DNA from: an uncultured Clostridia bacterium
GTDB lineage: Bacteria; Bacillota; Clostridia; Christensenellales; Borkfalkiaceae
Length of the DNA: 41,810 nt
Assembly (NCBI GenBank): GCA_947631325.1
Contig: CANRKX010000011.1
Coordinates: 1-41,810, forward strand
Reading direction: 5' to 3'
In this document: piece after piece, positions 1 through 41,810 of the stretch
Layout: each line of letters begins with the position of its first letter
How positions within the stretch are numbered: position 1 is the first letter of the stretch
Notes under the pieces: model-generated
What the model was told of the DNA's origin: nothing
Database searches by the model: none
The model's input: only the letters and a program-made list of their open reading frames with translations
Program-made: the position numbers and the translations under genes

Positions 1-425
1 TAGAGGTAATTGAATACGGCTTCGTGCCTGACCTCAACTTGCGCTACAAGTCTGAAAAGGTTTGCAATATCTTTAAAGCCCTCGTCCTCGGCGTCCTTTT
101 GGAATGCTGGATAAACTTCAGCATGTTCCTTGTGTTCGTCCTCGGCGGCGTTTTTAAGGCTGGTCTCGAGGTCGCCCCCGTGATAGGGGTAACCCGCTTC
201 AAGCTCGATATTATCAAGCTTTTCGCCCCGCTTGTTCAATTCCTCAAAGAATCTTCTCGCGTGCACCGTTTCGTTTTTTGCAAGAGTCTTTACGGTTTCG
301 GCAAGGGTGATATATCCCTGTTGAGTCGCCATGCGCGCAATCAACTGATATCTCATTCCCGCCTGACACTCTCCCGCAAAGCTCCTTGCAAGATTTCTGT
401 ACGTCTTGGTTTGGTCGAATTGCAT
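1..425 (-). CDS. Rubrerythrin (partial, C-terminus beyond the window)
   Basis: Translated from the ATG at 425 on the minus strand, this gives 141 residues before the window edge with no stop. The start is set by a GGAGGAAAG ribosome site just upstream. The fold is the ferritin-like four-helix di-iron domain of rubrerythrin. Candidate iron ligands are E19, E52 with H55 (NETVH), E97 (EDEHKEH) and E131/E135 (EVRHE), spaced as in the family. The C-terminal rubredoxin Cys4 domain would lie outside, so the full domain layout cannot be confirmed. In anaerobes rubrerythrin reduces hydrogen peroxide in the cytoplasm. It is divergent from ferritin at 690, and the two share a 264-bp intergenic region, a sensible pairing for peroxide and iron control. 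Family assignment is firm; subtype is open. Confidence 0.93.
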   Translation of the reverse strand, partial: MQFDQTKTYRNLARSFAGECQAGMRYQLIARMATQQGYITLAETVKTLAKNETVHARRFFEELNKRGEKLDNIELEAGYPYHGGDLETSLKNAAEDEHKEHAEVYPAFQKDAEDEGFKDIANLFRLVAQVEVRHEAVFNYL

Positions 426-618
426 AACTTTCCTCCGTCACAAGTTATTTTGCCCTATGTATTTTCGATTATTCCGCCAACCGCTTGGCATATTATGTCA
501 ACCCATTTGCCGACCCCCACGCCGACCGATATGCCGACCGATATGTAAACTTATATATCAACCCCTGCGCCGCCCCGAAAATCTTTAAATTTTCCTTGAA
601 AAATTTTCCTCAAAACAA

Positions 619-647
619 TTGATTTTCCGCACTTTTGGCTATATAAT
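619..647 (+). promoter_or_regulatory. Sigma-A promoter of the ferritin gene
   Basis: TTGATT at 619-624 and TATAAT at 642-647 are separated by 17 bp. The predicted transcript starts near 654. Its leader carries two copies of TGATTTCAAA (654-663 and 667-676, 13-bp period) just before the ribosome site. Confidence 0.75.
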
Positions 648-689
648 TGACATTGATTTCAAATAATGATTTCAAACGGAGGATTTATC

Positions 690-1202
690 ATGCTTAACGA
701 AAAAATCGCAAAACTCTTAAACGCACAGGTGAACGCGGAACTGTATTCTGCCTATCTCTACCTCGATTTCTCCAACTATTTCGAGGATGAGGGTCTCGAC
801 GGCTTCGCCCATTGGTACGAAATTCAGGCTCAGGAAGAGCGCGACCACGCTTTCATGATAAGAAGATATCTTATCGACAGCGGTCACAGGGTCACCTTCG
901 AAGCAATCGCAAAGCCCGACAAGGTATTCAAGACCCACATGGACCCCTTAAAGGCAGGTCTCGAACACGAAAAGTACGTCACCTCGCTCATCACCACGAT
1001 CTATGCCGCCGCTTTCGAAGCCAAGGACTTCAAGACAATGCAGTTCCTCGATTGGTTCGTAAAGGAACAGGGCGAAGAGGAGAAGAACGCCGACGACCTC
1101 ATAAAGAAGATGCAGCTCTTCGGCAGCGAGCCCAAGGGTCTCTATATGCTCAATCAGGAGCTTGCGGCAAGGGTATATACCGCTCCCGCGGCTGAAGAAT
1201 AA
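690..1202 (+). CDS. ftnA: Non-heme bacterial ferritin (FtnA-like)
   Basis: A 170-residue protein, normal ferritin length. It oxidises Fe(II) at a di-iron centre and stores the ferric mineral inside a 24-subunit cytoplasmic shell. Ferroxidase residues are visible as E17 (NAELYSAY), E50 and H53 (QEERDHA), E94 (LEHEKY) and the EQGEEE stretch around 126-131. An upstream in-frame ATG at 666 exists, but the ATG at 690 has an ACGGAGG ribosome site 7-8 nt upstream and gives the standard MLNEKIAKLLNAQ start. The gene is monocistronic, with its own promoter and the palindromic terminator at 1272-1311. It lies next to divergent rubrerythrin, consistent with oxidative-stress handling. I saw no clear Fur or PerR box. 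Confidence 0.95.
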   Translation: MLNEKIAKLLNAQVNAELYSAYLYLDFSNYFEDEGLDGFAHWYEIQAQEERDHAFMIRRYLIDSGHRVTFEAIAKPDKVFKTHMDPLKAGLEHEKYVTSLITTIYAAAFEAKDFKTMQFLDWFVKEQGEEEKNADDLIKKMQLFGSEPKGLYMLNQELAARVYTAPAAEE

Positions 1203-1271
1203 TAGGGGTGGGGGGATAGCCCATCGCTAAAAGCCCATCACAAGTAAATTTTTCAATTTGATTTTTAAAGA

Positions 1272-1311
1272 AAAATGCGGCGAAGCAGAAATTTCTGCTT
1301 CGCCGCATTTT
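1272..1311. terminator. Bidirectional terminator (perfect 40-bp palindrome)
   Basis: Twenty bases (AAAATGCGGCGAAGCAGAAA, 1272-1291) are followed directly by their exact reverse complement (1292-1311). The A/T-rich ends give a U-run on either strand. It sits between the convergent ferritin and leucine-rich-repeat genes and probably serves both. Confidence 0.85.
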
Positions 1312-1322
1312 GGAATTTTAAG

Positions 1323-2759
1323 TTAAGCTCCCGTCCTCGACCACTCGGCGATATTGCCGTCCTCGTCGAAGTGCCAGAAGTTGCCCGTTGTCACAGCCCC
1401 CGTCCCCGTAAAGGGATTGTTTTGACTGTAAAAGTACTTTGTCGCCCCCGAGAAGTGGTCGTTCGCACCGTTTTCATAGTCGGTGTTTGCGTTCAAAGTA
1501 TTCCACTGCGCTTGCGTGCCTTGGAAATATACTTTGTTGAGCCTTGAGCAGTTGAGAAAGGCTGCATAGCCTATGCTCCTCACCGTGCGCGGTATCACTA
1601 TGCTTTTAAGCCCCATCATATTGTAAAGCGATTGGTCTGAAAGCTCGGTGACTCCGCTTCCCAAAATCAGCGTCTCTATGTTATAGCAGTAGTTGAACGC
1701 CCCGCCGTCAATGGCGCCGCCGCCGTTAATGATAACAGTTTTCAGAACGCTCGGAAGATATTTATCTGTATATTCCGTTCCGTCTTGCGAGTTGTTGCCG
1801 TAGTTCGAGCCGCGGTTGGGCGCGCCGAAGATATATGAGAAGAAGAAATTGCTCTCTCCCGCATCGTCGGGGTCGGGCGCCTTGTATTCCGACTCGCCCA
1901 CGAAGGGAAGGGTTATCTTCTGTATAGCCGAACACTTTTCAAATGCCGATATCTCTATTTTCGTCGTATTTTGGGGAACTACAAGCTCGGTTATCGCCGT
2001 GCACCCGCCGAACGCGAACGAGCAAATCGTCCTTATCGGCAGGGCAAGGTTTACGTCGGTCAAAGACGTGCAGTTGTAAAAGGCGTGGTCTCCGATCGTC
2101 GCAACTCCGCCCGTCTCGAGAGTGGTTATCGCCGTGCACCCCTCAAACGCCTGCGAGCCTATTTCCTTCACGTCGTTTGAAAATTTTACCTTGCCCGCCT
2201 CGTTCACGGCTTCAAGGCTGGTGCAGTTCAAAAACGCCTGCGCGGGAATACTCTTTATTCCCTTCCCCAGCGAAACGTACACGAGGGAGGTGCAGTTATT
2301 GAAAACTTCCTCCCCAAGGCTGGTCACCGAATCGGGAATTATTGCGACCGTGAGCGATAAACAGGACACGAACGCCCCGACGCCTATGGATTTTATGCTC
2401 GAAGGAATGGTTAGGCTCGTCATCGCCGTGTTCATCTTGAAAGCGTCGTCGGCGATAGCCGTCACGGGTTTCCCGTCGTAGCTCGCGGGGATTACGACGG
2501 CTTCCGAGCCCGCAAGCCTTCCCGCACCCGTCACGGTGTATTCCGTTCCCGCTTCGTTGAGCTCGAGCGCGACGGACGCGCCGCTCGACGTATCGGGGCG
2601 ATAGGGCTTGTCCTCAGTTCCCTCGCCCGTTCCCGTTACACTGCCGCTCGGCGCGGGCGGTTCTGTCACCCTGTTGTCGGGCGAACACGCCGCCAAGCCC
2701 GCCCCAAGGCAGGCTGCCATGACCGCAGTCAATAAAAATATCAATATCTTTCGCTTCAT
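1323..2759 (-). CDS. BspA-like leucine-rich-repeat (LRR_5) lipoprotein
   Basis: A secreted lipoprotein of 478 residues, taking the ATG at 2759 with an AAGGT ribosome site; a further ATG five codons upstream (2774) is less likely. The signal peptide ends in a lipobox GLAAC (Cys25), followed by a Pro/Ser/Thr/Gly-rich linker to about residue 60. The rest consists of roughly ten treponemal/BspA-type leucine-rich repeats of the form 'SLTxVxIPxSVTSIGxxAFxNC'. They are interrupted near residues 290-340 by an Asp/Asn/Gly-rich insert. The C-terminal tail has an aromatic motif (NFWHFDEDG). Such repeats usually mediate adhesion to host or microbial surfaces; the ligand here is unknown. It is monocistronic, with its own promoter and the shared palindromic terminator. 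Confidence 0.9.
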   Translation of the reverse strand: MKRKILIFLLTAVMAACLGAGLAACSPDNRVTEPPAPSGSVTGTGEGTEDKPYRPDTSSGASVALELNEAGTEYTVTGAGRLAGSEAVVIPASYDGKPVTAIADDAFKMNTAMTSLTIPSSIKSIGVGAFVSCLSLTVAIIPDSVTSLGEEVFNNCTSLVYVSLGKGIKSIPAQAFLNCTSLEAVNEAGKVKFSNDVKEIGSQAFEGCTAITTLETGGVATIGDHAFYNCTSLTDVNLALPIRTICSFAFGGCTAITELVVPQNTTKIEISAFEKCSAIQKITLPFVGESEYKAPDPDDAGESNFFFSYIFGAPNRGSNYGNNSQDGTEYTDKYLPSVLKTVIINGGGAIDGGAFNYCYNIETLILGSGVTELSDQSLYNMMGLKSIVIPRTVRSIGYAAFLNCSRLNKVYFQGTQAQWNTLNANTDYENGANDHFSGATKYFYSQNNPFTGTGAVTTGNFWHFDEDGNIAEWSRTGA

Positions 2760-2787
2760 TTTCGTACCTTGCAATGAATTTTAATTC

Positions 2788-2816
2788 ATTATATCATAAA
2801 AAAATATTTATATCAA
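2788..2816 (-). promoter_or_regulatory. Sigma-A promoter of the LRR lipoprotein gene
   Basis: On the minus strand TTGATA (2811-2816) and TATAAT (2788-2793) have a 17-bp A/T-rich spacer, 29 bp upstream of the chosen ATG. Confidence 0.75.
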
Positions 2817-2962
2817 GCGTTTAAAGGGTCGTTTTATTCGTTGGGATAGCCGCCCTCAAATCCCAATACAATCTCAAAATTCAGATAGGTATTCTCAATC
2901 CTCCCGCCCTTGCGCGCGCGTAACACGCGTAACAAAAAAATATTCAAATATATATAATTCGC

Positions 2963-2991
2963 TTGCCAATGCCCGCCGTTTATGATATAAT
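2963..2991 (+). promoter_or_regulatory. Sigma-A promoter of the Cys/His-repeat lipoprotein gene
   Basis: TTGCCA (2963-2968) and TATAAT (2986-2991) have a 17-bp spacer. The perfect palindrome GAATAATTATTC (2994-3005) covers the predicted start point and could be an operator. The leader is about 130 nt, unusually long for this window. The rest of the 2775-3128 gap is A/T-rich and holds nothing else I recognise. Confidence 0.65.
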
Positions 2992-3128
2992 TTGAATAAT
3001 TATTCGATTAAATTTGGGCAATTATAACCTGAGCTTATCAAAGCTATGATTAAAATTTATAATAGCCCTGCAAAAATGCGGCAACAATGTAAATTTCGCC
3101 CCTTTCGGGAAAAATAAGGAAGAACAAG

Positions 3129-4211
3129 ATGAAGAGATATCTTTCCCTGATTATCGCAATATTTTTATCGATAGCGGTGGCGTCTATGTGCGCCTGCGCT
3201 TCGGGCTTCAAGTCGCACAGCTGGTCTGAGGGTTGGAGCCACGACATAAGTTCTCACTTCCACGTCTGCACCGACGAGGGATGCTACGGCAGGAACGAGA
3301 CCGCCGACCACGATTGGACTTTGGTCACCACGTCCGTCCAACCCACATGCGGCTCGGAGGGCTTCGGCGTCTACAAGTGCTCTGTCTGCAATGCCTATAA
3401 GGAGGACGTCATTCCCCCCACGAACGCGCACGACTATGAGCTCATCATCTCCGTCAGCGAGCCCACTTGCCATTCCGAGGGCAACGGCGTCTATCGCTGC
3501 AAGGTCTGCGGCGTAATCGCCACAAAGCCCGTTCCCGCAACCCAAGACCATGTTTTCGGAACGGAGTGGGAAGCCGATGAAAGCGGTCACTTCCACGTCT
3601 GCACAAACAGCGGCTGCACGGAAAGGTCTGAAGTTATCCCCCACACCGAGGGCGATCCTGTCATTCATAACGCTTCGGGCGGCAACGACGGCATAATGGA
3701 ATATCGCTGCACCGAATGCGGCTATGTCATCCGCTCCGAAGCGGTGCCCGCCGCCGACGTTCCCGTTTCGCTCGAACTCACCCTCATCAGAAATCTCGAC
3801 AGCCAAAGGGTAGTATTGGAAGAGTATAACGACGGATATCGCGCCACCCTGTGCAGCGAGTCCTCCATTCCGGGCAGCTCGGAATCGCAGAGACGTTATT
3901 CCGTCAGTCTCGTCGGCAAGAACGCCGCGGGCGATACTATTTCGGCTCCTTTCGTCGGAATGGGCGATAATAAGGGGGTAATGGTCTATGATTGCGACCC
4001 GATTGACGGTCACGAAGTGTATATCGGCGATACAAACGACCAAGAAGATGAAATACACGACGTCAAGTGCTTCTCAAACACCTTGATGTATCTGACGAAC
4101 GGCGAATATGAAATTGTTTTCAGATATGAAACGGGCATCATAAGCGGCGAGCACAAGGTTCGCGCCGAGTTGAAACTCTACTTGACCGTCGTCGACTATG
4201 TAGCGCAATAA
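3129..4211 (+). CDS. Secreted lipoprotein with Cys/His 'PTCxxEG' repeats
   Basis: Function unknown. The 360-residue product has a signal peptide and a slightly atypical lipobox (SMCAC; Cys23 the likeliest lipid site), so it should be anchored outside the membrane. Residues ~30-210 hold repeated modules with the pattern H-x-W ... PTCxxEGxGVYxCxxC. Two full PTC units occur around residues 70-135, with flanking 'SGHFHVCT..GC' units on both sides. Paired CxxC and His residues suggest metal or disulfide stabilisation, as in similar repeats widespread in clostridial surface proteins (family knowledge, no name assigned). The C-terminal ~150 residues look like a separate all-beta domain. The ribosome site is AAGGAAG before the ATG at 3129. 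The 18281 product carries the same module. The next gene starts 34 bp downstream, so co-transcription is possible. Confidence 0.75.
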   Translation: MKRYLSLIIAIFLSIAVASMCACASGFKSHSWSEGWSHDISSHFHVCTDEGCYGRNETADHDWTLVTTSVQPTCGSEGFGVYKCSVCNAYKEDVIPPTNAHDYELIISVSEPTCHSEGNGVYRCKVCGVIATKPVPATQDHVFGTEWEADESGHFHVCTNSGCTERSEVIPHTEGDPVIHNASGGNDGIMEYRCTECGYVIRSEAVPAADVPVSLELTLIRNLDSQRVVLEEYNDGYRATLCSESSIPGSSESQRRYSVSLVGKNAAGDTISAPFVGMGDNKGVMVYDCDPIDGHEVYIGDTNDQEDEIHDVKCFSNTLMYLTNGEYEIVFRYETGIISGEHKVRAELKLYLTVVDYVAQ

Positions 4212-4245
4212 TCATTTGAATAGTTTATAATTTTAAGAGAATATA

Positions 4246-5766
4246 ATGGACGAGAATTTTAAAAGGCTGAAAAAGAAATACCTTGTGTATGCCATATTGA
4301 AGAGCGCGGCGATAGGGCTGTCATGCGGGCTTGTCGCCGTCGGCGTCGCCTTGCTTTCCGTAAAGCTTTCAAGCGCTTCTTTCGGCATATTATGGTATGT
4401 ATTGATTGGCGTCGGCGCCCTGTTGGTCGGCGGCGTCCTCTCTTTTGTCTTTTTGAAGCCCGACGACAAGTACGCCGCCCGCCGTCTCGACGGCGACTAT
4501 AACCTTGAGGAGAGGGTACAGACCTCTCTCGAATATGCGGGTGCAAGCGGCGCGGTCGTCGAAATGCAGAGGAAGGACACCGAGAGCAAGCTTGCAGACC
4601 TCACAATGTCCAAGCCCGCGTTTTCAAAAATATGGCAGTATTTTGTCGTCGTTATTATTGCCGTCGCCGTCGCCCTTGCGGGCATCTTTGTCCCCGGCGA
4701 CCCTGTCGGCGCAAAGCCCGTGTATGACGACAATACCCCCCGCGAAGTAACCCAGTTCGAACTCGTCCAACTTAACGAATTGATTGAAAACGTCCGCTCC
4801 TCAAAGCTCGAGGACGATATAAGGGAGGACGCGGTCGGAGAACTCGAAGGATTGGTCACAGACCTTGCCGACGTCCACACCGAGGGCGCGTTGAAGAGGG
4901 CGGTGTACGGCACAATCGACGATATCGACGCCCTGTTTGCCGCAATCGACAGCTATCGCAAGATAACCGCCTCGCTTTCGGGCGACGGGCAGAACGTCTG
5001 CGACTTCATCTCGGACGGCGCACAGGCGGGCGAGACCTTCGGACTTCTCGACTATAATTCGGTTGTCACCTTCTACGGCGTCCGCCACGACAGCGTGACC
5101 GCCGCAATGGAGAGGGGGCTTTCAAAGTTCAGATTACAGACCGCAGTCTCCCGCGAGGACGGCTTGGCAACGGTGCTCCGCTCGGTCGTCAACTCTATAA
5201 GGAGCGCGCTCACGGCTTCGGGATTGACCCAATCCGACGGGCTGTATGCCGCGCTTGACGGCTTTGCAATCGACCTCTCTTTCATGCAGACAGACGCCGC
5301 GGGCAACTCCGTCGCAGAAGACGTCCTCTTGTCTAACATAAGTACGCTTATCGACGAGTTTGCCGAAAATATCGTTATCGAACTCACCCCGCAGTCCTAT
5401 CATTACGCAATGGACACCTTCATAAGCCGCAGATTGCAGACAATTTTCGGCTATGAATTCGAACTGCCCGACCTTCCCACGGACGAGGGCGGCAGCGGCG
5501 AGCAGGGCGGCAACGACGATGAAGAGCAGGGCGGCGACGACCGGAACCCCAACAGCCCCGGGGGAAGTATAGACTCTGGCGAGGTGCAGTACGGCTCGAA
5601 CGACGAAGTTTACGACCCCATCGAGGGCAGATACGTAAAGTACGGCGAACTCTTCGCCAAGTACAATGAGTTGAACAATCTCGACTCCCTCACCGAGGAA
5701 CAGCGCAAGATTGTCAACACCTATTACGATATATTGACCGGCGGCTTCGGCGGCGGGCAAAATTAA
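4246..5766 (+). CDS. MoxR-operon membrane protein, hypothetical (DUF4175-like N-terminus)
   Basis: A 506-residue protein with three predicted membrane helices (about 14-37, 46-70 and 129-149). Between the second and third lies the motif 'AARRLDGDYNLEERVQTSLEY', which resembles the short conserved stretch in DUF4175-type proteins found beside MoxR ATPases elsewhere; this similarity is by eye only. Residues ~150-410 are a mostly helical extracytoplasmic region. They are followed by a Gly/Asp/Glu-rich low-complexity linker (~415-445) and a short Tyr-rich C-terminal helix. It is the first gene of the MoxR/DUF58/VWA run, with 30 bp to the moxR gene, so it probably serves the same envelope complex. 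Specific function unknown. Confidence 0.7.
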   Translation: MDENFKRLKKKYLVYAILKSAAIGLSCGLVAVGVALLSVKLSSASFGILWYVLIGVGALLVGGVLSFVFLKPDDKYAARRLDGDYNLEERVQTSLEYAGASGAVVEMQRKDTESKLADLTMSKPAFSKIWQYFVVVIIAVAVALAGIFVPGDPVGAKPVYDDNTPREVTQFELVQLNELIENVRSSKLEDDIREDAVGELEGLVTDLADVHTEGALKRAVYGTIDDIDALFAAIDSYRKITASLSGDGQNVCDFISDGAQAGETFGLLDYNSVVTFYGVRHDSVTAAMERGLSKFRLQTAVSREDGLATVLRSVVNSIRSALTASGLTQSDGLYAALDGFAIDLSFMQTDAAGNSVAEDVLLSNISTLIDEFAENIVIELTPQSYHYAMDTFISRRLQTIFGYEFELPDLPTDEGGSGEQGGNDDEEQGGDDRNPNSPGGSIDSGEVQYGSNDEVYDPIEGRYVKYGELFAKYNELNNLDSLTEEQRKIVNTYYDILTGGFGGGQN

Positions 5767-5796
5767 AATAAAAAATAAGCAAAACGAGGATAAAAA

Positions 5797-6951
5797 ATGA
5801 AAAAATCTAAAAAGGCGGCAGTTGCGGAAAATAACGTCGGAACGGCAGAGGAGAACGTCTTTAACGGAGTGACGGAAGAAGAGGTTGTCTCTCCCGCCCC
5901 CGAAGAGACGGCTCCCGAAGAGACTTCGACCCCCGCAGACAGTTTGAATGAAGTCCCCGAAGTTCCCGTTGACGCGGACAAGGCGGAAAAGATAACCGCT
6001 TTCAGTAAGGCTATCTCCACCATAAAGACGGAGTTAAAGAAAGACGTCGTCGGCATGGAGGATATCGTCGACAGCGTTATCTGCGCCATTATCGCGGGCG
6101 GCAACGTCCTTTTGGAGGGCGTTCCCGGGGTCGGCAAGACCCGTCTCGTGCGCGCCCTCGGCAAGTCGATGAGCTTGCCTTTCTCGCGTATACAGTTCAC
6201 GCCCGACCTGATGCCCTCCGACGTCACGGGCGCAAACATAATCGAAAAGGACGAGAACGGCAGAATGAATACGGTGTTCAGCCGCGGTCCCATATTCGCC
6301 AACCTCGTGCTTGCCGACGAAATCAACCGTGCGACTCCCAAAACGCAATCGGCAATGCTCGAGGTCATGCAGGAGCACAAGGTGACCGTCGCCAAAAAGA
6401 CGTACGTTCTCGAAGAGCCTTTCTTCGTCCTCGCAACCGAAAACCCCATCGAGCAGGACGGCACATATCCCCTTCCCGAAGCGCAGATGGACAGGTTTAT
6501 GTTCAAGCTGTTGGTCGGCTTCCCCTCGGTTAGCGACCTCGCGGACATAGTAAATATGACTCAGATAACCATGGACGAGACGGCGAACGCCGTTATCGAC
6601 GGCAAGACCATTCTCGAAATGCGCGAGCTCGCTAAGACCGTGCCCGTTATCGAGGACGTTTTGAATTACACGGTAAACCTCGTCTCCAACACCCACCCCG
6701 AACTCGAAAAGACTTCGGACACGGCTAAAAAGTACATAAGATACGGCGCGTCTCCCCGTGCGGCACAGGCTTTAATAACCTGCGCAAAGGTACGCGCCCT
6801 CATGAACGGCAAGTACAACGTCTCCTATTCGGACATCAAAGCCCTTGCCTATCCCGTTTTAAGGCACAGGATAAAACTCAACTATTCCGCCGTCAGCGAC
6901 AAACTCTCGGTTGACGACGTAATCGGCAAAGTGATAGACGAAACAAAGTAA
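5797..6951 (+). CDS. MoxR-family AAA+ ATPase
   Basis: A 384-residue cytoplasmic ATPase of the MoxR/RavA group. MoxR proteins act as chaperone-like factors that mature or remodel protein complexes together with VWA-domain partners. Walker A is GVPGVGKT (108-115), Walker B LVLADE (170-175), sensor 1 Asn is in ATENP (~216), and a sensor-2 type Arg lies in the YGASPRAAQAL segment near 315-330. An acidic, Pro/Thr/Glu-rich extension of about 65 residues precedes the AAA+ core; typical MoxR proteins lack this, so it may tether the ATPase to a partner. The start has a CGAGG ribosome site. The DUF58 gene follows after 3 bp, so the two are certainly co-transcribed. Confidence 0.95.
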   Translation: MKKSKKAAVAENNVGTAEENVFNGVTEEEVVSPAPEETAPEETSTPADSLNEVPEVPVDADKAEKITAFSKAISTIKTELKKDVVGMEDIVDSVICAIIAGGNVLLEGVPGVGKTRLVRALGKSMSLPFSRIQFTPDLMPSDVTGANIIEKDENGRMNTVFSRGPIFANLVLADEINRATPKTQSAMLEVMQEHKVTVAKKTYVLEEPFFVLATENPIEQDGTYPLPEAQMDRFMFKLLVGFPSVSDLADIVNMTQITMDETANAVIDGKTILEMRELAKTVPVIEDVLNYTVNLVSNTHPELEKTSDTAKKYIRYGASPRAAQALITCAKVRALMNGKYNVSYSDIKALAYPVLRHRIKLNYSAVSDKLSVDDVIGKVIDETK

Positions 6952-6954
6952 CAA

Positions 6955-7839
6955 ATGAGCGATTTAGTCATAAGCGAGGAGTTTTTGGGGGAGATAGAGC
7001 TCCTTCAAACCCTCCTCAAAAACAACGTTGCGGGCAGATTCGGGGGCAACCATCAGAGTAAGACCTTCGGCTCTTCCTGCGAATTTGCGGATTACCGCGA
7101 CTATATTCCGGGCGACGATATAACCAAGATCGACTGGAACGCTTTCGCGCGCTTTGAAAAGCTCTATTTAAAGCTCTATCTCGACGAAAGACAGGTTCAC
7201 ACCCGCATATATATCGACGTCAGCCGTTCCATGGGCTATGGCAAGGGTCATAAGGGCGAGCAGGCTTTAAAGCTCGCCGCCGCCTTTGCCTATATCTCGG
7301 TATGCGAAATGGACAGGGTGTCTATTTATCTTCTCCGCGACGACAAAGTGGAGGGGATAATAGAAAATATGTTGGGGCGCGAAGCCTACTTAAACAACAT
7401 AGGCGCGTTGAACGACGTGCAGTTCGGCGGCGATTGCCGCATATCCGAAGCCATTTTGCCTACGACGGTGGGCTATGGCGACGGGCTTTCGATTATTATT
7501 TCAGACTTTCTGACCGATAACGACTATGAGACGGCTATCGACCACCTCTGCGCCAAAAAGCGCGACGTATTGTGCGTCCAGATTCTCTCAAAGGAAGAGT
7601 TGAATCCCAAAGCCCGCGGCAAACTTCACTATTTCGACTGCGAAAATTCCGAAAAGGTCTATCGCAAAAACATAAACAGGGAGATTATCAAGGCGTACAA
7701 ACTCGCCCTCGAATACGCCACGGGCAGAATACGCGAACACTGTCATTCGAGGGGGGCTTCATACATGCTCGTCTCCTCGACCGACAAACTCAACGAAATT
7801 TTCTTCGAAAAGCTCGAGGAAGAGGGGGTGCTTAAATGA
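6955..7839 (+). CDS. DUF58 (VWA-like) protein
   Basis: A 294-residue DUF58 protein, full length for the short cytoplasmic form. The family signature is clear: G-x-H-x-S-K-T-F-G at the start (~24-34), then EFADYRDYIPGDDITKIDW (~43-62), then a VWA-like metal-site motif DVSRSM (~90-95). DUF58 proteins are almost always encoded right after MoxR and are thought to be its direct partner or substrate adaptor. No membrane helices are visible, unlike longer DUF58 proteins. The stop overlaps the next start (ATGA at 7836-7839), indicating translational coupling to the first VWA membrane protein. Confidence 0.95.
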   Translation: MSDLVISEEFLGEIELLQTLLKNNVAGRFGGNHQSKTFGSSCEFADYRDYIPGDDITKIDWNAFARFEKLYLKLYLDERQVHTRIYIDVSRSMGYGKGHKGEQALKLAAAFAYISVCEMDRVSIYLLRDDKVEGIIENMLGREAYLNNIGALNDVQFGGDCRISEAILPTTVGYGDGLSIIISDFLTDNDYETAIDHLCAKKRDVLCVQILSKEELNPKARGKLHYFDCENSEKVYRKNINREIIKAYKLALEYATGRIREHCHSRGASYMLVSSTDKLNEIFFEKLEEEGVLK

Positions 7840-9713
7840 GTTTGGCATATCCTCTCGGCTTTCTCGCCCTCATCGCAATCCCCGTCCTCATTTTAATCTA
7901 TATTATCAAAAACAGATACACCGAGCAGACCGTCTCGTCAACCTATCTTTGGAACCTCAGCGAAAGGTTTATAAAACGCCGTATTCCCATCAACAGAATC
8001 ACGGGTATTATAAACCTCATCTTGCAGATTCTCGCCGTTATAGCGATTGCGATAATTCTCTCCCGTCCTTTTCTTATTATGAAGGGTGGAGCCCAAACTT
8101 ATTGCTTTATCCTCGACGGCTCGGGCAGTATGAACGCCCTCTGCACGGACGACAAATCCCGCTTCGAAAAGGGCAAGGACGAGATATTGAAAATCATAGA
8201 CGATTCCGTCAAGGGAAGCCAATACACCCTAATATATGCGGGAACTTCGACGGAAACCATCTTCGAAAATTATGCCGATAAGGACAACGCCATGGAGGTC
8301 GTCCGCGACTTAACCGCCGCATATTCGGCGACGCCTTTGACCGCCGCGCTGTCTGCCGCGCAGAAGTATTTCACTTCCAACCCCTCGGCAAAGACCTATC
8401 TCATAACCGATAAAAATTTTGAAACGACCAACAACATAAATCTCGTCAACGTTTCCGACGGCGGCGAAAATTATGCCGTATCGGGGGTGGAAGCCACCCT
8501 TTCGGACGGCAAGCTCAACGTCAGCGGCAACGTGTCGTCATATGAAAGCGACGCAGAACTCACCCTCGAACTCTACTTTGCGGGCGAGGGCGGCGAATTT
8601 GTCAAGGACGGCGATATCACCGTAACCGCCGCAAAGCTCGCCCAAACAGCCTTTTCGTTCAAGAGCGAAAGGTCCGATTACACCGCTTTAAAGGTGCGCG
8701 TCGCCCAACAGGACGCCCTCCCGCTGGACAACGAACAGACCCTTTTCAACGCCAAATTCGAGAATATATCCAAGATTATGCTCGTCAGCGACACGCCCTT
8801 TTTCATGCATGCCGCCCTTTCCGCCTTGGGAATTCCCGACGACAGGTTGGATATCGTCGAAAGCGAAAAGTACGCCGAGCAGTCGGGCTATGGTCTGTAT
8901 ATATATGAAAATTTCGTCCCCGAAGAGCTCCCGCGCGAGGGCGCAACGTGGTTCATCAACCCTCCCGAAAGCGTCAAGGGCACCAATTTCAGCACGGGCG
9001 ATTGGTACTTCCCCGTCGACAGGGCGGAGTTCTCCCAATCTTCGGCAACCACCACCCGCAACCTCTTGAAGGGCATAATCCGCAACGAGAGCGAAGACTT
9101 CAAACCGAGGCAGTACATGAAGTGCGGATTAAGCAGCGGCGGCAAGTTCAACACTCTCTTATCCTGCGACGGCAGCCCCATAATCTTTGCGGGCACGAAT
9201 ATTTACGGCAACCGCGAAACAGTCTTTGCCTTTGACGTCAAGGATTTCGCTCTGTTCACTTTGGGCGCCAATTTTTCGGTTATGTCGTCAAATATATTGA
9301 CGTATTCATTCCCGCCCGTCGTGGATAATACTTCATATATATGCGGCGACGTCATACAGATAAACCGCATCCCCAACAGCACGAGCATAAGCATCGTCAC
9401 CCCGTCGGGCAAAAACGTCTATCCCGACGTAAGTTCGTCGGCGGCGGAGTACGAGCTTGAAGAGGTGGGCGTATATAAGATAACGCTCGCCATGAAGGAC
9501 AATTCCGAGATGTCGGTCAACGTATACAGTTCGTTGCCCGAGGCGGAGCGCGTCCTCACGGTAACAGAAAAGGAGTTTATAATTCAGGGAACGCCCGCGG
9601 CGAGCAACCTTGACGGCATTATAGACGACTTACTCATTTTGTTTATAGTATTGGCTGTCCTTGCCGTGGCAGATTACGGAGTGTATTGTTATGAGCAATA
9701 TCAGCTTCGATAA
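7836..9713 (+). CDS. BatA-like VWA membrane protein
   Basis: A 625-residue protein with a BatA-type N-terminus: two membrane helices (about 3-24 and 56-80) joined by a short basic loop. They are followed by a VWA domain with an intact metal-site motif DGSGS (D94, S96, S98). Residues ~210-590 form a long beta-rich extracytoplasmic region, and a final helix near 600-618 returns to the membrane. In related operons such proteins form membrane complexes with MoxR and DUF58. The start overlaps the DUF58 stop by 4 bp and the end overlaps the next gene by 23 bp, indicating tightly coupled expression. The substrate is unknown. Confidence 0.9.
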   Translation: MSLAYPLGFLALIAIPVLILIYIIKNRYTEQTVSSTYLWNLSERFIKRRIPINRITGIINLILQILAVIAIAIILSRPFLIMKGGAQTYCFILDGSGSMNALCTDDKSRFEKGKDEILKIIDDSVKGSQYTLIYAGTSTETIFENYADKDNAMEVVRDLTAAYSATPLTAALSAAQKYFTSNPSAKTYLITDKNFETTNNINLVNVSDGGENYAVSGVEATLSDGKLNVSGNVSSYESDAELTLELYFAGEGGEFVKDGDITVTAAKLAQTAFSFKSERSDYTALKVRVAQQDALPLDNEQTLFNAKFENISKIMLVSDTPFFMHAALSALGIPDDRLDIVESEKYAEQSGYGLYIYENFVPEELPREGATWFINPPESVKGTNFSTGDWYFPVDRAEFSQSSATTTRNLLKGIIRNESEDFKPRQYMKCGLSSGGKFNTLLSCDGSPIIFAGTNIYGNRETVFAFDVKDFALFTLGANFSVMSSNILTYSFPPVVDNTSYICGDVIQINRIPNSTSISIVTPSGKNVYPDVSSSAAEYELEEVGVYKITLAMKDNSEMSVNVYSSLPEAERVLTVTEKEFIIQGTPAASNLDGIIDDLLILFIVLAVLAVADYGVYCYEQYQLR

Positions 9714-12516
9714 CGCATATTTATTGTTGATAGCCGTTCCGCTTGTCATTCTGTTCACGGTTCCCTTCCTTATCGCCGTCAGAAAGGACAACAGGAACGC
9801 CCACAACGTCACGTCGCAGATACTTCACGTCGTCATGGCGCTCATTATTGCCTTTGCCGCGGCGGGGACGAGCATTACGGCAGTCCTCACCGAAACAGAC
9901 GTGTACGTCGTCGCCGACGTGTCTTATTCTGCTTCCAAAAATCTTGATAACGTAGATAGCTATATCCGCGGCATTAAATTGCCGAGAAACGCCAAGATGG
10001 GGCTTGTGTGCTTCGGCAAAGACTACAAGCTCGTCAGCGAGTTGGGCGATAAAAATAAGATTGCAAGCGTCAAAAATTCGGGCGTGGACGAGACGGAGAC
10101 CAATATAGCCGAAGCCCTCAATTATGCCGGCACCCTCTTTGAAGAGGACGTCATAAAGCGCATCGTCCTCATAACCGACGGCAAACAGACGGACGAAGCC
10201 GACACGTATGCAATTCACCGCGCCATAAACGCGTTGCAGGCGCGCGACATAAAGGTGGACGCGATATATCTCGACGATAACCTTTCGGAAGACGCGCGCG
10301 AAGTGCAGATTTCAAGCGTCGATTACACCCGTTCGGTGTTTATCGACCATAGCGAGACGGCAACCGTTTACGTGCAGTCGAGCTATGAGACAGACGCAAT
10401 CTTAACCCTCTATAAGGGCGATACAAAGCTTTCGGACAGGGCGATAAGGCTCATGGACGGCGCAACGCCCGTCACCTTCGACCTCGACACGTCGGAGGCG
10501 GGCTCTTTCGACTATCGCGTCACCGTCTCGGTAGGCGAGGACGCCAGCGACCACAACAACGAAGTGACTTTCACTCAGATTGTCTCGCCCATAAAGCGCA
10601 TACTCTTAATCACGGGCAATTGGAACGACTGCCCCGAAATCATCGAACAGTACGGCGACAGCGGCGCATATATCGACGTGTATGAAAAGGAATTTTCGGG
10701 CGACACCGACCATACGCCCACGCCGATAAGCGTAAAGCGCGCCTATAAAGCGCAGTTCGAGGGCAACGAGAGGATAAATATAAACCTCATGTCCGACGTC
10801 AATCTGGACATTGTCCAGCCGTGGAGCATAGAGCAACTGTGCAAGTATGACGAGATTATTATTTCGGATATAGATATAACCGCCCTCCCCAACAGGACGG
10901 AGTTCGTTTCCAACCTCAACACCGCAGTGTCCTTCTTCGGCAAGAGCCTTTTGACCTTCGGCAACCTGCATATACAGAATTCGGGAATTGAGGAACTCGA
11001 AGAATTGGGCGAAATGCTCCCCGTGAGATACGGCAGAAGCGACAATCTTCCCAAGCTCTTCACCTTGGTCGTTGACAGCTCGCGCAGTATGACGACGATG
11101 GGCAACCTTCAGAAGGCAAAGTCCTCCGCCATAAAACTTCTCGACCTCATGGGCGATAACGACTTTGTAAATCTCGTCTCCTTTGACGAAAATGCGCACA
11201 TAAGGCTCAACCAGAGCCCCGCGAAGAGGAGAGATGATATAATCGCCGCCATAAACAGCCTATCCCCCGTGCAGGGCACCGACATAAAGACGGCTTTAAG
11301 CGCGGCATACGACCTGTGCGACGACCCCTATCAGAGATTTTCCGAACGCCGCGTCGTGTTCATTTCGGACGGCATAAATTATGTTGACGATACCGACAGC
11401 GAAATTACCTCAATTGCTTCCTCGGCTTATGACGACGGGGTTGTGACAACCGTCCTCGACATGGGCAGACAGCGCAACCCGAGCAGCGATCAGACCACCG
11501 TTTCAAGCAAGGCGGAACGCCTTCTCAAAGCCATTGCCGCGGCGGGCGGCGGTTCGGTTGACGACGCATATCTTTATTTGGGCGACACCGAGGATCTCCC
11601 CGACGACGTATTCCAACAGATATCCGATAAGATGTATGAAACTGTTGTCGAAAGGACGACTTCGGTCAATATAACCCGCCGTTCGGACGAAGTTCTCGAA
11701 GGGCTTCCGCAGTCCGGATTGCCCGATATTACGGGATATATCTATTCCTCGTCAAAGCCCAACGCGACAAACGTGCTCGAACTAAATCACAAAAAGCAGA
11801 ACTCCGACGAGTTTGAAAAAATCCCGCTGTACGCCTATTGGTCGCGCACCAACGGCAAAGTAGCGTCGTTTACAAGCGCGCTTAGCAGGGATTGGCTCAC
11901 GCAGTGGGACGATAGCGAGCTGAGCGGTCAATTTATCTCAAATATTCTCGACGTCAACACGCCCGAGCAAAAGACGGACTATCCCTATGTGTTCGACGTA
12001 TTGCAGGACGGCTCCTTAACGACGGTAAAGGTTGCGCCCGCAACCCTCCGCTTCACTTCCACCGCAAACATTTCTATAACTCTGCCCGACGGCACGGTTT
12101 CGGAGAACGTCATGGTTTTCGACGGCGCGGAGTACAGCTATGAATTTACCGCGGTCGACGTCGGCAAGTATACGATAACAGTTTCATACGAATACAACGG
12201 CACACAGTATACGGCGATATCGCCGCTCACGGTGTCCTATAAGAGCGAGTATAACGAGTTTACGCTGTATGAGCCTTCCGTGCTCTCCAAGGCGATAGGC
12301 GACGGCGGTCAATTGAGTTTGGACGGCAGTCTCTCTCTTGAAAACGCGCCCAACGAAGCGGGCACATATACCGTTGAACTCACAATGCCCCTTTTGATAA
12401 TCTGCGCCGTGCTGTACGTCGTCGATATCATCATACGAAAGCTGAAGTGGGAGGACGTCAAGAGCTTCTTCGCCTCGTTCGGCAAATCGCGTAAAGAGGA
12501 GGGCGGCAATTCATGA
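9691..12516 (+). CDS. Large membrane protein with two VWA domains
   Basis: The ATG at 9691 is preferred over an in-frame TTG at 9661 because ACGGAG precedes it; the product is 941 residues. Two N-terminal membrane helices (about 10-30 and 44-66) precede a first VWA-like domain with DVSYS (D76, S78, S80). A region around 300-450 begins with a Rossmann-like strand (RILLITG) and resembles the amidotransferase-like segment seen in some VWA membrane proteins (tentative). A second VWA domain has DSSRS (D462, S464, S466). A C-terminal helix (~897-917) is followed by a basic cytoplasmic tail. Two intact metal-site motifs in one chain suggest two ligand contacts. It is the fifth gene of the MoxR operon and overlaps the next start by 4 bp. 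Confidence 0.88.
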   Translation: MSNISFDNAYLLLIAVPLVILFTVPFLIAVRKDNRNAHNVTSQILHVVMALIIAFAAAGTSITAVLTETDVYVVADVSYSASKNLDNVDSYIRGIKLPRNAKMGLVCFGKDYKLVSELGDKNKIASVKNSGVDETETNIAEALNYAGTLFEEDVIKRIVLITDGKQTDEADTYAIHRAINALQARDIKVDAIYLDDNLSEDAREVQISSVDYTRSVFIDHSETATVYVQSSYETDAILTLYKGDTKLSDRAIRLMDGATPVTFDLDTSEAGSFDYRVTVSVGEDASDHNNEVTFTQIVSPIKRILLITGNWNDCPEIIEQYGDSGAYIDVYEKEFSGDTDHTPTPISVKRAYKAQFEGNERININLMSDVNLDIVQPWSIEQLCKYDEIIISDIDITALPNRTEFVSNLNTAVSFFGKSLLTFGNLHIQNSGIEELEELGEMLPVRYGRSDNLPKLFTLVVDSSRSMTTMGNLQKAKSSAIKLLDLMGDNDFVNLVSFDENAHIRLNQSPAKRRDDIIAAINSLSPVQGTDIKTALSAAYDLCDDPYQRFSERRVVFISDGINYVDDTDSEITSIASSAYDDGVVTTVLDMGRQRNPSSDQTTVSSKAERLLKAIAAAGGGSVDDAYLYLGDTEDLPDDVFQQISDKMYETVVERTTSVNITRRSDEVLEGLPQSGLPDITGYIYSSSKPNATNVLELNHKKQNSDEFEKIPLYAYWSRTNGKVASFTSALSRDWLTQWDDSELSGQFISNILDVNTPEQKTDYPYVFDVLQDGSLTTVKVAPATLRFTSTANISITLPDGTVSENVMVFDGAEYSYEFTAVDVGKYTITVSYEYNGTQYTAISPLTVSYKSEYNEFTLYEPSVLSKAIGDGGQLSLDGSLSLENAPNEAGTYTVELTMPLLIICAVLYVVDIIIRKLKWEDVKSFFASFGKSRKEEGGNS

Positions 12517-13910
12517 GGAAGTTGATTTTCATTGTATTGGCTTGCATTATCGCCCTTTTCTGCGCGGGATGCGGCTCATATACTCCGCCCATAATTCTCT
12601 CCCCCGACGAAAATCAGACCTCGCCCAATCCCCCCGAAGGCGATGAGGGCGAGGATGAGGGGCTTGTATACACCGTCTCATTGCGGCAGGAAAACGGCAG
12701 GTCGTATATCCCGCCCGTGCCCATTTACGCACAGTGGATGAATGTGGACGAGGACAACAACAGCGTGTTCACGTCTCAGTTCAACGCGGCGGGCATAGCG
12801 CGGGCGACGGGGCTTGAGGGCGACTATCGCGTCACCCTTTCCAACCTGCCCGATGGCTATGCGTACGACCCCAACAACGGCGGCGCACAGTATATCGCCA
12901 CCGAGGATACCCCCAACATTTCCATAACCATATTCAGATTAAAGGAACTGAGCGGCGTGGGCGACAATCTGTATATGAACTGTCTCTCGTTCAGCGAATC
13001 GGGAATGTACAGGATAACTCTCAACAGCAAGTCGCAAAGGCTGTACTTTGAATTTACACCTCGAACTACGGGCATATATTCGGTCGAATCGTGCGCCGAT
13101 ATCTCCGCAAACGAGATAAACCCCAAACTTCAGCCCTACACGGGCACAACGCAGTATAAGCACCCCGACCCCGAGGTTGACGGCGGCGGCTCGTCCTCGT
13201 CATACACCAAGAACTTCAAATTCGAGAGAATGATAGGCAACTATGAAGAGGGTAGCCCCATCTGCTTTGCGGTGTGGGCGGAGAGCAACCGCGGCTATCC
13301 CGTCACGGTTGACCTCATGGTTGTGTATGCGGGCGACGTTCCCCCCGTTGAATTCGTTAAGTCCGTCGGACCCTATTATAGCGGCGCAAAACCTTCGGGC
13401 AATTTCCACTATATGTATGAAAATTCACCCGGCGGCTTACTCGACGCAAGCAAGGTCAAACTCGATTGGACTGACTTGAATGAAGACGGCGTATGGCAGG
13501 AAGGAGAGGGAGACGGCTTCTATCATGTCTATGACCAAACTCTCTATCAATCGACAAACGGCTTCGGACCGCTCGTCTTTATGAAGATTTCTCAGCCTTG
13601 CGAGCTGTTCGAGCATATGCAGACGGGCACGGCAAGTCCGTCGATAATCCAAAATCTCAATATGGTATTCGGCGATTACAACTATGTGGGCTTCTTCGAC
13701 AGCTATCAGAGCTATATAAAGTTCGACGGCGTTCACCCCGTGAATGTCGAATTGCAGACCTTCCTTCAAAGGCTCGCCCTCTATTACAGAATGTTCCTCG
13801 ACGGAATAGGTAATGTTGAGTCGATTACGGGCTTGAGCGGCAACGGCGCGAGCGGCTTGAGCTCGGATGAGGAGAGTCAGTGGTTGTTCGCCTGCGGAGT
13901 CTACCGCTAA
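12513..13910 (+). CDS. Hypothetical lipoprotein ending the MoxR operon
   Basis: A 465-residue lipoprotein of unknown function. The signal peptide ends in CAGC (lipidated Cys20), followed by an acidic Pro-rich linker (~25-50). The middle contains an Ig-like or 'MSCRAMM-type' stretch (IYAQWMNV ... GDYRVTLSNLPDGYAYDPN, about 70-120) and a beta-rich region of the kind that spans pre-peptidase-like domains (SGMYRITLNSKSQRLYFEFTP, ~155-180). Both assignments are by eye. The start overlaps the preceding stop (ATGA), so it is translated with the VWA proteins and is a candidate extracellular partner of them. I recognise no catalytic motif. Confidence 0.75.
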   Translation: MRKLIFIVLACIIALFCAGCGSYTPPIILSPDENQTSPNPPEGDEGEDEGLVYTVSLRQENGRSYIPPVPIYAQWMNVDEDNNSVFTSQFNAAGIARATGLEGDYRVTLSNLPDGYAYDPNNGGAQYIATEDTPNISITIFRLKELSGVGDNLYMNCLSFSESGMYRITLNSKSQRLYFEFTPRTTGIYSVESCADISANEINPKLQPYTGTTQYKHPDPEVDGGGSSSSYTKNFKFERMIGNYEEGSPICFAVWAESNRGYPVTVDLMVVYAGDVPPVEFVKSVGPYYSGAKPSGNFHYMYENSPGGLLDASKVKLDWTDLNEDGVWQEGEGDGFYHVYDQTLYQSTNGFGPLVFMKISQPCELFEHMQTGTASPSIIQNLNMVFGDYNYVGFFDSYQSYIKFDGVHPVNVELQTFLQRLALYYRMFLDGIGNVESITGLSGNGASGLSSDEESQWLFACGVYR

Positions 13911-14332
13911 CGCTCGCTCCCGCGCTAACGCGGCGCGGCGCATATATGCGTCGCATAACTTTGTCGCGCTTCGCTCCGCCTTGGTCGTGTACTTCATTGT
14001 ACACTCCCTGCGGTCGTCGCTCGCGCTTCTTGTTCTGCTCGCATCTCTGCACCGCGGCTTATGATGAGCAATTTAAAGATTGTCATCCCGACCGAATGAG
14101 AAGCCTGCGAAGCAGGTTCGATTGAGTGGAGGGATCCCCTCGTGGTCTCGGGGTGCAATTCTGAAACGCCTACCGCATACCTCGTGGTCTCGGTCTGCAC
14201 TTCTAATAATCCCACCTCATTATACCTTTCCCCCTTCCAACGGAAAGGGGGAGAGTACCCGAACCCAAAGGTTCGGGGGAGAGAAGGTTGTTCCCACTTT
14301 TACCAAAAAAATGATAAGGCAGGAAAAAATCA
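13911..14332. repeat. Gene-free stretch of hairpins and repeat-like sequence
   Basis: No gene is supported over 422 bp. Visible pieces are: a GTGTAC...GTACAC hairpin inside a TCGC/CGCT-rich stretch (13930-14060); the hairpin GCCTGC-GAA-GCAGGT (~14103-14117) within a 'TGTCATCCCGAC...GAGGGATCCC' segment; a 14-bp direct repeat CCTCGTGGTCTCGG (14138-14151 and 14180-14193); an imperfect C/G-rich hairpin at 14227-14252; and a perfect CCCGAACC/GGTTCGGG hairpin (14258-14277). This mosaic resembles dispersed intergenic repeat families of Clostridia. No poly-T tail marks a classic terminator, although the hairpins may end the MoxR operon. Confidence 0.6.
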
Positions 14333-15625
14333 GTGTTTGCAAGTTCAGCAATTTCAAAGTTATCTTCACTGCTCGCGTCGGATACGCCGACCAATATGAT
14401 AATCGGTCTTTCCGTCGCTTCGGCTGTCATCGTCGTGCTCATTGTCGGCATAGTTCTGACGGCGGTAGTACATAGGGACGAAAGTCACCGAAAGCACAGA
14501 CGGGGCAAGTCTGCAAAGACTTCAAAGCCCGAAACTTTGCCCGTGCAAAAATCCGAAAAGATTGCGCCGCGCGAAGCCCAATCCGCACCCCAATCTGCAC
14601 CTCAAACGGCGTCTCAAAATATCCAATCTGCGCCCGTTAATGTTGAGCCTTTAAATGCCGCACAATCGGGCGAAAAAACAGTTGCACAGGCAACTATCGT
14701 CACCGAAATCGCCCAAAAATCGCAGCCCAAGGCGGCAAATATGCAGCAAGACGGCGAAATTATTCCAGCGGGCGCGCGCCTTCGCACCCTCGGACTTGTG
14801 GCGATAAGGTATGACAAGAGCTATTACGCCCGTCTCTGCCAAGCCGACGCCGAGACTAAGAAATATTATGAAGAGCTCAAAGCCGAAATGCTGTCTTACG
14901 GCGCGAAGAGCAGGATAAGCTGGAAGCACGAGACTTTCAAGTTCGGCAGAAAGCTCTTGATGAAGATGAAGATGCGCGGCAAAACTCTTTGCCTTTACTT
15001 TGCGCTGTCTGCGGCGGACTATGCCGACACCAAGTACAAGGTTGAGGACGCGACTTTGCTCGGCTATGACGACACGCCCTGCCTTTACAGAATTTTTAAC
15101 GCGCGCAGGTGCAAGTTTGCAAAGGAACTAATAGCTCAGGTCGCAATCGACAGCGGATTATCCAAGGGCGACATTCCCAAGTGTTCGGCTCCCGCATATG
15201 AGAGTACTCCCGCACTCTTGAAAAAGGATCTCGTTCGCGAGATACGCTATAAAAAGAATGGCGAAGAGGACGAAGTTGCCGCCGCCGACGCGGAAAAGGT
15301 GGTCGCCGTGGCAAGCGAGGTGGACGACATAATGGAGGACGAGGAGGCAAAGGCTCTCATCGAAAGCTCGGGTCGCCGCGCCGACAAGACGCGCACCGCT
15401 ATAATCAACGTTGACACAATAGGCAAACTCTTCAAGGACGGCGAAGTCGTCACCCTGCAGGAGATTGCAAAGCGCACGAAGGGCTATGACAGGGCGACCT
15501 ATTTAAAGGTGCTCGCCCGCGGCACGCTCGACAAGAGTCTGACCGTCGAAGCCGACGATTTCTCAATCGAAGCCGTCAAGATGATACTTTTAACGGGCGG
15601 CAAAGTCCTAAAAACCGTCAAATAA
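14333..15625 (+). CDS. Membrane-anchored protein ending in a uL15-like domain
   Basis: The start is a GTG at 14333, with AGGCAGG 9 bp upstream; the next ATG (14396) has no ribosome site and would clip the sequence before the helix. The 430-residue product has one membrane helix (~22-44) and a basic, then Gln/Ala/Pro-rich disordered linker (~45-145). A charged domain (~151-305) carries conserved-looking runs such as IRYDKSYYARLCQ, KSRISWKHETFKFGRK and RGKTLCLYFALS; I recognise this domain from other clostridial proteins but know no function. The C-terminal ~75 residues (INVDTIGKLFKDGEVV ... VLARGTLDKSLTVEADDFS ... TGGKV) match the C-terminal half of ribosomal protein uL15. It is not the ribosomal gene itself: no ribosomal operon is present. 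Function unknown. Confidence 0.8.
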   Translation: MFASSAISKLSSLLASDTPTNMIIGLSVASAVIVVLIVGIVLTAVVHRDESHRKHRRGKSAKTSKPETLPVQKSEKIAPREAQSAPQSAPQTASQNIQSAPVNVEPLNAAQSGEKTVAQATIVTEIAQKSQPKAANMQQDGEIIPAGARLRTLGLVAIRYDKSYYARLCQADAETKKYYEELKAEMLSYGAKSRISWKHETFKFGRKLLMKMKMRGKTLCLYFALSAADYADTKYKVEDATLLGYDDTPCLYRIFNARRCKFAKELIAQVAIDSGLSKGDIPKCSAPAYESTPALLKKDLVREIRYKKNGEEDEVAAADAEKVVAVASEVDDIMEDEEAKALIESSGRRADKTRTAIINVDTIGKLFKDGEVVTLQEIAKRTKGYDRATYLKVLARGTLDKSLTVEADDFSIEAVKMILLTGGKVLKTVK

Positions 15626-15679
15626 AGTCATTATCAATTTAAATATTGAGATAATTTATAAATTTTTTGTTGCATATAA

Positions 15680-15708
15680 TTGACTATGCATTCCAAAACA
15701 ATTACAAT
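15680..15708 (+). promoter_or_regulatory. Sigma-A promoter of the 15741 gene
   Basis: TTGACT (15680-15685) and TACAAT (15703-15708) are 17 bp apart, placing the start near 15715, just ahead of the AGGTAGGT ribosome site. Confidence 0.6.
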
Positions 15709-15740
15709 ATGTATTAATAAAAGTAAAGGTAGGTCATATT

Positions 15741-16472
15741 ATGGAGTGGTTGAATGAGCACAGCGGACTTATAATGTTGGTCGGCTCGATAATCATCGTC
15801 ATTTTGGTGGCGGTGGCTATCTGCATGCTGTACAGATTGCACAGCAAGATAGCGGTGCAGAGGTTGAATTTCCTCGGCTTCTATTCGATAGACAAGGACA
15901 CAAAGACGCGTTATGCCGACATGACGATCGGCAACAAGTCGCTCAACGACATTGGTATTAGCGAGCTGGGAATTCAGAACGGCAAAATCAAGTTCCCCCT
16001 CACCGATAAATACAAGCGCGACAGCAATATGTTGCCCGACGCGAGGATTGTGATTGAGCAGAGAAGCTCGATATCTTTCAAGCTTTCGTGCGAGGAACTG
16101 CGTTCGCTCGTCGTCGAGTTGAACGGCAAGCACGTTTTGAAGAGCTTGCGCATTTACGCCGTCGATCTGACGGGAACGCTCTATCGCGGCAGGGTGCCCG
16201 ACGTCAAGAAGCTCATAAAGGAGATGTTGCTTGCCGAAAAGCAGGGCATGTCCTATGAGGAATACATAAGTCTTGCCAAGAATGAAGCCGCCGCAACCGA
16301 CGCAAATCCGACCGTTGCGCCCGCCGAGGAAAAGGCGGAGGAGCCCGAAGAAGCGGAGACGGCAAATGAGCCCGAGGTCGAGACCGCGCCCGATGAGGTG
16401 AAGTCTGAAGCCGAAGTCGCCGCAACCGAGGTTGAGCCCGAAAAAAAGGCAGATTCCGAAGAAAATGAATAA
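15741..16472 (+). CDS. Single-pass membrane protein with acidic C-terminal tail, hypothetical
   Basis: A 243-residue protein with an N-terminal membrane helix (about 10-31) and no cleavable signal. A compact domain follows (~35-165), with a FYSIDKDTKTRYADMTIGNKS opening that reads like a beta-sandwich recognising polar ligands. A Glu/Ala/Pro/Val-rich acidic tail covers the last ~60 residues. I do not recognise a family. It has its own promoter, 115 bp after the uL15-like gene, and two hairpins beyond its stop. The shared single-helix topology and disordered Glu/Ala/Pro regions suggest it may work with the preceding protein; this is inference from position only. Confidence 0.65.
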   Translation: MEWLNEHSGLIMLVGSIIIVILVAVAICMLYRLHSKIAVQRLNFLGFYSIDKDTKTRYADMTIGNKSLNDIGISELGIQNGKIKFPLTDKYKRDSNMLPDARIVIEQRSSISFKLSCEELRSLVVELNGKHVLKSLRIYAVDLTGTLYRGRVPDVKKLIKEMLLAEKQGMSYEEYISLAKNEAAATDANPTVAPAEEKAEEPEEAETANEPEVETAPDEVKSEAEVAATEVEPEKKADSEENE

Positions 16473-16476
16473 TTTT

Positions 16477-16501
16477 ATCGGGCGGCAAATTTCCGCCCGA
16501 T
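16477..16501 (+). terminator. Hairpin after the 15741 gene
   Basis: Stem ATCGGGCGG (16477-16485) pairs with CCGCCCGAT (16493-16501) across a 7-nt loop, four bases past the stop codon. No good T-run follows, so termination may rely on the next hairpin. Confidence 0.55.
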
Positions 16502-16509
16502 AATCATAA

Positions 16510-16553
16510 ACAAAACAAGTGCCGATGCCATTCCGCGTCGGCACTTGTTTTGT
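16510..16553. terminator. Strong 16-bp-stem hairpin
   Basis: ACAAAACAAGTGCCGA (16510-16525) pairs perfectly with 16538-16553 around a 12-nt loop. The 3' stem ends in TTGTTTTGT. It is likely to be the main terminator for the upstream + strand gene. Confidence 0.75.
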
Positions 16554-16580
16554 AAATCAACTTTTGCTTTTAACAATAAT

Positions 16581-16611
16581 AAAAATCCAACCTTTAAGCG
16601 GGTGGATTTTT
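16581..16611 (-). terminator. Terminator of the small peptide transcript
   Basis: AAAAATCCA (16581-16589) pairs with TGGATTTTT (16603-16611), with an extra CC/GG pair in the loop. On the minus strand it ends in a T-run 20 bp beyond the small ORF. It is symmetric enough to stop + strand transcription as well. Confidence 0.65.
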
Positions 16612-16631
16612 ATTAACAATATTTAAATTAA

Positions 16632-16724
16632 TCAGAATGTGCGGATGAATGCATTTAGGAACGCGCAGGAGTAGCCGCCTTTTTCCTCGCAGTCCCTGAT
16701 GTCGTCAAAAAGTTCGTAAAGCAT
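16632..16724 (-). CDS. Small 30-residue peptide, unknown
   Basis: An ATG at 16724 follows the strong ribosome site AAAAGGAG (9 bp spacing) and opens 30 codons ending in TGA. The N-terminal part (MLYELFDDIRDCEEKGG) is acidic and ends in Gly-Gly; the remaining 13 residues are YSCAFLNAFIRTF, hydrophobic with one Cys and one Arg. It has its own consensus promoter (16836-16864), a leader of about 105 nt and a terminator, so a free-standing small transcript is well supported. The Gly-Gly break looks like a leader/core junction of a processed peptide, but no protease, transporter or modifying enzyme is adjacent, so a signal peptide, regulatory peptide or leader peptide are equally open. Confidence 0.6.
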   Translation of the reverse strand: MLYELFDDIRDCEEKGGYSCAFLNAFIRTF

Positions 16725-16835
16725 ATATTTATTCTCCTTTTAAGATATTTTCTGAATCGGGGCGCGGCTTGCAAGGGCACTGTCGGCTTCTTGTCGGCTT
16801 TCAAATCGCCTTGCCGCCTCGCTTTTTTCGATTGC

Positions 16836-16864
16836 AGTATAGTATAAAAGGAGCGCACTGTCAA
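16836..16864 (-). promoter_or_regulatory. Sigma-A promoter of the small peptide gene
   Basis: On the minus strand TTGACA (16859-16864) and TATACT (16836-16841) are exactly 17 bp apart, a near-perfect consensus. The leader to the ATG contains a GCCGACA direct repeat. The neighbouring gap 16865-17003 holds only a 9-bp inverted repeat, TTTCACAAA/TTTGTGAAA (16906-16914 and 16937-16945), beyond the lacI-like gene. Confidence 0.75.
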
Positions 16865-17003
16865 ACTTTTTGCAAAAAAATTTTATTTTGTTAATTTTGA
16901 GAATTTTTCACAAATTAACATCAATGATATTACCCGTTTGTGAAACAAAAAATGTTTTACGCAGCCAAATTGCTAAATCTTATCATTGAAGTATTAAATA
17001 TTT

Positions 17004-18059
17004 TCACGTGTGGGTAGGAGACAAATAGACAGATTTATCGGTGGATTTTCTGAAAATCATATAAGTGCCTATGGTTATGGTGCGCGAGGGGATATCGGGA
17101 TTTTCAATCCTGTGGACGAGGGTGCGCAGAGCCTCCCTTCCCAAAAACTCCTTATCGACTGAGAAGGTGGTCAGCTCGGGTTGGATAGCCGTTGCGTCCG
17201 AAACGTTGTCGAAGCCGACGACGATGGCGTCTTTAGGGACGTTTATATTTAGACTTTTGAGGGCGTTGCAGACGTTGCGGGCGACGAAGTCGTTGCAGCA
17301 GATAAAGCAGTCGGGCTTATATTTTAGCTTCAATATTTCCGATTTTATAGCGTCTGCGTTGCCATAGTCAAAGCTCTCGTCATTGCAGAGAATGTCGTCT
17401 TTACGCGAGTGCTCGGTCTTGGAATTGACAAGCCCTTTCAGCATGCCCATATAGCGTTCCTGAAAGCTCAAACAGTGTCTGCGGTCGCCGACGAAAGTGA
17501 AATTGCCGAGCTTATATTTTGCGTTCAATATCTTGACGATATCGCACACCGATTTCTCGTCGTCGGTGCTAATTATGTCGTAATTTTTATCTGATTATAA
17601 GTCCTGCGCGGTGAAATCGACGAAGCAGAGGGGTTTGTCGAGATTCAATAGTTTTTCGATAAGCTGTTTGTCGAAACACTCTATGGCGCATATCCCGTCG
17701 GGGCGCAGTTCTTTTACATACTCCGTAAACGCCGAGAAGGGGGTCTTGTTTACGTTGTAGGTATGGTGAAAGAATTCGTGACCGTTCTCATAGCAGAAAT
17801 TTTCTATACCGCGCACTATGGGCACGAAGTAGTTAATGCTGTTTAAGGGCTTGCCCGAGACGAGGAGTATTCTGCGCTTTTTTATTTCGCCTTCCGATTT
17901 GCCTACGTTCAGGGATTTATAGTTCATTTCCCTCGCCGTTTTCAGAACGCGCTCTCTCGTCTCCTCGGGCACATACTGACCGTTCAGCGCCTTTGCGACA
18001 GTGTTTCGCGACAGGTTAAGCCGTTCGGCAATGTCCTTTATCGTCACCGCTCTCTTCAT
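17004..18059 (-). pseudogene. LacI-family transcription regulator interrupted by an in-frame TAA
   Basis: Reading from the ATG at 18059 (AAGGGGG ribosome site), the frame encodes a LacI-type DNA-binding domain (VTIKDIAERLNLSRNTVAKALNG, about 5-27). The first half of the sugar-binding domain follows, up to a TAA at 17595-17597 after DFTAQDL. The same frame continues without shift to 17004 and supplies the second half, including ICCNDFVARNV and the VVGFDN...TTFS region typical of LacI proteins. The intact gene would be 351 residues, a normal length. A single-base change (for example TAT or TAC to TAA) explains the break. A GTG at 17547-17549 could restart the C-terminal fragment, but no ribosome site is evident. 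It is divergent from the fructoside-uptake genes it presumably regulated. Alternatives are a sequencing error or a polymorphism. Confidence 0.85.
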
Positions 18060-18082
18060 AAATTTTCCCCCTTACTAAATAT

Positions 18083-18111
18083 ATTATAAACTATATTGAA
18101 AGATAAATCAA
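18083..18111 (-). promoter_or_regulatory. Sigma-A promoter of the lacI-like gene
   Basis: Minus-strand TTGATT (18106-18111) and TATAAT (18083-18088) with a 17-bp spacer. The first operator-like motif (18113-18130) abuts the -35 box, so autoregulation is plausible. Confidence 0.7.
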
Positions 18112-18112
18112 G

Positions 18113-18130
18113 TTTTTCATATGCACAAAT
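18113..18130 (+). promoter_or_regulatory. Operator-like motif, copy 1
   Basis: TTTTTCATATGCACAAAT fits the 18-bp consensus TTTTNCATATGCACAAAN shared by four sites in this locus. Copy 2 lies exactly 33 bp downstream in the same orientation. The motif is only weakly palindromic, so LacI binding is inferred from position. Confidence 0.55.
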
Positions 18131-18145
18131 TATCGGCCCCGTCTT

Positions 18146-18163
18146 TTTTACAAATGCACAAAC
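18146..18163 (+). promoter_or_regulatory. Operator-like motif, copy 2
   Basis: TTTTACAAATGCACAAAC. Its TGCACAAA starts 22 bp upstream of the TTGACT -35 box at 18177, the same distance as copy 4 from its promoter. Confidence 0.55.
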
Positions 18164-18176
18164 TTTTTTGCGGATA

Positions 18177-18205
18177 TTGACTTGACACATTAAACAAAAT
18201 ATTAT
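18177..18205 (+). promoter_or_regulatory. Promoter of the 18281 lipoprotein gene
   Basis: TTGACT (18177-18182) and TATTAT (18200-18205), 17-bp spacer. An overlapping TTGACA at 18182 has no matching -10 box. The leader is about 70 nt and ends in a GAGGGGG ribosome site. Confidence 0.65.
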
Positions 18206-18280
18206 TACGGAAAAGGCGGAGCCTGCCAAAAGGCGGCGAGGGCTCAACGCTATACAAAAAAATAACCGAGGGGGCTTACA

Positions 18281-20473
18281 ATGAAGAAGAGAGCAAGACT
18301 TTTGAGCATACTGTCTGCGGCTGTGATAGGCGCGACAATGTGCTTCACCGCATGCGGGGAGAAGGAGGTTTCCGAACACGACCATATCTGGAACGACGGC
18401 GAAGTTACAACCCAGCCCACATGTCATACCGAGGGAATAAAGACTTTCACCTGTACCGTCGAGGGCTGCGGCAGGACAAAGACGATGCCCGTTGCGATGA
18501 CCGAACACAGTTGGAACGAGGGCGAAGTGACAAAGGAGCCCAAGTGCAACGAAAAGGGCGAAAAGACTTTCAAGTGTACCAACGTGGGCTGCACGGCGAC
18601 AAGGGTGGACGACGTTGAAAAGACCGCCCATCATTGGGACGGCGGCGTTGTTACTACCGTGCCCGACTTCTACAACAAGGGTGTTTTGACCAAGAACTGT
18701 GCCGATTGCGGCTCAAAGGATACTCAGTCAATAGCGGCTTGCGCAGACTTCGAAAATCAATATTATGGCGAAGCGACGGCGGCAAACGATTGGAAATACG
18801 GCTCTGCCGCGTTCGACGAGTCGGCGGGCACGGTTGACTTCACCGCGGCGACCCTCTCCGAAGGCAAGTGGACGGCTGAGGGAATTGAAATAGCCAAGGG
18901 CACGGTCTCAATCGAAAACGGAAAGACCGCGGCTATCGGCTATCAATTTGTCGCCCCCCGCGAAGAGGTGCAGACCGACGTAAATATTTCTTTCGTAAAT
19001 GACGGGGAGAACGCAGTCAAGGCGTATCTCGTCTATCCCGAGTCGGGCGCGCAGACGGCAAATCTTAACCCCGACGGCGAAAAGGACTTCAAATATGAGT
19101 CCGAAGAGCCCATAGACCTCGAAGAGGGAACCTATTATATAATATTGGTCAACGACAGCGGCGCAAAGGCGAGCGGCAAGCTCACATTCACCCTGACCCC
19201 GCCCTGCGTACACGTTTGGGACGACGGCGAAGTGACAGCCGAGCCCACATGTCACTCAGTCGGAGTAAAGACATATCATTGTATAAATGCAGATTGCGAA
19301 GTTACTCGCACTGAAACATTGCCGCAGAATAACAACCATAATTGGGGTGACGGCGAAGTACAAACGCCTGCAACCAAGTTGTTGCCGGGCGTAATGAAAT
19401 ATGAATGTCAAAATGAGGGCTGTAGCGAGATAAAGACAGAAGCAATACCCAAATTGGGTAGTATTGTATTTGGTAAAGATTTCGAAATTAACGAGACGGG
19501 CGAGTTCAGCAATTGGAGCGTGGGTGTAGTTAATTATACTTACGAGGAAGAGACGTTTACATTTGAAAAGATAACGGCGAAGAACGACGCAGACGACGCG
19601 TATAAAGTTGATTCGAACGGCATTAAGGAAGTAAAGGGCGATTGGATGTCTGTCAACGGCATGATGGGCTTTGCCTATAAGTTTGTTGCGGCGGGCGATT
19701 ACTTCGTTGATTTTCATTTGCAAGCCTTCAAAGACGACAAACTTGAAACCGAGAACGGTGACTTCTCGTTGAGGTGGGCTGTCAAGAACAGCACTGGCGA
19801 AATCAAAAACGCCAATGGAAAGGCGGAATGGGGCGGCAGTGCAAACACGCTCGACTTCTTGAAGAGTATCTCCGTCGATGTTGACGATACGCTCTATTTG
19901 CTTGTGAATAAAGAAGAGGGTGGGAATACCGACCAATGCAAATTCGATATAGCTATCTGTCCCGAATTAGCGGATTTCGGCAAGGACTTCGCTAAAACGC
20001 TTGCGGGCGAAGATACGGGCTGGGGCGTAAACAATATAGACTTTAAATGGGAAGAAGGTCCCGATAAGGATACGTTTACCGCCACTCGGGTAACGAACAA
20101 GAATGGAGCACAAGACGGCTTTATGGGCGATCCTTTCGCCGAAGTCAAGGGTGGTTGGATGGCGTCGGAAGCCATGGTAGGACTGTCTTACACTTCCGTC
20201 GAAGCAATGCAGGTTAAATTCAATGTTACTGTGAACTGCTTAGGCGATGATGGCAAGTGCTCGATAAGATGGGCGATAATAGACAGCAACAACACCATTA
20301 AGACCAACGACGGCAAAATAGATTGGGGCGGCGACGGTAAAGACGTAACCCTTATTCGCGACATTACGCTTGAAGAGGGAGACACACTGTATATTCTCGT
20401 CAACTATGAGGATACCATAGAAGGCGACGACAAGAGCAACGATCAGAAAGATTTCAAATTCACAATATTCTAA
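18281..20473 (+). CDS. Large lipoprotein with Cys/His repeats and two tandem binding-type modules
   Basis: A 730-residue surface lipoprotein; the signal peptide ends CFTAC (Cys25 the likely lipid site). Residues ~33-150 hold three 'HxWxxGEVTxxPxCxxxGxKTFxCxxxGC' repeats related to those in the 3129 product, with two more near 310-395. A beta-rich domain lies between (~155-305). The last ~330 residues are two diverged copies of one module: each starts with FGKDF, contains a GDWM/GGWM motif, an LRWA/IRWA strand and NGKxxWGG, and ends with DTLYxLVN. This suggests duplicated carbohydrate-binding-type beta-sandwich domains (inference). It sits directly after the lacI-like gene with its own operator pair and terminator, so a surface capture role in fructoside use is plausible but unproven. 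Confidence 0.75.
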   Translation: MKKRARLLSILSAAVIGATMCFTACGEKEVSEHDHIWNDGEVTTQPTCHTEGIKTFTCTVEGCGRTKTMPVAMTEHSWNEGEVTKEPKCNEKGEKTFKCTNVGCTATRVDDVEKTAHHWDGGVVTTVPDFYNKGVLTKNCADCGSKDTQSIAACADFENQYYGEATAANDWKYGSAAFDESAGTVDFTAATLSEGKWTAEGIEIAKGTVSIENGKTAAIGYQFVAPREEVQTDVNISFVNDGENAVKAYLVYPESGAQTANLNPDGEKDFKYESEEPIDLEEGTYYIILVNDSGAKASGKLTFTLTPPCVHVWDDGEVTAEPTCHSVGVKTYHCINADCEVTRTETLPQNNNHNWGDGEVQTPATKLLPGVMKYECQNEGCSEIKTEAIPKLGSIVFGKDFEINETGEFSNWSVGVVNYTYEEETFTFEKITAKNDADDAYKVDSNGIKEVKGDWMSVNGMMGFAYKFVAAGDYFVDFHLQAFKDDKLETENGDFSLRWAVKNSTGEIKNANGKAEWGGSANTLDFLKSISVDVDDTLYLLVNKEEGGNTDQCKFDIAICPELADFGKDFAKTLAGEDTGWGVNNIDFKWEEGPDKDTFTATRVTNKNGAQDGFMGDPFAEVKGGWMASEAMVGLSYTSVEAMQVKFNVTVNCLGDDGKCSIRWAIIDSNNTIKTNDGKIDWGGDGKDVTLIRDITLEEGDTLYILVNYEDTIEGDDKSNDQKDFKFTIF

Positions 20474-20513
20474 AACTAAAATATAATCTTCTCTCATTTT
20501 CTCCTTTAAAAGG

Positions 20514-20539
20514 GCGGCGGGCAAAACCCGCCGCTTTTT
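20514..20539 (+). terminator. Terminator of the 18281 gene
   Basis: Stem GCGGCGGG (20514-20521), loop CAAAA, stem CCCGCCGC (20527-20534) and then TTTTT: a textbook intrinsic terminator. Its T-run overlaps operator copy 3. Confidence 0.9.
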
Positions 20540-20553
20540 ACATATGCACAATA
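20536..20553 (+). promoter_or_regulatory. Operator-like motif, copy 3
   Basis: TTTTACATATGCACAATA. The TTTT part belongs to the terminator T-run, so only ACATATGCACAA is independent evidence here. Copy 4 begins exactly 33 bp further on. Confidence 0.5.
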
Positions 20554-20568
20554 AACGGCGGCTATAAG

Positions 20569-20586
20569 TTTTGCGTTTGCACAAAA
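20569..20586 (+). promoter_or_regulatory. Operator-like motif, copy 4
   Basis: TTTTGCGTTTGCACAAAA is the most palindromic of the four copies and closest to classical LacI-family operators. TGCACAAA starts 22 bp upstream of the -35 box at 20600. Confidence 0.6.
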
Positions 20587-20599
20587 TTTTATATGACGG

Positions 20600-20628
20600 T
20601 TGACAGTGTAATACAATAACTATAAAAT
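20600..20628 (+). promoter_or_regulatory. Promoter of the fructoside uptake/hydrolysis operon
   Basis: TTGACA (20600-20605) and TAAAAT (20623-20628), 17-bp spacer, about 60 bp upstream of the first ATG at 20688. No further strong promoter or terminator was seen before 32961, so it may drive the whole run to 32932. Confidence 0.75.
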
Positions 20629-20687
20629 GACTTTAGCTTAAATATTCTGTGAAAATATCACATTGCTTTTCGGCTCGGGGGTACATT

Positions 20688-21764
20688 ATGAAGTCGGTCA
20701 AAATAAAAGAGCTAATCCTTATAGTCGCTGCCGCCATGATTATTGCGTCGGTCGCCCTTCCGTTGGTGTTTGCGGGCGGCTTGCGCGCGCGTGCGGCGCA
20801 GTCCGAGGAAGGTATAAACTTCATCTATTCCGCCGAGTTCTCGTCGGGAAGCGGCAAGTGCGGCTTTATATTCGGCGAGACGGACGACAATTATCTGTCG
20901 ATTGCGGTCGATGCCGACAGCGAACAGGTTTCGCTTACCCGCAACGGCGAGACGGACGACCTTTTAAAGGTATGCGACTGCGACCTTTCGGAACAATTCA
21001 AACTCACCCTCGTCGTTAACGAAGGGGTTGCAAAACTCTTTGTGGGCGACTCTAAGATAGCCGCAATCGTCTGCGCGGCGGAGGGCTATGCGGGCGGCGG
21101 CGTCCGTATCGACGGCGGCTCGTATACAGTAGCCAATCCCCTGTTTATCAAAACGGACACTCCCGACGGAGATATCTATGTCGGCGGCTTTGGCAATTAC
21201 GACGGCTTCAAGGTGGTCAACATAACCGACGGCAACAGCCTTTTAAAGGATGGCGAGTATGAGTTGGAGGGCGGAGTTGTCACCATATCAGACGCATATT
21301 TAAGAACTCTCGAAGCCGACGCCGAATACAGGTTCAGGGCTGTCACCTCTTTGACCGATTTGGACTTCTCGGTGACGACGGATTTCACGGCGGTCAACGC
21401 GTCGTCCGCGATATCCAAATACTATAAGGACAACGACGTAACGATAATTCTTAGCAGCACGGCGTCTGTCAAAAAACTGCAAATCGACGGCAAGGATTGC
21501 ACCTTTACGCAGAGCGGCAGCAGGGTGGTCATCACTTCGGAGGAGATAGCGGGGCTTGCGACGGGCAATCACACCGTCAAGCTGTATACCGACAAGGGGC
21601 GCCCCGAAACTTCGATAAACATATCCGAATCGGTTGAGACGTTGACCGAACCCGTCGAAAAGGTGACCCACGTCTTCCTTTGGGTGGATTTGGCGATATT
21701 CGGCGCGGCTATATTGGGATATGCGGCGTTCGCGATAGTAAAGAGGGTAAGGGGCAAAAAGTAA
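20688..21764 (+). CDS. Exported, membrane-anchored protein, first gene of the fructoside operon
   Basis: The ATG at 20688 follows GGGGGT and is preferred to an in-frame ATG at 20649; 358 residues result. An N-terminal signal or anchor helix (~9-30) ends near RARAA. The extracellular part starts with a beta-rich segment (NFIYSAEFSSGSGKCGFIFG ... YLSIAVDADSEQVSLTR ... KLTLVVNEGVAKLFVGDSKI), a pattern typical of LamG/concanavalin-like or CBM66-like sandwich domains (by eye). A Thr/Ser-rich region and an Ig-like segment follow. A C-terminal helix (~328-349) with a basic tail (KRVRGKK) anchors it. It could hold fructoside near the importer; function unproven. Confidence 0.65.
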   Translation: MKSVKIKELILIVAAAMIIASVALPLVFAGGLRARAAQSEEGINFIYSAEFSSGSGKCGFIFGETDDNYLSIAVDADSEQVSLTRNGETDDLLKVCDCDLSEQFKLTLVVNEGVAKLFVGDSKIAAIVCAAEGYAGGGVRIDGGSYTVANPLFIKTDTPDGDIYVGGFGNYDGFKVVNITDGNSLLKDGEYELEGGVVTISDAYLRTLEADAEYRFRAVTSLTDLDFSVTTDFTAVNASSAISKYYKDNDVTIILSSTASVKKLQIDGKDCTFTQSGSRVVITSEEIAGLATGNHTVKLYTDKGRPETSINISESVETLTEPVEKVTHVFLWVDLAIFGAAILGYAAFAIVKRVRGKK

Positions 21765-21825
21765 TTATCCCCGCAAAAATAATAAAAATCTAAGAAAACA
21801 ACGCTCTGAAAGGAGGAAAGGCAAT

Positions 21826-22896
21826 ATGGCAAACGAAGATATTTCCGCGGCATTGTCAGCCGAAGACCAAGATCTTATAGAAAAGGCTTATGAAGCGCTC
21901 GGCGGCTCTGCCGAAGGCGTTGCGCCCTCGGACGTGGACTTCGACATGATTGAAAACGGCGGTCCCGATGCGCCCCAAAAGTCCAAGTGGCAGAGGTGGA
22001 AGGAGAATTTCAAGCGCAGGGGGTGGATACTCGTGTTTATCCTGCCCGCGCTCATCTACGTAATCATCTTCTGCTACGTGCCCATGTACGGCATTTTGGC
22101 GGCATTTCAGGACTATATGCCGGGCGACCCCATAATAGGTAGCGAAACGCAGTGGGTAGGTTGGGATAACTTCAAGACATTCTTCTCAAACCCCAACTTC
22201 CCCAATTACTTCGTCAACACCTTCCTTCTGTGTATTTTGGGATTTATCGTGGGTTTCCCCCTGCCGATAATCGTCGCGCTCCTTTTAAATTCGGTGCGCC
22301 CCAAGAAAGTCAAAAAGGGATTGCAGATTCTCTACTATGCGCCCCACTTCATATCGCTGGTCGTCCTCGTCGGTATGATGAAGTTCATGTTCGGCTCGGA
22401 CGGACTTTTGGATAACCTCAGCAAGAATTTGGGCGGCGGAGGAGTGGATCTCTTCTTAAAAGAGGGAGCGTTCAGACCCCTGTTCATCTTCTCGGGCAAC
22501 TGGCAGGATTTCGGCTGGTCGGCAATTATTTATCTCGCCGCTCTCTCGGGCGTTGACCCCGCCCTGCACGAGGCGGCAAAGGTGGACGGCGCGTCGAGGT
22601 TCAGAAGAATTTTCAGCGTCGATCTGCCTGCAATTCTTCCGACGATAGTTATGCTTATGATACTCTCCGTCGGCAACCTTATGAGCTGCGGCTATGAAAA
22701 AGTTCTGCTTATGCAGACCGACGGCAATATCGAAAAGAGCGAGATATTGTCCACATATGTATACAACTTCGGTCTCATCGGCGGACAGTACGGTTTAGGT
22801 ACGGCGGCAGGTCTCTTCAATTCGGTGATAAACGTTGCTCTGCTCGTCATCGCAAACTTCACTTCGAAGAAACTTTCGGGCAACAGCATGTGGTAA
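21826..22896 (+). CDS. Sugar ABC transporter permease, LplB-type
   Basis: A 356-residue inner-membrane permease with a soluble N-terminal extension (~1-60) and six predicted helices. The coupling (EAA) motif reads EAAKVDGASRFRRIFSVDLPAI near residues 245-267 and is intact. The family (LplB/MsmF, CUT1 branch) pairs with a YtcP-type permease and a large solute-binding protein, exactly the neighbours here. The start has the consensus AAAGGAGG ribosome site. Substrate specificity cannot be read from the permease; the GH32 and fructokinase genes nearby point to fructosides. Confidence 0.95.
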   Translation: MANEDISAALSAEDQDLIEKAYEALGGSAEGVAPSDVDFDMIENGGPDAPQKSKWQRWKENFKRRGWILVFILPALIYVIIFCYVPMYGILAAFQDYMPGDPIIGSETQWVGWDNFKTFFSNPNFPNYFVNTFLLCILGFIVGFPLPIIVALLLNSVRPKKVKKGLQILYYAPHFISLVVLVGMMKFMFGSDGLLDNLSKNLGGGGVDLFLKEGAFRPLFIFSGNWQDFGWSAIIYLAALSGVDPALHEAAKVDGASRFRRIFSVDLPAILPTIVMLMILSVGNLMSCGYEKVLLMQTDGNIEKSEILSTYVYNFGLIGGQYGLGTAAGLFNSVINVALLVIANFTSKKLSGNSMW

Positions 22897-22909
22897 GCGG
22901 GGTAATCAA

Positions 22910-23815
22910 ATGGATGTTCAGGAATTAAAGGCTGCAAAAAAGAAAAATAAGATAAAAGAGAGCAAGACGGACTACGTATATTACGCAATCTGCGGATTCA
23001 TACTCTTCCTCCTTGCGGTAATAGTTATATATCCCCTGTGGTATATAATCATGGCTTCCATATCGGACGCGGATGCGGTAATGACGGGCGAAGTATGGCT
23101 CTATCCCGTAAAGGTCACCTTCTCGGGATATGCCAACCTCTTCAAGCGCGAAGAGGTGTGGAGGGGTTACTTCAACACTCTCGCCTACACGGGGCTGGGC
23201 ACGGTGTTCAACGTCGCCCTTACCATTCCCGCGGGCTGGGCGCTTTCAAGGGATTATCTCCCCTGCAGAAAGCTCATAATGGCGCTTCTGATAATCACAA
23301 TGTTCTTCGGCGGCGGTCTCGTGCCCTATGTCATAGTCTGCCGCGCATTGGGTCTCTATCAGAACCCGCTCATTCTGATAATCGGCGGCGGCGTGAGCGT
23401 CTACAACGTATTCATGTGCAAGTCATTCTTCCAATCCAACGTCCCGCAAGAAGTGCTTGAAGCGGCTGCAATCGACGGCGCGGGCGAGATAAGGACTTTC
23501 TTCGACCTCATTCTCCCCATAGCAAAGTCGATAATCAGCGTCATGGTGCTCTTCTATGCGGTCGGACATTGGAATAACTATATCGACGCATATATATTCA
23601 GTATAGACAAGAATTTCTATCCTCTTCAGACTGTAATAAACGAGCTTTTGTCGGCGACGTCAAGCGGCGAGGGCGAGGTAATAATGGAGCAGATGAGGAT
23701 AGCCACTCAGATAAAGTTCACGTCTATAATCGTAGCCACGGTGCCCATCCTCATTATCTATCCCATGATAGAAAAGCACTTCGGACAGGGCGTTTTGGTC
23801 GGTTCTTTCAAGTAA
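22910..23815 (+). CDS. Sugar ABC transporter permease, YtcP/AraQ-type
   Basis: A 301-residue permease starting at the ATG at 22910, 13 bp after the previous stop (GCGGGG ribosome site); the longer reading from 22835 would overlap the first permease. Six membrane helices and the coupling motif EAAAIDGAGEIRTFFDLILP are present. The C-terminal FGQGVLVGSFK ending is typical of the YtcP group. It forms the transmembrane heterodimer with the 21826 product; the binding protein follows after 15 bp. Confidence 0.95.
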   Translation: MDVQELKAAKKKNKIKESKTDYVYYAICGFILFLLAVIVIYPLWYIIMASISDADAVMTGEVWLYPVKVTFSGYANLFKREEVWRGYFNTLAYTGLGTVFNVALTIPAGWALSRDYLPCRKLIMALLIITMFFGGGLVPYVIVCRALGLYQNPLILIIGGGVSVYNVFMCKSFFQSNVPQEVLEAAAIDGAGEIRTFFDLILPIAKSIISVMVLFYAVGHWNNYIDAYIFSIDKNFYPLQTVINELLSATSSGEGEVIMEQMRIATQIKFTSIIVATVPILIIYPMIEKHFGQGVLVGSFK

Positions 23816-23830
23816 TAAACGGGGGATATT

Positions 23831-25432
23831 ATGAAAAAGGCAATAATCGGAATAACGGCTGCCGTAATATGGCTCGTGTGCGTAATAGCTTTTGCAGTGG
23901 CGTCCGCCGATACAAAGGGCTCGGAGCATCAGTTTACTGTTCTGGCGGTGAAAGAGGACTCGGTGATGAATTACAACACCATGCCCGTCTTTCAGCAACT
24001 CGCCGAGGACACGGGCATAGAGGTGAATTGGACGTACAACACGTCTGCGCAGTACAGCAACAATATCGACCCCGTCGGCACAAAGGGGATAGACGCAATA
24101 TATCATTCGGGCTTTTCCAACCTCAAGCTCTATGACTACGGCAGAAGGGGCAGGATTGTCGCGATAGACCAATATCTCGACAGCATGCCCAACTTCTCAA
24201 AGATATTGAAGGATCGCCCCGACATAAAGCAGGCGCTCATATCCCCCGACGGACACATATATTCTCTCCCGAGAGTGGAGGAGATGGGGCTTAAAAGCTA
24301 TCCCAATATACTCTATCTCAACAAGAAATGGGTGGAGAAATTAATGGATGAAGGCGGTCTGCCCGCATTGACTGAGCCCTTGACCAAGGACGACCTTAAA
24401 GACGGGCTCGTACTGTACAGAAAGGACTTTAAAGCCATTTTGCAGGCGTTTAAAGACAATAGCTATATCGGCGACAGCAACAAAGTGCCCCTTTCGTTTG
24501 TAAACGGCAACTGGCAGGGCAACGTCAGCGACCTCATCGCCTCCTTCGGCGTTCCCGAGAACAGGGACCATAAGACCATAGTTAACGGCAAGGTAGTGTT
24601 CACGATAGAGGACGAAAAGTGGTTCAACGCCGTCAAGGAATTGCAGGATTGGTACAGCCGCGGGCTTATAGGCAGCTCGGCGTTCTCACAGACGGACAAC
24701 GAATTTCTCGCAAGGGGGCAGGACGGAAGATACGGCGCCTTCTATTGGTGGGAAAAGGACACGGTGCTTGCAAAGGACATAAGGGACGACTATATAATCG
24801 TCGAACCCCTCAAGGACGACGACGGCAAGCAATATGTCGGCGTGAGCAACGAACTTGAAATAGAAAAGGGCGAGTGCGTCATACTCGACGCCTGCCAGGA
24901 TAAGAAGGGACTTTTGTCCTACTTCGATAAATTCTTCGAGCCCGAATATTCGGCGCAGCTCAACTACGGTTCGATAAAGTCGGGCGCATTCCTCTCGGGG
25001 AAGGTGAACGGAAAGCTCGTTCCCAACGACGACCACGGCGTACAGAGCGCGGACGACTTCAGAATGAAGAACGCGCCATACGGAGTGGTATATCTCACCG
25101 CAGAGGTGTGGGAGAAGTCGGTCGAAATGGAGTCGCGCGCAAAGTTAAGGCTTGAAAACCTCGAAAATTACGTCAAGCCTTTCACCTTCGAGGGGGCGAC
25201 GCCCATTCCCAACTTAAACTATTCTCAGGAAGATCTGATAACTTTAAATACCTATGAATCCTCGCTTGCCAACAACATAGCGAGCTGGTTCACAAAGGCT
25301 ATAACGGGCGGAGCCGTGCCTTCAGAAGATTCGTGGAAGAGCCTTCTCGACACCAACAGGGCTTCTATTGACGCCGTTTTACAGTTGAATCAGAAGGCAT
25401 ATGACAGTTATGTTGCGGCAATAGCCGACTAA
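23831..25432 (+). CDS. Extracellular solute-binding protein of the sugar ABC transporter (LipO/YtcQ-like)
   Basis: A 533-residue binding protein, the usual large size for LplB/YtcP systems. The N-terminal hydrophobic stretch (~4-26) lacks a proper lipobox (the only Cys is mid-helix), so it is either cleaved after AVASA or stays as a membrane anchor; most relatives are lipoproteins. Typical segments are the MNYNTMPVFQQLAEDTGIEVNW opening and a YLNKKWVEKL hinge region near 160. It captures the sugar outside the cell and delivers it to the two permeases encoded just upstream. The ligand is unknown; a fructoside or fructo-oligosaccharide is inferred from context. Confidence 0.9.
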   Translation: MKKAIIGITAAVIWLVCVIAFAVASADTKGSEHQFTVLAVKEDSVMNYNTMPVFQQLAEDTGIEVNWTYNTSAQYSNNIDPVGTKGIDAIYHSGFSNLKLYDYGRRGRIVAIDQYLDSMPNFSKILKDRPDIKQALISPDGHIYSLPRVEEMGLKSYPNILYLNKKWVEKLMDEGGLPALTEPLTKDDLKDGLVLYRKDFKAILQAFKDNSYIGDSNKVPLSFVNGNWQGNVSDLIASFGVPENRDHKTIVNGKVVFTIEDEKWFNAVKELQDWYSRGLIGSSAFSQTDNEFLARGQDGRYGAFYWWEKDTVLAKDIRDDYIIVEPLKDDDGKQYVGVSNELEIEKGECVILDACQDKKGLLSYFDKFFEPEYSAQLNYGSIKSGAFLSGKVNGKLVPNDDHGVQSADDFRMKNAPYGVVYLTAEVWEKSVEMESRAKLRLENLENYVKPFTFEGATPIPNLNYSQEDLITLNTYESSLANNIASWFTKAITGGAVPSEDSWKSLLDTNRASIDAVLQLNQKAYDSYVAAIAD

Positions 25433-25445
25433 ACGGGGTGAGACG

Positions 25446-26132
25446 ATGAAAGGTTTGCGATTAGTGGGTGATTACGCCTTTGAATTTCTCGTTATAACCT
25501 TGCTCGTTGCAGTCTCTGCCCTATCGGTGATATTCTTCGTGCCTATGATAGTCGGCGTTACGGGTTATTTTTCAAACGACATAGATACCCGTCGCTTCAA
25601 GGACGTCTTCACGACTATCGGAAAGAATTGGAAAATATTGATATTTTACACCATCTTCCAGCTCGTGATGATCGTCTTTCCGACACTGAATATCTACTTT
25701 TTCAACACCCATCCCGAAAACGTGAATTACTTTGTGCTCGCGGTGTGCGTCATCGCCCTGTTGGTCGGCGTCGTATATCTCGCGACAGCGCCCACGGTGA
25801 TTGCCAACATGGACGTCAAGTTCCGACAGCTCGTCTATGACGGAATAATGATGCTCTTCGGCTCGCTCTGGCGCAGCGCGGTGTCGGTGCTGATAATAAT
25901 CGGCATAGTCGCGCTCGTGATATTCTATCCCTACGTACTGCCGCTCACGCTGTATGCCGCACCCTTTGCAATATCTCGGCTCATGGCGGAAAACTTTTTA
26001 AAGCTTAAAGCCAAGGCGATGAACACGAGCGTCTTTGAATTAAAAAAGAAGCAAAACGAGGACGACTACCTCGACGAACGGGGCGCGATAAGGCGCGACA
26101 AAAATATGGAGAATAAAGATGAAAAGGACTAA
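25446..26132 (+). CDS. DUF624 (YesL-like) membrane protein
   Basis: A 228-residue integral membrane protein of the YesL/DUF624 family, with about five helices and the hallmark opening that runs from an amphipathic start into ITLLVAVSALSVIFFVPMIVG. The family is almost always found inside LplB/YtcP-type sugar transport operons, including here, but its role is not established. The C-terminal cytoplasmic tail (~190-228) is highly charged and overlaps the next gene by 14 bp. GGGGTGAG is the ribosome site before the ATG. Confidence 0.85.
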   Translation: MKGLRLVGDYAFEFLVITLLVAVSALSVIFFVPMIVGVTGYFSNDIDTRRFKDVFTTIGKNWKILIFYTIFQLVMIVFPTLNIYFFNTHPENVNYFVLAVCVIALLVGVVYLATAPTVIANMDVKFRQLVYDGIMMLFGSLWRSAVSVLIIIGIVALVIFYPYVLPLTLYAAPFAISRLMAENFLKLKAKAMNTSVFELKKKQNEDDYLDERGAIRRDKNMENKDEKD

Positions 26133-27771
26133 ATTATTGGCAATACCCGCGCTTGCGGCTGTCTTGCTTGCAGGATGCGCATCTCAACCCGCGGAGACTA
26201 ACAAGGCGCCCTCCGTCGTTGGGGTAAAGGACTTCGAGTGTCTTGTAAACAGCACGATAGACTTCCTCGACGGAGTTGCCGCGCTCGATATCGAGGACGG
26301 CGATATAACGCCCCTGCTAGATATCGCGATTTCTCCCGAAGTCGAAGTGGATGAAAACGGATTTGCGACTTTCTCCGAAGTCGGTTCCTATACCGTCAAC
26401 TATTCCATTAAGGACAGCGGCGGAAGGGTTGCTACAAAGCGCGCCTATGTGGACGTCGTCGACCGCGAAACCTATAAGACCTTTTTAATTCCCGAGGGCT
26501 TTACAGTGGAGGCGGCGGGGGCTGCCGATATAGTGAAGTGCGGGCTTGAGACGGGCGAATTCAAACTGTCCGCAAAGGGCGGTGTTATCGCCGAAGACGT
26601 TAAATTGAGCCGCTCATATCCCGTAACTTGCGGACTTCAATACATTTTCCGCTTCAACGTCAATTCCAACGTCGCGGGCAAGGTTAAATTTATGGCGGAC
26701 GGCGTGGATTGCGGCGAAGCAACGGTAAACGTGGGCGCAAACGTACTCTCATTCATCCATACCGCAAAGGCGCTCGACAAGGAGACGGGGCGCGACGTAA
26801 AGATAGATATCTGTCTCGGCAGTCTCGGCGACGCAGAGTGGACCGTGGGCAATGTAGAGCTTGAATATCCGCAGGAAGCGGGCACATGGGTAGACCGCGC
26901 CGAAGGACTTTCGTTGGCGGGCAAAGTAATTAACAGAATGGACACCCATGACGGCACGAACGGGCTTGATTGCAACAGCTGGTCAAATGACGGCACGGAC
27001 GCCCATTTCAGGGTTGAAACCCCTGCATCGGACGGCGATATCTGGCGCGGCGGCATGTTCATAAACACCGAAATAGAGATGAAGTCAGGCGTGCAGTATA
27101 AAGTATCGTTCGACCTCGCAAGGGAAAATGACGGAGTTTTGGAAGTGATACTTCAAAATCATCAATGGGATGAGATAAAGTATGTACAGCGTTATACCGC
27201 AGACCTGTTTGAGGGCGACGCTTTGACGGGCTCCTTCTCGGAGACGTTCACCCCCGACGACACTAACAGAGGATCGCTGTGGATATACGTACAGGCGGCG
27301 ACAAATAAAAACGAAATAACCCTCACCAATCTCAAAGTGGAAGAGGAGCTCGGCGCGACGGGAGTAGACATATATGCGGTAGAGGACTATTCCTCAAGCA
27401 AAACGGGAACTTTGACGACGGGCGGCGGCAACTTCAAGATTGTCGGTGACGGCGGCGACGTCGAGGTGATGAGCCCGTCCTTCCCCGTTGCGGGTAGCGG
27501 CGCGAACTATGTTTTGACTTTCAAGGCAAAATCAAGCGCACCCATAAGCATGATAGTGGCAATCCCCGTTGCGGGCGGTTGGGATCCCACAATTTTATGG
27601 CAGCAGATAACGGTGACCGAAGAAGAGACAATCTTCTCATTCGTGTGCAACGGCAATGATTCGGACAGACAGCATAAGGTTGCGTGGCAGATAAACCCGC
27701 TTGAAAGCGGCGTTACCGTCGAGATAACGGACGTAAGGATTTGCTTGAAGAATTCTCAACTAGACAGCTAA
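26119..27771 (+). CDS. Lipoprotein with Ig-like and carbohydrate-binding-type domains
   Basis: A 550-residue lipoprotein with a classical lipobox LAGC (Cys20). Residues ~30-115 read as a cell-wall-type Ig-like domain (VSAL..EDGDITPLLDI, GSYTVNYSIKDSGGRVATKRAYVDV). Two or three beta-sandwich modules follow: about 125-255, 270-405 (DIWRGGMFINTEIEMKSG ... YKVSFDLAREND, a CBM4/9-like pattern) and 415-545. None carries an obvious catalytic motif. Its place directly before two GH32 genes suggests it helps bind the substrate at the cell surface; domain names are by eye. The next ATG begins immediately after its TAA. Confidence 0.75.
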   Translation: MKRTKLLAIPALAAVLLAGCASQPAETNKAPSVVGVKDFECLVNSTIDFLDGVAALDIEDGDITPLLDIAISPEVEVDENGFATFSEVGSYTVNYSIKDSGGRVATKRAYVDVVDRETYKTFLIPEGFTVEAAGAADIVKCGLETGEFKLSAKGGVIAEDVKLSRSYPVTCGLQYIFRFNVNSNVAGKVKFMADGVDCGEATVNVGANVLSFIHTAKALDKETGRDVKIDICLGSLGDAEWTVGNVELEYPQEAGTWVDRAEGLSLAGKVINRMDTHDGTNGLDCNSWSNDGTDAHFRVETPASDGDIWRGGMFINTEIEMKSGVQYKVSFDLARENDGVLEVILQNHQWDEIKYVQRYTADLFEGDALTGSFSETFTPDDTNRGSLWIYVQAATNKNEITLTNLKVEEELGATGVDIYAVEDYSSSKTGTLTTGGGNFKIVGDGGDVEVMSPSFPVAGSGANYVLTFKAKSSAPISMIVAIPVAGGWDPTILWQQITVTEEETIFSFVCNGNDSDRQHKVAWQINPLESGVTVEITDVRICLKNSQLDS

Positions 27772-29136
27772 ATGACAGACAAAATCAAATCGGCAAATAA
27801 CTATATAGAAAAATCGCGGCAGACGGTCAACAACGAGTACAGGCTGAGATATCACATGATGCCGCCAATCGGTTGGCTCAACGACCCCAACGGATTGATA
27901 CGTTTTAACGGCAAATATCACCTTTACTATCAGTTTAATCCCTATGCAAGCGCACCGGGCAAGATGTGTTGGGGGCACTTCGTCTCAGACGACCTCGTCG
28001 ATTACTTTGACGACGGCGTGGCGTTGAAACCCGACATTGAAGACGCAAGCGCCTATTCGGGCGGCGCGATAGAGTGCGACGGAAGGATAAACGCCTACTA
28101 CACCCTGCACAGGGAATATGAGGACGGCAAGAAGACTGAAGAGGTGTACAGGGCGATATCCTCGGCGGGATACAGCTTCGATCAGGGGATAAAGGTCTTT
28201 GAAAACGCGACTTTGCCCGAAAATCTGAGCCGCACCGACTTCCGCGACCCCTGCCCCGTAAAGATAGGCAACACCTTTTATCTCTTCGTCGGCGGCAAGG
28301 ATAAGGAGCTCGATAAGGGAGTAATCGTCGTTCTCCGCGGCAAACTTACCGACAAATTCGAGTATGCTTTCACCTTGGGACCCTACTTCGAGTTGGGCGA
28401 CATGGGCGAGTGCCCTTCCTATTACAGGATAAACGGCAAGGACGTAATAATAGTTTCGGGCTGCAACGTTCCGACGCGCGGCAACGACTTCAAAAACATA
28501 AATTCCAGCGTATTTATAGTCGGCGACATAGATTTTTCGGCAGGAAAGATGAAGGTTGACTTTATACGCGAGATAGACAAGGGCGACTCCTTTTACGCCC
28601 CTCAGTTCATAAGGGGAGCGGCAAGCCCCATAATGATAGGCTGGCTGGAAATGTGGGAGAAAAAATACCCCACAAGGGAGAAAAATCACGGCTGGGTGGG
28701 CGCGTTCACAATCCCCCGCGAAATCTCAATAAGGGGAGGAGAGGTTTTCCAGACCCCCGTAAAGAGCCTTGAAAACTATCTTTCAGACGTCCCCCAAGGC
28801 GTTGTTCCGAAGTGTGCCGATATAATGCTTAGCTTTTCGGGCGAGGGATATATAAAGATAAAGGGCGGCGACGGCGAAGTGGTTGTCGGCAACGACGGCA
28901 ATATATATCTCGACACCAACCTCACCAATAACATGTTCGGCTGCGTCCGCAGGACGGACGGAAGATATAAAGATTGCACCGTCCGCATACTTCTCGACGT
29001 CTCGGGAATAGAGGTATTTGTGGACGGCGGCAGGGAAGTAATAAGCAGCAGAATTTACATTGACGGCGACTACAGTCTCGAGAGGGGCGGCAACGTCTCT
29101 GAAATCCAAATAAAGGAAATAGGTAAAAGACAATGA
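27772..29136 (+). CDS. Glycoside hydrolase family 32 (beta-fructofuranosidase / sucrose-6-phosphate hydrolase type)
   Basis: A 454-residue cytoplasmic GH32 enzyme (no signal peptide) that releases fructose from sucrose, fructo-oligosaccharides or their phosphates. Catalytic residues are visible: nucleophile D38 in WLNDPNG (35-41), transition-state stabiliser D159 in FRDP and acid/base E213 in GECPS. Further family blocks are YHLYYQFNP (~49-57) and YSGGAIECDG (~95-104). The C-terminal ~110 residues form the usual small beta-sandwich. Non-phosphorylated substrate is more likely than sucrose-6-phosphate because uptake here is by ABC transporter, not PTS (inference). The ATG abuts the previous stop and its own stop overlaps the next start. 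Confidence 0.95.
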   Translation: MTDKIKSANNYIEKSRQTVNNEYRLRYHMMPPIGWLNDPNGLIRFNGKYHLYYQFNPYASAPGKMCWGHFVSDDLVDYFDDGVALKPDIEDASAYSGGAIECDGRINAYYTLHREYEDGKKTEEVYRAISSAGYSFDQGIKVFENATLPENLSRTDFRDPCPVKIGNTFYLFVGGKDKELDKGVIVVLRGKLTDKFEYAFTLGPYFELGDMGECPSYYRINGKDVIIVSGCNVPTRGNDFKNINSSVFIVGDIDFSAGKMKVDFIREIDKGDSFYAPQFIRGAASPIMIGWLEMWEKKYPTREKNHGWVGAFTIPREISIRGGEVFQTPVKSLENYLSDVPQGVVPKCADIMLSFSGEGYIKIKGGDGEVVVGNDGNIYLDTNLTNNMFGCVRRTDGRYKDCTVRILLDVSGIEVFVDGGREVISSRIYIDGDYSLERGGNVSEIQIKEIGKRQ

Positions 29137-30656
29137 AAAAGATATGTGCGATCGTTGCTTTGGCTGCGGCGGTATGTCTGGGCGCGGCGGGCTGTGCAAA
29201 ACCCGCAGATGGGTACAATGCCAACGTGTTTCCCGTCTCCACGTCCGAAGAGGGGTTGGACGTCACCATGGGCGACGTTATGCCTTTCTATGACGACGGC
29301 GTGATGAATATCTATCATCTCCGCAACAGCACGGGCTCCAACAGCCTTTTCTATCACCCCATAGCGCGCATAACCACCACCGATTTTATCCACTACACCG
29401 ACGAGGGTATTGCGATAAATTACGCCGATGAAAGTCAGCCGGGGGCAATCAAATCCACCGACACCGCGCTCGGCACTGGTTCATTTATCAAGGGCGCAGA
29501 CGGCACGTATCACGCCTTCTACACGGGGCACAACGACAAGGCGATAGACGAGGGCTTGCCCCATGTCGAAGTCGTCCGTCACGCCACAAGTTCGGACGGT
29601 CAGAAGACTTGGGTGAAGGACGAGGACTTCAAGCTTTACGGCTATGAAAACGACTTCCGCGACCCCTATGTATATCTTGAAAACAACGTCTACTATATGC
29701 TTATAACTACCCGCGATTCGGGCAAAGCCGTCATAAAGAGATATAAGGCGGACTCCCTCAACGCCACTTCGGACGATTGGAAGTTTGTCGATAATTTCTA
29801 CACGAATACAGACGGCGACTACAACATGGAGTGCCCCTCGTATATTGAGTACAACGGATTCTACTATCTCATGTTCAGCGAGCAGGGCAGCACGAACGAA
29901 AGCAGGGTCACTCATTATCTGTATAAGACTTCGGCAGACGACGCCGAATGGAAAAAATTCGAGCGCGACCACATAGACGCGAGCGGCTTCTATGCGGGCA
30001 GACTTGAAAAGGCGGGCGACAAGCTCTATGCCTTTGCATGGTGCGCGCGGCTTGCGGGCGGCACTTCGGGCGCGTTTGACTGGGGCGGCAACCTCGTCAC
30101 CCACGAAATAAGGCAAAATGCCGAGACGGGCGAGCTGTATGCGGTCATGCCCCAGACCTATAAAGAATGTTTCGTCGGGGAGCAGGAATACAAGCTTGTG
30201 AACGGCGATTTGCTGTCATCCTTCTCGTTCGGCGGAGAAAAGTTCGAGGCGTACGGCGTTCAGAAGCTCTCGAAAAAGGTTACGAGAATGAGCTTTACCA
30301 TCGAGGCGAAGGAGTTGAAGGGCAACTTCGGGCTGTCGTTCGGGCTGGACGGCGACTATGATAAGCGTCTCGGAAGCGCGGTCATGGCGTTCGAACCCGA
30401 AAGCGGCAAGGTGACCTGCTATAATGGCGTATCGAGCATATTGCGTTACGGCGCGCCGCTCGCCACCGTTGATTTCAAGTTCGAACAGGACAAGAGCTAT
30501 GCGGCAGACGTAATTATAGACGGCGAAGTCATATCGCTGTATTTAAACGGTGAAGTCGCGCTTACGGCGAGAATTACCGATATGGAAGAAGCCAACTTTG
30601 CATTCTACTCAAACAAAACCAAGGCGGATATACGGGATATAAAGATTTATGAGTAA
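29133..30656 (+). CDS. Surface GH32-like lipoprotein with divergent nucleophile motif
   Basis: A 507-residue lipoprotein (signal peptide ending GAAGC, Cys21), so it acts outside the membrane. The N-terminal five-bladed-propeller region has FRDP (stabiliser D177) and MECPS (acid/base E233) in the right order and spacing for GH32. The usual WMNDPNG nucleophile block is replaced by GDVMPFYDDG (~47-56, D48 the likely nucleophile). The C-terminal ~170 residues are a beta-sandwich. Together with the cytoplasmic GH32 it gives one enzyme on each side of the membrane. Activity is probable but the divergent block leaves specificity open. It overlaps its neighbours by 4 bp and 8 bp. Confidence 0.88.
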   Translation: MKKICAIVALAAAVCLGAAGCAKPADGYNANVFPVSTSEEGLDVTMGDVMPFYDDGVMNIYHLRNSTGSNSLFYHPIARITTTDFIHYTDEGIAINYADESQPGAIKSTDTALGTGSFIKGADGTYHAFYTGHNDKAIDEGLPHVEVVRHATSSDGQKTWVKDEDFKLYGYENDFRDPYVYLENNVYYMLITTRDSGKAVIKRYKADSLNATSDDWKFVDNFYTNTDGDYNMECPSYIEYNGFYYLMFSEQGSTNESRVTHYLYKTSADDAEWKKFERDHIDASGFYAGRLEKAGDKLYAFAWCARLAGGTSGAFDWGGNLVTHEIRQNAETGELYAVMPQTYKECFVGEQEYKLVNGDLLSSFSFGGEKFEAYGVQKLSKKVTRMSFTIEAKELKGNFGLSFGLDGDYDKRLGSAVMAFEPESGKVTCYNGVSSILRYGAPLATVDFKFEQDKSYAADVIIDGEVISLYLNGEVALTARITDMEEANFAFYSNKTKADIRDIKIYE

Positions 30657-31608
30657 ACTCTATTGTATCGGCGAACTTCTAATCGACTTTCAATCGGTGG
30701 GAACGGGTTTAATAAAGGACACAACGCAGTTCGTCAAAAAGGCGGGCGGCGCCCCCGCAAACGTCTGTGTGCAGGCGGTCAAACTCGGGTGTGAGGCGGC
30801 GTATCTGACAAAAGTCGGCAACGACGGTTTTGGGGATTTCCTCATCGAAACTCTCAAAAAAGAGGGGGTGGACACGGGCTATATCTCCAAGGACAGTGAC
30901 CACGACACCTCGCTTGCCTTTGTAAGTTTCACTGAGGACGGCGAGCGTGAGTTCAGCTTTTTCAGAAAGGCGGCGGCGGATCTGTTCTTCACCACGGGCG
31001 ACTTCAAGGACGTCGAATTCTCCGCAGGCGACGTACTCGAATACGGCAGCGTTGCGTTAAAGACCTTCGTTGCAAGGTCTACGCATAAATATCTCATAGA
31101 CAAGGCGAGGGAAGCGGGCGCACTCATATGTTTCGACCCCAATCTCCGTTTCAATCTATGGGAGGACGCGAAGGAATTGAAAAAGGTCGTCAATGAATTT
31201 GCAGTCTTTGCCGACGTAATAAAGGTCGGGGAAGAGGAGCTCGAATTCATAACGGGGCTTAAAGGCAACGAAGCTGAAAGGGCGATGTTCAAGGGCAACT
31301 TGAAAGTTCTCCTTGTCACCAACGGCGGCAAGGGCGCGCGTTTGATACTTGCGGACGGCAGGCGCGCCGACTGCAGCGGCTATAAGGTCAAGGTCGTTGA
31401 CACGACGGGCGCGGGCGATTCCTTCTTCGGCGCGTTCATAGCCCAACTCATCGAGAGGGGCGCAACGCCCGAAAACTTGTCCGAAGGCAAGCTTGCCTTC
31501 ATGCATATGCTCGATTTCGCCTGCAAGTGCGGCGCATACACCACAATGCACTTCGGCGCGATATCTGCAATGGGAAATAAAGAAAATGTCGATAAGGCGG
31601 TAAAATAA
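30649..31608 (+). CDS. PfkB-family carbohydrate kinase, probable fructokinase
   Basis: A 319-residue cytoplasmic kinase of the PfkB/ribokinase family. The GGAPANVCVQAVKLG substrate block (~33-47) and the DTTGAGDSF anion-hole/catalytic motif (251-259, base D257) are intact. It likely phosphorylates fructose freed by the GH32 enzymes, giving fructose-6-phosphate; relatives in sucrose operons are ScrK-type. Sequence alone does not exclude another hexose or 2-keto sugar. It overlaps the GH32-like gene by 8 bp, and the transporter ATPase begins one base after its stop. Confidence 0.88.
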   Translation: MSKLYCIGELLIDFQSVGTGLIKDTTQFVKKAGGAPANVCVQAVKLGCEAAYLTKVGNDGFGDFLIETLKKEGVDTGYISKDSDHDTSLAFVSFTEDGEREFSFFRKAAADLFFTTGDFKDVEFSAGDVLEYGSVALKTFVARSTHKYLIDKAREAGALICFDPNLRFNLWEDAKELKKVVNEFAVFADVIKVGEEELEFITGLKGNEAERAMFKGNLKVLLVTNGGKGARLILADGRRADCSGYKVKVVDTTGAGDSFFGAFIAQLIERGATPENLSEGKLAFMHMLDFACKCGAYTTMHFGAISAMGNKENVDKAVK

Positions 31609-31609
31609 A

Positions 31610-32932
31610 ATGGCATCTGTTAAGCTTATAAACGTAAACAAAGTATATGACGGCGGCGTTCATGCGGTACACGACTTCTCTATTGATATAAAGGACAGAG
31701 AATTCATCGTTTTCGTCGGACCGTCGGGCTGCGGTAAGTCTACCACTCTCCGCATGATAGCAGGTCTCGAAGAGATATCATATGGCGAGTTCTATATAGA
31801 CGACGTGCTTATGAACAGCGCCGCACCCAAGGACAGGGACATTGCAATGGTATTCCAGAGCTATGCGCTCTACCCGCAGATGACCGTCTATAACAACATG
31901 GCGTACGCTTTAAAACTTCGCAAAGTGCCCAAGGAAGAGATAGACAGGCGCGTCCGCGAAGCCGCGGCAATATTGAAACTTACGCCCTACCTCGACAGAA
32001 AGCCCCGCGCTCTCTCGGGCGGTCAAAGGCAGAGGGTTGCGTTGGGCAGATCGATAGTCCGCCGCCCCAAGGTGTTCCTTATGGACGAGCCGCTCTCCAA
32101 CCTCGACGCAAAGCTTCGCGTGGCGATGAGAAGCGAAATAGTGCGCATACACGAGGAAGTCGGCGCAACCACAATCTACGTCACCCACGACCAGATTGAA
32201 GCAATGACGATGGCGTCGCGCATAGTCGTCATGAAGGACGGCTTTATCCAGCAGATAGGCACGCCCAACGAGGTGTATCAGCACCCCGCAAACCTCTTCG
32301 TCGCGGGATTTATTGGCACACCCGCAATGAATTTCCTTTATGGAAAGCTGGGCGAGGACGTATTTGCTATCAACGGAACAGACCAAAAACTCAAAATGCT
32401 TCCCGATCAGAAGGAGCTTTTGAAAAATTATGTCGGGCACGGCATGGTATACGGCATCCGCCCCGAAAATCTCATCTATGAAAAGGACGAGAGGTTTGAA
32501 AAGTTCAAGGATACGTCGTTTGAAATGGAGGTCGGCATAGTCGAACTTCTCGGCGATATTTTGAACGTACACGGCAAGACGGGCGACGCGGACGTTATAA
32601 TCAAAATGCCCAACAAGTACTCCGTGAAAGAGGGCGACGTGATAAGAGTGGCGGTGGAGCACGGCTATGAGCGTTTCTTCAACGAGACCACGACAAAGGC
32701 AATTACCCCCGATTATTGCGAGTATGAAGAGATTGTCGTCACCAAGTCGCTCGACGAGGACAACGTTACGATAATCGAACAGAAGAAAGGCAGCTTGTTC
32801 TCCAAGGCGTTCGGCGCGATAAAGGGCAAACTGAAGGGCAAAAAACAGCAGCCCGCAGAAGATTCCGACAAGCAACCCGCAGAAGAATCCTCGGAAGAGC
32901 CCTCCCCCAAGCAAGAAGCCGAGAAAATGTAG
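31610..32932 (+). CDS. MsmK/UgpC-type sugar ABC transporter ATPase with extra C-terminal tail
   Basis: A 440-residue ATPase that would power the permease pair. Walker A GPSGCGKST (37-45), signature LSGGQ (135-139) and Walker B VFLMDE (155-160) are intact; residues ~240-365 form the regulatory OB-fold domain of the CUT1 family. Relatives are about 370 residues; here ~60 more follow, first hydrophobic/basic (SLFSKAFGAIKGKLKGKK) then Glu/Pro/Ser-rich, apparently disordered. The gene ends the fructoside operon, followed by a hairpin at 32961. Many clostridial LplB systems lack their own ATPase and share an MsmK; this one may also serve other importers. Confidence 0.93.
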   Translation: MASVKLINVNKVYDGGVHAVHDFSIDIKDREFIVFVGPSGCGKSTTLRMIAGLEEISYGEFYIDDVLMNSAAPKDRDIAMVFQSYALYPQMTVYNNMAYALKLRKVPKEEIDRRVREAAAILKLTPYLDRKPRALSGGQRQRVALGRSIVRRPKVFLMDEPLSNLDAKLRVAMRSEIVRIHEEVGATTIYVTHDQIEAMTMASRIVVMKDGFIQQIGTPNEVYQHPANLFVAGFIGTPAMNFLYGKLGEDVFAINGTDQKLKMLPDQKELLKNYVGHGMVYGIRPENLIYEKDERFEKFKDTSFEMEVGIVELLGDILNVHGKTGDADVIIKMPNKYSVKEGDVIRVAVEHGYERFFNETTTKAITPDYCEYEEIVVTKSLDEDNVTIIEQKKGSLFSKAFGAIKGKLKGKKQQPAEDSDKQPAEESSEEPSPKQEAEKM

Positions 32933-32960
32933 AAAATGAATGATAACTTTATGATATAAT

Positions 32961-32993
32961 AAGCCGCGGCGCACCCGTAAAGCGCCGCGGCTT
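32961..32993 (+). terminator. Hairpin ending the fructoside operon
   Basis: A 12-bp stem, AAGCCGCGGCGC (32961-32972), pairs with GCGCCGCGGCTT (32982-32993) around a 9-nt loop; TTTAT follows. It lies 28 bp beyond the ATPase stop. Confidence 0.8.
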
Positions 32994-32997
32994 TATA

Positions 32998-33064
32998 TTG
33001 CCTGCTTTAAGCGTAAAATAACCCCCAGTAGTACTGGGGGTTATTTTACGCTTAAAGCAGGCAA
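32998..33064. repeat. Perfect 67-bp palindrome
   Basis: Two 33-bp arms (32998-33030 and 33032-33064) are exact reverse complements around one central G at 33031. The inner part is CCCCCAGTA/TACTGGGGG; the outer part includes TTTAAGCGTAAAATAA. It lies between convergent operons. The strand is arbitrary, and A-rich sequence after the right arm gives no T-run on the + strand. Confidence 0.9.
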
Positions 33065-33069
33065 AAAGT

Positions 33070-33111
33070 CAGTTCAACATTGAGAAAAAATGTTGAACTG
33101 ATGTTGAACTG
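33070..33111. repeat. Inverted plus direct 11-bp repeat
   Basis: CAGTTCAACAT (33070-33080) is inverted as ATGTTGAACTG (33090-33100), which is immediately repeated in direct orientation (33101-33111). The result is two alternative stem-loops for one left arm. Confidence 0.8.
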
Positions 33112-33151
33112 CGAGGCGTTTCAACCCGATGGTTGCATAAACACGATAAAA

Positions 33152-33184
33152 GGGCTTCCGTATTTTGTACGGAAGCCCCTTTTT
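33152..33184 (-). terminator. Terminator of the GGGtGRT operon
   Basis: An 11-bp stem GGGCTTCCGTA (33152-33162) pairs with 33168-33178 around a 5-nt loop. It is flanked by A-rich and T-rich ends, so it works on both strands, 21 bp beyond the minus-strand stop at 33205. Confidence 0.85.
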
Positions 33185-33204
33185 AGATACAATATATTGT
33201 GGTT

Positions 33205-34206
33205 TTACTTCGTCATAGCTTCTTGCACGGCGACCGCAACGGCAACCGTTGCGCCGACCATGGGGTTATTGCCCATGCCGATAAGTCCCATCATCTCGAC
33301 GTGAGCGGGAACGGAGGAGGAGCCTGCGAACTGTGCGTCGGAGTGCATTCTGCCCATCGTGTCGGTCATGCCGTAGCTCGAGGGACCTGCCGCCATGTTG
33401 TCGGGGTGCAGCGTTCTGCCCGTGCCGCCGCCCGACGCAACCGAGAAGTACTTAACGCCGTTCTCGTTGCACCACTTTTTATAAGTGCCTGCGACGGGGT
33501 GCTGGAAGCGGGTGGGGTTAGTGGAGTTGCCCGTTATAGATACGGAGACGTGCTCCATCTTCATTATCGCCACGCCCTCGGGAACGTTGTCCGCGCCATA
33601 GCACTTTACCTTTGCGCGGGGACCGTCCGAGAAGGCGACGGTATCAACCACCTTTACGGTCTCGGTGTAGGGGTCGAACTGCGTCTTGCAATAGGTGAAG
33701 CCGTTAATCCTTGAAATTATATAAGCGGCGTCCTTGCCCAAGCCGTTCAAAATGACGCGCAGGGGCTTAACCCTAACTTTATTTGCGTTTTCGGCTATCT
33801 TTATTGCGCCCTCGGCAGCGGCGAAGGATTCATGCCCCGCGAGGAAGCAGAAGCAGTCGGTCTCCTCCGAGAGGAGCATTGCGCCCAAATTGCCGTGACC
33901 CAAGCCGACCTTTCTGTTCTCGGCGACGGAGCCGGGAATACAGAAGGATTGAAGTCCGACGCCTATCTTTTCAGCCGCGGCGTTTGCCTTTTTGCAACCG
34001 CTCTTGATTGCGATAGCCGCGCCCACGGTATACGCCCAGACCGCGTTTTCAAAGCAGATGGGCTGGGTGCCGCGGACAATCTTGTCAACGTCTATACCCT
34101 TGGAAAGGGTTATATCCTTACATTCTTCGATGGAATTGATGCCGTATTCTTTGAGGACGCCGAGAATTTTCTTTTCGCGCCTTTCATAACCTTCAAAAAG
34201 TGCCAT
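33205..34206 (-). CDS. GGGtGRT protein
   Basis: A 333-residue protein of the GGGtGRT family, named for the motif seen here as SGGGTGRTLHPDNM (~258-271). Other strongly conserved-looking stretches are GLGHGNLGAMLLSEETDCFCFLAGHESFAAAEGA (given for its Gly/Glu-rich block near 100-135) and the C-terminal GMGNNPMVGATVAVAVAVQEAM. Function is unknown in the family. It is co-transcribed with, and 2 bp downstream of, the NifU-like scaffold gene, a pairing I recall from other anaerobes, which suggests a joint role in Fe-S or sulfur handling (inference). No signal peptide or membrane helix is visible. Confidence 0.9.
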   Translation of the reverse strand: MALFEGYERREKKILGVLKEYGINSIEECKDITLSKGIDVDKIVRGTQPICFENAVWAYTVGAAIAIKSGCKKANAAAEKIGVGLQSFCIPGSVAENRKVGLGHGNLGAMLLSEETDCFCFLAGHESFAAAEGAIKIAENANKVRVKPLRVILNGLGKDAAYIISRINGFTYCKTQFDPYTETVKVVDTVAFSDGPRAKVKCYGADNVPEGVAIMKMEHVSVSITGNSTNPTRFQHPVAGTYKKWCNENGVKYFSVASGGGTGRTLHPDNMAAGPSSYGMTDTMGRMHSDAQFAGSSSVPAHVEMMGLIGMGNNPMVGATVAVAVAVQEAMTK

Positions 34207-34208
34207 AA

Positions 34209-34934
34209 TCAGTCAACCTCCTTGTCCGTTCTGGGGTCGATATGCTTGACGGCGCCCGCTTCTTTGGAGTATCTGCCGTAAGTACCGATAGCTTTTTCGT
34301 ACGCTTCGTTGGGGGTGAGACCCTTCTTTATGAAGTCGGTCATCTTGCCGAGGGAGACGAACTTGTAGCCGCACACCTCGTTGTTCTTGTCGAGGGCGAT
34401 TGCGATTACGTAGCCCTCAGCCATTTCGAGATAGCGAACGCCCTTCAATTTGGTGCCGTACATGGTGCCCACCTGCGAGCGAAGCCCCTTGCCGAGGTCT
34501 TCGAGTCCTGCGCCGATTGCCAGCCCGTCCTCGGAAAATGCCGACTGCGATCTGCCGTATACAATCTGCAAGAAGAGCTCGCGCATTGCCGTGTTGATAG
34601 CGTCGCACACGAGGTCGGTGTTGAGGGCTTCGAGAATGGTCTTGCCGGGGAGAATTTCCGCCGCCATAGCCGCGGAGTGGGTCATACCCGAACAGCCGAT
34701 AGTCTCGATGAGAGCTTCCTCGATAATACCGTCCTTAACGTTGAGCGACAGCTTGCACGCGCCCTGTTGGGGAGCGCACCAGCCGATGCCGTGCGTAAAG
34801 CCCTTGATGTCCTTGATTTCCTTTGCCTGTATCCACAAGCCCTCTTCGGGAATGGGGGCGGGACCGTGCTCGAACCTGCCGGAGACGCCCTTGGCAACGC
34901 AAATCATATTTTCAACGTCTTTTGAATATTGCAT
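34209..34934 (-). CDS. NifU-like iron-sulfur cluster assembly scaffold protein
   Basis: A 241-residue protein whose middle resembles the NifU/IscU scaffold fold. Candidate cluster ligands are C53 (GWCAPQQ), C60 and C81 (TIGCSGMTHS), with C110 as a further Cys; IGCSGMTHSAAMAAEIL matches the helix after the second ligand in NifU-type scaffolds. It is longer than IscU (~130), with extra N- and C-terminal regions, so it belongs to the variant found beside GGGtGRT genes. The ribosome site GGAGGAATTG precedes the ATG at 34934, and the promoter is at 34971-34999. It would build or hold a transient Fe-S cluster in the cytoplasm; the client is unknown. Confidence 0.85.
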   Translation of the reverse strand: MQYSKDVENMICVAKGVSGRFEHGPAPIPEEGLWIQAKEIKDIKGFTHGIGWCAPQQGACKLSLNVKDGIIEEALIETIGCSGMTHSAAMAAEILPGKTILEALNTDLVCDAINTAMRELFLQIVYGRSQSAFSEDGLAIGAGLEDLGKGLRSQVGTMYGTKLKGVRYLEMAEGYVIAIALDKNNEVCGYKFVSLGKMTDFIKKGLTPNEAYEKAIGTYGRYSKEAGAVKHIDPRTDKEVD

Positions 34935-34970
34935 TACAATTCCTCCGATTGAAATTTTTTACCGAAAGTC

Positions 34971-34999
34971 ATTATACCATATCCGCCCGATTAATTCAA
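34971..34999 (-). promoter_or_regulatory. Sigma-A promoter of the scaffold-GGGtGRT operon
   Basis: Minus-strand TTGAAT (34994-34999) and TATAAT (34971-34976) with a 17-bp spacer, 37 bp upstream of the ATG. Confidence 0.75.
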
Positions 35000-35099
35000 T
35001 AGTAGCGGCGGTAAATTTTTCAAAAATTTTCGTGACAGCCCGTTATATTTGTGTTTACGGGCGTAAAATTTGTTGTATAATTATTGTGAGGTAGAAAAA

Positions 35100-35591
35100 A
35101 TGCTCTGTCAACGCTGTAAAAAGAACACCGCAACGGTCAATTACGTCGAGATAATCAACGGCGACAAATACGAAAGTCATCTCTGCGCCCTGTGCTATGC
35201 CGAGCTGTGCGGCGACCTCGCGTCGAAGTCGGCAAACGACTTATGGGCGGGGCTCTTCGGGGAGAGCGTTCAGGAAGTGAAGGTGTGCCCCGTCTGCGGA
35301 ATGAGCTATTCGGAATATGAAAAGACGGGACTTTTGGGCTGTGCGAGCTGTTACGACGTGTTTAAAGAGGAACTTCTTCCCTCGATAAGCAGAATACAGG
35401 GAAAGGTGACGCACGTCGGCAAGGAGAACGTGAATAACGAGGCGCACACTCTTCAGAGCAAGTTAAAGACCTTGCAGGAGGACCTCGAAGTAGCCCTCCG
35501 CAACAGAAATTATCTTGAAGCGGACAGGCTCAACAGGCAGATAAAGGAAATAAGCAAAAAACTTTTCAACGGAGGGGATATGAATGGCTGA
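35100..35591 (+). CDS. mcsA: McsA, zinc-finger activator of McsB
   Basis: A 163-residue protein, normal McsA size. CxxC pairs at MLCQRCKKN (C3, C6), HLCALC (~28-31), CPVC (~65-68) and CASC (~84-87) make two zinc sites. The C-terminal half is a UVR coiled-coil domain (LQEDLEVALRNRNYLEADRLNRQIKEI). McsA activates the arginine kinase McsB. The ATG at 35100 follows GAGGT; a longer reading from 35070 is unlikely. Upstream lie TATAAT (35076-35081) and a GCCCGT/ACGGGC inverted repeat (35038-35043, 35057-35062). The usual ctsR repressor gene is absent here. It overlaps mcsB by 8 bp. Confidence 0.92.
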   Translation: MLCQRCKKNTATVNYVEIINGDKYESHLCALCYAELCGDLASKSANDLWAGLFGESVQEVKVCPVCGMSYSEYEKTGLLGCASCYDVFKEELLPSISRIQGKVTHVGKENVNNEAHTLQSKLKTLQEDLEVALRNRNYLEADRLNRQIKEISKKLFNGGDMNG

Positions 35592-36597
35592 CGTGGAAAA
35601 TACCGTTGTATCGACGAGGATAAGGCTTGCGCGCAACCTCGAAGGCTATCCCTTTCCCTCGCACTTGAAGGACGAGCGGCAGGCGAAGGAGATAATAAGG
35701 CTTGTGTCCGCCGCGGCTTCGAGATTATACGAATTCAAATTATATAATATGGACGCCATCTCCGAGGAGGAGGCGACGTCGCTCATGGAAAATCACCTCA
35801 TAAGCCCCAACCTCATCAAGTCAAAGCGCAAGTCGGCGGCACTCATCAACCGCCGCGAGGAGAGCGTTTCGATTATGATAAACGAGGAGGACCATTTGAG
35901 GGAGCAGTGCATTTTGAAGGGGCTGGATTTGCGCAGGGCGTACGACGTGATGTCCGAAATAGACAACCGCATTGCAGACTCCATTAAATTTGCATATGAC
36001 GAGCAGCTCGGCTATCTGACGGCTTGCCCCACCAATCTCGGAACGGGGCTGAGGGCTTCGGTCATGTTCTTTCTGCCCGCGCTGACGATGAGCGGGCTAA
36101 TGCCCAAAGTCATAAGGAGCGTCTCGCGGCTGGGGCTGACCGTCCGCGGAATTTACGGCGAGGGAAGCGAAGCCGAGGGTTATATATATCAGATAAGCAA
36201 CGAAGTCACCTTGGGAGTTACAGAGGACGAGATACTCTCGCAGGTGGAAGAGGTAGTGAGAAAGGTTTGCGAGCTCGAGGAGGCGGAGAGGGAGAACCTC
36301 AAAAAGGGGTCGACAGCCCTCGACGTCAAGGACGACTGTCTCCGCTCATACGGAATTTTGACAAACTGCGCAAAGCTCACGACGGGCGAACTCATAAAGC
36401 TTGCGGCAAACGTCAAGCTCGGGGCGTGCCTTAACTATCTCAATATAAATGACGTATCCAAAATAGACGACCTCGTCGTCAAGATGAGACCTTCCAACAT
36501 AAACGCGGCGGCGGCGAGAAAACTTACGCCCATGGAGCGCGACGTATATCGCGCCCACTACGTGTCGGAATTCCTCAAAAAGGAGAGCCGAGGATAG
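35584..36597 (+). CDS. mcsB: Protein-arginine kinase McsB
   Basis: A 337-residue phosphagen-kinase-fold protein. McsB phosphorylates arginines on misfolded proteins, marking them for ClpCP degradation. The ATP-binding arginine block STRIRLARN (10-18), NEEDHLR (~100-106), CPTNLGTGLRASV (from C148) and the RGIYGEGSEAEG loop (~187-198) are all intact, so it should be active. The start overlaps mcsA by 8 bp. It is followed by a 123-bp gap before clpC that is A/T-rich and holds a possible weak promoter, so clpC may also be read separately. Confidence 0.95.
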   Translation: MADVENTVVSTRIRLARNLEGYPFPSHLKDERQAKEIIRLVSAAASRLYEFKLYNMDAISEEEATSLMENHLISPNLIKSKRKSAALINRREESVSIMINEEDHLREQCILKGLDLRRAYDVMSEIDNRIADSIKFAYDEQLGYLTACPTNLGTGLRASVMFFLPALTMSGLMPKVIRSVSRLGLTVRGIYGEGSEAEGYIYQISNEVTLGVTEDEILSQVEEVVRKVCELEEAERENLKKGSTALDVKDDCLRSYGILTNCAKLTTGELIKLAANVKLGACLNYLNINDVSKIDDLVVKMRPSNINAAAARKLTPMERDVYRAHYVSEFLKKESRG

Positions 36598-36720
36598 ACA
36601 GGGGCGGGGATATAATAATAGGAATAAATCATAATATCGCCGTCGGGTCGGGTTTTGCGATTTGGGCGGCAAAAGAGCAATAATAATACTGATAATCCTT
36701 AAAAAAGGAGGAAATGAAAA

Positions 36721-39231
36721 ATGGAATATCGCAGTAAATTCACAGATAACCTTCAAAAGGTATTCGAGCTGTCAGAACAGGCAGCCGAAATGTACAACGT
36801 CAGCTATATTGGCAGCGAACACATAGTTTGGGCAATGCTCAACTGCCCGAGCTGCACAGCCTATAAACTGCTGTCGGAGTGCAATATCTCGGAGGCGAAG
36901 TACAGATTTTATCTGAACAACGTGAGCGACCCCACTTGCAATATTAAGGGCTTCACGCCCCGCACGAAGCACATGATTGAGCGCGCCGTCGAAATATCGA
37001 TTGGCACCAACGGCGAGGATTCGCTTGTCGGCACGGAGCATATGTTGGCGGCGATAATGTCCTCAAACGAGTGCTTTGCGGTCAAGATTTTGCAGGCGCT
37101 CGGCGTAAATTTCCCCTACCTCATTTCCAAGATAGAGCTTGCAATCGACGGGGGCGCGGGCAATGAGGACGGCGACGATGACGACACAATCGTGTCATAC
37201 TTTTCGGGCTTTATGCCCTCTTCTCAACAGAACAAGAGCGACCCCTCAAAGACGACGCGTTCCACCCTCGACAAGTCTGTATTGGATTACGGCATAGACT
37301 TAACCCAAAAGGCGCGCGAGGGCAAGATAGACCCCGTTATAGGCAGAAAAAAGGAGATTGACAAGGTCATACAGGTGCTGTCGCGCCGCACGAAGAATAA
37401 CCCCGTCCTTATCGGTGAGCCCGGCGTGGGCAAGTCGGCGGTGGTAGAGGGGCTGGCGCAGTCGATAGTCAAGAACGAAGTGCCCGACCTTTTGAAGGGT
37501 AAGACGGTGTTCTCGCTCGACCTTGCGGGAATGGTTGCGGGGGCGAAATACCGCGGCGACTTTGAGGAGAGATTGAAAAACGCCATTGACTCCATTAAGA
37601 GCAACGGCAATGTAATATTATTTATAGATGAAATTCACCAGATAGTGGGCGCGGGGGCTTCGGCGGACGGAAGTATGGACGCGGCGAATATCTTAAAGCC
37701 CATGCTTGCCCGCGGCGAGTTGCAGACGATTGGCGCGACCACCCTCGAAGAATACAGAAAATATATTGAAAAGGACGCGGCGTTGGAGCGCAGATTTACG
37801 CCCGTTCAGGTGGACGAGCCCAGCGTTGAGGATACGGTGGAAATACTTCGCGGTCTTCGCGACAAGTACGAGGCGCACCACAAGGTGGTCATAACCGACG
37901 AAGCCATAATTGCCGCCGCAACCCTTTCGGACAGATATATAACGGACAGATTTTTACCCGACAAAGCTATCGACCTAATTGACGAGGCGGCGTCGCGCGC
38001 AAAGCTCGACAGCTTCAACAGCCCCGACGAGGTGAAGGAACTCGAGGAGAGGTTGAAGAGACTCAATCTCGAAAAGAACAAGGCGGCGAAGGGTGAAAAC
38101 TATTCGCAGGCACAGCAGCTCCTCGACGAGATAAACGAGACGCAGGAGAAGATAAAGCAGTTAAAGAGCGACTGGAAGGGGGGGAACACTTCCACTCCCA
38201 ACATAGGCAGCAACGAGATTGCAGAGATTGTGAGCGGGTGGACGGGAGTGCCCGTCGTCAAGCTCACCGAGCAGGAGAGCGAAAAGCTCTTGCACCTCGA
38301 AGAAAATCTGCATAAGCGGATTATAGGGCAGGACGAAGCCGTCTCCGCCGTGGCAAGGGCGATAAGAAGGGCGAGAGCGGGGCTAAACGAGCCCAACAAG
38401 CCCATCGGCTCCTTTATATTCGTCGGACCCACGGGCGTGGGCAAGACAGACCTTGCAAAGGCGTTGTCCGAAGCCATGTTCGGCGACGAAAAGCTCTTGA
38501 TAAGATTGGATATGTCGGAGTACATGGAAAAGCACTCTGTCTCCAAGCTCATCGGCGCGCCCCCGGGATATGTCGGCTATGACGACAACAACGGCGGACA
38601 GCTCACCGAAAAGGTGCGCAGAAAACCTTACAGCGTCATCCTCTTCGACGAAATCGAAAAGGCGCACCCCGACGTGTTCAACGTGCTGTTGCAGATACTC
38701 GACGACGGCAGACTGACAGACTCCAAGGGCAGGGTCGTCAACTTCAAGAATACGATAATAATATTGACATCCAACGTCGGCGCAAGCCAGATAAAGAAGA
38801 TGTCGTCCTTCGGGTTCACGGCGTCGGACGGCGGCGCGGTGGACGGCTACGAAGAGATGAAGGACAACATTAACGAAGCATTGCGCGAGCAGTTCAAGCC
38901 CGAGTTTTTGAACAGGCTTGACGACGTGATAATCTTCAGAAAGCTCACCCGCGAGGAGGCGGGAAGCATTTGCAAGAAGATTATCTCCTCGCTTGCGGGC
39001 AGATTGCAGGACAGGAACATAAAGCTCATAGTCTCCGACGAGGCGATAGAAAAGTTGCTTGACGACGGCTATAACGATATGTTCGGCGCAAGACCCTTAA
39101 AGAGGGCGGTGCAGAAGAAGATTGAGGACAGACTGTCCGACGAGATCTTGGCGGGGCACGTTTTGCCCGGGGAGACGGTGACGGTGGAAGTGAAAGACGG
39201 CGAGCTAGCCTTTCGCTCCGAACTCAAATAA
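36721..39231 (+). CDS. clpC: ClpC, AAA+ unfoldase of the Clp protease
   Basis: An 836-residue HSP100 ATPase. An N-terminal Clp_N repeat domain (~1-145) binds adaptors and phosphoarginine. AAA-1 has Walker [10 protein letters not shown] (232-240) and Walker B VILFIDE; a UVR motif middle region (~450-480) follows; AAA-2 has Walker [10 protein letters not shown] (569-577) and ends in the D2 small domain. It unfolds McsB-tagged proteins and feeds them to ClpP, which is not in the window. The N-domain is followed by an unusual acidic Gly/Asp-rich linker (~143-158). AAAAGGAGG is the ribosome site. The transcript ends at the hairpin 39237-39268. Confidence 0.96.
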
Positions 39232-39236
39232 AAATT

Positions 39237-39268
39237 AAAAAGGCAAGGTCTGTGACCCTGCCTTTTTT
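39237..39268. terminator. Bidirectional terminator between clpC and the XRE gene
   Basis: AAAAAGGCA ... GGTC-TGT-GACC ... TGCCTTTTTT forms a stem with one mismatch, A-rich on one side and T-rich on the other. It overlaps the stop of the minus-strand XRE gene. Confidence 0.85.
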
Positions 39269-39485
39269 ACAGCTTGATATTTAAAATGTCGTCCGCCGAA
39301 CAATCCAAAAAGACGCACAGCCTTGAAAGTGTGGCAAGGGTGGGTTGCGCCCGACCCGTGCAATACTGCGTGACGGTGGAATTGGATACGCCGATTGCCC
39401 TTGCTATCTCCGACTTGGATTTGCCAGATTGCTCGATTTCGCGCCTGATATTTTCAGAAATTATTTGTGATAAGCTCTTTTCCAT
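39267..39485 (-). CDS. XRE-family (Cro/C1-type) helix-turn-helix repressor
   Basis: A 72-residue protein that is essentially one HTH domain: KSKSEIARAIGVSNSTVTQYCTGRAQPTLATLSRLCVFLDCSADDIL covers helices 2-5 (~22-68). No ligand-binding or peptidase domain follows, so any signal must act through oligomerisation or abundance. A GAGAG ribosome site precedes the ATG. Its start is 13 bp from one TTAGGYATTGCCTAA palindrome, and a second sits in a divergent consensus promoter, so it very likely represses both itself and the short RNA at 39555. It overlaps the clpC terminator. Confidence 0.88.
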   Translation of the reverse strand: MEKSLSQIISENIRREIEQSGKSKSEIARAIGVSNSTVTQYCTGRAQPTLATLSRLCVFLDCSADDILNIKL

Positions 39486-39497
39486 ACTCTCATTTTA

Positions 39498-39512
39498 TTA
39501 GGTATTGCCTAA
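39498..39512. promoter_or_regulatory. XRE operator 1 (near-perfect palindrome)
   Basis: TTAGGTATTGCCTAA, one mismatch from perfect symmetry, lies just upstream of the XRE gene's ATG and probably within its promoter (a TAATAA/TAAAAT -10 candidate overlaps it on the minus strand). Confidence 0.7.
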
Positions 39513-39519
39513 AAATTGC

Positions 39520-39548
39520 TTGACATTTAGGCATTGCCTAATTATAAT
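39520..39548 (+). promoter_or_regulatory. Perfect consensus promoter with operator 2 in its spacer
   Basis: TTGACA (39520-39525), 17-bp spacer, TATAAT (39543-39548): both boxes match the sigma-A consensus exactly. The spacer is almost entirely the perfect palindrome TTAGGCATTGCCTAA (39527-39541), so a bound repressor would cover the promoter. The two operators are centred 29 bp apart. Confidence 0.9.
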
Positions 39549-39554
39549 TTCAAA

Positions 39555-39640
39555 TCGACATACGAAAATTTTTACGTATGGGCGGGTCGGTTCAAACCTT
39601 GAGGTTGTCGTGTAATACCTTTTAACCGACCCGTTTTTTT
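39555..39640 (+). ncRNA. Short structured RNA under XRE control (putative)
   Basis: The predicted transcript of about 86 nt runs from the promoter at 39520 to an intrinsic terminator. It has a CATACG/CGTATG stem-loop (39559-39564, 39575-39580), then a long terminator stem CGGGTCGGTT (39583-39592) pairing with AACCGACCCG (39624-39633). An inner AACC-TTGA-GGTT hairpin lies in the loop and TTTTTTT follows. A 15-codon ATG ORF inside has no ribosome site, so a regulatory RNA is more likely than a peptide. Target unknown. Confidence 0.65.
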
Positions 39641-39686
39641 ATGTATTTTTGGGTGATTTAGGGCAAAATCAGGGCATTTCTACCGT

Positions 39687-39731
39687 CGGTAGAGTCAAAA
39701 TTCGGGGCGGTAGAGTGGATATACGGGGCGG
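39687..39731. repeat. Imperfect 21-bp tandem repeat
   Basis: Two units CGGTAGAGTNNANATNCGGGG (39687-39707 and 39708-39728; 16 of 21 fixed) and the start of a third (CGGTT). They overlap a CTACCGTCGGTAG palindrome. The rest of 39641-39816 holds the PAQR promoter and nothing else I recognise. Confidence 0.7.
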
Positions 39732-39778
39732 TTCCCCGATAGATAAAATAGTGTAGACGGCGGAGGGCAAGGCGTAGG

Positions 39779-39806
39779 TTTACTATGGGCGGAAAACAGC
39801 TATAAT
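39779..39806 (+). promoter_or_regulatory. Promoter of the PAQR gene
   Basis: TTTACT (39779-39784), 16-bp spacer, TATAAT (39801-39806), with a very short leader before the GAGGTG ribosome site. Confidence 0.55.
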
Positions 39807-39825
39807 AATAGACGAGGTGAAAATC

Positions 39826-40518
39826 ATGAAAGAAGTTCTTGCCATTACCCGCTATACCCCCAAGGGGAAGAAGAGGGTTTACCCCGTATATTACACCAAG
39901 GGCGAGGAGATATTCAACGCCGTGTCGCACATAGTCGGCGGGGCGATAGGGCTCGCCGCGTGGATTGTGGGCGTGCTGTTTGCAAGCCCCGACGTCTCCG
40001 CAATGATTGCAATTTCTGTCTTCGGGCTGAGCATAATTATATTGTACACCATGAGCGCGCTCTATCACTTTTTGCCCCTCGGCGGCGGCAAGGCGGTGTT
40101 CAGGGTGTTCGACCACTGCACGATATTCTTGCTGATTGCGGGCACCTATACCCCGTACTGCGTCATCGCCCTCGGCGGAACGGCGTTCGGGCTCTATATT
40201 CTCATTGCCGAGTGGGTCATGGCGGTTATCGGAATCGTCGGCAACGCCATCGCCATGAACAATATAGTAATAAAGAGCCTGTCGATGGTCTTATACTTTT
40301 TCATGGGTTGGCTGATATTAATTGCCGTAAAGCCGCTTGTTGCGGCGCTGTCGGTGGCGAGCTTCTGGCTGCTGCTTGCGGGCGGCGTGGCGTACACGGC
40401 GGGCATAGTTTTCTATGCTTTGGGCAAAAAAGTCAAGTATTTCCACTCGATTTGGCACCTTTTCGACCTTGCGGGCACTATTCTTCAATTTCTATCCATA
40501 CTGCTGATGGTGGTTTGA
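39826..40518 (+). CDS. Hemolysin III / PAQR-family membrane protein
   Basis: A 230-residue protein starting at the ATG at 39826 (GAGGTG, 6 bp); the in-frame GTG at 39817 lies inside that ribosome site. Seven membrane helices and the conserved zinc-site residues are visible: SALYHF (His of helix 2), FDHCTIF (Asp and His of helix 3) and HSIWHLFD near the C-terminus. The family (YqfA/HlyIII, related to adiponectin receptors) is a putative zinc-dependent hydrolase or membrane-stress factor; 'hemolysin' is a historic name and says nothing about virulence here. Single gene, function in bacteria unclear. Confidence 0.92.
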   Translation: MKEVLAITRYTPKGKKRVYPVYYTKGEEIFNAVSHIVGGAIGLAAWIVGVLFASPDVSAMIAISVFGLSIIILYTMSALYHFLPLGGGKAVFRVFDHCTIFLLIAGTYTPYCVIALGGTAFGLYILIAEWVMAVIGIVGNAIAMNNIVIKSLSMVLYFFMGWLILIAVKPLVAALSVASFWLLLAGGVAYTAGIVFYALGKKVKYFHSIWHLFDLAGTILQFLSILLMVV

Positions 40519-40583
40519 GGACAAAACGATACAACATATGGTTTTCAATTAAAAAAATTTCTACAATATTTTGTATTTTTCTA

Positions 40584-40612
40584 TTGACAAACTCAATAAA
40601 GGCTGATATAAT
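40584..40612 (+). promoter_or_regulatory. Sigma-A promoter of the pfl operon
   Basis: TTGACA (40584-40589) and TATAAT (40607-40612), 17 bp apart: both perfect consensus. Transcription should begin near 40619, just before the riboswitch. Confidence 0.9.
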
Positions 40613-40625
40613 GTAATTCCAACAT

Positions 40626-40722
40626 AGAGGTAGCGCGGTGACTGACGAGTGTGCGATTTAACGCAGGGAAGCCGCGCGGTATTATCAGTCGTTCGTCTGG
40701 GCTATTTTTTCACAAATAGCCC
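40626..40722 (+). promoter_or_regulatory. ZTP (pfl-motif) riboswitch with transcription terminator
   Basis: The RNA leader carries the three conserved blocks of the ZTP riboswitch: GTGACTGACGA (40638-40648), CAGGGAAGC (40663-40672) and CGTCTGGGCT (40694-40703). GCGCGG (40633-40638) pairs with CCGCGC (40672-40677). GACGA (40644-40648) can pair with TCGTC (40693-40697) as the pseudoknot. GGGCTATTT (40699-40707) can instead pair with AAATAGCCC (40714-40722), an expression-platform hairpin that would compete with the aptamer; its T-run is weak. ZTP binding would favour read-through into pflA-pflB. Confidence 0.88.
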
Positions 40723-40743
40723 ATATTTTATTCGGAGGGGGAA

Positions 40744-41466
40744 ATGGTAGGTCGCGTCCATTCGTTTGAATCGTTCGGCACGGTAGACGGACCGGGGATA
40801 AGGTTCGTCGTGTTCATGCAGGGCTGCCCCATGCGGTGCAAGTACTGCCATAATCCCGACACGTGGACGTTTGACGGCGGCAAGCAATATACCCCCGAAG
40901 AGGTAGCCCGCGAAGCCTTGAAATACAGAAATTATATAAAGAACGGCGGGGTTACCGTATCGGGCGGCGAGCCGACGGCACAGGCGGAGTTCGTAACAGA
41001 ACTATTTAAGATTTTAAAGGGCGAGGGAATACACACCGCCCTCGACACCTCGGGGATAACCTTTAATCGGAACGACGAAAATAGGATGAAAATCTTTAAT
41101 GATCTTCTTGAAGTCACCGACCTCGTTCTGCTCGACATAAAGCACATAGACGACGAAGAGCACAGAAAGCTCACGGGGCACTCCAACGCCGCGCCAATCG
41201 CCCTTGCAAAATACTTAAACAGTATAAATAAGCCTATGTGGATAAGGCATGTGCTCGTGACGGGGATAACCGACGACGACGGCGCGCTTGAAAGGCTGCA
41301 TAAATTTCTGTCGCAATTAAATAATATTGAAAAGATAGAAGTTTTGCCCTATCACACGATGGGCGAGATAAAGTATGAAAAGCTCGGCATAGATTATCCT
41401 TTAAAGGGCGTAAAGCCGCCCGAGAGGGAGAGGGTGCTGAACGCCAAACGAATATTGACAAAATAA
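40744..41466 (+). CDS. pflA: Pyruvate formate-lyase activating enzyme
   Basis: A 240-residue radical-SAM enzyme that installs the glycyl radical on pyruvate formate-lyase. The [4Fe-4S] motif CPMRCKYC (C28, C32, C35) is intact, as are GTVDGPGIRFVVFMQG before it and the SAM-binding SGGEP (~79-83). A GGAGGGGG ribosome site lies directly after the riboswitch. It ends 17 bp before pflB. The order activase-lyase is the reverse of the common pflB-pflA arrangement but puts both under the same ZTP switch. Confidence 0.95.
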   Translation: MVGRVHSFESFGTVDGPGIRFVVFMQGCPMRCKYCHNPDTWTFDGGKQYTPEEVAREALKYRNYIKNGGVTVSGGEPTAQAEFVTELFKILKGEGIHTALDTSGITFNRNDENRMKIFNDLLEVTDLVLLDIKHIDDEEHRKLTGHSNAAPIALAKYLNSINKPMWIRHVLVTGITDDDGALERLHKFLSQLNNIEKIEVLPYHTMGEIKYEKLGIDYPLKGVKPPERERVLNAKRILTK

Positions 41467-41483
41467 AAAAAGGAGAGTTTGCT

Positions 41484-41810
41484 ATGATTACCAAAGCATG
41501 GGAGGGATTTGTTCCCGGAAAATGGAGCGAAGAGGTGGACGTCCGCGATTTTATTCAGCGCAATTATACCCCTTATGAGGGAGACGGCTCTTTCCTTGCG
41601 CCCCCTACCGAAGCCACGAAAAAATTGTGGGCGGAAATTATGAAGCTCTCCGAAAAGGAGAGGGCGGCGGGCGGCGTCCTGAAAGCCGACACGAAGACAG
41701 TTTCAACCCTCACCTCGCACGGGGCGGGGTATATAGACAAGGAGCTTGAAAAGATAGTCGGCTTGCAGACGGACGAGCCCTTCAAGCGCGCCTTACAGCC
41801 CTTCGGCGGC
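41484..41810 (+). CDS. pflB: Pyruvate formate-lyase (formate C-acetyltransferase), N-terminal part
   Basis: 109 codons are visible before the window ends. WEGFVPGKWSEEVDVRDFIQ and NYTPYEGDGSFLAPPTEATKKLW are typical N-terminal PFL blocks, as are the GGVLKADTKTVSTLTSHGAGYIDKELE region and the edge sequence LQTDEPFKRALQPFGG. The active-site Cys pair and the glycyl-radical Gly are outside the window. The enzyme splits pyruvate and CoA into acetyl-CoA and formate. AGGAGAG precedes the ATG. Formate feeds one-carbon/purine synthesis, which fits ZTP control. Confidence 0.95.
   Translation, partial: MITKAWEGFVPGKWSEEVDVRDFIQRNYTPYEGDGSFLAPPTEATKKLWAEIMKLSEKERAAGGVLKADTKTVSTLTSHGAGYIDKELEKIVGLQTDEPFKRALQPFGG

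Follow-up and report, generated by a model that had tools for sequence, protein, structure and literature searches.

Most local sugar LacI proteins are repressors, and the operator of a classical LacI repressor overlaps the promoter from the -35 box to about +20. LacI/GalR proteins also have a hinge helix with the motif PNxxAxxL and its leucine lever. In the sections available to us of the papers on the closest described systems, CcpA at Bacillus ackA, pta and ilvB is, like our candidate regulator, a LacI-family protein of the Firmicutes with a site 14 bp upstream of the -35 box (PMC6882875, PMC3463425). This is where CcpA sits when it activates (PMC6882875), and cre sites upstream of -35 generally accompany activation (PMC3463425). 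CcpA is global, works with HPr-Ser-P and mostly represses, whereas the system described here has a local regulator, two sites at a rigid 33 bp and an A/T operator centre. In the E. coli gal operon, GalR at OE is likewise a LacI-family dimer, which contacts polymerase from -60.5 (PMC4693257), but the second gal operator is 113 bp away inside a gene and ours is 33 bp further upstream. For AraQ and MalR1 of Bifidobacterium, LacI-type sites lie 15-16 or 33-35 bp upstream of the -35 boxes of genes thought to be activated (PMC6882875); unlike in our system, the distances vary, the sites are CG-centred and the targets belong to central metabolism. Ravcheev et al. 2014 reported tandem LacI-family sites whose distances peak at 13, 22 and 32 bp, and attributed the 22- and 32-bp peaks to cooperative dimers (PMC4052901). 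A central CG was found there in 1173 of 1303 regulators, in contrast to the A/T centre here, and the parts of that study available to us discuss no fixed distance to the -35 box, a distance that is fixed in our system. In these portions of the literature, both LacI sites in tandem at close to 32 bp and activation by LacI-family proteins from upstream of -35 are already published. As far as the literature we searched goes, the regulator, its A/T-centred operator and the fixed placement relative to -35 across families are new, and among open-licence PMC papers we found no description of the regulator or its regulon.

The stretch of DNA analysed here (the window, 41,810 nucleotides) is one complete contig of a draft genome, and its part from about 17 kb to 33 kb is a beta-fructan locus with an ABC importer, two GH32 enzymes and a PfkB kinase. 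The gene for a LacI-family regulator (lacI, 17004..18059, minus strand), split in this assembly by one in-frame TAA at 17595-17597, has its own promoter (TTGATT, 17-bp spacer, TATAAT; 18083..18111, minus strand) and diverges from promoter 1 (TTGACT, 17-bp spacer, TATTAT; 18177..18205). Promoter 1 and all features that follow are on the plus strand. The first gene behind it encodes a lipoprotein-like protein of 730 amino acids with no Pfam or NCBIfam match (18281..20473), and an intrinsic terminator (20509..20539) lies between this unit and the next. This terminator was missed by a consensus terminator scan and revealed by folding (-22.4 kcal/mol, z -5.0 for the stretch), and its T run extends into the third operator site, as had been suggested for the TTTT of that copy. 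Since a strong terminator closes the first unit, promoter 2 (TTGACA, 17-bp spacer, TAAAAT; 20600..20628) opens a separate one. Its first gene encodes a protein that looks membrane-anchored from its sequence and has a CBM_X2 match at cut-off (20649..21764), followed by two ABC permeases (BPD_transp_1; 21826..23815), a putative solute-binding protein assigned by position and sequence look, with no Pfam match (23831..25432), two GH32 enzymes (27772..30656), and a PfkB-family kinase closest to fructokinase together with a MalK/MsmK-like ATPase (30649..32932). One of the GH32 enzymes has a BT1760-like C-terminal domain that scores just above cut-off.

An earlier reading of the window (the sequence-only reading) had reported two pairs of sites, 33 bp apart and in the same orientation, with the second site of each pair 22 bp before a -35 box and a 17-bp promoter spacer, and the coordinates bear this out. 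The upstream and promoter-proximal operators are TTTTTCATATGCACAAA (18113..18129) and TTTTACAAATGCACAAA (18146..18162) at promoter 1, and TTTTACATATGCACAAT (20536..20552) and TTTTGCGTTTGCACAAA (20569..20585) at promoter 2. All four are on the plus strand and match TTTTNCATATGCACAAA (at 18113, 18146, 20536 and 20569, with 0, 1, 1 and 2 mismatches), so the claimed fit to one motif holds with 0-2 mismatches, and one site of the four is exact. The word TGCACAAA (or TGCACAAT) starts at 18122 and 18155 in the first pair and at 20545 and 20578 in the second, which places the two operators of each promoter 33 bp, or three helical turns, apart. The -35 boxes start at 18177 and 20600, 22 bp after the second site at both promoters, and 14 nt separate the proximal 17-bp site from the -35 box. 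At promoter 1 a TTGACA overlaps the -35 box, 5 bp further on, and the free-spacing scan described below chose it; because it would leave a spacer of only 12 to TATTAT, TTGACT is the sensible -35 box. With 7 nt assumed from the -10 box to the start, arithmetic places the dyad axes near -58.5 and -91.5, correcting the earlier values of -57 and -90.

The window holds two pairs only, as chance or the copying of one piece of DNA might leave it, and this explanation has to be weighed against the numbers. TTTTNCATATGCACAAA is expected 0.03 times per shuffled window, four matches were reached in 0 of 100 dinucleotide shuffles, the geometry is kept at 33 promoters in the genus (see below), and the spacers are unrelated. 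The earlier judgement that the arrangement is unlikely by chance therefore stands, and we give chance or duplicated DNA next to no weight. Recent duplication of one promoter in particular was rejected, as the spacers of promoters 1 and 2 have background identity in seven genomes (0.34 within a genome, 0.32 between genomes). In the window genome (1.46 Mb, 78 contigs), the 33-bp TGCACAAA pair with at most one mismatch occurs only at these two places, so the motif pair is not a common element without promoters. With up to three mismatches the pair pattern in this genome is at background (11+5 matches vs 6+12 for the reversed-pattern control).

We scanned 22 stretches from 20 same-genus relatives, and the window, with a scan that demands 33 bp and 22 bp. 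The relative records include Candidatus Coproplasma excrementipullorum. Of the 20 genomes with a close lacI orthologue, 19 have the exact geometry, at 33 promoters in total (two of the 19, G062 and G087, are near copies). Nineteen of these promoters face lacI and 14 precede other genes, namely the first permease in 6 cases, the CBM_X2-like gene in 4 and a large GH32 frame in 4. The -35 box is TTGACA in 25 of the 33, and the spacer is 17 bp in 24, 18 in 6 and 16 in 3. No 33/22 match was found in three of the 22 stretches (L123, L049 and L053). L123 comes from the twentieth lacI genome (G099) and has a pair at 33 bp, but with 21 bp to the -35 box, counted by hand. L049 is a short contig that carries, among the queried genes, GH32 only. 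L053 (genome G018) keeps the permease, binding-protein and GH32 genes and lacks a lacI orthologue (24% identity in the closest match), and we found no pair in the 20 kb scanned and no near-perfect pair genome-wide. Loss of the pair or its spacing in relatives that conserve the genes would have spoken against a shared operator, and relatives with both the genes and lacI keep the pair and its spacing. A scan of the window and the first nine stretches with no distance imposed gave same-strand TGCACAAA pairs (at least 7 of 8 letters) that peaked at 33 bp (12 pairs; at most 1 at other distances), and the distance from TGCACAAA to TTGAC peaked at 22 (17) and 55 (12). In an alignment of 29 promoters that face lacI, the -35 box and both 17-bp blocks are prominent and the -10 box less so, the DNA directly 3' of each block is A/T-rich, and there is no additional conserved block up to the -10 box.

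When the sites are pooled, their best dyad axis defines a 16-bp palindrome near TTGTGCAWWTGCACAA, a consensus that is our reading of the profiles. Out of 12 axes tried, this one (i+j=17) ranked first for both sites, with 0.61 and 0.68 of letter pairs matching, and an even palindromic operator is a mark of the LacI/GalR family. The centre of the dyad is A/T and not the central CG, and its outer TTGTG and CACAA are identical to the outer bases of the E. coli lac operator. Proximal sites match 11-14 of the 14 consensus letters, with 4 of 33 perfect to the consensus dyad, and upstream sites match 9-12 of 14, so the earlier description of the sites as weakly palindromic fits the window and the upstream sites and applies less to the proximal sites of relatives. 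The right half-site stays near TGCAMAA across relatives. The inner G of the left half is found in 30 of 32 proximal sites vs 4 of 32 upstream sites, and the upstream site retains TTT at positions 2-4. We rejected the possibility that this asymmetry is a by-product of the shared lacI promoter, because it is present both beside lacI and at promoters elsewhere. We read the upstream site as one with a probably weaker distal half-site. The "same orientation" of the sites is genuine in the sense of this conserved asymmetry, and need not imply head-to-tail binding.

The two pieces of the window lacI match PF00356 (N-terminal LacI helix-turn-helix, E 2.1e-9) and PF13377 (periplasmic-binding-like effector domain, E 4.9e-23), which identifies it as a LacI/GalR protein, and the best solved-structure matches of the regulator alignment (A1) are PurR chains. 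It is the sole LacI-family helix-turn-helix gene that PF00356 found in the window genome. An intact orthologue (L116) scores 46.8 bits against the ccpA model, where the cut-off is 442.35, so it is not a CcpA-type protein. The helix-turn-helix is nearly invariant in 17 orthologues, and the recognition-helix region SRNTVAKALNG is nearly unchanged. Site 1 abuts the -35 box of the lacI promoter in 17 of 35 loci (gap of 17 or 18, counted from where the right half starts), as it does in the window, and this suggests that lacI may be autoregulated through the upstream site of promoter 1. The lacI gene of one relative (G064) is frameshifted.

In the genus set of 93 genomes, a lacI orthologue was called at 62% identity or more over the N-terminal part, which gave 20 genomes. 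The pair pattern with at most one mismatch is present in 14 of the 20 and absent from all 73 genomes without lacI (Fisher p 2.6e-12, in species that are not independent); when 2-3 mismatches are allowed, chance matches also appear in the genus genomes, as seen with the reversed-pattern control. Among 297 genomes sampled evenly from the order, 13 had a 0-1-mismatch match, and ten of the 13 have a lacI orthologue, eight of them at 58-73% identity in addition to G000 and G028; for the other 284 genomes the lacI search covered a minority. The remaining three (G278, G270 and G365) lack a close lacI, and their matches are A-rich and do not repeat TGCACAAA.

We also scanned the contigs of 40 lacI relatives, 39 of which have upstream DNA, a sample that overlaps the genus set and includes near copies. 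When spacing was left free, 33/22 was the best pair in 30 of the 39 loci, followed by 33/21 in 3, 32/22 in 3, 32/23 in 1 and 35/22 in 2, and in the last two a 33/22 reading ties by hand count. The 32-bp spacing belongs to four Erysipelotrichaceae records whose LacI proteins are 47-56% identical to the query. The distance to the -35 box is 21 in three loci and 23 in one, so one base is tolerated, which we count against the activator reading given below. A site at a fixed, helix-phased distance upstream of -35 is a class-I-type mark, and it is seen here as 22 bp at the 33 promoters, which were selected for that distance, and as 21-23 bp with free spacing in the 39 loci. A pair and -35 box scoring at least 19 matched letters were found in 36 of 39 loci vs 0 of 780 single-letter shuffles of the upstream regions, and the pair is weaker, below 19, in L146, L149 and L151. 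Because the sites and the lacI orthologue co-occur and the same geometry is kept, the adjacent LacI protein is a strong candidate for the ligand, firmer than when the sequence-only reading proposed it. Another transcription factor might bind the pairs, with lacI merely a neighbour. The window lacI is interrupted by a stop codon, which counts against the LacI model, yet its sites persist, and the three order genomes with a match and no close lacI point the same way, but with A-rich matches in which TGCACAAA is not repeated. This explanation we consider very unlikely, given that none of the 73 genus genomes without a lacI orthologue has a near-perfect pair, that in other families the same pair stands next to lacI genes with 47-58% identity, and that the even dyad has outer bases resembling those of the lac operator.

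Based on these results, we give a probability of roughly 0.65 to a reading in which dimers of the local LacI-family regulator occupy both sites and act as activators from about -58 and -91. That this LacI is the binding protein is well supported by conservation and appears probable; for activation rather than repression, judged from position and precedent, we would put the chance at about two in three. Activation is favoured because of the CcpA precedent upstream of -35, the lack of a downstream operator and the position used by paralogues. Both blocks lie upstream of -35, which is not the classical repressor position, and over the 150 bp that follow the -10 box at each of the 33 promoters the best operator-like matches have 7-9 of 14 letters, where shuffles give 6-11; this agrees with the earlier preference for an activator position over simple blocking. 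In the paralogues L105, L109 and L110, inspected by eye, TTTCGAAA dyads follow directly on the -10 box of the divergent gene, in the repressor position. L109 and L110 are near copies.

The same protein and sites could also work by GalR-like contact repression, in which dimers near -58 and -91 would hold polymerase inactive until a fructan-derived sugar releases them. LacI proteins of sugar loci are usually inducer-released repressors, and the near-consensus -35 boxes (TTGACA in 25 of 33), which an activated promoter does not need, count against activation. Position alone does not fix the sign of regulation, as from -60.5 GalR acts as a repressor of one gal promoter and as an activator of another (PMC4693257). 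In the available parts of the levanase-operon study in Bacillus, CcpA represses that operon from an upstream cre through an effect on LevR, and pta, which we count against activation, was lowered (PMC3463425); in the available parts of the Bifidobacterium work, an AraQ mutant left predicted-activated genes unchanged (PMC6882875). Against this stand CcpA, a LacI-family protein of the Firmicutes that activates from the same 14-bp position, and the plain repressor position used by other LacI-type genes of the genus, and we regard contact repression as rather unlikely.

A looping factor had also been suggested. A LacI tetramer that loops the 33 bp between the sites, or bridges to a downstream operator, as a repressor would explain two operators at each promoter, but 33 bp (about three turns) is short for a protein-closed loop and far below the 113-bp gal loop (PMC4693257), no third site turns up from the blocks to 150 bp past the -10 box, with nothing above shuffles in those 150 bp, and tandem LacI sites at 22 and 32 bp have been read as cooperative dimers (PMC4052901). 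We believe that looping is extremely improbable. In the activation that we prefer, the LacI-family regulator would bind two 16-bp dyad operators at each regulated fructan promoter and most likely activate by touching RNA polymerase from these upstream operators. The contact would probably be with alpha C-terminal domains on the A/T-rich DNA beside each site, in a class-I-like tandem activation, and the upstream site of promoter 1, abutting the lacI -35 box, would likely provide autoregulation. We infer both the polymerase contact and a fructan-derived effector of the regulator.

The PNxxAxxL-like hinge motif was found in 0 of 17 aligned orthologues, and the PurR hinge aligns to SLNLKRIEVG of the regulator, which from its alignment is predicted to be without a canonical hinge helix. 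An AlphaFold model (17 sequences, mean pLDDT 78.8) has pLDDT below 50 at residues 50-57, which is weak evidence. Among LacI-type paralogues from a profile search, 6 of 10 have the hinge motif, and the sequence of L106 is too short to judge. Paralogues L105, L109 and L110 have no hinge motif in the part seen, yet their dyads are CG-centred, which weakens a link between the missing hinge helix and the A/T operator centre. Hinge motif and central CG are therefore no strict marks of the family. As a tentative idea, one that we think possible and somewhat more doubtful than not, the clade without a hinge helix may be a dedicated fructan-locus activator that depends on two rigidly arrayed dimers, with one operator and one alpha-CTD slot in every 33-bp step, so that sugar would turn the genes on through LacI binding and not through its release.

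For fructan use in Clostridia that are known chiefly through metagenomes, the system supplies an operator, a regulator and a set of targets, all defined. Its two-site geometry, fixed across families, lends itself as a natural data set to tests of LacI-family activation, and the same data set could test whether the CcpA promoter-contact distance is general. The -10 box is TATAAT in none of the 33 paired-site promoters vs 21 of 35 lacI promoters, a difference to which we attach no weight, the scan of the latter being one that favours TATAAT. One further promoter (L150) does have a TATAAT -10 box.

Across the 33 promoters found in the window and in same-genus relatives by a scan that required 33 bp between sites and 22 bp to the -35 box, the inner G of the left half is absent from the upstream operator site in most cases and retained in the proximal site, a conserved asymmetry.

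The gene for the candidate ligand of these sites, the divergent LacI-family regulator, has an in-frame TAA at 17595-17597 on the minus strand, past which both the frame and the similarity run on to the usual end; the stop may be either an error in the sequence or a sign of decay. Its orthologue in another genome, G064, has a frameshift.

Directly 3' of promoter 2 we found the CBM_X2-like gene in the window and in the related loci L047, L116, and L117, while in L045, L046, L048, and L114 a GH32-like gene sits between the promoter and the CBM_X2-like gene, with open frames of 1166 aa (L045), 1153 aa (L046), and 1006 aa (L048). Behind promoter 1, the lipoprotein-like protein (18281-20473) had no matches in searches of Pfam and NCBIfam; by eye, we noted that it contains repeated HxWxxGxVTxxPTCxxxGxKTFxC-like motifs.

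The regulator and the lipoprotein are both present in three Erysipelotrichaceae records (L161, L163, and L165). In L163 and L165, the partial sequence of the first permease is 78-79% identical, which is higher than the regulator identity and may reflect transfer between classes. In L149, a tandem pair divergent from lacI is followed not by the lipoprotein gene but by the gene for a MalK/MsmK-like ATPase together with permease and binding-protein genes.

We also noted LacI-type genes lacking the canonical hinge motif (PNxxAxxL) at L105, L109, and L110, where TTTCGAAA dyads lie directly 3' of the -10 box of a divergent gene whose product, judging by the look of the sequence, is presumably a 4-alpha-glucanotransferase.
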